Positions 1 through 64,000 of a DNA stretch of 64,000 nucleotides are shown here, piece by piece (within the stretch, counting starts at the first letter, position 1; every line of letters begins with the position of its first letter). Source of the DNA: Cyclobacterium sp. (GTDB lineage: Bacteria > Bacteroidota > Bacteroidia > Cytophagales > Cyclobacteriaceae); assembly GCF_014762705.1 (NCBI RefSeq), contig NZ_JABURL010000097.1, positions 1-64,000 on the forward strand, in the 5' to 3' direction. The notes under the pieces are model-generated. The model saw only the letters and a list, made by a program, of their open reading frames with translations. It ran no database searches and had not been told where the DNA came from. The position numbers were made by a program, and so were the translations under genes.

Positions 1-1
1 G

Positions 2-3000
2 GCTCGGAGATGGTTATTAGAGACAGATATACAATGGTATACAAGTGGTGGTGATGAATTGGGCAGTGGGGATAATAATTTCGTATCGATATCAGGGGAA
101 ATTTCCGGCGTGAGAAGTACCCTTTCCAACCTTCCAGCCGGAAGTTATTATGCGGAAATCACCGAAAGTGTAAGGAAATCCGAAATTCCTAATGTAGAAC
201 CCCTGGTCTGTAGTTTTGAAACCCCACTGATCGTAGTAGAAGGGCCTGATCCCCTGGAGTTAAATGCCAATTTTAATGCTATTTCCTGCAATGGAGCCGG
301 TGATGGTTGGGTTACCATAGCTCCAACAGGAGGCACTGAACCTTTCAATATTGACTGGTATCTGGGTAATTTTGCAGATGTGGATGCACCTGATCCCTCC
401 CCATTGAATGAATTGACTGCCCAGGCAGGTGATGATGCCATGCAGCGGCAAGGTCTGACAGCGGGGGATTATGCAGTTTTACTGACCGATGCCAATGGCT
501 GTATCATCGCAGAAAATTTCACCATAGAAGAACCAGACCCTTTATCCATGATCGAGCGGGCAGACCTGAGGGTAGACGTGCAGTGTTTCGGGGAAGAAAC
601 GGGCTTGATTGTGTTGGAAGTAGATGGACCCACTACTGGACCTTACTTTTTTGAGGCATTTAGGGACGGTGCTTCAGAAGGAATTAAAGAGGATCCGATA
701 GTCTCTCTTGGATTCGGCGAAGTATTCATTTCAGACCTGCCCGCAGGTAATTACCGTTTGGTGGTCACGGATGCCAATGGCTGTACTTTTGAAATCGACG
801 ACATCCTTATAGATCAACCCGATACGGGATTAATAATTGAAGAGCCGGTCATTTCTGACTATAATGGATTTCAGATCTCCTGTCCCGGTCAGAATGACGG
901 GAGCATTGAATTGGAAATTAACGGCGGAGAAGGTGCACTGGACTACCTCTGGACCGGCCCGGATGGCTTTGAATCCACCGAAAAGGATATTTTTGATTTG
1001 GCTCCGGGACAGTATCAATTCATCGTTACCGATGAGAACAATTGTACCGCAACTATCGGATCAGTAGAACTTATCGCCCCTACCCCCATCACCCTAAACG
1101 AAGTCATCCCGAATTACAATGGTTTCGAGATCAGTTGTTCTGGCAGTGCAGATGGCAGTATCAATCCTGACCCAGCTGGCGGCACAGGTGAGTTTACCTT
1201 TAGTTGGGCAGGGCCTGACGGATTCAGCTCCACGGATCCAATCATAGAAAATTTAAGCCCAGGGTCTTATGAACTAACCATAACAGATTCGAATGGTTGT
1301 ATACTTGAATCCAGTTATTTACTGGAAGAACCGATGGAATTGATCATCGAAGAGATTCCAGACGAAAGGGTAAATATCACTTGCTTTGGGGATGATACCG
1401 GAGCCATTGCAATCGCTTTAACCAGTCTTTCAGTTCCTCCTTACGAAATACAGCTTGGTGAAATGGGTAAAACTGTGCCCCTAAGGACCATTAATGATTT
1501 TGCGGCAGACAGGTTGGACCTGACCAACCTGGTTGCTGGAAATTATTGGGTTCGGGTCACTGATTCTAACGGCTGTAGCAGAATCATCGAAGACATTCCC
1601 ATTGTGCAACCGGAAAATGGTCTTGAATTGACCAATGTTTCGGTTTCAGATTACAACGGTTTTGAAATATCTTGTAACGGAGCTAACGATGGTTTTATAT
1701 CGTTTGAGGTAGAAGGAGCCCAAGGTGCTGTGGTTTTATCCTGGACAGGGCCAGATGGTTTTTCTTCTGATAGCAATGCCCTTACTGATCTGGCACCGGG
1801 CAATTATGAATTATCGGTAACTGACGAATCAGGATGTTCTTTGACAGAGACCTTTGAGATTACCGAACCTGAAGCCTTGAGTTTAACCGATGAAGTCTCA
1901 GATTTCAATGGTTTTGGCATACAATGTAATGGGGGAAATGAGGGCTTTATCAATCTGCTCATTTCAGGTGGAAATGAACCAATAAACGTTTCCTGGACAG
2001 GCCCGGATGGGTTTACTTCCAATGACACCTCCCTGGAAAACCTGGTAACCGGGGTGTATGAGGTATTGATTTCCGATCAAAACGGCTGCCAGATCAACAG
2101 CAGCTATAACCTTACGGAGCCTGAAAGCCTGCAAATAGTTGAATTGGTTGATGAAAAAGAAAATGTTGCCTGTTTTGGACAGGAAACGGGTAAATTAGGG
2201 GTTAGCCTTAGCGGACCTTCAGCAGGCCCCTACCTGTTTAGTCTGGAAAATCAGGATGGAAGTATCAGCCGTGACACACCGCCAACCCCGGACATCAACT
2301 GGATTGTTGACAACCTACCAGCAGGCAACTACACCGTCCAGGTGACGGATGCCAATGGGTGTTTTCAGGAATTAGCAGGGCTGCTTATCACTCAGCCAGA
2401 TGAAGGTGTACAGATTGAATCCACTGAATTGTCCTCCTATAACGGTTTTAATATCAGTTGTTTTGGTGCTGCTGATGGTTTCATTGAAGCTACGGTAGCC
2501 GGAGGGTCTGGAAATTATACATTTGAGTGGACCGGGCCTGAGGGGTTTTCTTCAGACCAACTTAGTATTTCTAATTTAAGCCCAGGCACTTACCAGCTTA
2601 CTGTTGCCGATGAAAATGGCTGCGCAGTCAATTCTGAGGAATTGGAAATACTTTCCCCTGAGCCACTTGATTTGAATGCTTCAATCAGTAGCTTCAATGG
2701 TTTTGAGATCAGTTGTTTTGGAGCGAATGATGGAAGTATTTCTCTCGCTCCTACCGGAGGTACCGAGAATTACACCATTTCATGGACAGGTCCCAACAAT
2801 TTCACTTCAACTGCCACCGAAATATCCGGATTATCTCCGGGTATTTATGAAGTGCTGCTGGTAGATGAGAATGGATGTGAGGCAAGGGAAAGCTTTCCTG
2901 TCAATGAGCCAGATTTGCTGGAAGTAACTTTGCTGGAAACGGAAGATGTGCTTTGTTTTGGAGAAGCCACCGGGAGCATTTCTGTAGGAGTAAGGGGAGG

Positions 3001-4618
3001 GGTAACTGATGCCTATGTTTTTGATTGGACCCGGGATGGTACATCATTTGATATGACCTCTCAAAACCTGGAAAATATTCCTGCTGGCAACTACTCCCTT
3101 AGTGTCACAGATGCCAATGGTTGTGTGGCCATTATACCCGAAATTCAGATTCTCCAGCCGCAGGAAGCCCTTGAAGCCACACTCAACCAAACCCCAATAT
3201 CCTGTTTCAACGCAAATGATGCCAACCTTTCTGTTGACATAACCGGGGGTGAAGCCCCCTACCAGGTAAGTTGGAACATTGGCTCCACACAAACAGAATT
3301 TTCAGGGATAGGTCCTGGCTTTTATCAGGTTACGGTAACCGATGCAAACGGCTGCAGTCTGGTAAGGGAAACGACCATTGAGGATTTACCGGTTTTTGAT
3401 GTAGCCCCGGAAGTCAATCAAATATCTTGTAATGGGGCTGCTGATGGGAGCATTTTGCTTAACCTGGAAGGAGGCGAGGCTCCGGTAAGGGCCATATGGG
3501 ATCATGGCCCTGAGCAGTCTGCTATCTATAACCTTGGACCAGGAACCTACAATGTGCTACTGGAAGATGCAAAAGGTTGTACCATTCAAAGGTCATTCAA
3601 CATTGCGGAGCCTGATATTTTGGTGGTAGTGGAGCAAATCCGGGATGCCCTATCCTGTGAAGATGGGCGAAGTGGAGCTATCGACCTGGTGGTTTCAGGG
3701 GGCACCCCTCCCTACAACTACGAATGGAGCAATGGAGCCAACACAGCGGGAATTTCAGGCTTGACCAATGGTACCTATTCCGTAGATATCACAGATCAAT
3801 CCGGTTGTTTTGTCAGTCAAACTTTCAGGGTAAACAGACCCACTCCTATTACAATAGATATGGTATCCACTACCTCCATTGAATGCGAACCCCGGGGGAT
3901 CAGTGAAACATTCGAAATCAATGTGGACGGCGGAGTAGCACCCTATACTATTGAATGGAGCAATGGTGAAGTTTTTGATGAGGGTTACCGCATGATTACC
4001 GATGAACCCGGAACTTATGCTGTGACGGTTACAGATGGCTATGGCTGCACCCAAAGCAGAAGTTTTGAGGTTGAAAATAGCCAGATATTGGTTGATGGAG
4101 ACTATATTTCAGCCTCTTTTGACAGCTATGGAGAAGACCTTGTCAACTTTGATGTACAATTTATCAACAACAGCAGTGGCAATATTGACAGCTATTACTG
4201 GGATTTTCGTGACGGGAACAACAGTCTTGAAGATAGCCCCATACACCGGTATCAGGAAGCGGGCATATATGAAGTTAGTTTGACTGCCTATGATTTCTGG
4301 AATTGTAGCTCTACAACAACATTTGAAATTGAAATATTGGATTACTTTCTGAAGGTCCCGAATGTATTCAGTCCTAACGGTGATGGGATCAATGATTATT
4401 TCTTTCCCAAATTCCTTTATATTGAAGAGATTTCTTTTACCATCATGAACAAATGGGGTGAAATACTTTTCCATACCGAAGAAATAGATTCCAGGGGATG
4501 GGATGGCAGCTATCGGGGACAACAATCCACACCCGGGAATTATGTTTACAAATTGAATTTTACTACCACTGATGGAAGGGAATTTTCGGACACCGGTGCA
4601 TTGATGCTTTTGGAATGA
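2..4618 (+). CDS. SprB-repeat adhesin with T9SS C-terminal sorting domain (5' truncated by window edge)
   Basis: Large cell-surface protein likely exported by the type IX secretion system, as adhesin or gliding-associated protein. The frame is open from base 2 with no stop, so the true start lies upstream; the TTG at 59 is only the first start-like codon. About 14 SprB-type repeats run to roughly residue 1340. Each has an [IV]-[ST]-C-[FN]-G core followed by DG, GG, a W[TS]GP.GF strand and LxPGxY.xxxTDxNGC. A PKD-like domain follows at about 1348-1425 (YYWDFRDG). The last 85 residues start VPNVFSPNGDGIND, the gliding-associated CHU_C/type B sorting signal. The stop overlaps the next ATG by 4 bases, coupling it to the PorP/SprF partner. 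Family is very likely; the ligand is unknown. Confidence 0.93.
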   Translation, partial: ARRWLLETDIQWYTSGGDELGSGDNNFVSISGEISGVRSTLSNLPAGSYYAEITESVRKSEIPNVEPLVCSFETPLIVVEGPDPLELNANFNAISCNGAGDGWVTIAPTGGTEPFNIDWYLGNFADVDAPDPSPLNELTAQAGDDAMQRQGLTAGDYAVLLTDANGCIIAENFTIEEPDPLSMIERADLRVDVQCFGEETGLIVLEVDGPTTGPYFFEAFRDGASEGIKEDPIVSLGFGEVFISDLPAGNYRLVVTDANGCTFEIDDILIDQPDTGLIIEEPVISDYNGFQISCPGQNDGSIELEINGGEGALDYLWTGPDGFESTEKDIFDLAPGQYQFIVTDENNCTATIGSVELIAPTPITLNEVIPNYNGFEISCSGSADGSINPDPAGGTGEFTFSWAGPDGFSSTDPIIENLSPGSYELTITDSNGCILESSYLLEEPMELIIEEIPDERVNITCFGDDTGAIAIALTSLSVPPYEIQLGEMGKTVPLRTINDFAADRLDLTNLVAGNYWVRVTDSNGCSRIIEDIPIVQPENGLELTNVSVSDYNGFEISCNGANDGFISFEVEGAQGAVVLSWTGPDGFSSDSNALTDLAPGNYELSVTDESGCSLTETFEITEPEALSLTDEVSDFNGFGIQCNGGNEGFINLLISGGNEPINVSWTGPDGFTSNDTSLENLVTGVYEVLISDQNGCQINSSYNLTEPESLQIVELVDEKENVACFGQETGKLGVSLSGPSAGPYLFSLENQDGSISRDTPPTPDINWIVDNLPAGNYTVQVTDANGCFQELAGLLITQPDEGVQIESTELSSYNGFNISCFGAADGFIEATVAGGSGNYTFEWTGPEGFSSDQLSISNLSPGTYQLTVADENGCAVNSEELEILSPEPLDLNASISSFNGFEISCFGANDGSISLAPTGGTENYTISWTGPNNFTSTATEISGLSPGIYEVLLVDENGCEARESFPVNEPDLLEVTLLETEDVLCFGEATGSISVGVRGGVTDAYVFDWTRDGTSFDMTSQNLENIPAGNYSLSVTDANGCVAIIPEIQILQPQEALEATLNQTPISCFNANDANLSVDITGGEAPYQVSWNIGSTQTEFSGIGPGFYQVTVTDANGCSLVRETTIEDLPVFDVAPEVNQISCNGAADGSILLNLEGGEAPVRAIWDHGPEQSAIYNLGPGTYNVLLEDAKGCTIQRSFNIAEPDILVVVEQIRDALSCEDGRSGAIDLVVSGGTPPYNYEWSNGANTAGISGLTNGTYSVDITDQSGCFVSQTFRVNRPTPITIDMVSTTSIECEPRGISETFEINVDGGVAPYTIEWSNGEVFDEGYRMITDEPGTYAVTVTDGYGCTQSRSFEVENSQILVDGDYISASFDSYGEDLVNFDVQFINNSSGNIDSYYWDFRDGNNSLEDSPIHRYQEAGIYEVSLTAYDFWNCSSTTTFEIEILDYFLKVPNVFSPNGDGINDYFFPKFLYIEEISFTIMNKWGEILFHTEEIDSRGWDGSYRGQQSTPGNYVYKLNFTTTDGREFSDTGALMLLE

Positions 4619-5646
4619 AAAACTTATGGACCATAGGAATAGCATGTCTCTGCCTGATTACAGGTTGGAATAAAGCCATAGGGCAGGATTTTCATTTCAC
4701 CCAGTTTTATGCTGCCCCCCTAAACCTGAGTCCTGCCTTTGCCGGCGCCATGGAGACCAGCAGAGTAGGGCTAAATTACCGCAAACAATGGCCGGGTTTG
4801 GGTTATGATTTTAATGCAGCAGGATTTTACTTCGACACCTACCTGGACAAATCCAATGTGGGTATAGGCCTGTCTGCCTCACAGTTTACCGAATCTTTTT
4901 TAAGCATAAGGTCTGCAGATATTGCGGGATACATTTCCTACAGGTTAAAATTGGGAGATGAAAGCTTCTTACGGTTTGGTGGACAATTTGGTGTGGTAAA
5001 CCGCAGCCTCACACTTGAGGAATTGGTTTTTGGTGACCAGATTGATTTGTTAAACCGTACCGTCAATCCCACTACCATTGACAGGCTTCCGGGAGAAGAC
5101 AGCAATTGGTATCCGGATCTTTCATTCGGGGCATTGCTTCAGGTTCCGGACTTTTGGTTGGGGATCAGCAGCCACCACGTCACCAGGCCAAATATTGGCT
5201 TTTTGGATGATGGAATTGGCAATAATCTCCCCATTAAATGGGGTGTACATGGAGGATATGTCAAAAACCTGGACAACAGGATGTTCAAAACCTATCCCAT
5301 TAGAAAAGTATTTTCGGTTTCCTTCAATTACAAAAGACAAGGAACTTTTCAACAAATAGAATTGATTCCACAGTTGCAGGTAGAAAATTTCATCGGAGGA
5401 TTGGGATTTAGAAACATTACCCGATTTAATGATTTGCCAGACCAAAATTCGATCAATGCCGTTCTGGGATTTAACCTGCCAAGCGGTATCACCATGGCAT
5501 ATAGCTATGATTACATGTTGAATAGGTTCAGTAATCCGGCCCATGTCTCCCATGAAATTTCCATCTATTTTACAGATCTGAAAAAGAAATCTTTGAGGGA
5601 TACGCTTTTGCCTTGTCCTCCCGGAAATGCCAATTGGAATTATTAA
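4615..5646 (+). CDS. PorP/SprF family type IX secretion-associated outer-membrane protein
   Basis: 343-residue outer-membrane beta-barrel partner of the preceding adhesin. A signal peptide (residues 1-23, ending AIGQ) is followed by the family hallmark DFHFTQFYAAPLNLSPAFAG and strands rich in aromatic and glycine residues. In the PorP/SprF family such proteins sit next to a CHU_C-tailed adhesin and are needed for its export or surface attachment. The ATGA overlap (4615-4618) implies translational coupling. Length and motif spacing look complete. The exact role, translocation or anchoring, is inferred from family and neighbour. Confidence 0.92.
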   Translation: MKNLWTIGIACLCLITGWNKAIGQDFHFTQFYAAPLNLSPAFAGAMETSRVGLNYRKQWPGLGYDFNAAGFYFDTYLDKSNVGIGLSASQFTESFLSIRSADIAGYISYRLKLGDESFLRFGGQFGVVNRSLTLEELVFGDQIDLLNRTVNPTTIDRLPGEDSNWYPDLSFGALLQVPDFWLGISSHHVTRPNIGFLDDGIGNNLPIKWGVHGGYVKNLDNRMFKTYPIRKVFSVSFNYKRQGTFQQIELIPQLQVENFIGGLGFRNITRFNDLPDQNSINAVLGFNLPSGITMAYSYDYMLNRFSNPAHVSHEISIYFTDLKKKSLRDTLLPCPPGNANWNY

Positions 5647-5712
5647 AAATGGAGGAATGCGAAATTCAGCCATAATAAACCCTATTCATTCCTTCAATTT
5701 CCCCGGATGCCT

Positions 5713-5720
5713 TATATTTG
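5713..5720 (+). promoter_or_regulatory. Candidate Bacteroidota -7 box for tyrS
   Basis: The octamer TATATTTG matches the Bacteroidota sigma-A -7 consensus TAnnTTTG and lies 25 bases before the tyrS ATG. No clear TTTG -33 box is seen about 19 bases upstream, so support is partial. Confidence 0.35.
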
Positions 5721-5745
5721 CGGACGCATTTAAAAAGCCTACAAC

Positions 5746-7035
5746 ATGAATGATTTTATAGCAGAGCTAAAGTGGCGGGGAATGCTACAGGACATGACCC
5801 CGGGTATAGAGGAACATTTGAGAAAAGGAAGGGCTGCAGCCTATCTGGGTTTTGACCCCACAGCTGATTCTCTCCATATCGGTCATATGGTAGGTGTAAT
5901 GACCCTGGTTCATTTTCAGCGCTCAGGAAACCAGCCGATGGCCCTTATTGGTGGGGCTACGGGAATGATCGGAGATCCCTCCTTTAAATCTACCGAAAGA
6001 AGCCTGCTGGATAAAGCTACTCTTGACAAAAACATCGCCGGCATCAGGAAGCAACTGGAAAAATTTTTAGACTTCAATGTATCAAGTGAAAACAAAGCCA
6101 TTTTGGTCAACAATTATGATTGGATGGCTCAATTTTCTTTTCTGGAATTCATCCGGGATGTAGGCAAACACATTACCGTCAATTACATGATGGCGAAAGA
6201 TTCAGTAAAAAGAAGGCTGGAGGAAGGAAATGGTCTTTCATTCACTGAATTTACCTATCAATTGATTCAGGGTTATGATTTTTACCATTTGTGGAAGCAC
6301 AATGACTGCAGCATTCAACTCGGGGGATCAGATCAATGGGGAAACATTGTCACAGGAACAGAACTGATCAGAAAGAAAGCAGGTGGGGAAGCCTTTGCAC
6401 TAACCGTACCCTTGATTACAAAAGCGGATGGCAGCAAATTCGGTAAATCCGAAGGAGGCAATGTATGGCTGGATCCGGAGAAAACCTCTCCTTATGCTTT
6501 TTATCAATTCTGGTTGAATGTCTCTGATGAAGATGCAACCCGCTATATTCGGATTTTTACTACTTTGGATAAATTGGCCATTGAAACACTGGAAAAAGAA
6601 CATGCCGAAGCTCCCCATCAGCGACTTTTACAGAAGACAATTGCTCAGGAAATCACTTGTATGGTACATGGCGAGGGTGAATACCAAATGGCATTAAAAG
6701 CATCCGGGATTCTATTTGGAAATTCTTCTCTGGAAGATCTTTCCAAATTGGATGAAAGAACGTTTTTGCAGGTATTTGACGGGGTACCGGTAATGAAAAT
6801 AGATAGGGAAGCTTTCGATTCCATAGAAAATGTATTGGAACTTCTTTGTTTCGATAAAACCATTTTCAGTTCCAAAGGGGAAGCCAGGAAGCTTATTCAG
6901 GGAGGAGGCCTTTCAATCAATAAAACAAAGGTTGCTGATCCCCAGAAATCCGTTCAAGTACCTTTGCTTCAGGGAAAATACCTATTGGTGCAGAAAGGGA
7001 AAAAAAATTACTACCTCATCACGGTTCAGGCTTAA
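5746..7035 (+). CDS. tyrS: Tyrosyl-tRNA synthetase
   Basis: 429-residue class I aminoacyl-tRNA synthetase that charges tRNA-Tyr in the cytoplasm. The ATP-binding HIGH motif is at residues 44-47 ([10 protein letters not shown]). The KMSKS-type loop is KFGKS at 231-235, typical of bacterial TyrRS. The substrate region [13 protein letters not shown] and GGSDQWGN follow the family pattern. The C-terminal 70 residues form an S4-like RNA-binding domain ([17 protein letters not shown]). Length matches bacterial TyrS (about 420-430). It appears monocistronic or co-transcribed with the TetR gene 52 bases downstream. Confidence 0.98.
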
Positions 7036-7087
7036 ATTCATTTACCTCCGGGTATATTAATTAAAGTTCATCAAAACCCAAATAAAT

Positions 7088-7786
7088 ATGGGGGTTTACG
7101 AAAGACAACAAAAAGAAAAAAAAATCCTTGAAGCAGCTTTCCAATTATTTGGACAGAAAGGTTTTCACGGCACCAAAGTAGAGGATGTGGCTAAAAGGGC
7201 CAAAATAAGCAAGGGTCTGGTCTATTTTTATTTTAAAAGTAAGGAAGACTTATACATGGCCATCACCAGGAAAGGTATGGATGAATTAAAGGATATGATC
7301 TTTAAATCCTTCGGAAAGGCCAAGGAAAAAACAGGCCTGGACGTGATGACAGATTTGGTGGAGGGCTACTTTTCTTTTGCTCAGGAAAAAAAAGTGTACC
7401 ATGATGCCTTGCTGTATTTTTTATCTACGCTGAATCAATACCATCAGGACAGAGAAAAGGTTAATCCCCTGCTTTTGGATAGTCAGTATTTTAATAAGTT
7501 GCTACAAAGCCATCATGACCTGGCAAAATTAGGGATCAAAGCCATCTCTCAAGGGATCAAAGATGGAAGCATAAGACCTGATCTTCAGGCAGAAAGCACA
7601 TTTTACACGCTATGGAGCATGATGATTGGCTATTGTCAGCTAAGTGGCTCTATCCGGCTTGAACCCTCCGATATCAGGATCAATTCGGAAAGCTGGAAAA
7701 ATGGATTTTTAAAACTGTTCTATGAAATTCTGAAAGGCAGTGATAACCCCTATAAAAGCCCGCCAGTACAGGGTAAATTATTTTAG
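7088..7786 (+). CDS. TetR/AcrR family transcriptional regulator
   Basis: 232-residue one-component repressor. The N-terminal DNA-binding domain (about residues 8-55) has the TetR helix-turn-helix: ILEAAFQLFGQKGFHGTKVEDVAKRAKISKGLVYFYFKSKEDLY. The remaining all-helical part is a ligand-binding and dimerisation domain of usual length. Its target is not evident from sequence; the downstream small membrane protein and SDR gene are candidates. The C-terminal domain resembles TetR regulators of lipid or stress genes, but this is weak. No obvious palindromic operator was found in the 52-base upstream gap. Confidence 0.9.
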   Translation: MGVYERQQKEKKILEAAFQLFGQKGFHGTKVEDVAKRAKISKGLVYFYFKSKEDLYMAITRKGMDELKDMIFKSFGKAKEKTGLDVMTDLVEGYFSFAQEKKVYHDALLYFLSTLNQYHQDREKVNPLLLDSQYFNKLLQSHHDLAKLGIKAISQGIKDGSIRPDLQAESTFYTLWSMMIGYCQLSGSIRLEPSDIRINSESWKNGFLKLFYEILKGSDNPYKSPPVQGKLF

Positions 7787-7847
7787 TTTTAGAATTACAA
7801 CAGTATAGCATTGGTGTTTTTTGAAATAAAACCACAGTATTGAAGGG

Positions 7848-7866
7848 TTAGGCACCTTTCTTGCAC
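7848..7866 (+). promoter_or_regulatory. Candidate sigma-54 (RpoN) promoter
   Basis: The sequence GGCACCTTTCTTGCA has GG at 7851-7852 and GC at 7863-7864. This gives the exact 12-base spacing of a sigma-54 -24/-12 promoter and a close match to TGGCAC-N5-TTGCA. The predicted start is near 7876, 26 bases before the ATG of the small membrane protein. Confidence 0.55.
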
Positions 7867-7901
7867 CTATAATAAGTCAAATAAAAACTTAAAAGCATCT
7901 C

Positions 7902-8099
7902 ATGGATTTATTGATAGGAGCACTATTTGTATTGGCCATAATATTGGCCCTTTTCTTAATATTCAAACGAATATTTAACAGGAAAAAAGGTAAAGTTGAT
8001 GCCAGTCAGGAAATTTCCTCCAAAGAAGTTTTAGGGAAGGAAGTTTCAAACATGGAAGACAATCCTGAATCCCAGAAAAAGCGTGAAAATAAAGAATAA
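7902..8099 (+). CDS. Small single-pass membrane protein, unknown function
   Basis: 65-residue protein with an N-terminal hydrophobic helix (about residues 3-22, LLIGALFVLAIILALFLIF). A basic stop-transfer patch follows (KRIFNRKKGK), then a charged hydrophilic tail rich in Glu, Lys and Ser. Topology would be N-out, C-in by the positive-inside rule. The family is not recognised. Support for reality comes from the coherent membrane-plus-tail architecture and the well-placed sigma-54-type promoter 26-50 bases upstream. It could be a stress-responsive small protein, but no function can be assigned. Confidence 0.65.
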   Translation: MDLLIGALFVLAIILALFLIFKRIFNRKKGKVDASQEISSKEVLGKEVSNMEDNPESQKKRENKE

Positions 8100-8237
8100 T
8101 TTTGATTCTGATTCATCCTGGCTAATATCGTTTAAATATTCTTGATTCATTAATTATTTGTTTCCGTAATGAATATTTATTGGTATTATTCACTTAAATT
8201 GGCTTTATAATTTTCTCTCTTTAGATAGTCATTTATT

Positions 8238-9005
8238 ATGGATTTAAGTTCATTATTTTCTTTACAGGATAAAGTAGCTATTGTTACAGGCGCAAGTCGG
8301 GGTATAGGTTTTTCTATAGCCCATTTTTTTGCGGCAGCGGGTGCAAAAGTGGTGATCAACAGTAGAAATCAGGATAGGTTGGATGAAGCCACACATAAAT
8401 TAAGAGAAAAAGGCTATGAGGTTTTTGGTATCGCCAATAACATTGGATATCCGGATGACAGGCAAAACCTGATTAATCAAACCATTGAAAAATATGGCCA
8501 GATTGATATACTGGTTAATAATGCTGCGACCAATCCGATTTTCGGGCCTATTGAGGAAACAGATTTAAATTTGTTTGATAAAGTCCTTGACGTGAACGTA
8601 AAGGCACCCTACGAGCTTTCCAAATTGAGTTTACCGTTTTTAAGGCAATCCTCGGCCGCATCGATCATCAATATCAGTTCAATAAGCGGTTTATCACCTG
8701 AAAAAGGCCTTGGATTGTATAGTATCAGCAAGTCGGCGCTGATTTCGCTGACCAAGGTTTTTGCCAAAGAATGGGGGACCTACGATATTAGGGTGAACGC
8801 TATCTGTCCGGGCTTGATCAAAACCAAATTTTCTGAAGTATTGTGGTCCGATGAAACTATCAGAGAAAAATTCTTAGCCGATCTTCCACTGAAACGCATA
8901 GGTGAGGAAGAAGAAATCGGATCGATGGCTTTGTTTCTGGCTTCTCAGGCCTCAGGCTATACTACAGGCGCTGTTTTTACTGTAGACGGTGGATTTAATG
9001 CCTGA
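8238..9005 (+). CDS. SDR family NAD(P)-dependent oxidoreductase
   Basis: 255-residue classical short-chain dehydrogenase/reductase. The Rossmann cofactor motif TGASRGIG is at 17-24 and the NNAAT structural motif at 94-98. The catalytic Ser is near 147-148 (INISSISG) and YxxxK is Y161-K165 (YSISK). The C-terminal PG motif (ICPGLIKT) and DGGFNA end are typical. An NSR after the second strand suggests NADP(H) preference. It resembles DHRS4-like carbonyl or alcohol dehydrogenases, but the substrate cannot be told. Its TGA directly abuts the stop of the convergent downstream gene, with no spacer. Confidence 0.93.
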   Translation: MDLSSLFSLQDKVAIVTGASRGIGFSIAHFFAAAGAKVVINSRNQDRLDEATHKLREKGYEVFGIANNIGYPDDRQNLINQTIEKYGQIDILVNNAATNPIFGPIEETDLNLFDKVLDVNVKAPYELSKLSLPFLRQSSAASIINISSISGLSPEKGLGLYSISKSALISLTKVFAKEWGTYDIRVNAICPGLIKTKFSEVLWSDETIREKFLADLPLKRIGEEEEIGSMALFLASQASGYTTGAVFTVDGGFNA

Positions 9006-9962
9006 TTACTTTGGATTGGCATCGTTTTCACATTCTTCATCTTCTCCATTTTCTTCTATTATCTTAATTCTTACCGCCTGTTTGATAGGTACAATTTGCC
9101 CCCCTACATTTTCAGCAATAAAATAGGTCAATTGGGCCCCAAAAAGAAAAATAAGTACCGAATAATAAACCCAAATCAAGACCACTACCAGAGAACCTGC
9201 AGTACCATAATAACTCCCCACATCTGCATTACCCATATAGAGTCCTATCAGGTATTTGCCCAGTCCAAACAAGGCCATCGTCACAAAAGCACCCAACCAG
9301 ACATCTCTCCATTTTACGATTGCATCCGGAAGAATTTTGTACATCAAACCAAAAATCAATACAAGAATGGACTGTGTAACCAAAAAATTAATTACTGACG
9401 CCAATTTTAAAGTACCCGTATCAAAAACCTCAGAAAAATAATTCAAAAATATTACAATCAGGGCATCTGCCAGCAATGACACCAATAATAGGAAACCTAT
9501 AGAAGCTACCATAGAAAAACTTAGCAGCCGGTTAATCACAAACTTTAAAAAGCCACGCTCAGGTTTTGATTTAATGTGCCAAATATGATTAATGCTGTTT
9601 TGAAGGCTAACAAAAACGGTGGTTGCAGAGAATATTAAGATCCCTATCCCCAATATCCGGGTATAAACTTTTTGCCCACTAATAGAAACATTTTTCATGA
9701 CATCATCCAAAGTTTGGGCACTTTCTTCCCCAATCAAACCGGAAACCTGGGTCAGTAACTCATCCTTGACGGTATCTGCACTGTAAAGTACCGAGGCAAT
9801 ATTCAATACGATGATCAACAGGGCTGGCAAGGAAAAAATGGTATAGAAAGCGGTTGAAGCGGCAAAAGTGACCGAATCACTTTTGCCAAATTCCTTGACA
9901 CTATCGATGATAATTTCAAAAAAAGAAAACCTTTTTAACCTTTTAATTCTACTCTTTATCAT
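9006..9962 (-). CDS. YihY/BrkB family inner-membrane protein
   Basis: 318-residue polytopic membrane protein. It has about six transmembrane helices and the family signature TFAASTAFYTIFSLPALLII near residue 33. Also present are LQNSINHIWHIK and the late GSYYGTAGSLVVVLIWVYYS segment, all typical of YihY/BrkB (formerly annotated as ribonuclease BN). Function in this family is unsettled; export or envelope roles have been proposed. The acidic C-terminal tail (EENGEDEECENDA) is cytoplasmic by prediction. It lies last in a run of minus-strand genes from 13154 and is convergent with the SDR gene. Confidence 0.9.
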   Translation of the reverse strand: MIKSRIKRLKRFSFFEIIIDSVKEFGKSDSVTFAASTAFYTIFSLPALLIIVLNIASVLYSADTVKDELLTQVSGLIGEESAQTLDDVMKNVSISGQKVYTRILGIGILIFSATTVFVSLQNSINHIWHIKSKPERGFLKFVINRLLSFSMVASIGFLLLVSLLADALIVIFLNYFSEVFDTGTLKLASVINFLVTQSILVLIFGLMYKILPDAIVKWRDVWLGAFVTMALFGLGKYLIGLYMGNADVGSYYGTAGSLVVVLIWVYYSVLIFLFGAQLTYFIAENVGGQIVPIKQAVRIKIIEENGEDEECENDANPK

Positions 9963-10048
9963 TATTCAAACAAATTGCATAAAATGAATCCAGTGAAAAT
10001 CACCAAAAATCATACCTTAAATGGCAAATCAATTTGAACAATAAAACT

Positions 10049-10606
10049 TTAGCGAATTCCCTGATCGGGATGCTTGCCGGTAATGGTCCTTCCAAAAGCC
10101 TTCATTTCTTCCATCTGCTCTTCCATTTTACCATTTGGCCTGACCACAGGTCCAATGCCTGCCAGCTTCCTTTTGTAATCTAAAAAACCAACTACTATGG
10201 GCACATCCGCACCTGAAGCAATATGGTAAAAGCCTGTCTTCCAACGGGGAGCATAACTTCTGGTTCCTTCGGGGGTCACCATGATCACTAATTCCTCTCT
10301 TTCCTTTAACATCTGGATCATGGCCTCGGTGTAGGTCTGTTTCCTTCTTCCAGGCATTCTTTTGCGGTCAATTGAAATCCCTCCTAATGATTTGATCAAC
10401 CAACCCAGAGGACCCACCATTACCTCTTTTTTGATGGTAAACCTAACGGGTACGTCCATTAGAAAAAAAGCAGACCTCGCATATAGTAAATCCCAGTTAC
10501 TGGTATGAGGAATAGCGATTAAAACAGCTTTCTTTACGCCATCGGGCCATTTACCTGAAATTTTCCAGCCTGAAATCCAAAATATTAATTTTGCAAGTAA
10601 CTTCAT
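10049..10606 (-). CDS. PlsC-like 1-acylglycerol-3-phosphate acyltransferase family protein
   Basis: 185-residue acyltransferase of the glycerophospholipid type. The catalytic HX4D motif appears as HTSNWD (residues about 34-39). The substrate-binding PEGTRS block follows near 113-118. The protein is shorter than canonical PlsC (about 240), typical of compact acyltransferases that modify lysophospholipids or other lipids. One N-terminal hydrophobic stretch may associate with the membrane. Its start overlaps the end of the patatin gene by 4 bases, so the two are probably co-translated and may act on the same lipid pool. Confidence 0.88.
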   Translation of the reverse strand: MKLLAKLIFWISGWKISGKWPDGVKKAVLIAIPHTSNWDLLYARSAFFLMDVPVRFTIKKEVMVGPLGWLIKSLGGISIDRKRMPGRRKQTYTEAMIQMLKEREELVIMVTPEGTRSYAPRWKTGFYHIASGADVPIVVGFLDYKRKLAGIGPVVRPNGKMEEQMEEMKAFGRTITGKHPDQGIR

Positions 10607-11412
10607 TGTTTTGTAGGATGGTAGTCCTCATTTTTTAGACCTGATAATTGAGGGTTTTGTTCAAGAAACTGTCTGCCAGCATTGAGCCCCGCTGCATAGA
10701 TCTCTTTTGCCTTTTTGATTTCCAATACTCCATATCTGGCCAGACCAGGTGGATCTATGAAATAATCACACATACTTTTTCTACTGTATACATTGTAATT
10801 CATCGACATGATGACAGTCCTCTCAATAAGCCCCTTAATATGACTGATGTTTTGAAGTAGGGGTAAATTGTTACAATTTATCCCTATTATGGTGTGGCAT
10901 TTATCCAATAAAGGTTCTACAGGTAGGTTATTCAACACCCCCCCGTCCACAAACAAGCCCTCTTCAATCAATATTGGCTCAAACATACCTGGAATACAGG
11001 AGGATGCCATCAGTCTTTTTATGAGTGGCCCCTCAGAGAAAAAAACTGTTTGGCTGTTTTGAATATTGGTAGCAGCAATAAAAGCGGGTGTTTTTAAAGC
11101 TGAAAAATTATCAATGGGCAGGTATTTTGCAAATAAGCCTTCCAAAAGATCCATTTTCAACAAAGCCTTAAAACTGATGGAGGGTCTGAAAAATTTGAAA
11201 TAATTGGTTTGAATGATAATGTCAAGAATATCCGCTGGCTTATGCCCATAAGCATACATGACAGCCGCAATGGCACCTGCACTACTTCCTGACAAATAAT
11301 CGGGATAAATATCCACTTCATTGAAGGCTTGCAATACACCTAAATGAGCAATGCCTCGTACTCCTCCACCGGAGAGCACGACACCTATTTTATTTTTGTT
11401 CTCCAAAATCAC
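10603..11412 (-). CDS. Patatin-like phospholipase
   Basis: 269-residue serine-aspartate dyad hydrolase. The oxyanion loop GGGVRG is at about residues 15-20, the nucleophile elbow GSSAG at 42-46, and the catalytic DGG with DGGVLNNLP near 153. These three blocks define RssA/patatin-type lipases. There is no signal peptide, so it is likely cytoplasmic or peripheral and acts on membrane lipids. It overlaps the PlsC-like acyltransferase by 4 bases and starts 53 bases after accA, suggesting a lipid-metabolism operon. Substrate is inferred only from family. Confidence 0.93.
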   Translation of the reverse strand: MILENKNKIGVVLSGGGVRGIAHLGVLQAFNEVDIYPDYLSGSSAGAIAAVMYAYGHKPADILDIIIQTNYFKFFRPSISFKALLKMDLLEGLFAKYLPIDNFSALKTPAFIAATNIQNSQTVFFSEGPLIKRLMASSCIPGMFEPILIEEGLFVDGGVLNNLPVEPLLDKCHTIIGINCNNLPLLQNISHIKGLIERTVIMSMNYNVYSRKSMCDYFIDPPGLARYGVLEIKKAKEIYAAGLNAGRQFLEQNPQLSGLKNEDYHPTKQ

Positions 11413-11465
11413 GTGGTATATATCCCTCTATATAATCCAACAGTGGGAGGATTCTTCCACCAAAA

Positions 11466-12413
11466 TTATTCATTAACAATGCCCATGGCACAAAATTTAT
11501 CAATGCGCTTTTCGATTCGCTTTTCTGGTTTCATTTTATCCAACTCAGACAGCGCAGCGATTATCTGATTTTTTATTCTAACGGCCATATCCTGCATGTT
11601 CCTGTGTGCCCCACCCAAAGGTTCTTCTATGATGGCATCAATGAGTCCGTTTTCCTGCATGTCTGGCCCTGTGAGTTTCAAGGCTTCTGCTGCTTGTTCT
11701 TTATAGTCCCAGCTCCTCCATAAAATGGAAGAACAAGATTCCGGAGAAATGACAGAATACCAGGTGTTTTCCAACATGTATACCTTGTCTCCTATAGCTA
11801 TTCCCAATGCACCTCCAGAGGCTCCTTCACCAATGATGATACAAATAACAGGAACCTTCAACTTAAACATCTCCCTAAGATTTTTGGCAATGGCTTCTCC
11901 TTGTCCCCTCTCCTCAGCCTCAATTCCAGGAAATGCCCCAGGAGTATCAATCAGGGTAATGATAGGCTTATTGAATTTTTCAGCCAATTTCATTAATCGG
12001 AGGGCTTTGCGGTAGCCTTCAGGATTGGCCATCCCAAAATTTCTTTCTTGCCTTTGTTTGGTATTCCTTCCTTTCTGCTGGCCGATAAACATGACTGTCC
12101 TACCGTTGATGTCACCCAAGCCACCAATCATTGCCTTGTCATCTTTTACCGTGCGGTCCCCGAACAACTCGATAAAATCATTGGTCATTTCATAAATATA
12201 ATCCAGGGCATATGGCCGGTCACCGTGTCGGGAGAGTTGCACCCTTTGCCACCTGGTAAGGTTATAAAATGTTTCCTTTTTTAACACCTGAAGTTTTTCT
12301 TCCAGAGATTGTATATCTGCGGATAAATCAATGTTTTTTCCTTTAGCCAATTGAATCATTTCTTGAATCTTGTGCTCCAGATCAGCTATAGGTTTTTCAA
12401 ATTCTAATACCAT
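11466..12413 (-). CDS. accA: Acetyl-CoA carboxylase carboxyltransferase subunit alpha
   Basis: Transfers the carboxyl group from carboxybiotin to acetyl-CoA, the first committed step of fatty-acid synthesis, in complex with AccD. The start is set at the ATG giving [19 protein letters not shown], the conserved family N-terminus, for 315 residues. The longer open frame to 12500 would add 29 unconserved residues. Conserved blocks are visible: [47 protein letters not shown] and [14 protein letters not shown]. It lies just downstream of the LolD-like gene and upstream of two lipid-acting enzymes. Confidence 0.97.
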
Positions 12414-12500
12414 AAAGTGCATTTTTAAAGACCCAAAGTTAATTATTAATTTTTGATTCCCTGCTCCACCTTCATCAAAGATACCAAAGGAACCTGTCAT

Positions 12501-13154
12501 TCAGGTGATAATTCTTCCATCTTTCATTGTCAGCATCCTATCTGACATTCCTGCGAGACTTTGATTATGGGTTACAATGATGAAAGACTGACCAAACTCG
12601 TCCCTTAATTTGAAAAAAAGCTCATGTAATGCCTGTGCATTCTGGGTATCCAGGTTTCCACTGGGTTCGTCAGCGAAAATCATATCGGGATTATTTACCA
12701 GGGCCCGGGCCACAGCAACCCGCTGCTGTTCCCCACCAGAAAGCTCGGCAGGTTTATGTGAAAGCCTGGAAGAAATACCCAATAATGATGCCAGCTCATG
12801 CGTTCTTTTCCTGAGGAAGGATTCAGGTTTTTTGCCTATAAGACCTGGAATCCAAATATTTTCTTCTGCCGTAAACTCTGGTAATAAATTATGAAATTGA
12901 AAGATAAAACCCACACGGTCATTTCTAAAGGCAGCTAATTTGTCCCCGTTCAGCTTCAAAATATCCAATCCATCTACTTCCAATGATCCTGAGTCAGCTT
13001 TGTCCAGTGTTCCTAAAATGTGAAGCAGTGTGCTTTTTCCGGCCCCCGAGGCACCGACTATAGATACAATCTCACTCTTCTGAATAGTAACATCTACTCC
13101 TTTGAGCACATGTAGTTCCCCATAATATTTTTGAAGAGATTGAGCAGTTAACAT
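12501..13154 (-). CDS. ABC transporter ATP-binding protein, LolD-like
   Basis: 217-residue ATPase. Walker A is GASGAGKS (residues 33-40), the Q-loop region is FQFHNLLPEFTAEEN, the signature is LSGGEQQR, and Walker B with D-loop is MIFADEPSGNLD. The switch His is in IIVTHNQ. Fingerprints match the LolD/MacB-type subfamily that powers lipoprotein release from, or other export at, the inner membrane. No permease gene (LolC/E-type) adjoins it, which is common in Bacteroidota. It is divergent from sucC and leads the minus-strand run toward accA. Confidence 0.9.
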   Translation of the reverse strand: MLTAQSLQKYYGELHVLKGVDVTIQKSEIVSIVGASGAGKSTLLHILGTLDKADSGSLEVDGLDILKLNGDKLAAFRNDRVGFIFQFHNLLPEFTAEENIWIPGLIGKKPESFLRKRTHELASLLGISSRLSHKPAELSGGEQQRVAVARALVNNPDMIFADEPSGNLDTQNAQALHELFFKLRDEFGQSFIIVTHNQSLAGMSDRMLTMKDGRIIT

Positions 13155-13270
13155 ATATAGCAGTCAAAATTAAAGTGTAAACCTAAACAAAGGTTTGTTG
13201 TAAAATTAATCAAAATTTTAAAAAATAAGATAATTTGTAGGGTTTAGCCTTTATTAATCAGTTATTCCGC

Positions 13271-13301
13271 TGGTTTTTAAAGCAATAAGCTTTAAAAACC
13301 A
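13271..13301. promoter_or_regulatory. Perfect 13-bp inverted repeat in the LolD-sucC divergent region
   Basis: TGGTTTTTAAAGC at 13271-13283 is followed by a 5-base spacer and its exact complement GCTTTAAAAACCA at 13289-13301. It sits between divergently transcribed genes, so it cannot terminate either, and no T-run follows. It may be a dimeric regulator site or an RNA leader hairpin. Confidence 0.45.
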
Positions 13302-13353
13302 AACCTGAAAAAGGTAAAGATTACATGAAACACTAAAAAGCAATGTCTAAATC

Positions 13354-13384
13354 TTGAATTATCGGACAATTGACATTAACTTCG
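13354..13384 (+). promoter_or_regulatory. Candidate sucC promoter
   Basis: TTG at 13354-13356 and TAACTTCG at 13377-13384 are separated by 20 bases. They resemble the Bacteroidota -33 (TTTG) and -7 (TAnnTTTG) elements with one mismatch in the latter. The implied leader to the ATG at 13404 is short, about 13 bases. Confidence 0.35.
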
Positions 13385-13403
13385 GGCAAAAATTTTGACC
13401 AGG

Positions 13404-14618
13404 ATGAATATACACGAATATCAAGCAAAGGAAGTTTTAAAATCTTACGGAGTTAAAATTCAGGAAGGTATTGTTGCCGATAGCCCTGAAGCTGCTGTTG
13501 AAGCTGCTAAAAAACTGAATGAAGCAACAGGAACTTCCTGGTATGTTCTAAAAGCACAAATCCATGCTGGTGGCAGGGGTAAAGGAGAAATAAAAGAGAC
13601 CGGCTCACGTGGAGTGGTTTTGGCAAAATCTCTTGAAGAAGTTCCTGAAAAAGCCAAAAATATTTTGAATGGTACATTGGTAACCATACAAACCGGGGAG
13701 GAGGGTAAATTCGTTAAAAAATTACTGGTAGCACAGGATGTATATTACCCGGGAGAATCTGAACCAAAAGAATATTATCTCTCCATCTTATTGGACAGGG
13801 CCACAGGCAGCAATGTCATTATGGCTTCCACCGAAGGTGGTGTAGATATTGAAGAAGTAGCTGAACACAATCCCGAAAAAATCATCAAGGAGTGGATAGA
13901 TCCTTCCATGGGAATTCAACCTTACCAGGCAAGAAAAGTTGCCTTTCAATTGGGACTTACAGGCAATGCTTTTAAGGAAATGGTTAAATTTATCATGGCC
14001 TTATATGCAGCATATGATGCTACAGATGCCTCACAATTTGAGATAAATCCAGTTTTAAAAACCTCGGATGATCAGATTCTTGCTGTAGATGCTAAAGTTA
14101 ATCTGGACGACAACGCACTTTTCAGAAACAAAAAGCTTGCTGAAATGAGGGATCTTGATGAAGAAGATCCACTGGAAGTAGAAGCAGGAGAGTCTGGCTT
14201 GAATTATGTGAAATTAGATGGCAACGTGGGTTGTATGGTAAATGGTGCAGGTTTGGCCATGGCTACCATGGACATGATCAAACTATCAGGTGGGGAACCT
14301 GCGAATTTCCTTGATGTAGGTGGAGGAGCCAATGCACAAACCGTTGAGGCAGGTTTTAGGATCATTTTAAAAGATCCAAAAGTAAAAGCCATTCTAATCA
14401 ATGTATTTGGCGGAATCGTAAGGTGTGATAGAATTGCTACCGGTGTGGTAGAAGCTTATAAATCCATAGGGTATATTCAAGTTCCAATTATCGTCAGATT
14501 ACAAGGAACCAATGCGGAAGAGGGGGCCAAAATCATCGATGAGTCTGGCTTAAAGGTTACTTCTGCAATTACCCTGAAAGAAGCGGCAGAAAAAGTACAA
14601 AATGTACTGAAAGCCTGA
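13404..14618 (+). CDS. sucC: Succinyl-CoA ligase (ADP-forming) subunit beta
   Basis: 404-residue TCA-cycle enzyme subunit that pairs with SucD to interconvert succinyl-CoA and succinate with ATP formation. The start is taken at the ATG giving [17 protein letters not shown], the family N-terminus, rather than a TTG three codons earlier. The ATP-grasp domain carries [13 protein letters not shown]. The C-terminal ligase domain has [30 protein letters not shown] and [10 protein letters not shown]. Length is slightly above E. coli SucC (388). No sucD follows; the next gene is a tRNA, so the alpha subunit is encoded elsewhere, as in many Bacteroidota. Confidence 0.97.
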
Positions 14619-14655
14619 ATTAATTTTACTAATATTGCGGCATAATTGTCTGCAG

Positions 14656-14729
14656 GCACCCGTAGTTCAACTGGATAGAATATCGGATTTCGGCTCCGAG
14701 GGTTGAGGGTTCGAATCCTTCCGGGTGTA
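14656..14729 (+). tRNA. tRNA-Arg (anticodon TCG)
   Basis: A full cloverleaf can be drawn: acceptor stem 14656-14662 with 14722-14728, D stem GTTC/GAAT, anticodon stem TCGGA/TCCGA around loop TTTCGGC, T stem GAGGG/CCTTC with loop TTCGAAT, and discriminator A at 14729. The anticodon TCG reads CGA. CCA is not encoded. A -7-like box TAATATTG lies about 25 bases upstream. Confidence 0.95.
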
Positions 14730-14730
14730 C

Positions 14731-14766
14731 AAAAAGCCCCCTACTTTACAGCAGGGGGCTTTTTTA
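14731..14766 (+). terminator. Rho-independent terminator after tRNA-Arg
   Basis: AGCCCCCT (14735-14742) pairs with AGGGGGCT (14753-14760) around a 10-base loop and is flanked by A5 and T5 tracts. It follows the tRNA 3' end by one base. The A-tract side also makes it usable for the convergent HTH gene. Confidence 0.9.
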
Positions 14767-14831
14767 TTTTACTATTTAAAGAGTTTACAACAAAAATTAA
14801 GTCACCCACCCTTCGGAATCATTAAATAACT

Positions 14832-15251
14832 TTAAGATTCCTTGATCCACTTAAACAAGGTCTGATAGGTCACTCCTGTCTCCTTACTGAATTCTGCTTT
14901 AGATTTACCCTCTGCTTCAGCTTGTTTCCAGGCCGCAAGAATATTTGACTTTTCCTGATTAGAGTAAGTTCTTCTTCCTCTCCCAGTGGGTTTATCGCTC
15001 TTAACATCCACTCCATATATAAACTGAACAAGGGCTATGAATTTGGATGCCTCAGCCTTGGAGTGAATACCCAATTCACCAAGATCTGCCAGTGCGGTAT
15101 CTTTTACATTTTTGGTTACAAAAGGGTGTTTTCCTTTTTTATGCGCTTCATCTATAGAATGAAATACCGTTCCATCAGCATCTTCCATATAGACCACACT
15201 GTCTGTTTTTGGAAGGTCTGCATGCTTGCTTAAAAACTCCTGAATTGACAT
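14832..15251 (-). CDS. Transposase-type HTH domain protein, unknown function
   Basis: 139-residue protein. Residues about 95-139 form a basic helix-turn-helix of the IS3/IS630 orfA kind (RGRRTYSNQEKSNILAAWKQ, then a second part ending TGVTYQTLFKWIKES). The N-terminal 90 residues (MSIQEFLSKHADL...) are acidic to neutral and not recognised. No terminal inverted repeats or partner transposase gene are seen nearby, so a domesticated DNA-binding protein is more likely than an active element. It is convergent with tRNA-Arg. The 5' side is AT-rich, with a short dyad ATTTAT-TTG-ATAAAT near the start. Function unknown. Confidence 0.75.
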   Translation of the reverse strand: MSIQEFLSKHADLPKTDSVVYMEDADGTVFHSIDEAHKKGKHPFVTKNVKDTALADLGELGIHSKAEASKFIALVQFIYGVDVKSDKPTGRGRRTYSNQEKSNILAAWKQAEAEGKSKAEFSKETGVTYQTLFKWIKES

Positions 15252-15819
15252 AAAATATTAAATTAAGATTTATTTGATAAATAAAGTTTATACCCGTGTA
15301 AGATAACAACAATTTATATATAATTAACAAATACTATACCAAAATTAGCTTTACTTAACTTCATCTTTTGCTTTTTATAAATTATGTTATTGGAATACGG
15401 AGATAGTTTTACATATAGTTTCAATATAAAGCAGAAGGCTTTACATTATCTGTAGTAAAAAATATTCATTGAAAATAAATATAAAACCAGATTAATAAAT
15501 TCCGGTGGACCAATACTACTTACTCAGCAAAAGGTGGTTTCCTTTCTTCAGTTAAAAAATTTTTAAAAGAAGAAGATGATTAGTTTGGAATTTAAAAACT
15601 AAATGGTTAAGTTTATTTTGTATTGCATTTCACTCAAAAGACAAGTCAAAAGAACTGATTTAACCCATTTAATAATTGAAGCTAGAGCCTTGTAAAACAA
15701 AAACGAAAGGGATTGATGGTATACAATCTTCTGTATCTGGACAGCCATCAAAATACCCTAATTCGTACTTATTTTAAAAAGAGGCTCATTCACCAAATCA
15801 ACCGTTTAAATTAAAAAAT
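15252..15819. other. AT-rich gene-poor stretch upstream of the M56/TonB gene
   Basis: 568 bases between divergent genes. There is no BlaI/MecI-like frame on either strand, although that repressor gene usually precedes M56 genes. The only coding-like item is a 32-codon frame at 15716-15814. No hairpin terminator or strong promoter consensus was identified. Confidence 0.6.
15716..15814 (+). CDS. Possible 32-residue leader ORF before the M56 gene
   Basis: ATG at 15716 opens a short frame (MVYNLLYLDSHQNTL..., ending IHQINRLN) whose TAA ends 5 bases before the M56 start. The position would allow translational coupling. It has no recognisable family and may be chance or the relic of a lost upstream regulator. 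Low confidence. Confidence 0.25.
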   Translation: MVYNLLYLDSHQNTLIRTYFKKRLIHQINRLN

Positions 15820-18327
15820 ATGGCACATCTGATCAATTACATCTGGCAAAGTACTTTTTGCCTGGCTTTTTTTTATGGGTTGTACTGGGTCTTTCTGAAA
15901 AATGAAAAGACATTTTTATTGAATAGAATATACTTGTTGGTAACTCCAGTTTTGGCCTTGGCTTTTCCTTTGGTAAAAATCCATGTGCCTTTTGAAAAAC
16001 CAAATATTTCTCTTGAAAACACGGCTTTTCTTAAAGCAATACAAACCGATGAGAGCCAGGAAATTGTCGGTACTTTTGGCCTTCCTGAAATAACTGTTAC
16101 CGGAAGCAAGCTACCATTATTGTGGGAAATAACAGATTATCTTTTGTTGGGTTATATGGCAATAGTGATGATTTTATTTACCAAGCTATTGTGGCAATAT
16201 TTTCAGTTACGCCAAATTTTAGAAAGAGGCTGGTACCAGACCAGGTATATTTTAAAAGAGAATTATTTCAAGGTGCCTACCTTTGGTATGGCTCCCGTAT
16301 TTTCCTTTTTTGATAAGATCTTTTGGGATGAAAATGAATACCTGACTGAGAATGAAAAAACGCAGATCATCCAACACGAACTGGAACATGTGAAACAAAA
16401 GCATACTTACGATGTACTGTATTACCAGTTTCTTAGCATCCTGTTTTGGTTTAACCCCATGATACATCTAATGCGGTTTTCGCTGATAGATTTACATGAA
16501 TATCAAGCAGATGCATATGTATTAAAAGAAACGGTCAATAGAGAATCTTACCCCAGATTGCTGGTAAAAATGGCTTTCAAGGGGATTGACCTGCCCATTG
16601 GTAATTATTTTATTCGATCTTCCACATTAAAAAGGATCGTAATGATGAAAAGGCCTCATAAAGTAAAATGGTTTAAGTTACTCATGCTGTTCCCATTGAT
16701 GCTTATGCTCTTTGGTCTGGTGTCTATGAAAACAGAAAAGGGAATCACCATGCTCAATCAGTTCAAGACCCAACCTACATATTTTTTAAAGAATCAGATA
16801 TTGGCTGCGCAGGACTCCATTCAGGTTGGCATAAAGGTCAAAAACCTCAAAAACCCCATTCATTATGAAAGCATCGGTATGCTGGAAAATCAACGGCTAG
16901 TGGCACAATTGGGAGAACTTTCTTATGAATTTTCAGGCATACAAAATGAAAACGATTACTTAAGAATTCTACAATTAATCGAATCCTTGCGCAACAACTC
17001 GACCTTGGTGAAACAGTATGCGAATGTGCTTCCATTCGACAAGGTGGAAAAAAAACCTGAACCATCGAAGGGCTGGGGAAACTGGTACAGTTATCTGCAA
17101 AATCAGGTCCAATTACCACAAGGTGAATTCATTGCCGCATCTGACCCCGTAGAACTGGAGTTCATTATTGACGGGGAAGGTAAAATCAATTATCCCGTCA
17201 TTAAGAAAAGTTTAAATGGGCTGGTAGATCAACAATTACTGGATGCCATGAAAAGCCCGCATGCCCCCCAATGGAATTCAGGCCAACATAATGGCCAGGC
17301 TGTGGCTGTAGTGGTCCATACCAGGCTGTATGTATCCTCAAATCCCAATATCAGTTCTGCTACAGATCGCAAGCAAACTACACCTGAACCTGTAAAGAGG
17401 CAGCAAGCAGCAGCAACCCGGGGCAATAAAGTTAATCCGACTTCTGCCAATTTTGCTTTTGCTAATTTTTCCTTCGCTAAAAAAGATACCAACGATCTGA
17501 AATCAGGGGCCATCGCATTAGGTGATGCAGCTAGGGAATACCTGGTGAGAAACCTTAAATTTCCGTTTAGCAATAATAAAAACGATCATATTGGCACCGT
17601 TTTGGTCCAATTGAAAACAAATAAAACGGGAAAGGTAATTCACTACAAAATCCTGGAAAGTCCATCCGCTGCCGCTGAGAAGGAATTGCTTGAGGTGCTG
17701 AAAGATATCCCCGCATTGGAGCCTGTCAAGGCTAAAAATGAATACCTTATACTATTGCCGGTAACCTTTCAGCTTCGGGGTGAAGAATATGGCCTCCCTC
17801 CCTCCCAAAAAAATAAGTATGGAGAAGAAATAACGGTCAATGCCTACATTGGTAGCGGGAATAACGGATTTAGACCTGAACTACCGGCTTTGACCCAAAA
17901 ACTACCCCTGAAAATCATCAATAAGGACTATATCAATTTTAATGGCATTATCCTTCCGCTGAATATTGGGCTTTCGAAAGGCATGTCTGGCCTGATCAGG
18001 TACCATCAGTGGGACCCGGAAAAGTCAGAAGTTGTATTCTATGGTTCAGAGGGAGTAAAAATGGGAGCTGTGCAGGAAGTGCAAAAAGCATTGCGGGATA
18101 ATGGTTTTAATAAAATTCATTATGCCAGAGAAGCTTATTCCGAATCCCTTACTTCCTCCAAAGAACCATTATACGTGCTGGATGGAGTCGTTCAAACTGA
18201 TACGCATTTCCTTTCCAATACAAGTCCCGAAAACATTGCATCCGTTGAAGTATTGAAAAGTAACCAATTCAAGTTATATGGAAAAAAAGCAAAAAATGGT
18301 GTGGTTCTAATTACCACCAAAAAGTAA
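15820..18327 (+). CDS. M56 (BlaR1-type) membrane metallopeptidase fused to TonB-like and TonB-receptor plug-like domains
   Basis: 835 residues. The N-terminal half is a BlaR1/MecR1-type sensor protease with four membrane helices and the zinc motif HELEH at 186-190; the third ligand is probably the Glu in DLHEYQADAYVL. The last membrane helix is KLLMLFPLMLMLFGLV near residue 290. The periplasmic part holds two TonB C-terminal-like modules (about 428-505 and 567-650; the second has HIGTVLVQLKTNKTGKV). The final 53 residues (about 783-835, YVLDGVVQT...IASVEVLKS...KNGVVLITTKK) match the end of a SusC/TonB-receptor plug. The usual BlaI-type repressor gene is missing upstream. A strong terminator follows. 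Protease function is likely; the role of the plug-like tail is unknown. Confidence 0.88.
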   Translation: MAHLINYIWQSTFCLAFFYGLYWVFLKNEKTFLLNRIYLLVTPVLALAFPLVKIHVPFEKPNISLENTAFLKAIQTDESQEIVGTFGLPEITVTGSKLPLLWEITDYLLLGYMAIVMILFTKLLWQYFQLRQILERGWYQTRYILKENYFKVPTFGMAPVFSFFDKIFWDENEYLTENEKTQIIQHELEHVKQKHTYDVLYYQFLSILFWFNPMIHLMRFSLIDLHEYQADAYVLKETVNRESYPRLLVKMAFKGIDLPIGNYFIRSSTLKRIVMMKRPHKVKWFKLLMLFPLMLMLFGLVSMKTEKGITMLNQFKTQPTYFLKNQILAAQDSIQVGIKVKNLKNPIHYESIGMLENQRLVAQLGELSYEFSGIQNENDYLRILQLIESLRNNSTLVKQYANVLPFDKVEKKPEPSKGWGNWYSYLQNQVQLPQGEFIAASDPVELEFIIDGEGKINYPVIKKSLNGLVDQQLLDAMKSPHAPQWNSGQHNGQAVAVVVHTRLYVSSNPNISSATDRKQTTPEPVKRQQAAATRGNKVNPTSANFAFANFSFAKKDTNDLKSGAIALGDAAREYLVRNLKFPFSNNKNDHIGTVLVQLKTNKTGKVIHYKILESPSAAAEKELLEVLKDIPALEPVKAKNEYLILLPVTFQLRGEEYGLPPSQKNKYGEEITVNAYIGSGNNGFRPELPALTQKLPLKIINKDYINFNGIILPLNIGLSKGMSGLIRYHQWDPEKSEVVFYGSEGVKMGAVQEVQKALRDNGFNKIHYAREAYSESLTSSKEPLYVLDGVVQTDTHFLSNTSPENIASVEVLKSNQFKLYGKKAKNGVVLITTKK

Positions 18328-18350
18328 AAGAAGCTGCCAACCTGATTACT

Positions 18351-18398
18351 CCTGCCAAAATCTAGAAAATGATTTTCTGTATTTTGGCAGGTTTTTTT
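18351..18398 (+). terminator. Strong rho-independent terminator after the M56 gene
   Basis: CCTGCCAAAAT (18351-18361) pairs with ATTTTGGCAGG (18381-18391), with a further inner stem AGAAAAT/ATTTTCT, followed by T7. The upstream start codon of the esterase frame at 18369 lies inside this hairpin and is therefore unlikely to be used. Confidence 0.92.
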
Positions 18399-18434
18399 AT
18401 ATTGCATTTATATAAATCCAACAATCAAATAACC

Positions 18435-19643
18435 ATGCCTAATAAATCGCTTATTGTTTTGAGCCTCCTGTTTTTTTCTTTTTCACATACCCGTGCCCAG
18501 GACGAATTCAATTACGACGAATCGCTGGTTCCGAACTATTCTCTACCCGATCCATTCGTTTCACAACAAGGAGAAGTGGTTGCGTCTATTCAGGATTGGG
18601 AACACCAAAGAAGAGTTGAGATATTGCGGCTGTTTGAGGACAATGTTTACGGTCAAATTCCCGGAAGTATGGACGAACTCAGTTTCAACCTTGTTTCTGA
18701 AGACAAAGAGGCCATGGACGGTAATGCCCATTTGAAAGAAATTGACATTCGGGTAGCGCGCAATGGAGGCTCAATTTCAATGAGGCTGATTCTTTTTATT
18801 CCAAAAAATGCTATTAAACCTGCACCAGTATTTCTATTGATCAACCACCGTGATCCGGAGAATATTGATCCTACCCGAAAAGTGAAAATGGGCTTTTGGC
18901 CTGCAGAGGCTATTGTAGAAAGGGGATTTGCAGCAGCTACCTTTCATGTTAAGGATGTCTCGGATGACAACAACGACACCTTCAAGGAAGACATCCTTCA
19001 AACTTTGTACCCCGAGCAACTTGAAAGGGAAAATGGCATGAGGGGCCTTGGTGCCTGGGCCTGGGGAGCCATGAGGGCCATGGACTACTTTGAGACAGAT
19101 CCACAGATTGATGCCAAAAAAGGCGCTGTGGTAGGTCATTCCAGGGGAGGAAAAGCATCTCTCTGGACCGGAGCGCAGGATGCCCGCTGGGCCATTACCA
19201 TTTCCAATAATTCAGGTTGTGGTGGGGCAGCTTTGTCCAGAAGAAGGTTTGGGGAAACTATCAGGCGTATCAATACCAATTTCCCCTATTGGTTTACGGA
19301 CAATTTTGACCAATACAATGATCAGGAAGACCTTCTGCCTCTGGATCAGCACCTGCTTATTGCCTCTATTGCTCCCAGAGCAGTATATGTAGCCAGTGCC
19401 TCCGAAGACCAGTGGGCAGACCCCAAGGGGGAATATCTTTCCCTGGTCCTTGGCACAAGAGTGCATCGGGAAATCTTCCAGATGAATGGCAATTTACCAG
19501 CAGATCTACCGGAAGTGGAATCCCCTATTCATTTACCTTATGCCGGACATCACATTCGTGAAGGAAAACACAACCTTACTCCCTATGATTGGGAGCAATA
19601 CATGGATTTTGCGAGCCGTCTTTATGGATTAGCCAATGAGTAA
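18435..19643 (+). CDS. CE15-like glucuronoyl esterase (secreted)
   Basis: 402 residues from the ATG at 18435, chosen because it begins a clean signal peptide (MPNKSLIVLSLLFFSFSHTRAQ) and earlier starts fall in a terminator. The alpha/beta-hydrolase nucleophile is S236 in GHSRGGKASLWTGAQD. The flanking ISNNSGCGGAALSRRRFGE block and the late HHIREGKHN with catalytic-type H379 match bacterial carbohydrate esterase family 15. These cleave ester bonds of 4-O-methyl-glucuronate side chains of xylan to lignin or other groups. An acid residue is likely in SEDQWADPKGEY. It overlaps the mannonate dehydratase gene by 8 bases, linking uronate release to uronate catabolism. Confidence 0.88.
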   Translation: MPNKSLIVLSLLFFSFSHTRAQDEFNYDESLVPNYSLPDPFVSQQGEVVASIQDWEHQRRVEILRLFEDNVYGQIPGSMDELSFNLVSEDKEAMDGNAHLKEIDIRVARNGGSISMRLILFIPKNAIKPAPVFLLINHRDPENIDPTRKVKMGFWPAEAIVERGFAAATFHVKDVSDDNNDTFKEDILQTLYPEQLERENGMRGLGAWAWGAMRAMDYFETDPQIDAKKGAVVGHSRGGKASLWTGAQDARWAITISNNSGCGGAALSRRRFGETIRRINTNFPYWFTDNFDQYNDQEDLLPLDQHLLIASIAPRAVYVASASEDQWADPKGEYLSLVLGTRVHREIFQMNGNLPADLPEVESPIHLPYAGHHIREGKHNLTPYDWEQYMDFASRLYGLANE

Positions 19644-20763
19644 AAACAGAAGATCGTTTTTGAAAAAGGCCGGTGGACTTGCAGGAATGGGACTAACCGG
19701 TCCCCTGGATTTTCACCTTCCCGGTGCGGTAAGGTCAGCCGCTTACCTAAGAGACCTGGGCATGCAACTCTGTCTTGCGTATTTCTGGGGGATTGAAGAA
19801 TGGAAAACAGCACTGGCCAGACAAATGGATGTAACGGGTGCAGTAGGAGGAATTAATCCGAATATGGCTGGTCTAAACAGTCAAAAGCCTTGGTCCAGGA
19901 AAGTAATTCGGGGAGTAAAGGAAGCATGGAAAAAGGAAGGGCTCACCTTGACCGTTATCGAAGGTCCCCCTTCTTTGGGGACCAGGACAAAATTAGGACT
20001 AGAGGGAAGGGATGAAGAAATTTCCAATTTCATCACTTTAATGAAAAACCTGTCTTTGGAAGGAATAGATACCATCTGCTACAATTGGATGCCTGTAATC
20101 AGTTGGGCCAGAACCGATATGGAAAGAAAAGGAAGAGGCGGTGCTCTGGTAAGTGCTTTTGATATAGAAGATATTAAAGATAAACCCTTGATCAGTGATT
20201 ATGGCGAATTGAGTCATGAACGGATGTGGGACAATCTCCAATACTTTTTAGATGCCGTAATACCGGAAGCAGAAAAATATAAAATAAAATTGGCACTTCA
20301 CCCTGATGATCCTCCCATATCCCATATTCAGGGAATTCCCAGAATAATGACTTCAGTAGATGCCTTCAAAAGGTTGTTGGACATGTACCCCAGTTTCTTC
20401 AATGGTATTACTTTTTGTCAGGGAAGTTTTGCTTCAATGGGGGATAAAGATAATGAGGTAGACATACCTTCAGCCATTCGGTATTTTGGTCAAAATGAAG
20501 CCATCCATTTTGTTCATTTCAGGGATGTGAAAGGGGATAAGAATAACTTTGAAGAGACCTTCCATGATGAGGGGAAAACAGATATGTTTGCTGCCATGCA
20601 GGCCCTGAAAGACATCAAATTCAGGGGACCCATTCGGCCTGATCATGTGCCCACAATGGCAGGTGACAGCAATGAAAAACCTGGCTACAGTACCATTGGA
20701 ACATTATATGCCATAGGCTATATCAGGGGCCTGATGGAAGGAGTAGGAAAAAGCAGTCATTGA
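19636..20763 (+). CDS. uxuA: Mannonate dehydratase with Tat-like N-terminus
   Basis: 375-residue TIM-barrel enzyme that converts D-mannonate to 2-keto-3-deoxygluconate in glucuronate catabolism. Metal-ligand blocks are all present: LALHPDDPP, ITFCQGSF, HFVHFRDVKG and RPDHVPTMAGD. Unusually for a cytoplasmic pathway enzyme, the N-terminus MSKNRRSFLKKAGGLAGMGL resembles a twin-arginine signal, so it may be exported. It overlaps the CE15 esterase gene by 8 bases. No uxuB or kdgK lies nearby. Family assignment is strong; location is inferred. Confidence 0.92.
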   Translation: MSKNRRSFLKKAGGLAGMGLTGPLDFHLPGAVRSAAYLRDLGMQLCLAYFWGIEEWKTALARQMDVTGAVGGINPNMAGLNSQKPWSRKVIRGVKEAWKKEGLTLTVIEGPPSLGTRTKLGLEGRDEEISNFITLMKNLSLEGIDTICYNWMPVISWARTDMERKGRGGALVSAFDIEDIKDKPLISDYGELSHERMWDNLQYFLDAVIPEAEKYKIKLALHPDDPPISHIQGIPRIMTSVDAFKRLLDMYPSFFNGITFCQGSFASMGDKDNEVDIPSAIRYFGQNEAIHFVHFRDVKGDKNNFEETFHDEGKTDMFAAMQALKDIKFRGPIRPDHVPTMAGDSNEKPGYSTIGTLYAIGYIRGLMEGVGKSSH

Positions 20764-20928
20764 GAAAACCCAAAATTGCTTGAAATCAGACACTTTGTAG
20801 TAGTTTTCAAATTCACCATAGCGGATTTGCCTCCATCTCCAAGCTTCCAGATTTTCATGCAATTCCACCCTTTTCAGATATTCGAAACTGGTTTCCAAGA
20901 AACCAATTGTATGGTCCGGGTTGAACCA
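20764..20928 (-). pseudogene. Coding-like remnant in frame after the propeller gene's stop
   Basis: Directly after the TGA at 20929-20931 the same minus-strand frame continues for about 55 codons (WFNPDHTIGFLETSFEYLKR, then WRWRQIRYGEFENYY, ending near WVFS) into the 3' end of uxuA. Composition and codon choice look protein-like. The family is not recognised. It could be the tail of a former gene or a C-terminal extension cut by a stop. Confidence 0.3.
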
Positions 20929-22194
20929 TCAGGTACCAACTATATCTGAAATATCCAGGTAGTACATCTGCCGGCTGCCTTCATGGGTGGAATCAAAAAA
21001 CACCCTTCTCCCCTGTTGATCACAACGTGGATGCAGGTCACAACGCCACTCACCTACAAATTGCTCCGGAGAATGAAATTTGCCCAAAACAACCTTTTGA
21101 TCGCTTGGAATATGGTACAGGTATAAGGTAATATTTCTGTCTTTGTCCGGATAGGTATCATTCAATACCCATTCTTCATTGGTATGAGGCACATAGGTGT
21201 TGTGCCCGTTTCTGTCCATGGCCTCCTTACCTACCAACTCCATTTCTTCGGTTTTGTCTTTAATTAACCAAAACCCTGCCTGCTTTCCTATAGGACGAGT
21301 CCATACAAAAATGTGCTTTGGGTCTCTCCACACAAAATGGGAAGAATTTCCAGAAGGGTCAGCCACATAAAGGTCTTTCCCCCGGGTATTTACGGTAATC
21401 ATTCGGGTAATAAACCCGGTCCTTGCCATGACTTGATTCTCCAGAATTTCCGGCCGCCATCGGTGAAGGAACAATATGCGATTGGAATCAGGACTTACCA
21501 AAAGGTGATTAAACCAATGCCAATTGTCAGAAACATCATTGCCCAAATGTGGTATTGCTGCCAAATCTGCCAAACTCAATAAATCCTTTGTGCGCCCTGT
21601 TTTTAAATTCATGGTGTACAGGCCTATTTCATCCGGTGCTTTAACAGATTGAAAGGGATCTGTAACAGCTGCATAGCCATACCCCGGGCGCAGGTTTTGG
21701 ATCCTGTTGAAGGCCGTTCCTACCGCAAAGGCCCCATTAGGTGCCAGGGTATATATCGGCTTGGGCAGTATACGGGAAGTTTCATTGCGAACATCATAAA
21801 TCCGGCTTACATATTGCCCATTTTCAATATCATTCCAGATTACCTCTTCTGATGAACCGGGAATCCATTGCAACATGCAGGATTGCTGCCAGCTCCAGGC
21901 CCCTGATTCTCCAATCTTCTTCCAGTGATTGTCATTTTCCAAATCAATCAACCCAATTTCCAGTTTATCCGTTTCTTTAGGGGACCTTCCCTCAAATCCA
22001 ACCCGGCATCCCAAAGCAAAGCGACCAGTTGGATCGATTTGCCATTTGTCATAATAACCAAACCAATGCCCGTGAGGACCTTCGGTAATGGGTACAGGCT
22101 TTTTATACAATGGAGAGGAAATCCATTTAGGGGCAAAACCCATGGAAAAGCTTAGCAATAAACCGGATTTGACAAAATCTCTTCTATTTATCAT
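20929..22194 (-). CDS. Secreted beta-propeller protein with Tat-like signal, unknown substrate
   Basis: 421 residues. The N-terminus MINRRDFVKSGLLLSFSMGF is Tat-like. The body shows repeated WD/TolB-like blades with D-P-x-G-R turns (QIDPTGRFALG, VSPDSNRILFLHRW, CDQQGRRVFFDSTHEG). The His/Tyr-rich entry GPHGHWFGYYDK and the late RCDLHPRCD recall the architecture of oligogalacturonate lyase-type propellers (PL22), but the family's metal-site His set was not proven. Its neighbourhood of uronate genes makes a role in sugar-acid polymer handling plausible. It is convergent with uxuA and divergent from the ceramidase-like gene. Confidence 0.7.
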   Translation of the reverse strand: MINRRDFVKSGLLLSFSMGFAPKWISSPLYKKPVPITEGPHGHWFGYYDKWQIDPTGRFALGCRVGFEGRSPKETDKLEIGLIDLENDNHWKKIGESGAWSWQQSCMLQWIPGSSEEVIWNDIENGQYVSRIYDVRNETSRILPKPIYTLAPNGAFAVGTAFNRIQNLRPGYGYAAVTDPFQSVKAPDEIGLYTMNLKTGRTKDLLSLADLAAIPHLGNDVSDNWHWFNHLLVSPDSNRILFLHRWRPEILENQVMARTGFITRMITVNTRGKDLYVADPSGNSSHFVWRDPKHIFVWTRPIGKQAGFWLIKDKTEEMELVGKEAMDRNGHNTYVPHTNEEWVLNDTYPDKDRNITLYLYHIPSDQKVVLGKFHSPEQFVGEWRCDLHPRCDQQGRRVFFDSTHEGSRQMYYLDISDIVGT

Positions 22195-22608
22195 CGTTGA
22201 TTTTTTGATTTAATCCAAATATAAGGGTTTCCCCAAATCCTTGCAGGATGAATTTTTGGCCTAGGTTGGCAATTCTGAATGATTTATTTTTCAGCCATAA
22301 ACCTTGATAGATTATTGAATAGTTAAAACCATCACTAAATATTGCGAGTCTATTGGCTGTCAGTACCCACTGTTTTAGCCTTTCTTTGCTGGAAACAAAA
22401 CTTCTGAAAAGAATTTTATATACCTGCGCCAGGACTGGTTAAATTGGTATTTTAACCAATAATTTTCCCATATTAGTGAATTGAAAAGAAAATAAAAAAA
22501 TTTGAAGATTTGTCAAAAAACGGAATAAATAAAATTTCAATTTCACTTACTGACATTCATTTGGTGGTCCTTTTGGAAAAGAGGTCGTATTATGTATAAA
22601 TTTTATAA
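22195..22608. other. Divergent intergenic region with one strong dyad
   Basis: 414 AT-rich bases between the minus-strand propeller gene and the plus-strand ceramidase-like gene. No ORF or RNA gene is supported. The one notable element is the nested inverted repeat at 22436-22459. TTTTG near 22570 and TAAATTTT just before 22609 are weak promoter-like strings. Confidence 0.55.
22436..22459. promoter_or_regulatory. Candidate operator TTGGT-N6-ACCAA within a larger dyad
   Basis: TGGTTAAA (22436-22443) and TTTAACCA (22451-22458) form one perfect 8-bp dyad; TTGGT (22444-22448) and ACCAA (22455-22459) form a second with a 6-base centre. The inner pattern resembles UxuR/ExuR-type GntR operators (TTGGTATACCAA) but with a wider centre. 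It lies between divergent genes. Confidence 0.4.
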
Positions 22609-24174
22609 ATGAAAACCTGGATAAAATACACCCTGTTCTTTTTGGCATTTGGCCTACTGTTGATTTTTATTTACGGCTCCTACCAGTTCAGGGATCGCCA
22701 TAAAGGTTATTGGCTGGATCTTAGCATTAAAAATGAACAGCCTTCCGCGCTACAGGCCGGATTCGCCAAAGCAGAAATCAGTCCGGTAAACTTTGATACC
22801 TGGACAGATGCCAATGGAGATGCCCGTTTCAATGAGGCCGATGGGGATAAATACCAGGATCTCAACGAAAACGGGAAATTTGACCCGATTTGGATAGCAG
22901 GATTTCACCAAAATAAACCTGCCAGCGGTATCAACGATCCATTGTGGGCAAGGACAATGGTTTTGGATGATGGCAAATCTAAATTAGGTCTTTGCGTCAT
23001 TGATATGATTGGCTTTGGAAATGATGAGGTTATCAGTCTAAGGAAAAAACTACTGGAAATGACTGATTTAGATCACCTCATTATCAGCAGCACCCATGTT
23101 CATTCTTCACCTGATATGATGGGTATGTGGGGGCCTGGCCCCTTTACCAGAGGAGTAAATGAGAATTACCAGCAACTGGTTTTTGATGGGATAGAGAAAT
23201 CCGTGCTTGCTGCCAATGAAAGTCTTAAACCGGCAAAACTTAAATTTGCCGTCAATGAACGGGACGCAGCACATTTGGTGGGGGACAGCAGAGAACCAAT
23301 AATCTATGATGCTGCAATACGAATCATGCAGGTAGAGGAATTGGAAACCGGCCAAACCCTGGGAATGCTGTTAAATTGGGGCAATCACCCTGAAACATTA
23401 TGGGCCGATAATACCCTGATCAGTGCTGATTTCCCTCATTACTGGCGGCATTATATGGAGGAAGGCATCCATTTAAAAGATTCCGTGGTTCATCAGGGAT
23501 TGGGGGGCGTGGCGATTTTTTTGAATGGCGCTTTGGGTGGATTAATGACTACCCGTCCAAATGACCCGGTAGCAGAACCTTTTACAGGAGAGCAAATCAG
23601 CAAAGCCTCCATTCAAAAGATTGATGCACAGGGAAAATCATTGGCTAAAATTTCCTTTGAAACGATGAAACTTGGAATGGACAGTATTTCTGAAGGAAGT
23701 ATTGACCTGAGGGCAAAAACTGTTAAATTACCGATGACAAACAAGCTGTTTCGGCTGGCCGCATTTGTAGGTGTTTTCGATCGTGGCTTTGTCGAATGGG
23801 GAAAGGTCAGGTCTGAGGTCAATGCCTGGAAAATAGGCCCTGCCTCATTTGTCCACGTTCCGGGAGAGCTGTATCCGGAAATTTTAAATGGAGGAGTGGA
23901 ATCGCCAGATGGCGGTGATTTTGGGATAGATCCGGTAGAAGTTCCGGCTATCAGAAGCCAAATGCCAGGGAAGTACCGGTTTTTCAGTGGTATGTCGAAT
24001 GACATGATTGGCTATATTGTCCCAAAAAGTCAATGGGATGAAAATCCACCATTTACCTATGGTAAAGAAAAAGCCCCTTATGGGGAAATCAATTCCCTGG
24101 GTCCGGAAACGGCTCCCATTTTGCACCGCGAAACCCTGAATATCCTGAAAGAGCTCGGGAGTTCATTAAAATGA
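22609..24174 (+). CDS. Neutral/alkaline ceramidase-like hydrolase, membrane anchored
   Basis: 521 residues. An N-terminal membrane helix (about residues 8-24) anchors the protein. AGFAKAEISP opens the neutral ceramidase N-terminal domain, and ISSTHVHSSPDMMGMWGPG carries the likely zinc-binding histidines. A later LNWGNHPETLW block adds another conserved His. Between them, about residues 60-95 insert two calcium-loop-like stretches (DANGDARFNEAD and DLNENGKFDP) of the EF-hand or dockerin kind. The C-terminal immunoglobulin-like domain of full ceramidases appears reduced. Many such bacterial proteins act on lipids or other amides, so ceramide as substrate is only a family inference. Confidence 0.8.
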   Translation: MKTWIKYTLFFLAFGLLLIFIYGSYQFRDRHKGYWLDLSIKNEQPSALQAGFAKAEISPVNFDTWTDANGDARFNEADGDKYQDLNENGKFDPIWIAGFHQNKPASGINDPLWARTMVLDDGKSKLGLCVIDMIGFGNDEVISLRKKLLEMTDLDHLIISSTHVHSSPDMMGMWGPGPFTRGVNENYQQLVFDGIEKSVLAANESLKPAKLKFAVNERDAAHLVGDSREPIIYDAAIRIMQVEELETGQTLGMLLNWGNHPETLWADNTLISADFPHYWRHYMEEGIHLKDSVVHQGLGGVAIFLNGALGGLMTTRPNDPVAEPFTGEQISKASIQKIDAQGKSLAKISFETMKLGMDSISEGSIDLRAKTVKLPMTNKLFRLAAFVGVFDRGFVEWGKVRSEVNAWKIGPASFVHVPGELYPEILNGGVESPDGGDFGIDPVEVPAIRSQMPGKYRFFSGMSNDMIGYIVPKSQWDENPPFTYGKEKAPYGEINSLGPETAPILHRETLNILKELGSSLK

Positions 24175-24226
24175 CACACCCATGAAATCGATAGTAAAAT
24201 CCAACCCCTAATTTAATCCAGAGACC

Positions 24227-24682
24227 ATGTCTAAAGCTCCTGACAACATTGCCGCATACCTGGAATCCGTACCCGAGAGCAGGAAAAATGCCTTCACAAA
24301 ATTGAGAAATACAATCAAAAATCATCTTCCTGAAGGTTTTGAAGAAACTATCAGTTATGGGATGATTGGCTATGTGGTTCCACTGGACAAATACCCCAAG
24401 GGGTATCATGCCGACCCGAAATTGCCCTTACCCTTTCTAAATCTGGCCAATCAGAAAAATTATATAGCCCTTTACCACCTCGGGTTGTATACCAATGAGG
24501 CCCTACTGAGCTGGTTCAGGGAGGAGTACCCCAAACACAGTAGCAGAAAACTGGATATGGGAAAAAGTTGTATCAGGTTCAGGCAAGCTGATGCCATTCC
24601 CTATGAGCTCATTGGACAGTTGTTGGAAAAAATATCTATGGAAGAATGGATCATGAGTTATGAAAAGGGGCAAAAAAAATAG
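24227..24682 (+). CDS. DUF1801 domain protein
   Basis: 151 residues of the DUF1801/YdhG-like fold. Typical landmarks are RKNAFTKLRNTIKNHLPEGFEETISYGMIGYVVPL near the start, KNYIALYHLGLY in the middle and MGKSCIRFRQADAIPYELIGQLL toward the end. It is a small soluble cytoplasmic protein with no established activity; some relatives are linked to iron or stress responses. It starts 52 bases after the ceramidase-like gene and ends at a bidirectional terminator shared with GAPDH. Confidence 0.88.
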   Translation: MSKAPDNIAAYLESVPESRKNAFTKLRNTIKNHLPEGFEETISYGMIGYVVPLDKYPKGYHADPKLPLPFLNLANQKNYIALYHLGLYTNEALLSWFREEYPKHSSRKLDMGKSCIRFRQADAIPYELIGQLLEKISMEEWIMSYEKGQKK

Positions 24683-24709
24683 GGTTGAAATAAATTCCAA
24701 CCCTATTTT
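24671..24709. terminator. Bidirectional terminator between DUF1801 gene and GAPDH
   Basis: AAAATAGGGTTG (24677-24688) pairs with CAACCCTATTTT (24698-24709) across a 9-base loop. An A8 tract on the left gives a U-run for the minus-strand GAPDH transcript; a shorter T4 serves the plus strand. Confidence 0.85.
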
Positions 24710-24728
24710 CAACTATTGAAAGCTAATT

Positions 24729-26388
<1,660 letters not shown>

Positions 26389-27426
26389 TTAAACCTTATA
26401 GTATTCGACCAGATTGCCGTCAAAACCAGCAACCTTTTCTACCAATTTGTTCCTGGTAGCGGTATCAAAGGCTTTGAAATTCCTGGCAAGTCCAATTTTT
26501 TCCTCAAGCATTTCTGCATTATCGGCACCGGTGATCAACACACTAATTGGCAATGACCAGGAAAAATAAACGGCTTCTGCTACTGTTAAGGCATTGGGGA
26601 TGATTTTTGGTTTGTCACCATGGTTAAAATGGGAAGTCCCCCCAAAAAAGCCTCCATTGGCAAGCGTCTTCATGGCCATTGGTGCCATTTTCTTTTCTAC
26701 CAGTTTGGGCATCACATTCGTAATGAAACTCTTGTAATTTGGATCAAATGCGTTAATTGGCATTTGACATGCCTGAAGCAAATCCGTACTGTCTAACATC
26801 CTGAGGTGGGCATTGAAATCAGAATGCCCTGAAAAGCCTACATACCTCACTTTTCCACTCTCCTGAGCCTTCCTAACCACATCCAACACTCCGTTTTGAA
26901 TCCTTCCATCCACATCACCGGGACTGGTCACTGCATGAATCAACCATAGGTCCAAATAATCCGTTTTCATGCGTTTCAGGGTGCCCTCCAGATGGGCTTC
27001 AGCTGTATTGCCATTCCTGGCGGTAGTTTTGCTTTGAATAAAAGCGACATCCCGGTATTTGGGTGTCAGGAACTGCCCATATCTACGTTCCCCGGTACCG
27101 TTTCCATAAGACTCCGCATTATCAAAAAACCTTATCCCCCCTGCTATTGCCATCTCAATGGTCTTTTCAGCTTCCAATTCTGACATTCTTGCAATATGGG
27201 CCCCTCCTAATCCAAGCATGGTCACGGCCTCACCTGTACTTCCAAACTTTCTTTGGGGAAGTAAATCTCCCCATTTATCCTTCAGAATAAATTTCCCCAT
27301 TTTGGTTTGCTCAGATATGGCAGCCCCATGCAGGTCTGAAAAATGCATGGGCAACATGATACCTGCGGTCAGACCCGCAAGTGATTTTAAGAAGGAGCGC
27401 CTGTTTTTGTCATTTCCGGTATTCAT
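26389..27426 (-). CDS. Aldo/keto reductase with Tat-like signal
   Basis: 345 residues. The N-terminus DKNRRSFLKSLAGLTAGIML is Tat-like, implying periplasmic export. The AKR barrel follows: FGSTGEAVTMLGLGGAHI, the catalytic-Asp and Tyr region FFDNAESYGNGTGERRYG, the Lys strand IQSKT, and the His strand DLWLIHAV. The C-terminal NADPH-binding segment is AFDPNY...VYFSWSLPISVLITGADN. Substrate unknown. It is the last gene of a minus-strand group, 11 bases after the TonB receptor. Confidence 0.87.
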   Translation of the reverse strand: MNTGNDKNRRSFLKSLAGLTAGIMLPMHFSDLHGAAISEQTKMGKFILKDKWGDLLPQRKFGSTGEAVTMLGLGGAHIARMSELEAEKTIEMAIAGGIRFFDNAESYGNGTGERRYGQFLTPKYRDVAFIQSKTTARNGNTAEAHLEGTLKRMKTDYLDLWLIHAVTSPGDVDGRIQNGVLDVVRKAQESGKVRYVGFSGHSDFNAHLRMLDSTDLLQACQMPINAFDPNYKSFITNVMPKLVEKKMAPMAMKTLANGGFFGGTSHFNHGDKPKIIPNALTVAEAVYFSWSLPISVLITGADNAEMLEEKIGLARNFKAFDTATRNKLVEKVAGFDGNLVEYYKV

Positions 27427-27437
27427 TTTTCTTTGGG

Positions 27438-29285
27438 TTAAAATTCAACATTAATTCCTGCGGTCACATTTATCCCTGGCATGGGATAGCCATTTTCCAA
27501 TTGATAGGCAGTATCAAAAAGGTTTTTGGCCAACACATAACATTTTACCTCTTCCAATAACTGATAGCCCAGGTTGATATTCAAAAGCGTGTAATCAATT
27601 GTATTATCCTCCGATTCCGGGCTATTGTTCAATCCAAAAATTTGCTGTACAAAAGGAGCAATTGAAAAATTCCCGATTTTTTTAGTGGCCTGCATGTTCA
27701 GGTGATGTTTTGGAGCGAACAAAACATTGTCAGATACATCGAGAAAATTATAATTGAACACCAAATGAAATTTTTCACTGGGATTATACCGAAGCTGACT
27801 TTCCAGGCCACGGTTCCGGAAGGCTCCGGTATTTCTGTTACTCGGAGGGGCAGTTGAAGGATCTAACTGAATCAGATTGTCTCCCTTGGTATAATAAACC
27901 ACCAGCTCCATTTCCAATTGCCGTCCAGGCATAACATGGGTCAGGCCCATTTCATGGTTCCACATTGTTTCTGGATTCAGTTCCTCATTGGCAGGAGGAA
28001 ACAAGTACAAGTCTACTACAGAAGGACTTCTAAAAGCCTTGGAAGAGGACATTTTAAGCAGGTTCTTCTCGTTTAACGCATAGGTAAAACCAAATCCGGG
28101 GATAGTTGACTTTCCAAATTGAGAATTGTTGATTTCCCTGACTCCCAGGTTTACATGCATCTTTTCCCATAAAGTCTGTTGCATTTGTAAGTATATGTCG
28201 GTTTGGTTTATGCTGTGGGAAACATCCAGGCCAACGGCTGCAGGCGGAGGTAGGGTTTCATTGACCGCCCTTCCTCCAAACCGACTGTGATCTACTCCAA
28301 TCGTAATGGTCTGACCGGGAATCAATTGAAGATTTTGGTAAATATTAAATCCCTGATTGGTATCAGTTGACTCAAATCCGCTTTTAAATTGGTGTTCACC
28401 AAAATTATGGTAAAAAAGGGCTGCTCCTGAAACTTTTTCCCCCTGATTTACAAGTCCCAGTGAAACTCTTCCGCGCAAATAATCTCTTCGGTCGTCAGTT
28501 AATGGCCCCTCCAGTGTTCCCGGATGAAAATAAGTGGCATCAGATAACTGAAAATCAGCAGCAAGGCGAATTTCATCTTTCACCTGAAAATTCAGTTTGT
28601 AAAAAAGTGCATTATTTTCAAAACCATCATTGGCATCGGCTCTGTACCCATTGGTTTTACTGCGGTTCAATGAGAGCAGGGACTGCCATTTCCCTTTCTC
28701 ATAATTTAGTTTCCCGGTGTAGGCTTGGGTGCCAAAACTGCCAAGGTTAGCCCCAATATTGCCAGACCAGCCCGGATTTTCACCTTTATCTGTAATCAGG
28801 TTAATGGCTCCTCCCATGGCATTACTCCCGTATAAGACTGAGGCTGCTCCTCGAATCACCTCTACCCTTTCAATGTCGGAACTGTGGTAAGCATCGGCAA
28901 TCGGATGAGAAAATATACCCATAAATTGCGGTTGCCCATCTATCAAAACAAGGATTCTGTTGTTTGGGGTACCACTGATACCCCTGATGGAAATGTTGCC
29001 CCCAGAACCGGGACCTACTCCGAAGCCCAGTAAAGAACGGTCGTTCAGCAACAAACCCGGAACATGTGGCACCAGGGCCGGAAGCACATTGATTTGCCCG
29101 GATTCCCTGATTTGATTCTTTTCAACAATAGAAATACTTGATGAAACCTGTGCAGCTGATCGAGCCATGCGGGTACCAGTAACCACTACCTGCTCCAGGC
29201 CCAAGGTATCCGTATCCTGGCCATGCAAAGGTCCGCTAAGCGCAAAGAACCAAAGTATTATTCCATATAAAGGTCGATTCATCAT
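27438..29285 (-). CDS. TonB-dependent receptor (BtuB/ligand-gated type)
   Basis: 615 residues, so smaller than SusC-type receptors and without a carboxypeptidase-like N-terminal domain. The signal peptide ends about residue 22 (GPLHGQ). A TonB-box-like LEQVVVTGTR precedes the plug (ISIVEKNQIRESGQINVLPA, NISIRGISGTPNNRILVLIDG, IERVEVIRGAASVLYGSNAMGGAINLIT). The rest is a 22-strand-type barrel ending in the usual aromatic-terminated strand (TAGINVEF). Organisation resembles cobalamin or siderophore receptors. It overlaps the phosphoribosyltransferase gene by 4 bases, suggesting that the imported ligand is a nucleobase or vitamin-like base. Confidence 0.92.
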   Translation of the reverse strand: MMNRPLYGIILWFFALSGPLHGQDTDTLGLEQVVVTGTRMARSAAQVSSSISIVEKNQIRESGQINVLPALVPHVPGLLLNDRSLLGFGVGPGSGGNISIRGISGTPNNRILVLIDGQPQFMGIFSHPIADAYHSSDIERVEVIRGAASVLYGSNAMGGAINLITDKGENPGWSGNIGANLGSFGTQAYTGKLNYEKGKWQSLLSLNRSKTNGYRADANDGFENNALFYKLNFQVKDEIRLAADFQLSDATYFHPGTLEGPLTDDRRDYLRGRVSLGLVNQGEKVSGAALFYHNFGEHQFKSGFESTDTNQGFNIYQNLQLIPGQTITIGVDHSRFGGRAVNETLPPPAAVGLDVSHSINQTDIYLQMQQTLWEKMHVNLGVREINNSQFGKSTIPGFGFTYALNEKNLLKMSSSKAFRSPSVVDLYLFPPANEELNPETMWNHEMGLTHVMPGRQLEMELVVYYTKGDNLIQLDPSTAPPSNRNTGAFRNRGLESQLRYNPSEKFHLVFNYNFLDVSDNVLFAPKHHLNMQATKKIGNFSIAPFVQQIFGLNNSPESEDNTIDYTLLNINLGYQLLEEVKCYVLAKNLFDTAYQLENGYPMPGINVTAGINVEF

Positions 29286-29704
29286 TCTTTCCCCGTGTTA
29301 TTCCATGGCCAGTTGACACAGGATTTCACCTTTGGAAACAAAACCATATCTGCAGTTCCTTTCAAGACAAAAGTATGTACCTCATTATCAACCAATTTCT
29401 CTTTTACCAGTGCCAGGGTCTTGCCTGTTACTGCCACATCATCCACAATAAGAATCCTTGGATAACTGAAAAAATCCCATTTGATATCATCCAGAATTTG
29501 CGGGGGATCCTGCATGGGTTCATTGAGATCATTCCTGTGGCTTACCCGGATGATTTTCATGGCCACACCCAGCTGATGTGCAATCATGCAGGCAGGATAA
29601 ACACCTCCCCTACCTATTCCCAAAACCAAATCAATTTCCGGAAAATCAAAAGCATACAAAGCTTCACTGATGGCGTCAAAGGTAATATCAATTTTATCCC
29701 GCAT
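29282..29704 (-). CDS. Phosphoribosyltransferase family protein
   Basis: 140-residue type I phosphoribosyltransferase fold. The PRPP-binding signature RILIVDDVAVTGKT is at about residues 83-96, and the pyrophosphate loop region LVLGIGRGGVYPA at about 26-38. Such enzymes attach a base to ribose-5-phosphate. The base is not deducible, as hood residues are atypical. It lies between an ECF S-like membrane protein and a TonB receptor, which argues for salvage of an imported base (purine, or a cofactor base). Length is near the family minimum, but core motifs are complete. Confidence 0.85.
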   Translation of the reverse strand: MRDKIDITFDAISEALYAFDFPEIDLVLGIGRGGVYPACMIAHQLGVAMKIIRVSHRNDLNEPMQDPPQILDDIKWDFFSYPRILIVDDVAVTGKTLALVKEKLVDNEVHTFVLKGTADMVLFPKVKSCVNWPWNNTGKE

Positions 29705-29718
29705 GTATTTTCTTTTAG

Positions 29719-30264
29719 CTAGTTTTTGCCGGATTTTTCACCAATACCTGGCACCGTTAAACCCAGGATAAATAAAATAATAATTCCCGGCAGTCCGGTA
29801 TACAAGGAATTGAAAAAGTAATCTATAGGCGTCAATGGTAAAAAATTAAGCCAAAAAATCCCTGCTGCTCCTATCACTTTGGCCAGCAAAATGGAAGGAA
29901 GAACAGCCCAGCCATTGCCCAGTTTATGCTTTAGATAGGCCAGTGAAAGGGTAAATACAATCAGTTCAATGGTCAACAATAACATTAACGACAACTGCTC
30001 ATTACCGGAAATCAGAAAATTTAAAGCAGGGGAAAGGGCAGCAGCAGCCAATGCAGGTGTTTTACCTAAGAGTATCAAGGCGATTAGTGGTACATAAAAC
30101 ATGGGTAACAAGATCGCACCTATGGGCGTACCCTGAACCGGAGGAGCCAGATGAACCAAAATAGGAAACAATACAGCCGCGATAAGTGTAAACAGTGAGG
30201 TCAATAAGGGGCTGCTTTTATAATACTGATTTAAATATTGCATTTGCTTGTTCTTTAATTCCAT
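29719..30264 (-). CDS. ECF transporter S component-like membrane protein
   Basis: 181 residues from the preferred ATG at 30264 (alternatives at 30297 and 30243). Five to six hydrophobic helices with short loops fit ECF S components (LLTSLFTLIAAVLFPILVHL, LPMFYVPLIALILLGKTPAL, LMLLLTIELIVFTLSLAYLK, and a last helix IIILFILGLTVPGIG). The PALNFLISG motif in the third helix region resembles substrate-specific S subunits. No EcfA/EcfT genes adjoin it, which is normal for shared-module ECF systems. Followed by a phosphoribosyltransferase and a TonB receptor. Vitamin or nucleobase uptake is an inference; no riboswitch was seen upstream. Confidence 0.6.
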   Translation of the reverse strand: MELKNKQMQYLNQYYKSSPLLTSLFTLIAAVLFPILVHLAPPVQGTPIGAILLPMFYVPLIALILLGKTPALAAAALSPALNFLISGNEQLSLMLLLTIELIVFTLSLAYLKHKLGNGWAVLPSILLAKVIGAAGIFWLNFLPLTPIDYFFNSLYTGLPGIIILFILGLTVPGIGEKSGKN

Positions 30265-30409
30265 TGAAAATATAAAAAAATATAAGCAGTCCTGCAATTA
30301 AATTTTTACCAAAAGCCATATTTTCAAGGAATTACAGGCAAAACAAAGTGGTCTGATAATTGTACGGTTAAAGAGCAAACAATTAATTCAAAACTTTATT
30401 TCGCAACAC

Positions 30410-31948
30410 ATGCCCGTAATTGGTGAACTCATAAAAAAAGCAATTGATTTAGGTGAAAAACTAAACACCGAGTCCAAACCCGCAGAGAAACAATTAAAAG
30501 TATTACAGGAATTACTGGATCATGCCAAAGACACTTCTTTTGGAAAATACCATGGTTTCAAAAAAATACATAAGTCAAAGGATACAATTTCCTCCTTTCA
30601 GCAAAAAATCCCCTATCATGATTATGATGCCATTTATGATTTGTGGTGGAAAAAAATAAGGGAAGGGCACGAGGATATTACCTGGCCCGGGATCAACCGT
30701 TTCTTTGCTGTAAGCTCCGGAACGACCAGCAACAGTAAGTATATTCCTGTTACAGATGACATGTTGGATGCCATTAGAAAAACAGGGATACAGCAGATCA
30801 TGACCCTATCCAAGTATGACCTTCCCTCAGACTTTTTTGAAAGGCAAATCATGATGCTTGGCAGCTCCACGGAGCTGAAAGAAAACAATGGATTTCTGGA
30901 AGGAGAGATCAGTGGCATTAGTGCTAGTCAGATTCCTTTCTGGTTCAATAATTTCTATAAACCCGGACCGGAAATTTCTGCCATTGAAGATTGGGATGAA
31001 AGAATAGAGAAAATAGCAGAACAGGCCAGGGACTGGGACATTGGTAGCATTTCTGGCATTCCTTCTTGGATAGAGTTGATGATGAAAAGGGTCATTGCTT
31101 ATCATGGCGTGGATAACATCCATGATATATGGCCCAATTTGGCGGTCTATACCCCCGGAGGTGTGGCATTTGAGCCCCACAGAAAGAGTTTTGAGAAAAA
31201 TCTTGCTCACCCCTTGATTTATATAGACACCTACCTGGCATCAGAAGGTTTTCTGGCCTTCCAGGGAAGGCCAGACACGGATGCAATGGCACTTGTTCTG
31301 GATAATGGCGTATTCTTTGAATTTGTTCCTTTTGAACCGGAAAACATGACTGAATCCGGGGGCATTCATCCTGATGCGAAAGCATTGACCATAGCCGAAG
31401 TAGAAGAAAACAAGGATTATATATTGGTCATTTCAACGGTAGCCGGTGCATGGAGATACATGATCGGAGATACGGTCTCCTTTACCAACAAAGAAAAAGC
31501 TGAGATAAAAATTACGGGAAGAACCAAATTCTTTCTGAATGTGGTAGGCAGCCAACTCAGTGTACATCAAATGGACCAGGCCATAGAAGCAGTCCAGGAA
31601 AAATTCAACATCGCGATACCTGAATACACCGTAAGTGCAGTCCGGGAGAATGGCGAATACCTGCATCGATGGTATCTGGGAAAAGATTCCGGTGAGGCCG
31701 ATGAAGCAAAAATAACAGCATTTCTGGATCAAAACCTTCAGGAAAAAAACAAAAATTATAAAGTAGCCAGAAACAAGGCTTTAAAATCCATCGAAGCCAA
31801 ATTAATTCCCGCGGCAACCTTTATCGCCTACAATGAAAAACAAAAAAAGAAAGGTGGCCAGGTAAAATTTCCAAGAGTAATGAAAGACGATGTCTTTGGT
31901 GAATGGGAAGATTTTGTTAAAAAATCATCCCATTTGGCAGAACAATGA
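30410..31948 (+). CDS. GH3 auxin-responsive-promoter family acyl-adenylating enzyme
   Basis: 512 residues of the ANL superfamily branch named after plant GH3 acyl-amido synthetases. Early helices LLDHAKDTSFGKYHGF lead to FFAVSSGTTSNSKYIPVT, the P-loop-like ATP-binding motif. GGVAFEPHRKSFE, YLASEGFLAFQ, FEFVPF and WRYMIGDTVSFT follow, with ITGRTKFFLNVVGSQL near the hinge to the C-terminal lid. Bacteroidota commonly carry one copy; its acid and amine substrates are unknown. It likely adenylates a carboxylate and transfers it to an amino acid or other acceptor. A strong hairpin follows the stop. Confidence 0.9.
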   Translation: MPVIGELIKKAIDLGEKLNTESKPAEKQLKVLQELLDHAKDTSFGKYHGFKKIHKSKDTISSFQQKIPYHDYDAIYDLWWKKIREGHEDITWPGINRFFAVSSGTTSNSKYIPVTDDMLDAIRKTGIQQIMTLSKYDLPSDFFERQIMMLGSSTELKENNGFLEGEISGISASQIPFWFNNFYKPGPEISAIEDWDERIEKIAEQARDWDIGSISGIPSWIELMMKRVIAYHGVDNIHDIWPNLAVYTPGGVAFEPHRKSFEKNLAHPLIYIDTYLASEGFLAFQGRPDTDAMALVLDNGVFFEFVPFEPENMTESGGIHPDAKALTIAEVEENKDYILVISTVAGAWRYMIGDTVSFTNKEKAEIKITGRTKFFLNVVGSQLSVHQMDQAIEAVQEKFNIAIPEYTVSAVRENGEYLHRWYLGKDSGEADEAKITAFLDQNLQEKNKNYKVARNKALKSIEAKLIPAATFIAYNEKQKKKGGQVKFPRVMKDDVFGEWEDFVKKSSHLAEQ

Positions 31949-31963
31949 AACCAAAAGCCATAA

Positions 31964-32006
31964 AAATCAATTGTTATTTCAGCCTGCCTGAATTAACAAT
32001 TGATTT
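31964..32006. terminator. 19-bp hairpin after the GH3-type gene
   Basis: The arm at 31964-31982 pairs with 31988-32006 with one mismatch and loop CCTGC; each arm contains CAATTG. A5 precedes and T-rich sequence follows. It probably ends the GH3-type transcript. The TTG at 32000 lies inside it, supporting 32051 as the next gene's start. Confidence 0.65.
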
Positions 32007-32050
32007 ATTTGGTTGATCAGAGGGGCTTCATTATAAACAGGTTTCTAGCC

Positions 32051-33292
32051 ATGCTAATTTTTAAATCCCTGTCATCTGCCAATTACCGTTTTTTCTTCAC
32101 TGGACAAGCCTTTTCCAATCTGGGCAACATGATGAAACAAGTAGCGGTTGGCTGGTTGGTTTATCGGCTGACAGGTTCTGCTTTGCTTTTGGGTTTGGTT
32201 TCTTTCTCCAGGGAAATTTCGGCCTTTTTGCTATCTACTGTGGCAGGTGTATTGGCGGATAGATACAACAAACACCGACTTTTGATGGTCTGTCAATCCA
32301 TCATAGCCATCAACGCCATAATATTGGCCATACTCACCATCAGTAACACCATAAATTTTCAAACCTTATTAATTTTGGAAATAGTATTTGGACTGGTGAG
32401 TGGTATGGAAATGCCATCAAGGCATGCGTTTGTCAATGATCTGGTAGAAAATAAAACCTACCTGACCAATGCCATTGCCCTGAATTCATCGCTATTCAAT
32501 ACCGCAAGAATTGTGGGGCCTGCACTTGCAGGAATACTCATTCCTATCATAGGGGAAGGATATTGCTTTTTGTTATATGCTGGAGCCAGTGTGGCCGTAG
32601 TAGTGATTTTTACATTTATCCGCTACCAGCCTTCAGGTAAAAAAAATCCCCGAAAAAAATTCGGGAAGGAATTACAGGAAGGTGCTGCCTTTGCCATCAA
32701 AACGAGACACATACGTTTCCTGATACTATTTGTTGCTGGGGTAACCCTAATCGGGGTTTCTTATATGGTAATCCTGCCCGTGGTTGCTGCAGAGGTTTTT
32801 CTGGGAGATGCTGTAATCTTTGGCTACATGACCAGTGCTGTGGGTATTGGTTCGTTATTAGGTGCTTTTTTTGTTGGAGCCAGAAACAATGTGGTAGGAT
32901 TGGACAAGCTTATTCTATTGGGGACAGTAATCTTTGGTTTGGGTTTGGCTGTTTTTTCATTCAGCACTATATTGTGGGTATCATTGTTGGCCCTGGTGAC
33001 CACAGGCTTGGGTAGGGTGATCATTTTCACCGGGTCCAATACTTTATTGCAAACCATTGCACCAGAGGAAAAACGGGGAAGGGTGTTGAGTTTTTATATC
33101 ATGTTATTTATGGGTGCGCTTTCTTTGGGAAGCTTCTTAATAGGCCTGCTTACCGATTGGATTGGAGCCCCCTTTACCTTATTGATTGGAAGTATCGGGG
33201 TATTGTTGATGGGAGGATATTATGCCAGGAGCCTTCCCTTACTGAGGAAAAGAACCTACAGGGCCATAAAAAAATCAGAACTGTTGCGCTGA
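32051..33292 (+). CDS. MFS transporter (DHA3/EntS-like exporter)
   Basis: 413 residues from the ATG at 32051, the start giving MLIFKSLSSANYRFFFTGQA, typical of this subfamily. Twelve hydrophobic helices are evident. LGNMMKQVAVGWLVYRLTGS in helix 1 and GVLADRYNKHRLLMVCQ in the loop 2-3 motif A match the DHA3 or EntS group of exporters for small molecules, macrolides or siderophores. ETYLTNAIALNSSLFN-like and GLGRVIIFTGSNTLLQT blocks are also typical. Substrate is not inferable. It is followed 30 bases later by the TspO-like gene. Confidence 0.9.
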   Translation: MLIFKSLSSANYRFFFTGQAFSNLGNMMKQVAVGWLVYRLTGSALLLGLVSFSREISAFLLSTVAGVLADRYNKHRLLMVCQSIIAINAIILAILTISNTINFQTLLILEIVFGLVSGMEMPSRHAFVNDLVENKTYLTNAIALNSSLFNTARIVGPALAGILIPIIGEGYCFLLYAGASVAVVVIFTFIRYQPSGKKNPRKKFGKELQEGAAFAIKTRHIRFLILFVAGVTLIGVSYMVILPVVAAEVFLGDAVIFGYMTSAVGIGSLLGAFFVGARNNVVGLDKLILLGTVIFGLGLAVFSFSTILWVSLLALVTTGLGRVIIFTGSNTLLQTIAPEEKRGRVLSFYIMLFMGALSLGSFLIGLLTDWIGAPFTLLIGSIGVLLMGGYYARSLPLLRKRTYRAIKKSELLR

Positions 33293-33322
33293 GAGTGAAA
33301 AAATATCGTAAATAATCTAACA

Positions 33323-34120
33323 ATGAAACCATTTAGTTTATTAATAATCAACAGTGTAACACTGATCTTCACATTGTTGATCAATTACCTGGGTGGAACC
33401 GGGGAATTTTTCGGTAACAGCGTAGGAGAAATCAGTGGCCTGTACCCTACTATCCTCACGCCGGCTTCCTATGCTTTTTCCATTTGGGCATTGATATACC
33501 TTGGCTTGATTGCCTTTGTAATTTACCAGTGGTACACCTATTTTAAAGGACGTCATGCTGTTTCCATTTTGCCCACCGGCCTTTGGCTGGGCCTGGCCAA
33601 TGTATGCAATGCCCTGTGGGTTTGGGCCTGGACTTCCGAGTATATATTCCTTTCTACACTAATCATTTCCCTATTGTTGATTGCATTGGTCCGTTTGGTC
33701 ATTCGCCTTCGGCTAGAGCTATATGATGCCCCGCTGCAAATTATTTTTTGGGTTTGGTGGCCGGTCTGTATTTATACCGGATGGATTATATTGGCCACGG
33801 TATTGAATATTTCGGTGGGAATAAAAAGCAGTGGTTTATTGCCGGGCATACTGGCCGAAGAGGTCTGGGCTGCTGTGATTTTAATCGTGGCCAGTTTCAT
33901 ATATATCTGGTTGACTTTTCGGAGAAACATGAGAGAAGCAGCTTTGGTGGGTGTTTGGGGTTTTGCTGCCATAGGGGTAAAACAATGGGAAGCCTTGCCA
34001 AATGTGGGTATTTTATCTGTTTTACTGGCAAGCCTTTTATTTGTAATCGCAGGTATACATGGCTACCGCAATAGAAAGACTTCTCCCCTGATAAAATGGC
34101 TCAATGGAGAATGGAAATAA
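33323..34120 (+). CDS. TspO/MBR-like tryptophan-rich membrane protein
   Basis: 265 residues with about seven hydrophobic helices and an unusually high Trp content in loops. The LTPASYAFSIWALIYLGLIAF start matches the TspO/MBR signature (PP.Y.F...W...Y). IIFWVWWPVCIYTGWI and EEVWAAVILIVASFIYIWLT are also characteristic. It is longer than classical TspO (about 160), as in the Bacteroidota and eukaryote-like long subfamily. TspO proteins bind tetrapyrroles or steroids; no function is shown here. It is convergent with the GH113-like gene, with only 14 bases between. Confidence 0.8.
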   Translation: MKPFSLLIINSVTLIFTLLINYLGGTGEFFGNSVGEISGLYPTILTPASYAFSIWALIYLGLIAFVIYQWYTYFKGRHAVSILPTGLWLGLANVCNALWVWAWTSEYIFLSTLIISLLLIALVRLVIRLRLELYDAPLQIIFWVWWPVCIYTGWIILATVLNISVGIKSSGLLPGILAEEVWAAVILIVASFIYIWLTFRRNMREAALVGVWGFAAIGVKQWEALPNVGILSVLLASLLFVIAGIHGYRNRKTSPLIKWLNGEWK

Positions 34121-34134
34121 TTCTTAATCCATTC

Positions 34135-35214
34135 TTATTCCACCTCCTGTAGACCTCCAATTTCAGGTGTTTGAAAGGTAAAATACGTTTGCATCACCTT
34201 TTGTGCCATTTTATGTTGGGGGGTAAAATCAGGGCTGCGGTTTCTGGATTCCGGATACCATTTCCAGAAATACACCCCCTGAAACCAGGGTTGGTGCCAT
34301 ACAGATTCAAAAAAAGCGGTATAACAGCGCGCTTGCATTTCTTCTGATAAGATGGCATTTTTCCTTTCATTTGGCCAAACCCATGGAGCATCTGCCGCAT
34401 CATTGGTATTACAATAACCCAACTCGGTGAATAAAATGGGTTTTTGGTAAAGCAGATTCACCTTTTCCAGATCAGGTATAATTCTTTTCCATCCCTGTGA
34501 AAGTTGATCCAAAGTTGGATTTTCACCAGCTGCCAGGGGAAAATAGGCCTGAACACCAATGTAGTCCAGCGCATCCCAAAATTTTACGGATTCATACTCT
34601 GTGAAATTTGCCGCATAGGTTAACTTTCCAGCGTATACCTCCTTTACCGCAGCTATGATTTCCCGCCAATCGTTTTCCCGGTGACTGGTTTTTTCCAATT
34701 CTGTACCTACACAAAATAAAGGAAGCTTTCTCTGCTCAGCAAGGTTGGCATAATACAAAATGAATGATTTGTAATTGTCAAACCAGATTTGCCAATCGGT
34801 TTCCGTTGTCATGGCGATTTCACCGGGCCAGGATCCGCGCACCCAAATGTGTGGTTTTAAAATACTGATCAGGCCCTGGTTTTGGGCCGTATCAATGGTA
34901 GCCACCAGGCCATCGCTGCTTTCTCCCCACCAGATCTTTTCTGTATGGGTTTCCCACCTGATTGAAGGCTCCGATGTATGGCTCTGCCAGCCAAAAGGGG
35001 TTTGGGAAATGTGGCTAACCCCGGTAGCGGTTAAGTTCAGCATCTCTCCTCCCTGCAAAGGATTCCTGCTGCCCACCCAACAAACACCTCGATGTTTGCT
35101 TTCTTCAAAATTGGCAAAATTCTCGGGTTTTTTGGTAGTGTTACAATTGATACAAGTCAAAAGTACCCCCAAAACCACCAACAGTCCCATACATTTGTTT
35201 CCCTCGAATAACAT
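34135..35214 (-). CDS. GH113-like glycoside hydrolase lipoprotein
   Basis: 359 residues (or 351 from the ATG at 35190). A short signal with lipobox-like LLTC or CINC suggests outer-membrane anchoring. The TIM barrel shows the clan GH-A style pair: acid/base Glu in FCVGTELEKT and nucleophile Glu in PILFTELGYCN. LISILKPHIWVRGSWPGEI and DYIGVQAYFPL match the GH113 (beta-mannanase and relatives) pattern. The start lies directly after the BCCT transporter's stop, so the two are probably co-transcribed, although no functional link between them is clear. Substrate specificity is unverified. Confidence 0.8.
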   Translation of the reverse strand: MLFEGNKCMGLLVVLGVLLTCINCNTTKKPENFANFEESKHRGVCWVGSRNPLQGGEMLNLTATGVSHISQTPFGWQSHTSEPSIRWETHTEKIWWGESSDGLVATIDTAQNQGLISILKPHIWVRGSWPGEIAMTTETDWQIWFDNYKSFILYYANLAEQRKLPLFCVGTELEKTSHRENDWREIIAAVKEVYAGKLTYAANFTEYESVKFWDALDYIGVQAYFPLAAGENPTLDQLSQGWKRIIPDLEKVNLLYQKPILFTELGYCNTNDAADAPWVWPNERKNAILSEEMQARCYTAFFESVWHQPWFQGVYFWKWYPESRNRSPDFTPQHKMAQKVMQTYFTFQTPEIGGLQEVE

Positions 35215-35216
35215 GT

Positions 35217-36680
35217 TTATTTCTTTTGGTACAAGATAAAAAGAAAACTACTGATCATCAGCAAGTAAACCCAACTAAATGGCAAGGCCATCAATACCAG
35301 CAATTGACTTATGGATTCCAAAAGCTGTTCTTTCCCCACAAAAATCGTGGCCACGGTAAAAAGAACCAAAATCAACCCCCAGGCCAGCAGATTTCTCCTC
35401 CTGGGTTCCATATTTCCATTGTCAGCAAACATCCCCAGTACAAAAATGGCTGAATCTATGGAGGTTATAAGAAAGGTAAACACCAGGATCAGGCCCAGCA
35501 TTTTGATCAGCCCTGCCAGTGGAAGGCTGTCAAAGAAAACAAAAATGGAACCATACAAAGAATCAAACTGACCTTCATAAAGCTCCGGATGGCCTATCAA
35601 TTCAAAAGCCTGAGACCCGAAAACCGTAAACCACAAGAAGGTACCTAAGCTGGGTACAAGCAGCACACCAAAAATAAATTCGCGAAAAGTGCGGCCTTTA
35701 GAAATCCTGGCAATAAAAACACCTGTAAAGGGAGCCCAGGATAGCCAAAACGCCCAATAAAAAAATGTCCAGTCCATCAAAAAGTCCTGGCCTACTTTCA
35801 TGGAGCCGAAATTGATGCTCATGGGTAAAAAATCTTTGATATAGCTTAAAGATGCTGCAAAAAAATTACCAAAAACACTTAAAATATCTCCTGCCAACCA
35901 GGTGAAAAATAGTAAAAACAAAGCCAGTGCAATATTAAACCTGGATAAATTGCGGATACCATTGCTTAAACCTGTAAAAGCAGAAAGCGTAGCAAGAGAG
36001 CCTAGAAAGACCACCACATAAGCATTATTGGTGTAATTGACTTCCAGCATTCCGAAAAGCTGCCGGAATCCGGCCAGCAATTGCCTGCTACCCAATCCCA
36101 CAGCACCTACCACACCAAACAAGGTACTGATGATGGTGATCACATCTATAGGAACAATCAACCAGGGTTTCTGGTATTTGCCATGCAAAACAGATGAACT
36201 AAGCATTAATCTCCCCCTACCATACACCAGGTATCCTATGATCAGCCCAAACATGCCATAAAAAGCCCAGGGTGTAAGACCCCAATGGAAAAAGGTGTAT
36301 TCAAGAGCAAATATTTCGGGTGAAAGTTCAGACGCCCTGGGGGCTTGGGTATAATAAAATACAGGTTCCTGAATCGCACGCAACATCAAACCGGCACCCA
36401 TTCCGGTACTGTAGAGCATGGCTACCCAGGAAAACCAGCCATAGGCCACTGGCCCCTCTCCCAATTTTGATTTTCCCAATGGGGATACCGCAATACCCAA
36501 CAATACCAAAACTATAAGCAGGCCCAGGTAGAGATAGTAGGTTCCGAAATAATATAAAGTAAAATTTGCGGCCTCCTTAATCCATGTTTTGAATCCCACG
36601 GGAAAACTGAAAGCCATAAATAAAAAAACCAGGCAGGCCAGCAGGGATGTCAGATAAGTGGATTTGCTAGTAGGCATCAA
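35217..36680 (-). CDS. BCCT family transporter (betaine/choline/carnitine type)
   Basis: 487 residues with 12 predicted helices. Early GEGPVAYGWFSWVAMLYSTGMGAGLMLRAIQEPVFYY corresponds to the BCCT sodium and substrate region, with the G-M-G-A-G-L-M helix break. FYWAFWLSWAPFTGVFIARISKGRTFREF is the family signature near helix 8. The C-terminal SIDSAIFVLGMF fits too. It imports compatible solutes or quaternary amines for osmoprotection in marine bacteria. Substrate choice cannot be assigned. It starts the transcript that includes the GH113-like gene. Confidence 0.93.
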   Translation of the reverse strand: MMPTSKSTYLTSLLACLVFLFMAFSFPVGFKTWIKEAANFTLYYFGTYYLYLGLLIVLVLLGIAVSPLGKSKLGEGPVAYGWFSWVAMLYSTGMGAGLMLRAIQEPVFYYTQAPRASELSPEIFALEYTFFHWGLTPWAFYGMFGLIIGYLVYGRGRLMLSSSVLHGKYQKPWLIVPIDVITIISTLFGVVGAVGLGSRQLLAGFRQLFGMLEVNYTNNAYVVVFLGSLATLSAFTGLSNGIRNLSRFNIALALFLLFFTWLAGDILSVFGNFFAASLSYIKDFLPMSINFGSMKVGQDFLMDWTFFYWAFWLSWAPFTGVFIARISKGRTFREFIFGVLLVPSLGTFLWFTVFGSQAFELIGHPELYEGQFDSLYGSIFVFFDSLPLAGLIKMLGLILVFTFLITSIDSAIFVLGMFADNGNMEPRRRNLLAWGLILVLFTVATIFVGKEQLLESISQLLVLMALPFSWVYLLMISSFLFILYQKK

Positions 36681-36732
36681 TGAGACAAGTCAAATTTGAT
36701 AAAATCGAGCATGAAGGGATCATCATACAATA

Positions 36733-36908
36733 GGATGATTATAGTGACGAGATTCTCCCGGTTAAGGATCAGGACAGGTTATGTGTCAAATAAAAACAAC
36801 TATTAACACATGAAATCGGGCATTACGAGTACGTCACACACTGATATGATTATTAAGCATGCGAGATTCCATGTGACCATTAAGAAACAACTTTTAACAC
36901 ATGAAATA
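36733..36908 (+). repeat. Two imperfect copies of a leader-like element
   Basis: Copy B (36842-36908) is a close match, in opposite orientation, to the leader of the GH144 gene at 40539: ATTAAG.ATGCGAGATTCCAT.TGACC, then TAAGAAACAA, ending at ATGAAATAT. Copy C (36733-36816) is a weaker, longer version. The two copies share a 22-base block with one mismatch at 36795-36816 and 36886-36907. The frame after copy B (36901-36963) is only 20 codons. Confidence 0.6.
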
Positions 36909-36977
36909 TACTATACAATTTCTTCCCTACCCTCCATACATTCCAAATTTTTTTACCTTATGAGGCATTGTCATGAT

Positions 36978-38555
36978 TCATTCGGAAACGGAAAAGTCTA
37001 ATTTTTTTAAACCTTCCTGGATTTCCGGAGCCTGCATAAACAATTCCCAGCCCAAACCGGACCGGTAGTTTTCTATCATGGCAACGATGGGTCCCTGATC
37101 AATGGCCAGGTAACGTTTGGGGTACCAATCTTCTTCCGGGCTCAGGGCATCGTAAAACCCATACCGGCCAAAAGTCTTCTCCCCGTAATTGTAATAGAGG
37201 TTTTTGAGGACTTCCATGCTTTCTTTTGGCGTATAAGGAATGGATGAAAGTGCCGCTGTTGGCGAAATAACACCGATATCGTTACCTGGCCGGTGGGCTG
37301 AATACCCTATGGTAGAATAACTGGCAGTAAGCCCCCATAAATCTGAACCATAGCCTTTAAACCCTGCTTCATTCTCCAAACACCACTGCCGGTTGATCAG
37401 GCTATGGTTACGGTTATGCTCCCAATAATCAGCATACCTGTCTTTTAGTCCTTTTGGATTCAATCCCAGGTAAGAATAGTGCGCCCAAAACAAGGGACCT
37501 CCGTAATCCGGGGATCCATTATGTAAAAGAGGCAGGGAATAACCAAATGCCTCACTTTCGTTTTGAATGGCTCCCCCACGAGCCCAACCCTGGTGATATA
37601 CCTGCTCTGATACGGCATGCGTAGGAGAAGATGCTGCTAAAACATAAGTGATCAGACACTCATCATACCCCCGGATAGCAAAGTTTTTTTGCCATCCAAA
37701 ATTCGGAGACCAATGCCAATAAAGCACCTCCTGCCCACCCTGTGTATGCCAGTCCCATTGCATTTCTTTCCACAAAACGTCTATTTTGTCAGCCAGGGCT
37801 TTTTCCCTTTCATTTCCTTGCTTGTAATATTCCCTTACTGCAAGTAAGCCTTGCATCAAAAAAGCCGACTCGACCAGGTCCGCCCCATCATCATCCTGAC
37901 CAAAGGGTTTTACTTTGCCAGTCTTTCCATGGATCCAATGGGACCAAATGCCATGAAACCGATCTGCATTCCCCAAAAAGTCTACTATCTTTTCAAAACG
38001 GGCAAGGCCTTTTTCCCGGCTGATCCATTCCCTTTCCAAACCAGCAAGCAAGGCGAAGAGTCCAAAACCAGTCCCTCCTGTGGTCACTACATTTTGGTCG
38101 TCTTGAGGGTATACCCCATCCATATGAATTCTTTCCCTGGCCATTCCCGAATTTGGTTCAGCACCCTCCCAAAAATACCGGAATGTATAGTATTGAACCA
38201 TGTCCAGCAATTCCTCTTCAGTCATGGTCCGTGTTTCTACGGCCACTTCCCCGATCACCCGGGATTCTTCTCCCAGCACCGCTTCGATTTTATACTGCAA
38301 GCCCAGGTTTTTTCCCAGATCATTCACAAAATCCAGGTAAAGCGTATCTGATAGCTCCGCCCTTTTGGAGTAATCACCATCTTCTTTTCGGACATAAATC
38401 TCATATTTATCCGCCTGCTCAACGGGATTCCAACTCAATTCTACATGCCGGTCATAGGCATTCGATTTTATCCCGTTGGGGGAATGGGCTTTTTGCTTGC
38501 AGGAATATCCGGCTAGCAACAGCATAATAATCGCGCAATAGGGAAATAATTTCAT
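36978..38555 (-). CDS. GH144-type (glycoamylase-like) glucanase lipoprotein with FnIII-like domain
   Basis: 525 residues from the ATG at 38555, which gives a lipoprotein signal (MKLFPYCAIIMLLLAGYSC). An FnIII-like domain (residues about 25-110, AYDRHVELSWNPVEQADKYEIYVR) precedes the (alpha/alpha)6 catalytic domain. Landmarks are YYTFRYFWEGAEPNSGMARERI, VTTGGTGFGLFALLAGLER, DGADLVESAFLMQGLLA, YWHWSPNFGW and YLAIDQGPIVAMIENYRSG. This matches the glycoamylase family that includes GH144 endo-beta-1,2-glucanases. It is paralogous to the neighbouring gene and starts 16 bases after it, so the pair forms an operon. Confidence 0.88.
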   Translation of the reverse strand: MKLFPYCAIIMLLLAGYSCKQKAHSPNGIKSNAYDRHVELSWNPVEQADKYEIYVRKEDGDYSKRAELSDTLYLDFVNDLGKNLGLQYKIEAVLGEESRVIGEVAVETRTMTEEELLDMVQYYTFRYFWEGAEPNSGMARERIHMDGVYPQDDQNVVTTGGTGFGLFALLAGLEREWISREKGLARFEKIVDFLGNADRFHGIWSHWIHGKTGKVKPFGQDDDGADLVESAFLMQGLLAVREYYKQGNEREKALADKIDVLWKEMQWDWHTQGGQEVLYWHWSPNFGWQKNFAIRGYDECLITYVLAASSPTHAVSEQVYHQGWARGGAIQNESEAFGYSLPLLHNGSPDYGGPLFWAHYSYLGLNPKGLKDRYADYWEHNRNHSLINRQWCLENEAGFKGYGSDLWGLTASYSTIGYSAHRPGNDIGVISPTAALSSIPYTPKESMEVLKNLYYNYGEKTFGRYGFYDALSPEEDWYPKRYLAIDQGPIVAMIENYRSGLGWELFMQAPEIQEGLKKLDFSVSE

Positions 38556-38571
38556 GATTTTGGGTTTAGTG

Positions 38572-40539
38572 CTATTCATAAGTAAAATCTAATTTTTCCA
38601 GGCCGGATTGGATATCTTTATTTTGCATAAAATGATTCCAAAGTAAACCTGTCCGGTAATTTTCAATCATTATTACAATAGGCCCCTGATCAATGGCCAG
38701 GTAATCCCTTGCAAACCATTGCTTGGTTAGGTCAAATGCATCCAAAAAACCCATTTCTCCCCAAAGTCTGTCCCCTAGCTGATAATAGAAATATTCCAGG
38801 GCTTCCATGGATTCTCTGGGTGTATAAGGCATAGAAGATAAGGCTGCCGTAGGAGTGATCACACCCAGGTCCCGGGTAGGTGAATGCGCTGCATACCCTC
38901 CTGGATTATCACTTGCAGTCAATCCCCAGGATTCGGCTCCGTAACCCACAAAGGATTGAGGATTTTGGATACAATGCGCCCTATTGATCAGGCTATGCAT
39001 CCGGTTCTGCTCCCAATAATCTGCATACCTGTCAGCCAGATTCCTGGGATCCAGCCCCAAAAAAGAATAGTGGGCAAAAAACAGTGGACCTCCCCTTTCC
39101 TGTCCAAGGGGAAGGATGAAACCATTGTAAGACTGCCCATTTTGGATGGCTCCATTTCTGGCCCAACCTTCATGATAAACTTCAGCCTCAATGGGATGGG
39201 TGGGAGAAGCCGCTGCTAAAATATATACGATCAAAGCTTCGTTGTAACCAGAAACGGGCAGATTCATGGCCCATTCCTGATCAGGTGACCAATGCCAGAA
39301 TAACCGGTTCTGACCTCCTCTGGTGTACCAATCCCATTCAACCTCCTCCCAAAGTTGGGTAATTTGATCCTGTAGCAACTTTTCTTCACTCCTGCTGCCA
39401 TCAAGGTAACTGCTAATGGTTAAAAGCCCTTGCATCAATAAAGCCGTTTCTACCAAATCCCCTCCATTGTCCAGTGTGCTGAAAGGAATGGTTTTTCCTG
39501 TATTACCATTCATCCAATGGGGCCAGACACCATGAAAACGATCTGCTCCCTGAAGAAAATCAAGTATTCTTGACAACCTGCTCAGTCCTTGTTCCCTACT
39601 GATAAAGCCCCTTTCCATTCCTACCACAAGGGCCATGATGCCGAATCCGGAACCACCAGTGGTAACCAGGTCACCGGAGCTACTTCTTTCCCTTGCCATG
39701 CCACTTACCGGATGCGCAAAATCCCAGAAATACCTAAAGGTCTGAGATTGAACTTTATCCAACAGCGTATTTTCATCCAACAAGGGAAATTTTGGTTCAG
39801 CTGCCGTATCAGTATAAAAAGTGAGTTCAAATCCTTCCACATCAATCTCAGTGTCCGGATGCTGATCTTCAGACAGGGTAAAGGTAAATTGTCTCAAGTC
39901 TTTCAAGGGTTCCTGGGACCGGATTTGGTAATGAAGAGAATCTTTGACATGGATTACCTGTACAGGGAGCTGTCCCTCTTCCTTTTCATCAAGTTGAATG
40001 TTTTCTTGCTTCAAAACTACTTTACCGGAAAAATGCAGGTCAAGTTGAAAATCAAGTGCTGCCCCAACCCAATTCCTGCCACCAAGATGATCTGCACCCT
40101 GTAGGACAAATGACTGTACCGAAACTGCACCAAAAAGAGTGGTAAATACAAGCTCCCCGCCTGCATATACTTGTCCATTCTCACCGGTTAATCCCGAATG
40201 AATTTCCAGCTTGTAGGTAGTTCCCGGTTTAAGCAATCCTACCGGAAGCAGCCTGATGGTCTGCGATTCGTCCAGAAAATTGGTATTGAAAGGGACTTCC
40301 TCTCCGGAATCCATATCCGTTAATAGCAGGTTTTTGGAAACGGAATTTAAAGACAGGGGGAAATTAAAATATAAATGAATGGCCTGATCAACGGGGATAC
40401 CGGTCAAGGGTTCTATTCCTTGAATTTCCATTTCACCAATGGTTATCTTGGTCAATTCCAAAACCGGAAAGGCCTTCTCTTCCGGTTGGCAAGACCAAAA
40501 GATTAATGAAGATAAAAGTAAGAGAACCCAATATTTCAT
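38572..40539 (-). CDS. GH144-type glucanase lipoprotein with N-terminal Ig-like domains
   Basis: 655 residues. The lipobox is IFWSC (Cys17). Residues about 25-250 form Ig-like modules (first with GIPVDQAIHLYFNFPLSL, Big_5-like). The catalytic toroid follows from about 265: SQTFRYFWDFAHPVSGMARER, VTTGGSGFGIMALVVGMERG, GDLVETALLMQGLL, FWHWSPDQEW, YLAIDQGPIVIMIENYRTG. The domain is clearly homologous to the downstream paralog, but the accessory part differs. It has its own leader element (40551-40598) downstream of the SusCD-LamG terminator, so it heads a separate transcript within the PUL. Confidence 0.88.
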   Translation of the reverse strand: MKYWVLLLLSSLIFWSCQPEEKAFPVLELTKITIGEMEIQGIEPLTGIPVDQAIHLYFNFPLSLNSVSKNLLLTDMDSGEEVPFNTNFLDESQTIRLLPVGLLKPGTTYKLEIHSGLTGENGQVYAGGELVFTTLFGAVSVQSFVLQGADHLGGRNWVGAALDFQLDLHFSGKVVLKQENIQLDEKEEGQLPVQVIHVKDSLHYQIRSQEPLKDLRQFTFTLSEDQHPDTEIDVEGFELTFYTDTAAEPKFPLLDENTLLDKVQSQTFRYFWDFAHPVSGMARERSSSGDLVTTGGSGFGIMALVVGMERGFISREQGLSRLSRILDFLQGADRFHGVWPHWMNGNTGKTIPFSTLDNGGDLVETALLMQGLLTISSYLDGSRSEEKLLQDQITQLWEEVEWDWYTRGGQNRLFWHWSPDQEWAMNLPVSGYNEALIVYILAAASPTHPIEAEVYHEGWARNGAIQNGQSYNGFILPLGQERGGPLFFAHYSFLGLDPRNLADRYADYWEQNRMHSLINRAHCIQNPQSFVGYGAESWGLTASDNPGGYAAHSPTRDLGVITPTAALSSMPYTPRESMEALEYFYYQLGDRLWGEMGFLDAFDLTKQWFARDYLAIDQGPIVIMIENYRTGLLWNHFMQNKDIQSGLEKLDFTYE

Positions 40540-40550
40540 CTTTTTATAAT

Positions 40551-40598
40551 TGTTTCTTAGAGGTCATATGGAATCTCGCATACTTAATGATCATTCCA
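40551..40598 (-). promoter_or_regulatory. Leader element upstream of the GH144 gene pair
   Basis: Read on the minus strand, this stretch (TTAAGTATGCGAGATTCCAT, then ATGACC and TAAGAAACAA) matches copy B at 36842-36889 at roughly 40 of 48 positions. It lies 12-60 bases before the ATG at 40539 and after the PUL terminator, so it probably carries the promoter or operator of the GH144 pair. Confidence 0.55.
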
Positions 40599-40633
40599 TT
40601 GAGTGAGCTTCCTTTCAGGTTCAAATCTTGGAG

Positions 40634-40666
40634 AAAAAAACAGCAGAAGGAATTCCTTCTGCTGTT
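40634..40666 (-). terminator. Strong terminator of the SusC-SusD-LamG transcript
   Basis: A perfect 28-base palindrome (40639-40666; arm AACAGCAGAAGGAA) lies 20 bases past the LamG gene stop and is followed on the minus strand by a U7 tract (A7 at 40634-40640). It separates the SusCD operon from the GH144 pair. Confidence 0.92.
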
Positions 40667-40686
40667 CAACATTTGCATTAATTATT

Positions 40687-41772
40687 TCAATTTGCCTCTT
40701 CCATCATTATGGATTGTATTTCAGACTGACTGATAACCCGGTTAAAAATCCTTAATTCATCCAATTGACTTGAGGTAGACAAATGGCCCCAACCGGCAAA
40801 CCGCGGTGCGCCTGAGGCTACCGAAAGGATATCACAACCAGACCAGTCTATTCCCGGAAAGCTCCCCTGGCTGACCACTTCCCCATTGATATAAACGATA
40901 CATTGGTCAGAGGAAATGGTAAAGGCTATGTGATTCCAGGCATCTGAAGACGGATCAATATCTGCCGCTGCTCCTCCATCAAACCAGTTTTCACCCGACC
41001 CATTGCCTACATTCAATTTAAAACGCTGCATTCCTCCTGCATTTTCCCTGAAAAGCCTGAATCCGGAAGTCCGGTTATTCATGGCGGTTGGGTTGGCTTC
41101 GTCTGGAGGCCCCATCACCAAAAGGCCAGCACGGTCGGCCGTACCATTCAATTTGTACCAAAAAACCGCACTGAATTCTTCAGAATGAAGATTTTCCGCC
41201 TCATAAGTCAGATATGCATCCGGACTACCGGAGTAGGCCCTTCCAGAAATACCATCTGTAAATCCAGGTGATCCGGATACATTGGCATTCTGGATCTGAA
41301 CCAATTCAGTATAATCACCATCAAATGGTAAATAAAATACCTCGTCTTCATAAATGGGTTGGTAAGGCTCGATTTTTTCAAATACCACCGAAGTATTGGT
41401 TTCCTTCCCGGAAAGGTCCATGGCAATGACATCCAACTGGTGTTCTCCATTTGTCAGGTTATCGTATTCAAAGGAACCCAGAAATCGCCTGTAATCTTTG
41501 AAGTCCTCAAACCTGGCAATCTCCTGTCCATCCAGTTCAACCGCCACCCATTCGATTTCAATATCGTCTACAACCTCAAGGTCGATCTCTATGGAAGTAA
41601 CATCTTCTGTAACCCGAATCTGGGTACCATCCGTTGGATAGTTCAAAGTAATTTCGGGAGATTCACTGTCTGCTCCCGGTTCAACAAATTCAATATCGTC
41701 AATATAGCCATCTGTACAGGCAGTGAGGCAAAAGGCCACAATTACCAGCAGGCTGATCCATTTATTTAACAT
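40687..41772 (-). CDS. LamG/concanavalin-like lipoprotein, probable surface glycan-binding protein
   Basis: 361 residues from the ATG at 41772, chosen because it gives a lipoprotein signal (MLNKWISLLVIVAFCLTAC, lipobox LTAC). A longer open frame into the SusD gene is spurious. An Ig-like domain (about residues 40-135) is followed by a LamG/jelly-roll domain (LPFDGDYTE, SAVFWYKLNGTADRAG, WNHIAFTISSDQCIVYINGEVV, SSQLDELRIFNRVIS). Located third after SusC and SusD, it is the position of a surface glycan-binding protein. Ligand presumably matches the PUL substrate. Confidence 0.87.
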   Translation of the reverse strand: MLNKWISLLVIVAFCLTACTDGYIDDIEFVEPGADSESPEITLNYPTDGTQIRVTEDVTSIEIDLEVVDDIEIEWVAVELDGQEIARFEDFKDYRRFLGSFEYDNLTNGEHQLDVIAMDLSGKETNTSVVFEKIEPYQPIYEDEVFYLPFDGDYTELVQIQNANVSGSPGFTDGISGRAYSGSPDAYLTYEAENLHSEEFSAVFWYKLNGTADRAGLLVMGPPDEANPTAMNNRTSGFRLFRENAGGMQRFKLNVGNGSGENWFDGGAAADIDPSSDAWNHIAFTISSDQCIVYINGEVVSQGSFPGIDWSGCDILSVASGAPRFAGWGHLSTSSQLDELRIFNRVISQSEIQSIMMEEAN

Positions 41773-41797
41773 CTTGGAATATATTTTATGTTTCAAA

Positions 41798-43348
41798 TCA
41801 TTCTTCGTTTGCTGCCTCGCGTATTTGAGGTAGGATGTCTTGTTGCTCCAGCGGGTAAGGCAGAAACCTATCTCCTTCGCTAAAGGTCCTGCCGCCATAA
41901 TTCAGTTCTGAAGTGCGGTCATACCTGATCAGGTCAAAATACCTTATCCCCCATTCCATGGCAAATTCGGCATATTTTTCATCCAATACGGCATCCAGAT
42001 CCACGGAGGAAAGGTTATTCAACCCAGCCCTGGCCCTTACCAGATTTACAGCTTCTTCTGCTGACAAGACCTGACTACTGGCTCCATTGACCAGAGCTTC
42101 TGCATGCAAAAGCAGTATTTCAGCATACCGGATACAGGTGAAATTCTTGTTTTCCCCATAAGTAAACCTTCCGGGGGTCAACTGAGTGGAAGGAAGGTAA
42201 TGCTTACCGCTCAGGAATTGATACCGGGGGTGATTGTTAAACACATCTCCGTCGGGACTTACATTGGAAACCCAATCCGGTAAATTTTCATAGGCGGCAT
42301 CAGATTGAATTTCAGCTATTCCGTCTGGGGTAAATAATACAGAAGTGGTAAGACGCTCCTGTTCATTTCTGTCCAGCATAAACTTAACGTATTTATTGGA
42401 GGGTTCGAAAAACCCCCAACCTCCCCCTGCTCCAGAAACGGCAGGTGTCCAGCTGGCGGGGCCGAAAAAATCCCAGAGGTAGCGGGTACGTGTTCCGCTG
42501 GCCTGACCAAAATCAGAATATTGCAACTCCAGCAAATTTTCATCATTCAGCTTTCCGGAAATTTTAAAAAGCTGATAAAAATCCGGTTCCAGGGTAAATA
42601 AGTCACTCCCGATGATTTCCTCCGTAGCAGCTACCACTGCAGTGTGGTTGTTCAGCTCCATATTGGCCCTGGCCTTAACGGCCAATGCTGTGTAGCGGGT
42701 CACCCCTCCCCTTACCTCAGACCTTTGGTTGGGACGAACACTTGGTAAATCCGGGATAGCCGCATCCATTTCCATGGAAATGTGTTGCATTACGGTTTGA
42801 AAATCGGACAACTCCACATTAAACAAATGGCTTGGCTCGGACGCATTGGGTATAAGCACTGATCCCCAGAGTTTGGCCAGATACATCAATTCAAAAGCTC
42901 TCATGACCCTGATTTCTGCAATGTATTGCCTCGCATTGGCTTCATTGGCACCGGCCTCCCTGTACTTTTCGATTTCTTCCATGGCACCATGCCAGTACAG
43001 AAGATCAGAATACAAATTGAGCCAGGTGGAATTGTACATCCAAAAATTCCTGTCATACCGAAACTCGTCCGTTTCTGTTAGGGGAAACTGATCCCCAGCC
43101 GCATTAACGTCATCGCCCCGAACACTTATTAAGGGAAAAGTTTCCCATTGCAAACTATACAATTCGCCATAAGCGCCGTACAAAAGCAAAACCATGTTTT
43201 CAGATTGAGAATAATCTGTATCTTCAGCAATGAACTCATTTTCCAATGGCTCATCCAGCACATCAGTACAAGCCGGTCCCATGAGGATTGCTGAAAAGAC
43301 CAGAAACAGCACGAAAATATATTTATAGGTATTCATCTTCATCTTCAT
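41798..43348 (-). CDS. SusD/RagB family nutrient-binding outer-membrane lipoprotein
   Basis: 516 residues. The lipoprotein signal ends at MGPAC (Cys27). The helical TPR-like core begins FQTVMQHISMEMDAAIPDLP. The C-terminal landmarks are the conserved CIRYAEILLLHAEALVNG, the VNLVRARAGL region, EFAMEWGIRYFDLIRYDR and FLPYPLEQQDI. It caps the partner SusC barrel and delivers glycan fragments. The stop is 25 bases before the LamG lipoprotein ATG, and it starts immediately after the SusC stop. ATG choice among residues 1, 3 and 5 is uncertain. Confidence 0.95.
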   Translation of the reverse strand: MKMKMNTYKYIFVLFLVFSAILMGPACTDVLDEPLENEFIAEDTDYSQSENMVLLLYGAYGELYSLQWETFPLISVRGDDVNAAGDQFPLTETDEFRYDRNFWMYNSTWLNLYSDLLYWHGAMEEIEKYREAGANEANARQYIAEIRVMRAFELMYLAKLWGSVLIPNASEPSHLFNVELSDFQTVMQHISMEMDAAIPDLPSVRPNQRSEVRGGVTRYTALAVKARANMELNNHTAVVAATEEIIGSDLFTLEPDFYQLFKISGKLNDENLLELQYSDFGQASGTRTRYLWDFFGPASWTPAVSGAGGGWGFFEPSNKYVKFMLDRNEQERLTTSVLFTPDGIAEIQSDAAYENLPDWVSNVSPDGDVFNNHPRYQFLSGKHYLPSTQLTPGRFTYGENKNFTCIRYAEILLLHAEALVNGASSQVLSAEEAVNLVRARAGLNNLSSVDLDAVLDEKYAEFAMEWGIRYFDLIRYDRTSELNYGGRTFSEGDRFLPYPLEQQDILPQIREAANEE

Positions 43349-46300
43349 TTAAAGTTTAATATTCAGACCAACGGTATAGATGGCCGGGATAGGGTATACC
43401 TGCCGGTCAATACCATTTGCCACTTCGGGATTAAAACCGTTGTAATTAAACATCGTTAAGGGCCGCTCTGCAGTAAGGGTGAATCTGGTCTCAGGCATTG
43501 TAGTACCGAAAACCTCTTTATCCGCAAGGGTATAGGAAAGCCGTACATTTTGAATCCTGAAATAGGAACCGTCTTCCACAAAATAATTGCTCAGATTTTG
43601 GTTCCAGCCCTTTCGCAAGCCTGCGGCTGAGGGGTAGCGATTGGATGTACCCTCGCCTCTCCAGAGGTTATTGGCAAGTTCGGCATCCAAATTGGTATCA
43701 TTGGTGAAAATGATTTCTCCCCGTTTCCGGTTTAGGATTTTATAGCCGGATTGCCCTTGAAAGAGGGCTGAAAAATCCAGGTTTCTATAACGGAACCCGG
43801 CATTAAAACCATAAGTCAGACTGGGCAAAAAAGATCCCAGTACCACCCGGTCCTGGTCATTGACTATACCGTCCTCGTTTTGATCCCTGAAAATCAAATC
43901 GCCAGGCTGCAGGTTATTGTCGTTGATAAATTCCTGCGTGTAACCGTAGGAATTTATTTGTTCCTGAGATTGAAAGACCCCATCCGTCTCATATCCGAAG
44001 AAAGCCTGGTAGGGTTGACCAATAATGGACCTTTGTCTGAACTCTGCTGAGCCTGCATCCAGGCCTTCTGCCCCGCCCAATCCCAGAACGATGTTTTTAA
44101 GCGTTCCAAAATTCCCACCAAAATAATAGGAGAAATTGGTAGTCAGGTTATCCTCCCAATTGGCCGCCACTTCCAGGCCCTGATTCCGGATTTCACCCAC
44201 ACTTCTCCTTTCGCTGGCACGGATTACCGGAGGGATAATGCTCACCGCAAGGTTTCGTGTATCTCTGATAAAATAGTCCGCTTCTATAGAAAGTCTTTCC
44301 CTGAACATACGGGCATTCAGACCAAAATTTCTTTCTACCGTTGTTTCCCACTGCTCTATCAAATCAAAGGTTGGATCCAACCGCCGACCAATGACCAATA
44401 CTCCATCAATGGCAGCATTATTTTCCACCAGAACCGGGGCGCCTACGGATGGGCTGATACCATCATTACCCAATTCACCCCATGATCCGCGAAGTTTTAA
44501 GAAATTAATCGCATCTACATTAAAGAAGGCTTCTTCTGTAAGCACCCATCCTGCACCAATAGTGGCAAAATTACCCCATTTGTTTTGGAATTTATTGTTT
44601 CCATCGCGCCGGAAAGTACCATACAAGAGATAGCGGTCATCGTAATTATAGGCCACACGGGAAAAGTAAGACTGAAAAAACAAACGTGATCCTCCATCAC
44701 CAATACCATTGAGGTCAAAATCAGTCGCATTATTCAGGTACCAGAACTGTTCCTGGTCCCTGTCCGGATTGGGATTGATATTTTCCCCCCTGGCAAACAA
44801 AGCTTCATTGGTTTCGCTCCTGTAGGATTGTCCCAAAACGACCGTCAGGTTATGCCCGTCAAAATTGTTTTGGTAAGTAAGGAAATTATCCCAAATCTGA
44901 TCATAACGGTTGAAGGTTCTCCTGTTGATGGACGATTGCCGCTCAGTTACCCCATCGTTATAGGCAAAGCCAACGTTTCTGCTGGTTACGGTTTCCAGGT
45001 TGTAATTATAAGAAGTCTTGAAGGTCAGGTTATTGGGAATAATTTCCAACTCAGCATAAAAGTTACCCAGAATTTTCGCAATCTTGTTTTTGTTGTCAGA
45101 ATATAAAAGGCTGTAAAAGGGATTTTGATTGCCCCTATATCCGATTTGCTGGGCATTAGAGAGTTGATAGGGCTGGGCATTTTCGTTTTGCTCATCATAC
45201 ACCGGAATGATGGGTACCGCAAAATAAGATCTGAACCAAGCCCCATTGTCCCCATTGTACTGCTCTCCTGTACTGACATTCAGGTTACCACCTACACTGA
45301 TCCAATCCTTAAGATCAGCATCCAATTTTACCCTGAAGTTCATCCGCTTATAGCTGTTACGGGTATCTTTCATCAGGCCCTGCTGGTCGAAATAACTACC
45401 TCCCACGGAGTATCGGGTCCTTTCACTCCCTCCATTGATAGAAAGGGTGTGGTTTTGAATGGTAGCTGGCTGCATCATTTCAGCATACCAATCTGTATTC
45501 ACATCCGGCAAACTGGGATCAATGCGGCTTCTTCCATACCGCTGAATGGCATTTTGAACAAAAGCAATATCCGGGGCAGATCCTGTCTCGTTGATGTACC
45601 CGACAAACTGTTGGGTATTGGCCATTTTTAAAATATTTTGCGGGTTTTGAATCCCATAATAACCATCATAGACAATTTCCGGCTCCTGATTGTAGCTGCC
45701 GGACTTGGTTTCTATGACCACTACACCGTTTGCAGCCCTTACCCCGTAAATGGCAGATGCGGATGCATCTTTTAAGACGGATATGGTTTCAATATCGTTT
45801 GGATTGAGAAAATCAATATTATCGAAAAACATGCCATCTACCACATAAAGGGGAGCTGCTCCACCTTCGAAAGAACCAACACCTCTCACACGGACGGTAG
45901 GAGAAGCACCGGGGGCCCCGTTGCTGACGATTTGTACCCCGGCCACACGGCCCTGAAGCGCTTGCATGGCTTGAGAATTAGGCGTTTTGATGATATCATC
46001 AGATTTTACAGTGGTAATGGCAGAAGTAAGGTCCTTTTCCCTTTGGGTACCGTACCCAACTACCACAACCTCCTCGAGATTTTGCGAGTCTTCAGAAAAC
46101 ACCACATTAATTTGGCTCCGGCCATTGACATTCACTTCCTGGGTTTCAAAACCTATAAAAGAAAAAACCAGTGTCGCCTCGGAGGAGCTGACCGTTAATT
46201 CATAATTACCGTCCATGTCGGATACGGTTCCGTTGCTGGTGTTTTTTTCGAGAATATTCACTCCCGGAACCGATTCTCCTGTAGGATCAGTAATATTTCC

Positions 46301-46438
46301 AGATACAGAAATTTGTTGGGCGAAGGCACTTGAGCCAGCCAGGCTTATCATCCACAGAAAAAAGCCCAGGCTCCATCCCAATTTTGTTGGAATTTTGGGT
46401 TTAAAATATCCCTTGCTGTAAGTAAAAGGAATTTTCAT
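43349..46438 (-). CDS. SusC/RagA family TonB-dependent transporter
   Basis: 1029 residues. A signal peptide ending SSAFAQQ is followed by a carboxypeptidase-like domain (ISVSGNITDPTGESVPGVNI), the TonB box LEEVVVVGYGTQ, and the plug (TPNSQAMQALQGRVAGVQIV, TVRVRGVGSFEGGAAPLYVV, IETISVLKDASASAIYGVRA ANGVVVIETK). The remainder is the beta barrel with the C-terminal aromatic-type strand AIYTVGLNIKL. With SusD it imports oligosaccharides across the outer membrane. It has a 300-base leader to the regulator gene and heads the main PUL transcript. Confidence 0.96.
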   Translation of the reverse strand: MKIPFTYSKGYFKPKIPTKLGWSLGFFLWMISLAGSSAFAQQISVSGNITDPTGESVPGVNILEKNTSNGTVSDMDGNYELTVSSSEATLVFSFIGFETQEVNVNGRSQINVVFSEDSQNLEEVVVVGYGTQREKDLTSAITTVKSDDIIKTPNSQAMQALQGRVAGVQIVSNGAPGASPTVRVRGVGSFEGGAAPLYVVDGMFFDNIDFLNPNDIETISVLKDASASAIYGVRAANGVVVIETKSGSYNQEPEIVYDGYYGIQNPQNILKMANTQQFVGYINETGSAPDIAFVQNAIQRYGRSRIDPSLPDVNTDWYAEMMQPATIQNHTLSINGGSERTRYSVGGSYFDQQGLMKDTRNSYKRMNFRVKLDADLKDWISVGGNLNVSTGEQYNGDNGAWFRSYFAVPIIPVYDEQNENAQPYQLSNAQQIGYRGNQNPFYSLLYSDNKNKIAKILGNFYAELEIIPNNLTFKTSYNYNLETVTSRNVGFAYNDGVTERQSSINRRTFNRYDQIWDNFLTYQNNFDGHNLTVVLGQSYRSETNEALFARGENINPNPDRDQEQFWYLNNATDFDLNGIGDGGSRLFFQSYFSRVAYNYDDRYLLYGTFRRDGNNKFQNKWGNFATIGAGWVLTEEAFFNVDAINFLKLRGSWGELGNDGISPSVGAPVLVENNAAIDGVLVIGRRLDPTFDLIEQWETTVERNFGLNARMFRERLSIEADYFIRDTRNLAVSIIPPVIRASERRSVGEIRNQGLEVAANWEDNLTTNFSYYFGGNFGTLKNIVLGLGGAEGLDAGSAEFRQRSIIGQPYQAFFGYETDGVFQSQEQINSYGYTQEFINDNNLQPGDLIFRDQNEDGIVNDQDRVVLGSFLPSLTYGFNAGFRYRNLDFSALFQGQSGYKILNRKRGEIIFTNDTNLDAELANNLWRGEGTSNRYPSAAGLRKGWNQNLSNYFVEDGSYFRIQNVRLSYTLADKEVFGTTMPETRFTLTAERPLTMFNYNGFNPEVANGIDRQVYPIPAIYTVGLNIKL

Positions 46439-46739
46439 ACATCAGTTAAGTTAGGTAGTAATTAATAATTTAATCGGAAATCTGACTATTGGTATTTCCT
46501 CCGAAAAGGTAATCTAAAGACTTAAAAACATCTGAATCCCACTAAAAAATATTGGAAATGCTGTCCTCAAAAATGGGAAAAATTAACCGTTATTTTCCAG
46601 ATTAATAACATAAGAATCATTGTTAATTTGATTTAAACAGGATTTTTAAAAATAAATATCCAATGTACTTATCAAACTTTTATATACCTACCCAAATGGG
46701 TGTCAAAAAATTTTATTCGAAATATTCTAATTAAAAATA
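46439..46739. other. Leader region between the regulator gene and SusC
   Basis: 301 AT-rich bases upstream of SusC on the minus strand. No ORF is supported. Minus-strand TTACCTTTT near 46510 weakly resembles a -7 box. A small dyad ACCCAAATGGGT is seen at about 46691-46702. This is the likely place for binding by the neighbouring regulator, but no operator is obvious. Confidence 0.4.
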
Positions 46740-48641
46740 TCAGGTAGATAAGGGTTGCAAAAGTATCAGTTCCTCCCAACTCAAACTACCCTCTTCAACT
46801 GCTTGCATTTTTTGATTTACCTTCTTCCGAAAAGCCCAAATTGTATTCCGGCCTAAATCAAGTACTTCTGACAATTCATCAAGGGTCATCTTGTCCTTTA
46901 CTGCCAGGGAAGCATAAAGGATATAAAATGCCTTTTCAAGAGGGAATTTAATACCATGAAAAATCGTACCAGCTGTTGCGGAATCAATGTGTCCGCAATG
47001 GGTGCATCTCCGTGAAAACCATTTTGGGCCTTTTCCGAATTTGGTTTTGCCGCATTGTCTGCACGAAAAACCTTTTCCCCATTTGAGGTCTTCCAAATAC
47101 CGGTAACAGGCCGATTGATCTGGGAAAATATTGGCGAATTCTTCCCGGGAAAGGGATTGCTGAGAAATTCGTGCCTTGTAAGAATCCCTGATGGAACTTT
47201 TTAATTTCCAATTGTCTTTGTCCAGTAGGGCATTTATTCTTTTGATCTCCCTATCCTTATCCTGCAATTGCCGGTTATAATGTTCGAGTAAACGGTTTTT
47301 TTCCTCCAATTCGGTAGTTCTGTCCTTTACCTTTGTTTCCAATTCCAGGTTTACCCTCTCCTTCAAGGCTATATTTTCTTTGTATTGATTCAAGGAACGC
47401 TTTAATGCTTTATCCCGTATTTCTTTCATAATTCGGATCCTGTCTCCCAGAGCAAAAGACAACAAGACCATCTCAACCAAAAAAGCAAAATGAAGGCTAT
47501 AGTAAACGATGATATGGTGTGGTATAATGGCGTAACTTGCCAGGACTTTTACCAATACTCCAGAAAACAAAACACCGTAGGCCATCACAAAAAATCGCGC
47601 TGCCTGAAAATTCCTTGACAACAAAAAAATGCCGGTAGAAAATATCAGTAGGAAAGGAATCAGATCAAAAAAGGAAATTTCAAAATAGGATTTATCAATC
47701 AACAGGCCTGTCATGAAAATCATGGATTTGAAAAACAATGAAAACCAAAGCAAATAATGAAAGGTTTTAGCCCTTCTACGGGTGTTTAAAAAGCGGATGG
47801 TAAACAGGACTGCCCAAAAAACAATAAAAAAACTAAATACACCATTCACAATAAAGTTCAATTCCGGCACCTGGGGCCAAAAATATTGGAAACCTATCCC
47901 ATCCAAACTCATGGCGTAAAATCCCACGCTCAGCAAGTATAAAATATAATAGATATATTTCATTTCCCTTACGGCCAGAAAAATAAGGAAATTGTAAAAG
48001 GCAATGATGAGAATCATGCCATAAAACAATCCATATAGAAAATATTCACTAAGGGCATAATGAATAAACCGGTGAAGTGAACGAACCGCGATGCGGACAT
48101 CGGCCTTCTGCGTGGAATTGATCTTAAAGTAAAAATTTTCAATTCTATCTAACTGGTTAGGGATTTCAAGTTGAAAATTTTTATGGTAGAAAAGTCGGTT
48201 GTTAAAGGGGAGGTCGTCCCCCATCAATCGCCGTTGATACATCCCGTTTTCATCCGGAAAATAGGCTTCTATCTTATCTATACTTTGATCATAAAACTCC
48301 AGCAACCACTTTTTTTCGCTATCTGGAAAATTGGCTATAGAGAGTTTAACCCAATAAGTATGACTGGTATTGAAATCATTTTTACTGAAATTTGCATCGA
48401 TTTTAAAATATTGCTGGAACTCCTCTTTGATGATGTCTTCAAATACCAGGGTGCCGGTTGTATCTTCAAAAAATTCAAGCTGATCTATGGCATATATTCT
48501 CTCATTCCAGTTGTCATCTATGGCTAATGTTGCCTCCCCTGAAATGCGCTGACTAATCCCGGATTCAGGAAATAGGAAAAAAAACATGAGGAGACAAATT
48601 TTCACAAAGAAAACCCTCCACAAAATAAATTGCCTGTTCAT
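46740..48641 (-). CDS. 7TM-DISM membrane sensor with C-terminal IS1595-type zinc ribbon and HTH
   Basis: 633 residues. A signal or membrane start (1-30) leads to an extracellular 7TMR-DISM sensory domain (about 40-190). Seven hydrophobic helices span about 198-400, and a coiled coil about 405-480. The C-terminus is not a kinase or cyclase. FANIFPDQSACYRYLEDLKW is followed by a four-Cys zinc ribbon (C527, C530, C546, C549), SATAGTIFHGIKFPLEKAFY, and an HTH (about 583-610, MTLDELSEVLDLGRNTIWAF). That block is the N-terminal recognition part of IS1595-family transposases; no DDE catalytic domain follows. Position directly upstream of SusC suggests it is the PUL's membrane-bound transcription regulator. 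Domain calls are by motif; DNA binding is inferred. Confidence 0.85.
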   Translation of the reverse strand: MNRQFILWRVFFVKICLLMFFFLFPESGISQRISGEATLAIDDNWNERIYAIDQLEFFEDTTGTLVFEDIIKEEFQQYFKIDANFSKNDFNTSHTYWVKLSIANFPDSEKKWLLEFYDQSIDKIEAYFPDENGMYQRRLMGDDLPFNNRLFYHKNFQLEIPNQLDRIENFYFKINSTQKADVRIAVRSLHRFIHYALSEYFLYGLFYGMILIIAFYNFLIFLAVREMKYIYYILYLLSVGFYAMSLDGIGFQYFWPQVPELNFIVNGVFSFFIVFWAVLFTIRFLNTRRRAKTFHYLLWFSLFFKSMIFMTGLLIDKSYFEISFFDLIPFLLIFSTGIFLLSRNFQAARFFVMAYGVLFSGVLVKVLASYAIIPHHIIVYYSLHFAFLVEMVLLSFALGDRIRIMKEIRDKALKRSLNQYKENIALKERVNLELETKVKDRTTELEEKNRLLEHYNRQLQDKDREIKRINALLDKDNWKLKSSIRDSYKARISQQSLSREEFANIFPDQSACYRYLEDLKWGKGFSCRQCGKTKFGKGPKWFSRRCTHCGHIDSATAGTIFHGIKFPLEKAFYILYASLAVKDKMTLDELSEVLDLGRNTIWAFRKKVNQKMQAVEEGSLSWEELILLQPLST

Positions 48642-48749
48642 ACCAGCACCTCTTTCTCAATTAACCAAATCCAGCTAAAAATCGGTTCCAATTTTAGAAA
48701 CCAACTAAAAAAGAATAAAATTCATGCCAGCAATTGTCCCAAAGCCTAA

Positions 48750-50183
48750 TTACCGTAAAATCCACCTGCTAAACCAATCATTTCGCCATCTCCTGGGTTT
48801 TACCTGCTCCTCGTCCATTTCGTAAGGAAGTACCCAGACCTGGCCTGCACTGTTGCCAAAATAAAGTTGGCTTTTACTGAATTCATTTGGATTTCCATCC
48901 GCCCAGAAATAATAAAAAGGATCCTGACCATCAACTACTTTTCTGATGTAGTTATGGTTTCTTTGGCTCCCCCTGGTTAAAGTTTTTGATTTAACCCACT
49001 TGCCTCCACCATCATTGCTGTTCCACATTTCTACCTCTCCACCAGCTCCCCATTCCTGTGGGCTGTCAGTCGTTGGACCAATTACCATCCAGTCATCCCC
49101 TGCCACCCAAAGACTTCCCATGTCATAGTTTTGATCCGATTCGGTAATGACATGGTCTTCCCATGAATTACCGTTCCAATGAACCACATGCCACTTCCTG
49201 CTCCCATTTTCAGGACCGGGTTGATGCCCTATTCCTTCCACATACAAAGCAATAGGATTACCTTCGGAATCAAAATTCACATCCTTTAAATACACATTCC
49301 TTTTTTGGCTGAAATACTCCATTACCAGCCCGGAGGAAGTCAAATTCACTACCGGAATTGCTACTTTGTTTCCTTGCACATCAGTCCATGTTTCTCCAAA
49401 ATCAGTGGTTTGAAAATAGTATAAATTGGTTCTGAGGTCTACATTTCCATTGGGATGCCAATTGCAGAAGAAACCAATTTTATTACCGCTTTGACCACTA
49501 ATCTGGTAATGCCCGCTATTGTCGTCACCATTTCTTTTTATGGCTACCAACTTTTGATCAGGAGACCAATTCATTCCATCGGCACTTGTTTCAAAATACA
49601 GCTCCCTAATGCCCGTATATTTGGTGAATAAATTGAGAAACCCCATTTCCGGAATATATTTGGGCTGAGGATAGGTCATTTCTTCCTCCGAAATCAGGTC
49701 AAAAGCATCAATTTTGTAGGGTTCCCTGCTTTTGTATTTAAAGCCCATCCTTCTTCTCCCTCTACCACTTACAAAAACCCATATATGACCCTCACTATCT
49801 AGTGACAGGCTGGGGTTGTCATGGGGATCATCCACCCCCATTTTATCATGAACGATCACAGGTTTGCTCACCATTCCTGTTTCATGATCAAACATGCCTA
49901 CCATACACAAAAGGTGTTTCTCACTTTCAGACCTGGTGCCCCCGTATACAAAAAAAGTCCGGTTGACCTCCGGCGCATGGATGGCAAGGGGAATATGCTT
50001 TGCAGTGTAAGTACCCAGGCCACCTGAGTATTTGTCTCCATAGGTGGAAAATTGACCCAGAGTAAACCAAATACCTTTGTACCCATCAACAGTGGGGAAT
50101 TTCTCCTGAGCAACCAATGGTTGCCCAAAAGAAAACAAAATAAAAAATAAGTTGGAAAGGATAAATTGGGTATGTCGCTTCAT
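48750..50183 (-). CDS. Secreted BNR_4-type propeller protein (possible polysaccharide lyase or hydrolase)
   Basis: 477 residues with a signal peptide ending about 25 (QPLVAQ). The family start GYKGIWFTLGQ...YGDKYSGGLGTYTAKHIPLA is characteristic of BNR_4 repeat proteins. Also present are DDPHDNPSLSLDSEGHIWVFVSGRG, IGFFCNWHPNGNVDLRTNLYYFQTTDFGETW and GSLWVAGDDWMVIGPT. Seven-bladed propellers of this family include ulvan-type lyases (PL24/PL25) and related enzymes acting on uronate- or rhamnose-containing polymers. Catalytic residues were not assigned, so lyase activity is an inference. It lies between the receiver gene and the PUL regulator. Confidence 0.8.
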   Translation of the reverse strand: MKRHTQFILSNLFFILFSFGQPLVAQEKFPTVDGYKGIWFTLGQFSTYGDKYSGGLGTYTAKHIPLAIHAPEVNRTFFVYGGTRSESEKHLLCMVGMFDHETGMVSKPVIVHDKMGVDDPHDNPSLSLDSEGHIWVFVSGRGRRRMGFKYKSREPYKIDAFDLISEEEMTYPQPKYIPEMGFLNLFTKYTGIRELYFETSADGMNWSPDQKLVAIKRNGDDNSGHYQISGQSGNKIGFFCNWHPNGNVDLRTNLYYFQTTDFGETWTDVQGNKVAIPVVNLTSSGLVMEYFSQKRNVYLKDVNFDSEGNPIALYVEGIGHQPGPENGSRKWHVVHWNGNSWEDHVITESDQNYDMGSLWVAGDDWMVIGPTTDSPQEWGAGGEVEMWNSNDGGGKWVKSKTLTRGSQRNHNYIRKVVDGQDPFYYFWADGNPNEFSKSQLYFGNSAGQVWVLPYEMDEEQVKPRRWRNDWFSRWILR

Positions 50184-50269
50184 GAGTTATTTTTTCAGTG
50201 AAGCACAAAAATAAATAAATTGTTGGATAATAATATCAGTTCATTTGAACCAGAAATTGGCAACCAGAC

Positions 50270-50650
50270 TTATAATTTGAATTTTTCTTTAAATTGACTG
50301 AAATCCTGAATACTGAATGGTTTTACCCAAAAATCAACCACTCGTTTATATTTATTAGCTTTGCGTTTGTCTGCAGCTTCAATGGAAGAAGTAATGATGA
50401 TCACCTCAATGTTTTGAGAAAGGTTCATGGCATCCAAAGTGTCCAAAACATCCCATCCTGATAAACCAGGCATATTGATGTCTAGAAACATGAGATAATC
50501 CTCATCAGGTAATGCATTGTCCGCAAGAAAACCTACAAGATCCTCTCCATTGTTGAAAGAGGTCACCTCATGGGTTATCCCGGCCTTTTCCATCAGTTTC
50601 TTCTGCAACAAGATAACAATGGGATCATCATCTACCAATAATATTTTCAC
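50270..50650 (-). CDS. Stand-alone response-regulator receiver protein
   Basis: 126-residue single CheY-like receiver domain. Acidic pocket residues are in LLVDDDP, the phosphoacceptor is Asp57 in LMFLDINMPG, Thr/Ser is in IIITSS, and the conserved Lys is in WVKPF. No output domain follows, so it acts through protein-protein contacts or phosphorelay. No histidine kinase gene lies in the window. Such lone receivers are common in Bacteroidota. Partner kinase unknown. Confidence 0.93.
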   Translation of the reverse strand: MKILLVDDDPIVILLQKKLMEKAGITHEVTSFNNGEDLVGFLADNALPDEDYLMFLDINMPGLSGWDVLDTLDAMNLSQNIEVIIITSSIEAADKRKANKYKRVVDFWVKPFSIQDFSQFKEKFKL

Positions 50651-50957
50651 TTTTAACCATTTAGCTTTAATATCTTTAACTTAAAAAGAGCAATAAATAC
50701 AATTTAACATGCTGAAAGGGCAATTGAAACAAAACAATTATTTGACATACATATTTATATATTTAAAATACATTTTTTCAAATGTAAAACAAGTAAAAGG
50801 ATTTAAAAATTAATTGCGCTAATATTTTCCGGAAATTTCTCCAAATCCATTTTATATGATATAAAATATTTATATGTTAATAAAAAAAGCCATTAACCGG
50901 AAGTTAATGGCTTTGCTAAATACTTTCATAACCTTAAAAGTGGGTAAAGAACGATAA
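50651..50957. other. AT-rich intergenic region with a terminator
   Basis: 307 bases. The right end contains the terminator of the long minus-strand operon (50882-50914). The left part is the leader of the receiver gene, AT-rich, without a convincing promoter match. Confidence 0.6.
50882..50914 (-). terminator. Terminator of the sulfatase/enolase operon
   Basis: AAAGCCATTAAC (50886-50897) pairs with GTTAATGGCTTT (50903-50914) over loop CGGAA. A7 on the left provides the U-run on the minus strand. It lies 43 bases past the enolase-superfamily stop. Confidence 0.92.
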
Positions 50958-52373
50958 TCAAATCTCAAACATTTTTTGATAATGCGGAATATTCGCCAAA
51001 ATCCCACCACTTTTTTGGTAAAATTCGGGACCTGTAGGGTACACACCATCTTTGGTTTGTACCCAGGGTGCATTTGCCATCGGATGGTAGCCAAGCATTT
51101 GATCCCAGTTTTTATAGTATTGGTGCCCATTTGTTTCCTGAAGACCCAGGTTCATGTCTGGAAAAGGAGCCAGCCTGGCAGCCACGTTTTTGTTCCAATC
51201 TACCAAAATGGGATTAACAGTAAGGTCGGCACAGAAACAAGGAACCTGCTTCTCATAGGCTGCCTGCACAATTTTCATCGTCATGCTCATTGTTTTGGCA
51301 ATGGCCTTAACCGCAATGGCCGAATACCCCTGTTCAATTCTTTGCAGGGCATCTTCCACCGTATGAGCACTTTCATCGGCAGCAATGCGTACTCCGAGGT
51401 CCCCCACATAGGTAGGATTATCCTCTCCAAAAGGTTCCTCGATTACCGCTATTTGTTCGAAGGCACCAATTTTTTTAGCATGGTCCAGAAACCTTTCCAG
51501 GGTTTCTTTCTTTTCGTAGCGCTCGTTCACATCAAAATAATAGGGAATTTTTCCGTTTTTGGTATAGGGTGTCTCAAGATGGCCCAGGGTTTTATGTACA
51601 GCCGTCAAAAATTCAATGTCCTTGGCAAGCATTTCCTTTTGGGTTCCCGCTGCCCCTGTCTTCAGTTTCATGATGAAATGTCCCTTATCTGCTGCTGCCT
51701 GTATGTCTTCGATAGATGCACCCACACTAAAAGAAGGAATGCTGGCCACCTTGTCATGTTTGTGGGATAATCCTGGCTTATAGGCATCAGGAATCATTTC
51801 ATCAAAGGTTTTCATTCCATTTTCAGCGCCAAAAAGGAGCCAGGCAGCATTGTCCACAGGTACCAATGCATTTAATGCAAAGGTTTTTTTCAGGTCGGGA
51901 TTATTTGTTATTTTTTTCCCATATGCATATACCTCGGGAAATATATCTTCCAATAAGGTCACAGGGTCCACAAAACTATTTCCTTTAATAATCTGCAAGG
52001 CTCTTTCTGTCATGGCGTACATCAGGGCATTCCCTCCAGTGGTGGAATGCGACTGAAATACAGCCTTATCAGACCACAAAGTCCCTTGCGTACCTATACC
52101 AATTTTCTCCATCCCGCTCTCAGACCGCATCAGTGCCAGGGTCTGCCATGCCTCTGTGATGGCGCTACCTTTAAACCGGTAAGGGTATAAGGGTTCCCTT
52201 TCAAAGTTAGAATCAGTATGGGTAACTTTAATCGTTTTCATCATTTTAAAATTTTTATCAGGTGTTCCCAGACTTATGGAAGGAGAAATGCCCAAACTTC
52301 CGGCGGCCAGGGCTAAACCGGACCGGCTTAAAAATGTACGTCTGCTCCATACTTGATTGTTGTTCAATTTCAT
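50958..52373 (-). CDS. Enolase-superfamily (mandelate racemase/muconate lactonizing) enzyme, Tat-like signal
   Basis: 471 residues. The N-terminus SRRTFLSRSGLALAAGSLG is Tat-like. The barrel carries catalytic-type residues KxK (HFIMKLKTGAAG), metal ligands in YYFDVNE, VIEEPF and RIAADES, and a late DLTVNPILVDWN region. The superfamily racemises or dehydrates acid sugars or cycloisomerises lactones; subgroup and substrate cannot be fixed by eye. It overlaps the upstream heme/propeller gene by 4 bases and ends the operon before the terminator. An acid-sugar role fits the sulfatase and lyase-like neighbours, but is inferred. Confidence 0.85.
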   Translation of the reverse strand: MKLNNNQVWSRRTFLSRSGLALAAGSLGISPSISLGTPDKNFKMMKTIKVTHTDSNFEREPLYPYRFKGSAITEAWQTLALMRSESGMEKIGIGTQGTLWSDKAVFQSHSTTGGNALMYAMTERALQIIKGNSFVDPVTLLEDIFPEVYAYGKKITNNPDLKKTFALNALVPVDNAAWLLFGAENGMKTFDEMIPDAYKPGLSHKHDKVASIPSFSVGASIEDIQAAADKGHFIMKLKTGAAGTQKEMLAKDIEFLTAVHKTLGHLETPYTKNGKIPYYFDVNERYEKKETLERFLDHAKKIGAFEQIAVIEEPFGEDNPTYVGDLGVRIAADESAHTVEDALQRIEQGYSAIAVKAIAKTMSMTMKIVQAAYEKQVPCFCADLTVNPILVDWNKNVAARLAPFPDMNLGLQETNGHQYYKNWDQMLGYHPMANAPWVQTKDGVYPTGPEFYQKSGGILANIPHYQKMFEI

Positions 52374-54712
52374 GGGTTTTTGGGGATTTGGTTAAGCGTA
52401 TACCAGGATTCTGAGGACCATAATGACTCACCTTCACTGCTTTTCAATGCTTCTGCAAGCTTGAAATAAATGACATGTTGCGGCTTTAGACCTGGAATAC
52501 TCAGATAAAGTTTCTTTCTATCGGAAGACCATTCCATTTTCTCGGGGATCAGTTCTACCTGATCAAGCTTTGGCCCGCCATAGGAGGCTGTAGGTTTATA
52601 CCTCCACTGTTCCAAATGTATCATCTCTCTATTGAAGTTGCTCAGGGCTACGGGACTTGTGAATTCAATCTCAAAACCATCGGGCTTTGCCCTTATTGCC
52701 AACATTTCAAAAGTATTTTTACCATTATATTTGATTTTTTCCAGCCCGAACTGGTTTTCTTTCCAACTCCAGCCTCCTACCATACCTACTTCTCCTACAT
52801 ATAATGCACCGTCTGGCCCCCATACCAATCGATTCACCCCTGCAGTGAATCCCTGGGAAAACCGGAATACGGCACCCTGGTATTGTCCGTTTATTTTCTC
52901 CAGAAAATCCCGCTTGATTCCTCCGTGTGTAACATCCCCATGCAGCATCTGGCCTTTATAAGGGCCATCTTTCATCAATACAGGCTCCGAAGGGGAATTA
53001 CCGATTTCCTTGTCGGGCAGCCAAATCGCAGGAGGTGCCATGGCAGGCGGGTCTTTTTCCTCTGCTGCCGAAAGTCCCCAGGCCATGCCGTTATAGGCTC
53101 CTTTTTGCACATGCAACAGTTTGTTGGCGGGCAGCCACTGACCCTGGTTGTCCGTTACAAAAAGCTCCGCATCCATTCCCAGACCTATCCCATTTGGCGT
53201 TCTTAGGCCATAATCCACCTGTTCGTAGCTACCATCCCTGCTAATTTTCAATGTCCTGCCCCTGTCGGGTAACTGCCTTTCGTTGGCCATCAGGCGCATG
53301 GCCATGGACAAGGTGATGTAAAAATGATTATCCTTATGCACCAATCCGAAGGCAAATTCATGGAAGTCATCTGTCACCCCCCAGGAATCACAAATCACCC
53401 GGTATTCATCAATGATGGCATCGCCGTTATGATCAATCAATTGGGTCAATTCATGCTTTTGCAAGACAAATATCTCTCCATCAACTACTTCTAAACCAAG
53501 TGGCTCCGCCAGACCCTCGGCTATGCGTTTGACGGATACCGCTGCAGGATCATCCTCCAAAACCCCATCAAGCAGGTAAAGTCCTCCTATCGAATCCCAG
53601 GTGCTGACCAATAAGCCGCCATCCGGTAAAAAAGCCAAACCCCCAACTCTGGGTTGAAAGTTTTCGTCATGCAGTGTAGTTAACTCATAGCTTGGATGTA
53701 CCCCCTCCAACGGCGCACCATGACCCGGGTTAAGCTTCTCTTCCTCTGCTTTTGAAGAAACGACTTGTCCTACCTGAAGCTGCTGTTTATCAACGGGTTC
53801 CTTTGGTTTGAAAGTAAAAATATAATCCAAAATGGTTTTTATCTCCTTTTCGGCCAGGTCGGGATGTGGATTCATCGGGGTATCCCCCCAGACACCTGCT
53901 CCACCTTCTTGTATTTTTTTGGCAAGCAAAGCGTAGGTCTCCTTGCCTTTGGAATATTGGGAAGCAATTTGCTCAAATGAAGGCCCGACCATGGCATTGT
54001 ATTCCTCATGGCAGGTATAGCAGTCGCTATTCTCCATCCATAAAATGCCCAAATGATCATAACTATCCCCAACTGCCGGCGGTTCCTGAACTGGTAATTC
54101 TTTGAAATAATCTGTAATATTGCTTCCATCCTGGATAGCATGTCGCTCCAGGCCGTTTTCACTAACCAACTCAATGGAGACGGCAGGGGGCTGACCATTC
54201 AAACTGAAAGATCTTTCAAAACCGGGTTTGCCACTAGCATCCCGCTTAAATTCGGGGCTTTCCTGCAGGGAAATAAGAGTTCCATCGTTGAGCAAAAATT
54301 CAAGATTGAGGGTGATTTTATTGTCCAGAAGCAAATAACCCTTGTATTGCAGGTCAAATGGAATTTCCTGTCCATTTTTCGAAATAACCCATTTTCCAGG
54401 CAATTCGTTTTCTTCATAATAGGCGGTTCCCCAACTGCTGGGCTGTATGTTTTTTTTGTTTGTAAATACGGTTCCTTCCATCAAAATCCCCCCTTTCCAA
54501 ACCTTATAAAGCTGACCTGTGGACAAATCATAGGCAGCGTAACAGGCTGAATCCAGTGCAAGGCTAAGCATTCGGGGTTTTCTATCCAAAACTGAACGGA
54601 AGGCCCAGGGATCCCTGGGCCGCTCGGGAGTTTCACTGCTTGTGGGCTGACAAGCGGACAGGGCCAGGCCAAGTAAGGCTACGATAAAAAGATGACAGCT
54701 TCTAAACATCAT
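52370..54712 (-). CDS. Cytochrome c/propeller dehydrogenase lipoprotein
   Basis: 780 residues. The lipobox is LSAC (Cys21). Residues about 30-200 are a beta-rich, unrecognised N-terminal domain. A class I cytochrome c segment follows, with heme motif CYTCH at 231-235 and a likely axial Met in GVWGDTPMNPHPDL. From about 345 a glucose/sorbosone dehydrogenase-type six-bladed propeller is seen (VGGLAFLPDGGLLVSTWDSI, GLEVVDGEIFVLQKHELTQL, YGLRTPNGIGLGMDAELFVT, WGPDGALYVGEVG). This matches the periplasmic 'PVC-type heme-binding' proteins that may oxidise sugars. It lies within the sulfatase operon and overlaps the enolase gene by 4 bases. Confidence 0.85.
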   Translation of the reverse strand: MMFRSCHLFIVALLGLALSACQPTSSETPERPRDPWAFRSVLDRKPRMLSLALDSACYAAYDLSTGQLYKVWKGGILMEGTVFTNKKNIQPSSWGTAYYEENELPGKWVISKNGQEIPFDLQYKGYLLLDNKITLNLEFLLNDGTLISLQESPEFKRDASGKPGFERSFSLNGQPPAVSIELVSENGLERHAIQDGSNITDYFKELPVQEPPAVGDSYDHLGILWMENSDCYTCHEEYNAMVGPSFEQIASQYSKGKETYALLAKKIQEGGAGVWGDTPMNPHPDLAEKEIKTILDYIFTFKPKEPVDKQQLQVGQVVSSKAEEEKLNPGHGAPLEGVHPSYELTTLHDENFQPRVGGLAFLPDGGLLVSTWDSIGGLYLLDGVLEDDPAAVSVKRIAEGLAEPLGLEVVDGEIFVLQKHELTQLIDHNGDAIIDEYRVICDSWGVTDDFHEFAFGLVHKDNHFYITLSMAMRLMANERQLPDRGRTLKISRDGSYEQVDYGLRTPNGIGLGMDAELFVTDNQGQWLPANKLLHVQKGAYNGMAWGLSAAEEKDPPAMAPPAIWLPDKEIGNSPSEPVLMKDGPYKGQMLHGDVTHGGIKRDFLEKINGQYQGAVFRFSQGFTAGVNRLVWGPDGALYVGEVGMVGGWSWKENQFGLEKIKYNGKNTFEMLAIRAKPDGFEIEFTSPVALSNFNREMIHLEQWRYKPTASYGGPKLDQVELIPEKMEWSSDRKKLYLSIPGLKPQHVIYFKLAEALKSSEGESLWSSESWYTLNQIPKNP

Positions 54713-54747
54713 TTATTTGAAAATCAACACTAATAAACTTTTTGGAA

Positions 54748-56196
54748 TCAGAAAGGCCCCTTTTCAGTTGTTTTCAAGGCATTGTCACCGCCTGGCATGG
54801 TTCCTCTAATTCTTTCAATATCGAGTGCTTTTCCTGTTTCTTTGTCATACCAGTCCGGGCTAAGGTTTTGTGGCAGGGAATCATCTGTTTCCTCAACCCA
54901 TTGATTCAGCACCCTTCTTAAATGATCCAATGCAAATTCAGCCTCTGCTGTGGCTGCCCTGTTTAGCCATAGTCCCGGATCTTCCCTGAGGAAGTAAAGT
55001 TCTTCATGCGGTCTGGGAGAAGCAAAAACATCTGCCTGAACCGGATTGAGGTTACCTTCATCCCTTTGCCGCTTCAAGTCTGCAAAAGCATCGCTGGCAT
55101 TGGAATCTGCAGGACCGGGATTACTGGATTGAGGCCGGTTGTTTCGTATAAACAGGAAATCCTTGCTTCTGACCATCCTTTCATGGGCTTCATGGTCATG
55201 CCAGTTATGTTCGGCAAATACATAGTTTCTGAAAGGTAAGCCGGGATTATGCAAAAGGGGTAAGAAACTTTTTCCCTGAAAATTATCTCCTATTGCTACT
55301 CCTGCCAAATCCAGAAAGGTGGGTGCCAGATCGATGCTACTGACCAAACTTTCCGAAACCTGTCCTCCTTTCGATATACCTTTGGGCCACCTTACAATCA
55401 AGGGAGATTTGATCCCGGAATCTATTAGCCTGGTCTTGCTTCGGGGAAAAGGCCTGCCATTGTCTGATAATACTACTATAATGGTATTTTCCAATACCCC
55501 TTGTTTATCCAGTTCCTTTTCCACCTTTCCAATATAATCGTCAAAGCGGGCAATTTCATCGTAATATTGTGCCAAATCCGCTCTGGTAGCTTCGGCATTA
55601 ACCAAATGTTTGGGTACATCAACACTGCTTTTGTCATGAGAGCCGGAAAAGTCATTGGTTCCCCAGGGCCGGTGGGCGTCCAGTGAAGCCAACCAAAGAA
55701 AGAAGGGCTTATCTTTAGGTCTTTCCTGCAGCAAAGGAACCCATTGTGCTTCTCCACCATCCCCTATTTGCGGCCCTTTATCATAAATGATATCAAAACC
55801 TCTCCTTGGTGCAGGGCCCATGTGCCATTTTCCAGATTGGCCTGTAAAGTATCCGGCCTCTTGCAATAATTCAGGAAAAGTAAGGATGGATTCCGGTAAA
55901 GGTGTATGCAATTCAGCTGCACCGGTATTGTGCGGGTACCTGCCTGAGATGATGCTGCAGCGGCTGGGACTGCAGGAGCTGGTGGTCAGGTAAAAATTAG
56001 AAAACATCAACCCTTCTTCTGCCATCCTGTCAATATTGGGAGATTTGACCTGAGTGTTTCCTGTTGCCCCCAGGTCTTCATACCCGATATCATCTGCAAT
56101 GATCATGATGATATTGGGTCTTGGGTCTTGTGCCCATGCAGCAGAAAAGCCATGGTCAAGCAGGAAAATAAATACCAATAGATATAACTGCTTCAT
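54748..56196 (-). CDS. Sulfatase (S1 type), secreted
   Basis: 482 residues with a signal peptide ending AWAQ (residue 23). Metal and substrate residues start [17 protein letters not shown]. The formylglycine site is Cys75 in C-S-P-S-R ([20 protein letters not shown]), so the canonical CxPxR motif is intact and the residue becomes formylglycine only after modification. GKWHMGP and [12 protein letters not shown] follow. It hydrolyses sulfate esters of polysaccharides; the exact S1 subfamily was not determined. It overlaps the upstream sulfatase by 4 bases and is encoded three genes from the formylglycine-generating enzyme. Confidence 0.93.
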
Positions 56197-57779
56197 TCCT
56201 TAAAATCTTTTTCGTAGTCCGAATCGTTAACCCAGCCGGTATTGAAGGATTCGCCCTCCATAAATCTGGAGTAAAAATCCCTTTGGTTTTCCTGGGCATA
56301 TTCATAATTATCAAATATGTCGCCATTGCCAAACATACGTGGGTCATCCTGCTCCTTTAATTGATTCACCATCTGATCAGCCAGGTTGTCTTTTATATTT
56401 TGGTATTCAGGGTGCAGGGCCAGGTTATTCAGGCATAAGGGGTCCTTCTGCCGGTCGTACAATTCTTCAGCTGCTCTTTTTCCAAAAGACAGGTTCCAGA
56501 AATGCATGTCGCCTTCCACCCTTCTTTGGTTAAGGATTACGGTCTTTGTGGGACTACCGTCCGTATTGAGATAGCCCGTTTCCGGATTTCCTGCCGGCCA
56601 GCGGTTGGTTTCAAAGTTTTGAATATAGGTGTATTCCTCCGTCACTATCCCCCTGATGGGATAGCCCTGATCATCTGGCCTACCGATATCATGACGCTCC
56701 TTACCTATCAATATCCTGCTTCTGGAAGGGTCCGTTTTACCGGATGCATCGGTATTAAATATTGGAACCAGGCTTTTGCCACTCATGATTGCCATGCCCG
56801 AACTGTCCGGGTGAATTTCGGCCAATTCCAGGAATGTTGGTGAAAAATCCGTAAAATTGACAAAATCATCGATTACCCTGCCGGGATTCTGAATGCCCTT
56901 GCCCCACATAATGGCCAGGGGCAAATGGTTGGAAAGTTCATAGGCCTGACCCTTTACCCGTGGAAAGGGCATGCCATTATCTGCCGTTACAATGACCAGG
57001 GTATTGTCCAATTCACCTCTTCTTTCCAATTCTTCCAACATGTCCATCAGGTGCCTGTCAAAATATTCCGTTTCAAAGGCGTAATCCAATAAATCATTCC
57101 TCACCGAATCATTATCAGGCCAAAATGAGGGAACCTGATCAATCATGTCCAATGACTTACCTCCCAGAGCCACACCTGAACCAAATTCATAAGCCCTGTG
57201 GGGCTCAGTAGATCCATACCAAAAGTAAAAGGGTTCCTCCTCCGGTTTCTCATCGAGAAACTTTTTAAAATTGCCCGCATAATCCACCCGGCTTATTTGC
57301 TCAGTAGGTGGATCCAATACCAGATCACTAAACCTGGGTCCGGTAAGCCTTCTGGGCTCACCATTTCTTTCTCCGGCATTCCCGGGTGCCCATCCTTTAC
57401 CGGTAAATCCGGTAAAATAGCCGTTCTCTCCCAATACCTCTACATGAGATAAAAATTTGGAGGGGAAAAAAGGCACATGGTTGGCTGCTTCTTCCAATTG
57501 CCAGGAATTCCTTCCTGTTAGGATAATCGATCTGGAAGGAGAGCATTTGGCATTGGGCGTATAGGCCCTGGTAAACAACAAACCTTCATTGGCAACCCTG
57601 TCAAACCCAGGAGTATTGATCCAATCTGTACCGTATGCACCCATATGCGGATAGGACAAATCATCTGCAATGGCAAAAAGTATATTGGGTCTTTTGGGTT
57701 CTTCCTCCCGGGTCTGGCAGGCCAGGGGGAGGATAAAAAGAAATAATAGAAACTTGTTCAGGTTTTTTTTACTTAACAT
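56193..57779 (-). CDS. Sulfatase (S1 type), lipoprotein
   Basis: 528 residues from the ATG at 57779, preferred because it gives a lipoprotein signal (lipobox LPLAC, Cys21 from this start) and clears the upstream stop; the longer frame to 57812 overlaps the FGE gene. Motifs: [20 protein letters not shown], the canonical C-S-P-S-R formylglycine site ([18 protein letters not shown]), GKGWAPGN and [14 protein letters not shown]. It is a sulfatase of a different S1 subgroup from its neighbour (low overall similarity). It is directly downstream of the maturation enzyme and overlaps the next sulfatase by 4 bases. Confidence 0.92.
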
Positions 57780-57795
57780 CCTGGTTGGATTTCGG

Positions 57796-58941
57796 TTAAT
57801 TGGAGGAAACACAACGGAATCCAGTGTGCTCCAGGCCTGTATCGGGAGAAGACTTCATTTTTGCACTTACCCTGTACCCTTCACAATAGGATACATTGCA
57901 AAGAAAAGAGCCCCCTTTAACGATTTTCTTGGGAACAGTAGGTTCCTGGGGATCATAACTATCTTTTGGTCCCTGTGGATTTACAGATACTTCTTCCTGC
58001 AATCTCGAATAATAATCTTCCCGGTACCAATCGTTGGTCCACTCCCAAACATTTCCTGCCATATCATACAGTCCATATGGGTTGGGGTCGAAAGACTTCA
58101 CAGGTGCCAGGCCCTGGAAACCATCCTCTCCTCTATCGGTAACGGGAAACTCTCCCTGCCAGATATTGGCCATAAAACCGCTTTTTTCAACCGGATCATT
58201 CCCCCAGGGAAAGGATTTTTCATCCAGGCCACCACGCGCAGCAAATTCCCATTCTGCTTCAGTTGGCAAACGTTTTCCAGCCCATTTTGCGTAGGCAACG
58301 GCATCATCCCAGGCAATATGAACCACGGGATAATCCTCCTTTCCTTCAATGCTACTGCCCGGCCCCTGCGGCTGTTTCCAGCTGGCTCCAGGAGTCCACT
58401 CCCACCATTGAGAAGCATTATTTATAGAAACAGGTCTGTCTGGAGAATTAAAAGTTAAAGATGCAGCCACTAAAACTTCATCAGGTGGTTTGGGCGTACC
58501 CGGAGGCAATTGCTTTTTAATTTCTTCCCAGTCAGGCTTTTTCTCTGCTATGGTGACGTATCCCGTTGCATCCACAAATGCGGCAAATTGCGCATTGGTA
58601 ACTTCCGTTTCGTCCATCCAAAAACCATCTACCTTTACCTTATGGGCAGGCAACTCATCCTTTCTACCTCTCTCGTCTGTAGCTCCTCTGGTAAATTCTC
58701 CCCCCTCGATCCAGATCATTCCATCGTGGGTAACCGGTGCTTCCCTTTCGGGAATATCATTTGTTGCAGCACTTTTATCGGTTGAAAACCTGTCAGGTAC
58801 ATTGTCATGGCAGGAGGCCATTTCTGCTACAACCTCCTCATCCCCTGTCTTTTCTTTATCGGAGGAATTGGAACAGGAAAACAGAAAAGTTGCTGCGAAA
58901 GCCGCAATAGACAAAAGGCTTATTCTTTGGTGCTTCTTCAT
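57796..58941 (-). CDS. Formylglycine-generating enzyme (SUMF1-type), lipoprotein
   Basis: 381 residues. The lipobox is LFSC (Cys23), so the enzyme is exported. The FGE-sulfatase domain starts [68 protein letters not shown] and NVWEWTNDW follow. The catalytic cysteine pair is C348-x4-C353 in [15 protein letters not shown], matching the copper-dependent aerobic FGE (human Cys336/Cys341). Thus it is a true converting enzyme rather than a degenerate paralog. It lies between sulfatase genes and ends 16 bases before the next one. Acting on exported sulfatases in the periplasm is inferred. Confidence 0.93.
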
Positions 58942-59035
58942 TAGTAATTATATTTTACTTTCAATTTAATCAAGTTAGACAAAATGGCCTACAGATCAGT
59001 TCAATTTTTGATCAATGCGCCATGAAATAAATGTA

Positions 59036-60928
59036 TCACCAGGTTCCATTCAGGTAATCCAACCTGCGCTTAACCTCTGCATTGGTGTTTTTCAATTTTA
59101 ATTTATCTGCTACGGCTAAACCTCTATATTTGCTATGATCATTGAAATATACCAGTGAATTCATCCCAATCAAAATGGCTACCGGATCCTCCTCTTTTTG
59201 CATCCAGTCTATTAGTGAAGGAATGGGATTCTCCTCTTCCAGAATCCCCATCAATTCAATAGCCCTTAGTTGGACCATGGCATTTTCTTCTTCTCTCCAA
59301 TCCGGAAATGCGGCATAGTCTGGTTTGGCATTTTTTCCATGAGTTGCAGCTACCTGGTAGGCCCAGTATTTTTCCAATGCGGAACCCTCTCGAAGGGTTT
59401 TAAGCAAATCCCCCCTTACCTGATTCCAGGCTTGCAAAGCCCAATCATTGATCTCAATTATCCTATTCAAGTCCTGATGGAAACCTTTGCCGTAAGAAAC
59501 TGGATTGTGAAGGGCTTCATTTACCAAGACGTTTTCAGGCAAAAATCCCAAATCATTGTGATCCAACAACCAGTTGTTTAACTTTTCCCTCAATTCTACA
59601 AGTACCTTTTTCCTTTGCGGATCAGCAGCCAGATTGTTGGTTTCAAAAGGATCATTTTCCAGATCATATAATCGCTCCGCAGGCTTTGGTTCAAAAAAAG
59701 CACTTTGAACAGCATCTAATTCTCCTGTCTCAAACAATTGCTTCCATTCAGCAAATGCCAGCATTTTATAGCGGTAGTTATTTTGCAACCCATCCGGGTA
59801 AAAAGGCTGGTAACTGCGGATATATTTCCATTTACCTTTGCGAACCGTTCGAACCATTTCGTATTTCTCATCAAAGCGATCGGCATGTCCATAGGCCTCA
59901 TCCCTGGATTCCAATCGATTTCGCCTTAATCCATTTCCTAAAAAGGGTTGACCATCCATGGCCTCAGGAATTTCTAATCCTGCCAGGTGGAGGACAGTAG
60001 GAGCAAAATCAATAAAACTCACAAAGGCTTCAGGCCGCTGTCCTTTATTGTAGGGCACCAGGTGCTTCCAGTTTTCCGGAACCCTGACCACTAAGGGCAC
60101 GTTCAAGCCTGTTTCAAACAAATACCCCTTACTGCCCGGCAACACACCTCCATGATCACCAAAATAAAAAACAAAGGTATCTTCCAGCAAACCTTCCTGC
60201 TCCAGTTCTTTGATTTTCCGGCCCACCCAATCATCTATTTCCCGGATTTTATCTCTGTGATAAGCCGTAGTAAACCGAAATAATGGGGTATCAGGAAATT
60301 GTGGCATCAACTTCACCTGACCGGGAGGATCCTTTGGCTGGTAAGTCCTCATTAGTTCTTCCGGAAAATGAAGGCGGCTTTCATGGGATTCCGTAAAAGT
60401 CTCTTGATGGAAAAATGGCTGTTCGGGTACAGGCCGGTCTTTCCAGGAGGCTGTATTGGAAGAAGCATCCCATACCCCAGCACCTTCTTCAGCATTGTAA
60501 TCTTTCTTGGCATTGTTGGTGGTATAATAGCCTGCCTTGCGAAGATAGGCTGGAAACATTTCCAGTTCTTCCGGCATGGGTGCGACTTTAATTTTACGGT
60601 GCAGGTGCATGCCTGTTCGGGTAGTCAGCGTCCCTGTAATCAAGGTACTCCTGGCCACGGAACAAACAGGGGAATTGGAAAAGGCATGCTGATAGGCCAG
60701 GCCATTGGCTGCCATCTCCTGAATATGAGGACTGTTCACTCCTCCGGATGCAAAAACCTTCATAAAATGCTTCGAGTTGTCCTCAGAAATCAAAAACACG
60801 ATATTGGGTCCCTCCCTTTTTATTGAAGCGATTTCATCAACTTCACCAGCCACTAAACCACTGGAAATATCCGCAATGAGGGTACAAAAAATAGCAACAA
60901 CCTGGCAGGTTTTATTTAATAACAGCAT
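59036..60928 (-). CDS. Sulfatase (S1 type) with C-terminal HEAT-like helices
   Basis: 630 residues from the ATG at 60928, two bases from the upstream stop; a longer frame adds 21 poor residues. Signal-like MLLLNKTCQVVAIFCTLIAD. Sulfatase blocks: GPNIVFLISEDNSKHF, the formylglycine site Cys89 in C-S-V-A-R (NSPVCSVARSTLITG; position 3 is Val rather than Pro or Ala), FYFGDHGGVLPGSKGYLFETGLN and FVSFIDFAPTVLHLAGLE. The last 150 residues add HEAT-like helix pairs (VQLRAIELMGILEEENPIPS). Likely periplasmic. The variant core motif might affect FGE recognition; substrate unknown. Confidence 0.9.
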   Translation of the reverse strand: MLLLNKTCQVVAIFCTLIADISSGLVAGEVDEIASIKREGPNIVFLISEDNSKHFMKVFASGGVNSPHIQEMAANGLAYQHAFSNSPVCSVARSTLITGTLTTRTGMHLHRKIKVAPMPEELEMFPAYLRKAGYYTTNNAKKDYNAEEGAGVWDASSNTASWKDRPVPEQPFFHQETFTESHESRLHFPEELMRTYQPKDPPGQVKLMPQFPDTPLFRFTTAYHRDKIREIDDWVGRKIKELEQEGLLEDTFVFYFGDHGGVLPGSKGYLFETGLNVPLVVRVPENWKHLVPYNKGQRPEAFVSFIDFAPTVLHLAGLEIPEAMDGQPFLGNGLRRNRLESRDEAYGHADRFDEKYEMVRTVRKGKWKYIRSYQPFYPDGLQNNYRYKMLAFAEWKQLFETGELDAVQSAFFEPKPAERLYDLENDPFETNNLAADPQRKKVLVELREKLNNWLLDHNDLGFLPENVLVNEALHNPVSYGKGFHQDLNRIIEINDWALQAWNQVRGDLLKTLREGSALEKYWAYQVAATHGKNAKPDYAAFPDWREEENAMVQLRAIELMGILEEENPIPSLIDWMQKEEDPVAILIGMNSLVYFNDHSKYRGLAVADKLKLKNTNAEVKRRLDYLNGTW

Positions 60929-60929
60929 A

Positions 60930-62645
60930 CTAAGAAATTCGAATTTGATGATGAAATGGAGTAAACCCGGTGAGGAAGGCGGTAGGGGCATCCATTTTCG
61001 GCAAAGCCCCCCTTATCTGCACCCAACGGTGTTCGTGAATTCCGGGACCAAAGTGAATTGTCGATTCACCTGAAGAATATTTTCCTTTACCTTCCTTTAA
61101 ATAGACCACATCTTCCAACTGTTCATGTGGGACTGTACCCACAAAGGTACCCCCGGGTCTGAAAATCAATTCCACGGCCACTGGTACATGGTCGGTTCCC
61201 TGAATAGCTATATCAAGCAAAAATCCCCCATCGACTTCACTGATGGTGACTTTACTGCTCAATTGCTGAACTTCTGATTGCGGTCTTTCAGATCGGGGCA
61301 TTTTGGACCAGACTCCATCTCCGGGTATTTTATCTTTTGGAAAAGGTTGGTAATAGGGTCCTTCCAAATAACTTGTCAATACATATTTGCCATTTTCTTC
61401 AGTAAATGAATCAGCAGAAAATTGACCCTTTCCAAAAAAAGCACTGGCAAACCTGATTCCCTGCAAGGCCACCTGCTTTTTGTGAAAAGTAAAAAAAACA
61501 GTGCTTCCTGCCAGAATAGAGGCATCATAGGCCCCTCTCCTGATCCTGGTAAGCTTGGAATTTTCAAAGGTCCTGGCATAATCAACCGGCAATGGATCTG
61601 TAGCCGGCAAATCCTTCCAGAGTTCCGGGTCTTCCAGAAAATAATACAGGAAACCAGTGGTTTTCTCAAATGCCGTATCCTCTATTAATCTGCATGCAGC
61701 AGCAAACTGACCATTATTGTCTTTCAGCGCCAGGTACCTGTAGGGATAATAATAATTTTCCAAAGTACCAATAATAGAGTTGTCCTGCCTGCCTGAGGCC
61801 TCCGTTACAATTTCCCCATTTGGGTGCAGGTAATAAAAATTCATTTCCAGATTCTTCCGCACATGGTCCAGAAGTTCCGGTTTATCAAAACCCCTGGCAA
61901 TGCTGATCAATACCCTATTGCTGAGCGAGGAATAGATGTAACTGCTTTTCTCCTCATATTGTCCGTCAGAATCCATATCTATTCCTTCCATGAGCCATCT
62001 TTCGGCCCGTTGCAAATATCCCGGATCCTTCTTGATTTTATACAACTCCGCAAGGGCTGCACATACCACCCAGCGGTGGTTGGGGGTGTGAATCCCTCCT
62101 ACCTTCAACGCCTCACCGGCCTGTATCAAAAACTGATACAGCGGTTCCAGGATTTCATTTTTTTCAGAAACGGTACTTTTATCCAGCAGCCGCCAAACGG
62201 GCGACAGCCATTTCACAATAAACCCGGTATCGGGAGTGGAATGAAAATTGGTGGAAAGTAAATCTATGGTTCCGTCTGCATGCTGCAAATTCAATAGAAA
62301 GTTCGCTGTACGACCCAACTTCTCCACCAGATCCCTATCATTATAAAATGGAGATTCAGGACTTATCAGGGAACAAATACCAGTTTTAAGGAAGCTTGTG
62401 GCCGCATGGGGGGAGGGCATTTCCTGAGCATCAAGTACAGCTCCGTAATAAGGGGAAGAAGGCTGGTTTACATACCTCTCGGCTATCCTTTTTACTGCCT
62501 TGTCATTATTGGCGATCGTTTCTTTCAGCCATTCTGGTTTTTGCGCTTCCCTGGAAAACCCGGAAAAGCCATCCAATGAGAACGGTATCAATGGGGCCAA
62601 AAGTGTGAATTGGCCATTTTTACGGATAAAAGATCTCCTATCCAT
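60930..62645 (-). CDS. Tat-signal (alpha/alpha)-toroid protein, lyase-like architecture
   Basis: 571 residues. The N-terminus MDRRSFIRKNGQFTLLAPLI is Tat-like. Residues about 40-330 are helical hairpins of an (alpha/alpha) toroid (NFLLNLQHADGTIDLLSTNFHSTPDTGF, LYQFLIQAGEALKVGGIHTPNHRWVVCAALAELYKI, YIYSSLSNRVLISIA, ASGRQDNSIIGTLENYYYPY). From about 365 the protein turns to a beta-sandwich. This layout resembles heparinase II/III and alginate-type lyases, with candidate His/Arg/Tyr residues (NHRW, YYYPYRY), but the exact family is not recognised. Two bases separate it from the HEAT-tailed sulfatase, so it probably heads the operon. Polysaccharide cleavage is inferred. Confidence 0.65.
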   Translation of the reverse strand: MDRRSFIRKNGQFTLLAPLIPFSLDGFSGFSREAQKPEWLKETIANNDKAVKRIAERYVNQPSSPYYGAVLDAQEMPSPHAATSFLKTGICSLISPESPFYNDRDLVEKLGRTANFLLNLQHADGTIDLLSTNFHSTPDTGFIVKWLSPVWRLLDKSTVSEKNEILEPLYQFLIQAGEALKVGGIHTPNHRWVVCAALAELYKIKKDPGYLQRAERWLMEGIDMDSDGQYEEKSSYIYSSLSNRVLISIARGFDKPELLDHVRKNLEMNFYYLHPNGEIVTEASGRQDNSIIGTLENYYYPYRYLALKDNNGQFAAACRLIEDTAFEKTTGFLYYFLEDPELWKDLPATDPLPVDYARTFENSKLTRIRRGAYDASILAGSTVFFTFHKKQVALQGIRFASAFFGKGQFSADSFTEENGKYVLTSYLEGPYYQPFPKDKIPGDGVWSKMPRSERPQSEVQQLSSKVTISEVDGGFLLDIAIQGTDHVPVAVELIFRPGGTFVGTVPHEQLEDVVYLKEGKGKYSSGESTIHFGPGIHEHRWVQIRGALPKMDAPTAFLTGFTPFHHQIRIS

Positions 62646-62757
62646 TAATTTTGGTTTGGTTTTGGGTTTAAATTAAATGTTGAATATACCAATTTTTGCT
62701 TCCTGTAAAACACCGTCGGTAAAAAATCTAATTCCTGGCTACCCAAATTAAAATTCA

Positions 62758-64000
62758 CTAAACCATCAGCAGGCCACATTCCCTCATTTCGGCATGAAAT
62801 TCTGCCGTCCAGAATCGCTCAAAGATGCCTCCCGTCTCTTCAAAACTCTCCTTAAACTGAGCAAAGGTCAGCAATTTACTTTCCCGGGCCAGTTTTTCCA
62901 GGATAGCTACCAGCCAGCGACCCTGACTTTCCTCCAGGGTAAAATCTATGATGGCGGAAGGACTGTGGAAGGTCAGTTCCAGAAAGGTTTGGCGTTCCCC
63001 TTTCCTGTTTGTTTTTGTGATTTCAGGGGGATTACCCAACCATACCATTTTGGCTGCCTGTTTCCGGGAGAAGTTATCTTCTGCCTCCAGGCAGTCGGCG
63101 ATGTAATGCTCTTCAATACCAGGAAAGGGAATCTCAAAATCAAACCAATCCTGCAGGGGGAAATCATAACCCACCCCATGCATGTAATTGTAAAGCGAAG
63201 TTTTTAATCCCTGACTGAAAATTTGATGATCGATACCCGATTCGTCTTCAAATGCAATATCGTTATTGGCAAAGCTTATGGCCTTCTTATCCGGTATTAC
63301 CTGGAATGCTTCGGGATGTAACCCCACCGGACTATGGGCTGTCATCGCAAATTGATGCCAAAATCCGGATTGCAGTACTCCTGATTCAAAAAGCTGCCTT
63401 ACCATTTCAAGGCTGTCAATGGTTTCCTGCACGGTCTGTGTGGGATACCCATACATCAGATAGGCATGAACCATGATTCCGGCTTCTGTAAAATTACGTG
63501 TCACCTGCGCCACCTGAGCTACCGTAACTCCTTTGTCAATCAGCTTTAAAAGCCTGTCGGAAGCCACTTCCAGACCGCCCGAAACAGCAATACAACCGGA
63601 TGCTTTCAGTAGCAAACAAAGATCTCTGCTGAAACTTTTCTCAAAACGAATATTGGTCCACCAGGTAACTGTCAATTTTCGCTTCAGGATTTCAAGCGCA
63701 ACCGCTCGCATCAGTGCAGGTGGGGCTGCCTCATCCACAAAATGAAAACCATTGTCTCCGGTTTGGTGCATGAGTTGCTCCATACGGTCCACCAGGATAT
63801 TGGCTGCGATGGGTTCATAGATTTTGATGTAATCCAGGGAAATATCGCAAAAGGTGCATTTCCCCCAATAGCAGCCATGTGCCATGGTGAGCTTGTTCCA
63901 CCTGCCATCAGTCCATAAGCTGTGCATGGGATTGGCTATTTCGATGACCGAAATGTATTGATCCAAAAAGAGGTCCGAATAATCGGGGGTACCCAGCTCA
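62758..64000 (-). CDS. Radical SAM protein (5' truncated by window edge)
   Basis: The minus-strand frame is open to the window's end; the first start-like codon is a TTG at 63966, so the true start is outside. The iron-sulfur motif is C-x3-C-x2-C in GCYWGKCTFCD. IRFEKSFSRDLCLLLKASGC, SGGLEVASDRLLKLIDKGVT and the downstream HAYLMYGYPTQT fit a B12-binding/radical SAM methylthiotransferase-like subgroup (TIGR04295-like), usually with an N-terminal cobalamin-binding domain that would lie beyond the edge. Reaction unknown. It is separated from the lyase-like gene by 112 bases without a clear terminator. Confidence 0.85.
   Translation of the reverse strand, partial: ELGTPDYSDLFLDQYISVIEIANPMHSLWTDGRWNKLTMAHGCYWGKCTFCDISLDYIKIYEPIAANILVDRMEQLMHQTGDNGFHFVDEAAPPALMRAVALEILKRKLTVTWWTNIRFEKSFSRDLCLLLKASGCIAVSGGLEVASDRLLKLIDKGVTVAQVAQVTRNFTEAGIMVHAYLMYGYPTQTVQETIDSLEMVRQLFESGVLQSGFWHQFAMTAHSPVGLHPEAFQVIPDKKAISFANNDIAFEDESGIDHQIFSQGLKTSLYNYMHGVGYDFPLQDWFDFEIPFPGIEEHYIADCLEAEDNFSRKQAAKMVWLGNPPEITKTNRKGERQTFLELTFHSPSAIIDFTLEESQGRWLVAILEKLARESKLLTFAQFKESFEETGGIFERFWTAEFHAEMRECGLLMV

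Follow-up and report, generated by a model that had tools for sequence, protein, structure and literature searches.

A 7TMR-DISM receptor fused to an IS1595-type zinc-ribbon/HTH module as a predicted membrane-tethered regulator of Bacteroidota glycan loci

The 7TMR-DISM receptors of bacteria include RetS, LadS, and SagS, and regulators of the ToxR/CadC type combine an N-terminal winged helix-turn-helix (HTH) with one membrane helix and periplasmic sensing. Sensor proteins with a C-terminal DNA-binding domain, among them one 7TMR-DISM architecture, have been described from proteobacterial genomes (PMC8092284), which makes too narrow the claim of an initial sequence-only reading of the present locus that known 7TM-DISM proteins end only in enzymes; the section of that paper on these proteins makes no mention of polysaccharide utilization loci (PULs) or transposases. 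Searches of the open-licence literature returned no description of a sensor family in which a 7TMR-DISM receptor is fused to a transposase module, and nothing that treats 7TMR-DISM together with polysaccharide utilization; for 7TMR-DISM together with transposases they returned a paper concerned, by its title, with an Arcobacter plasmid.

The window referred to throughout is the whole stretch of DNA analyzed, 64,000 nucleotides of a Cyclobacterium sp. contig. The open reading frame (ORF) singled out by the sequence-only reading, which gave no strand, is present at its coordinates on the minus strand, and its parts are as follows.

46740..48641, minus strand: gene of the 7TMR-DISM/IS1595-type membrane regulator, 633 aa (ORF, Pfam; full-length relatives at 60/60 loci)
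48084..48482, minus strand: 7TMR-DISMED2 periplasmic sensor domain, residues 54-186 (Pfam; Foldseek match to RetS)
47439..48047, minus strand: 7TMR-DISM seven-helix membrane part, residues 199-401 (Pfam, AlphaFold2)
47166..47438, minus strand: long helix that may form a dimeric coiled coil, residues 402-492 (AlphaFold2 and invariant residues)
46989..47123, minus strand: IS1595-type four-Cys zinc ribbon, residues 507-551 (Pfam PF12760; Cys invariant in 49 homologs)
46800..46949, minus strand: IS1595-type HTH stretch, residues 565-614 (partial NF033547 match below cut-off, tblastn, AlphaFold2 helices)

Both receptor domains score far above their Pfam cut-offs (7TMR-DISMED2, PF07696, residues 54-186, E 2e-28; 7TMR-DISM_7TM, PF07695, residues 199-401, E 5e-41), and a Foldseek search with the full AlphaFold2 model recovered the RetS periplasmic domain (2xbz/3jyb, E 4e-5 and 5e-5), with GH2-type sugar enzymes appearing only at E > 0.001. 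The model itself (mean pLDDT 84.9, pTM 0.64; low confidence at residues 25-35 and 477-489) comprises an N-terminal helix, a beta domain, membrane helices, one long helix spanning residues 382-492, and a C-terminal module. Pfam and AlphaFold2 bear out the originally proposed layout of sensor domain, seven helices, zinc ribbon, and HTH; the coiled coil of that proposal may be formed by the long helix, in which L434, E435, R441, T442, N470, L473, D474, N477, and L480 are invariant across 49 homologs. Apart from a coiled-coil match to NF053512 far below cut-off, Pfam and NCBIfam scans of the regulator detected no enzymatic intracellular module (kinase, GGDEF, cyclase, or phosphatase), and Pfam detected no HisKA/HATPase/receiver, propeller, sigma, or FecR domain. 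The protein is by its sensor half a 7TMR-DISM receptor and is not a transposase. Elsewhere in the same genome, a 710-aa protein combines the same receptor part with an end that looks like a histidine kinase on visual inspection, and at one related locus (L095) a 7TMR-DISM histidine kinase adjoins the fused gene.

The IS1595-like character of the output module, also part of the sequence-only reading, is upheld by three lines of evidence. Zn_ribbon_IS1595 (PF12760) matches residues 507-551 at 27.1 bits, barely above its cut-off of 25.4; the NCBIfam IS1595 transposase model NF033547 aligns at residues 565-614 over only positions 3-53 of its 215, at 20.6 bits and far below its cut-off of 75, so that the stretch following the ribbon is present and the catalytic part absent; and tblastn with two IS1595 transposases of the same genome gave significant matches to the window only over the ribbon/HTH region, with 42% identity across 120 residues for one and 35% across 114 for the other. 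The remaining tblastn matches of both transposases lie at E ≥ 0.03, leaving no remnant of a DDE domain in the window and nothing significant past the ribbon/HTH that could represent a frameshifted transposase, in agreement with the claimed loss of the catalytic domain. Cysteines C527, C530, C546, and C549 are invariant in 49 aligned homologs, as are several HTH residues. The fold prediction that had been suggested for the module yielded three short strands and short helices (pLDDT 82 for the module alone); against solved structures, the module alone gave nothing significant (best E 0.43).

We surveyed named genomes using only a C-terminal alignment of ten sequences (A1, with peptide patterns from the HTH region) and retrieved 60 loci, all 60 of which encode full-length fusions (ORFs of 597-692 aa) carrying both receptor and module. 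Since the query held the module alone, the shared receptor half constitutes an independent finding. By record titles, the loci belong to Bacteroidota of many genera, plus one metagenome-assembled genome titled Rickettsiales, and the closest named record over the module is C. plantarum, at 97% identity. Within the family of the window, 215/295 genomes match the whole protein at 1e-20 or better, a count that includes other 7TMR-DISM proteins and transposases. Phylum-wide, 18/296 genomes match the module at 1e-15, several of these through plain transposases. Across 198 genomes of the class, PF12760 matches come mostly from ORFs close to 300 aa long, with eight, the window's among them, from ORFs exceeding 600 aa; three of the long ORFs, from family label f61, are receptor fusions, and fused copies occur under family labels f2, f4, and f5 as well. 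The recurrence of the fusion at every one of the 60 loci, over many genera, and under all four of these family labels leaves scarcely any room for a chance fusion of recent date or a faulty assembly.

In a tree of the module (63 rows), a single branch with 100/100 support separates 49 fused rows from 14 transposase rows, two of which are identical. This topology allows a single capture of the module, which by homology we infer to derive from an IS1595-type transposase stripped of its catalytic domain. Among the transposases themselves, one genome (G452) holds thirteen module matches that are IS1595 transposases by ORF length (loci L045, L057, L059, and L061-L067); in ten copies compared, the aligned parts are about 71-92% identical and mostly limited to the ORF region. 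One contig of the Cyclobacterium genome (C12; L004, L005) carries two same-strand IS1595 transposase genes about 1 kb apart.

In transcription order, the regulator gene directly precedes susC and susD, as the sequence-only reading had stated (ORFs, Pfam), and the genes that follow it in the window are listed here.

43349..46438, minus strand: SusC, opening gene of the PUL that is the presumed target (Pfam; gene order in orthologous loci)
41798..43348, minus strand: SusD (Pfam)
40687..41898, minus strand: Laminin_G_3 protein, start uncertain (Pfam; cluster c4, in 47/61 sets, that is, 60 loci plus the window)
38572..40539, minus strand: PF10091 enzyme, GH144-like (Pfam; best PDB match 4gl3, E 1e-165, then 5gzh, E 1e-160)
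36978..38579, minus strand: second PF10091-family enzyme (best PDB match endo-beta-1,2-glucanase 5gzh, E 2e-191)

The best match of the enzyme at 38572..40539, 4gl3, is named just 'putative glucoamylase', and 5gzh is an endo-beta-1,2-glucanase; both PF10091 enzymes, which we take to be GH144, also match 5gzk and BDI_3064 (5z06), and XCC2207 (8xul) weakly. Because both match endo-beta-1,2-glucanases, the locus is a predicted beta-1,2-glucan PUL, its substrate being assigned from enzyme homology. At 50270-50650 on the minus strand, the window also encodes a stand-alone receiver-domain protein of 126 aa with a GTG start, upstream of a BNR_4 gene; its cluster (c11) comprises the window and four Cyclobacterium loci.

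Tabulating receptor, module, and neighboring genes, as had been proposed, placed susC adjacent to the regulator in 46/60 loci and within four genes in 50/60: it follows immediately on the same strand in 44, is a divergent immediate neighbor in 2, lies two to four genes away in 4, and was not seen in 10. Several of these ten loci have other degradative neighbors, with a GH144-cluster gene next to the regulator in L103 (where the region ends soon after), GH30 next in L106, GH9 next in L126, and, in L119 and L120, a divergent neighbor from the same cluster as the GH9 gene of L126. Five loci with a full-length regulator (L084, L090, L091, L095, and L096) showed no recognized glycan gene among their neighbors. 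In L090 and L091, from two related genomes, the regulator precedes what appears by eye to be a fumarase-like gene, and no PUL was seen there; the target may have changed. Among twenty further copies, hand-picked from the family and phylum searches, with many close relatives and with L183 repeating the gene of L106, susC lies within four genes in 18, at various PULs. These loci vary in content (GH30 with a SusE-like protein; GH16 with GH3; GH3; GH2; GH10 with CBM4_9; sulfatase with GH3), and at the one f61 locus annotated (L228) a GH81 gene adjoins the regulator with GH16 a few genes on. Non-PUL neighbor clusters are each limited to at most 11 of the 61 sets (60 loci plus the window). Relatives thus lie beside GH30, GH16, GH3, GH10, GH9, or GH81 genes, and since the PUL enzymes differ among loci, the class is tied to glycan loci rather than to any single substrate, with some preference for beta-glucan enzymes. 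GH144 PULs of other lineages are without the regulator, and the four annotated proteins upstream of such PULs are one Reg_prop, one GerE, and two FecR proteins; one operon type under differing regulator classes is the pattern expected if all of them regulate that operon.

Expectation-maximization at width 18 on 47 regulator-susC gaps (46 loci and the window) recovered one strong motif, with a log-likelihood ratio of 191 against 58-65 in three shuffled sets, a comparison that somewhat favors the real data because these were given 60 starts and the shuffles 25. The motif, TG-N6-AAGCG-N2-A, is non-palindromic, lies on the susC strand, and often occurs as two direct copies. The best pair per gap is spaced 64-66 bp in 40/47 gaps, with 95 spacings allowed and the second copy sometimes weak, and in a matrix-free spacing test over 20-129 the spacings 64 and 66 rank first. 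A clear pair (each site above 3 bits, the two totalling more than 18, at a spacing of 63-67 bp) is found in 33/46 loci, and no such pair exists elsewhere in the 883 kb of those 46 loci. In a leave-one-out test on both strands, matrices were rebuilt without the test locus and its near copies, although the full matrix had served to locate the sites. The top-scoring pair across the entire locus falls in the regulator-susC gap in 44/47 cases and the best single site in 43/47; pairs exceed 16 bits in 35/47, and the top pair outside any gap reaches 15.9 (L123). The pair test failed for the window, L068, and L116; L111 and L113 have weak pairs and L069 a negligible one of 3.4 bits.

Whether the motif belongs to the fused protein has to be weighed with care, as the link between the two is one of co-occurrence. 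An alternative that we regard as improbable, yet worth keeping in mind, is that some other, unlinked regulator uses the paired motif as its operator, or that the motif is a promoter feature specific to the lineage, with the fusion acting indirectly or only co-occurring. Consistent with it, L158 (a regulator-susC locus outside the motif set, with no pair above background), L116, and the window hold regulator and susC without a clear pair, and several gaps of Roseivirga and related genomes carry the word ATGCAAACGTTTTC, which resembles LacI-type sites. The controls leave it some room too: the best pair in 19 GH144 loci without the regulator (16 with susC) is only 11.6 bits, but almost all of these loci come from other families and the same-family L159 and L160 lack susC, so regulator and lineage are confounded. 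Against this alternative, in six held-out loci (L087, L088, L103, L105, L106, and L124), where a degradative gene or operon follows the regulator and susC was not called next, a pair of 17-30 bits lies directly after the regulator in 6/6; the pair thus follows the fused gene even when an esterase-cluster, GH144-cluster, or GH30 gene comes next. The same-layout motif of a paralogue group at other PULs, described below, likewise argues for the fused protein. Eight other regulator loci have pairs of at most 8.1 bits, except for one of 14.2 bits far from the gene in L126, and three Cytophaga/Sporocytophaga copies beside GH9-cluster genes have no nearby pair. In L094, L097, L100, and L102, the two operator copies flank the word (A)TGCAAACGTTTTC, which resembles LacI-type sites and hints at a second regulator.

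Two predicted elements lie between the regulator and susC in the window.

46593..46614, minus strand: predicted operator site, core TGTTATTAATCTGGAAAA (top-scoring single site in the 64 kb, both strands, 16.0 bits)
46503..46511, minus strand: promoter-like element TACCTTTTC, whose start lies 81 bp past the operator site (TAnnTT offset pattern)

The operator score comes from a matrix from which near relatives had been removed. No partner copy can be recognized in this species, and single sites discriminate poorly: the window's 16.0 bits compare with up to 14.6 in controls and 16.1 in L126. A regular expression for the motif applied to the same genome gave 21 matches against 7 for the reversed pattern and was judged too loose to define a regulon. 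Across 39 non-redundant gaps, TAnnTT, a pattern picked after viewing the data, starts 80-82 bp past the near site in 20, compared with at most 11 in 500 shuffled sets; the canonical TAnnTTTG box is present in 1/47 gaps and was set aside. Site and promoter-like box are apparently held in register, which suggests an activator. A repressor that releases its operator once glycan is sensed is quite improbable: it could act by looping, but the near site ends 80-82 bp before the promoter-like box starts and the far one is another 64-66 bp away, where an activator and not a blocking repressor would be expected.

The paralogue group found at other PULs offers a second, type-2 version of the motif. In sixteen paralogue gaps, the search returned TGcGanTGAAGCGTATCA with a log-likelihood ratio of 193 against 53-61 in four shuffled sets (80 starts for the real data and 30 for the shuffles, again somewhat favoring the former), and this motif has the TG-N6-AAGCG layout of type 1. 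A second copy of its 3' half lies 78-81 bp away in 14/16 gaps; over all 22 gaps examined, 16 locus-distances fall within 76-82 against 2.7 expected, the half-site having been written after the motif was known. At least three types of locus are represented in the paralogue group: GH30/SusE, GH16/GH3, and one in which a PKD protein precedes susC. The likeness of the two matrices is suggestive, with a correlation of 0.56 between the 95% (0.51) and 99% (0.59) points of permuted matrices. L229 carries two copies 77 bp apart, consistent with the paralogue pattern, and in type-2 gaps such as those of L185, L187, and L189, an imperfect inverted repeat, TGTAACAnACTATA...TGTTAG, lies just past the near operator copy.

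A relation between module residues and motif bases is so far a lead only. Among type-1 modules, Arg597 goes with C at the middle of GCG in 27/34 (full GCG in 24/34; middle T in 5), Gly/Ser/Asn at 597 with middle T in 9/9, from few independent lineages, and the single Pro row with GCG. In the residue-base covariation, this pair ranks tenth of the 15 listed by one clustering and falls outside the top 15 by the other, with no clear centring on the recognition helix. A derivation of the motif from IS1595 ends was also considered and dropped, as no link was found: the transposase loci examined yielded neither clearly definable terminal repeats nor a convincing motif site.

The zinc-ribbon/HTH might alternatively no longer bind DNA and serve as a protein-protein adaptor or as the recruiter of an IS-derived partner, the latter having been raised in the sequence-only reading. 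For such a role speak the lack of a significant solved-structure match for the module and the five copies without recognized glycan neighbors, yet we consider it very improbable in view of the invariant cysteines and HTH residues, the operator-like motif downstream, and the rarity of shared non-PUL neighbors noted above. No support for a recruited IS-derived partner was found, and the conserved, predicted operator-like motif fits direct DNA binding better. None of a non-IS1595 ribbon, a following DDE domain, or a consistent absence from PULs, which the sequence-only reading had named as evidence against itself, was encountered; its observation was right, and its interpretation is supported as largely right.

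On the computed evidence of the fusion and its conservation, its location at glycan loci, the operator-like motif, and the promoter-like box at a set distance, we consider it likely, though well short of certain, that the protein is a membrane-tethered one-component transcription regulator, most probably an activator, of the glycan locus that follows it. In the proposed mechanism, periplasmic glucan oligosaccharides would bind the RetS-like DISMED2 domain, the seven helices would relay the change to a dimeric coiled coil, and the coiled coil would arrange two zinc-ribbon/HTH modules. The paired modules would bind two non-palindromic sites in direct orientation, separated by 64-66 bp or roughly six turns of the helix, in the way that a transposase dimer binds two ends, and RNA polymerase would thereby be brought to the susC promoter, where the -7-like box starts 80-82 bp beyond the near site. 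A wider proposal, which we hold to be evenly poised between right and wrong, is that these proteins form an undescribed class of PUL regulators, in which seven-helix receptors became transcription factors through one capture of a transposase end-recognition module. The module would still bind two separated direct, non-palindromic sites as a transposase dimer does, so that promoter DNA is looped against the membrane over about 6 turns (64-66 bp) or 7.5 turns (78-81 bp), and subfamilies would have kept the TG-N6-AAGCG layout while changing spacing, flanks, and glycan locus. If true, Bacteroidota would have a further PUL-regulator class in which a single protein spans from periplasm to promoter, the predicted operator would offer target prediction across many genera, and the family would be a bacterial example of a transposase DNA-recognition module turned transcription factor.

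Set against known systems, the regulator shares DISMED2 and the seven-helix part with 7TMR-DISM receptors, its sensor fold matching RetS, but has a transposase-type zinc ribbon and HTH as output in place of an enzyme. With IS1595 transposases (PF12760, NF033547) it shares the zinc ribbon followed by an HTH stretch, at 42% identity over 119 residues to a transposase of its own genome; there, however, the ribbon is N-terminal, whereas here it is C-terminal and fused to a receptor, with no DDE domain, and the regulator holds a place before susC in 44/60 loci. The proteins treated in the relevant section of PMC8092284 likewise join a sensor to a C-terminal DNA-binding domain, but a different one. 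Established PUL regulators, namely hybrid two-component systems and ECF-sigma/anti-sigma pairs, occupy the same position at GH144 PULs without the fused gene, yet the fused protein has none of their kinase, receiver, propeller, sigma, or FecR domains. ToxR and CadC unite a periplasmic sensor and DNA binding in one membrane protein, an arrangement that the domain order of the fused regulator fits, its topology and binding being predicted; it differs from them in having seven helices and a C-terminal zinc ribbon/HTH. As far as its domains indicate, the regulator probably works like ToxR, CadC, or ChiS, through a seven-helix receptor and a transposase-type recognition module.
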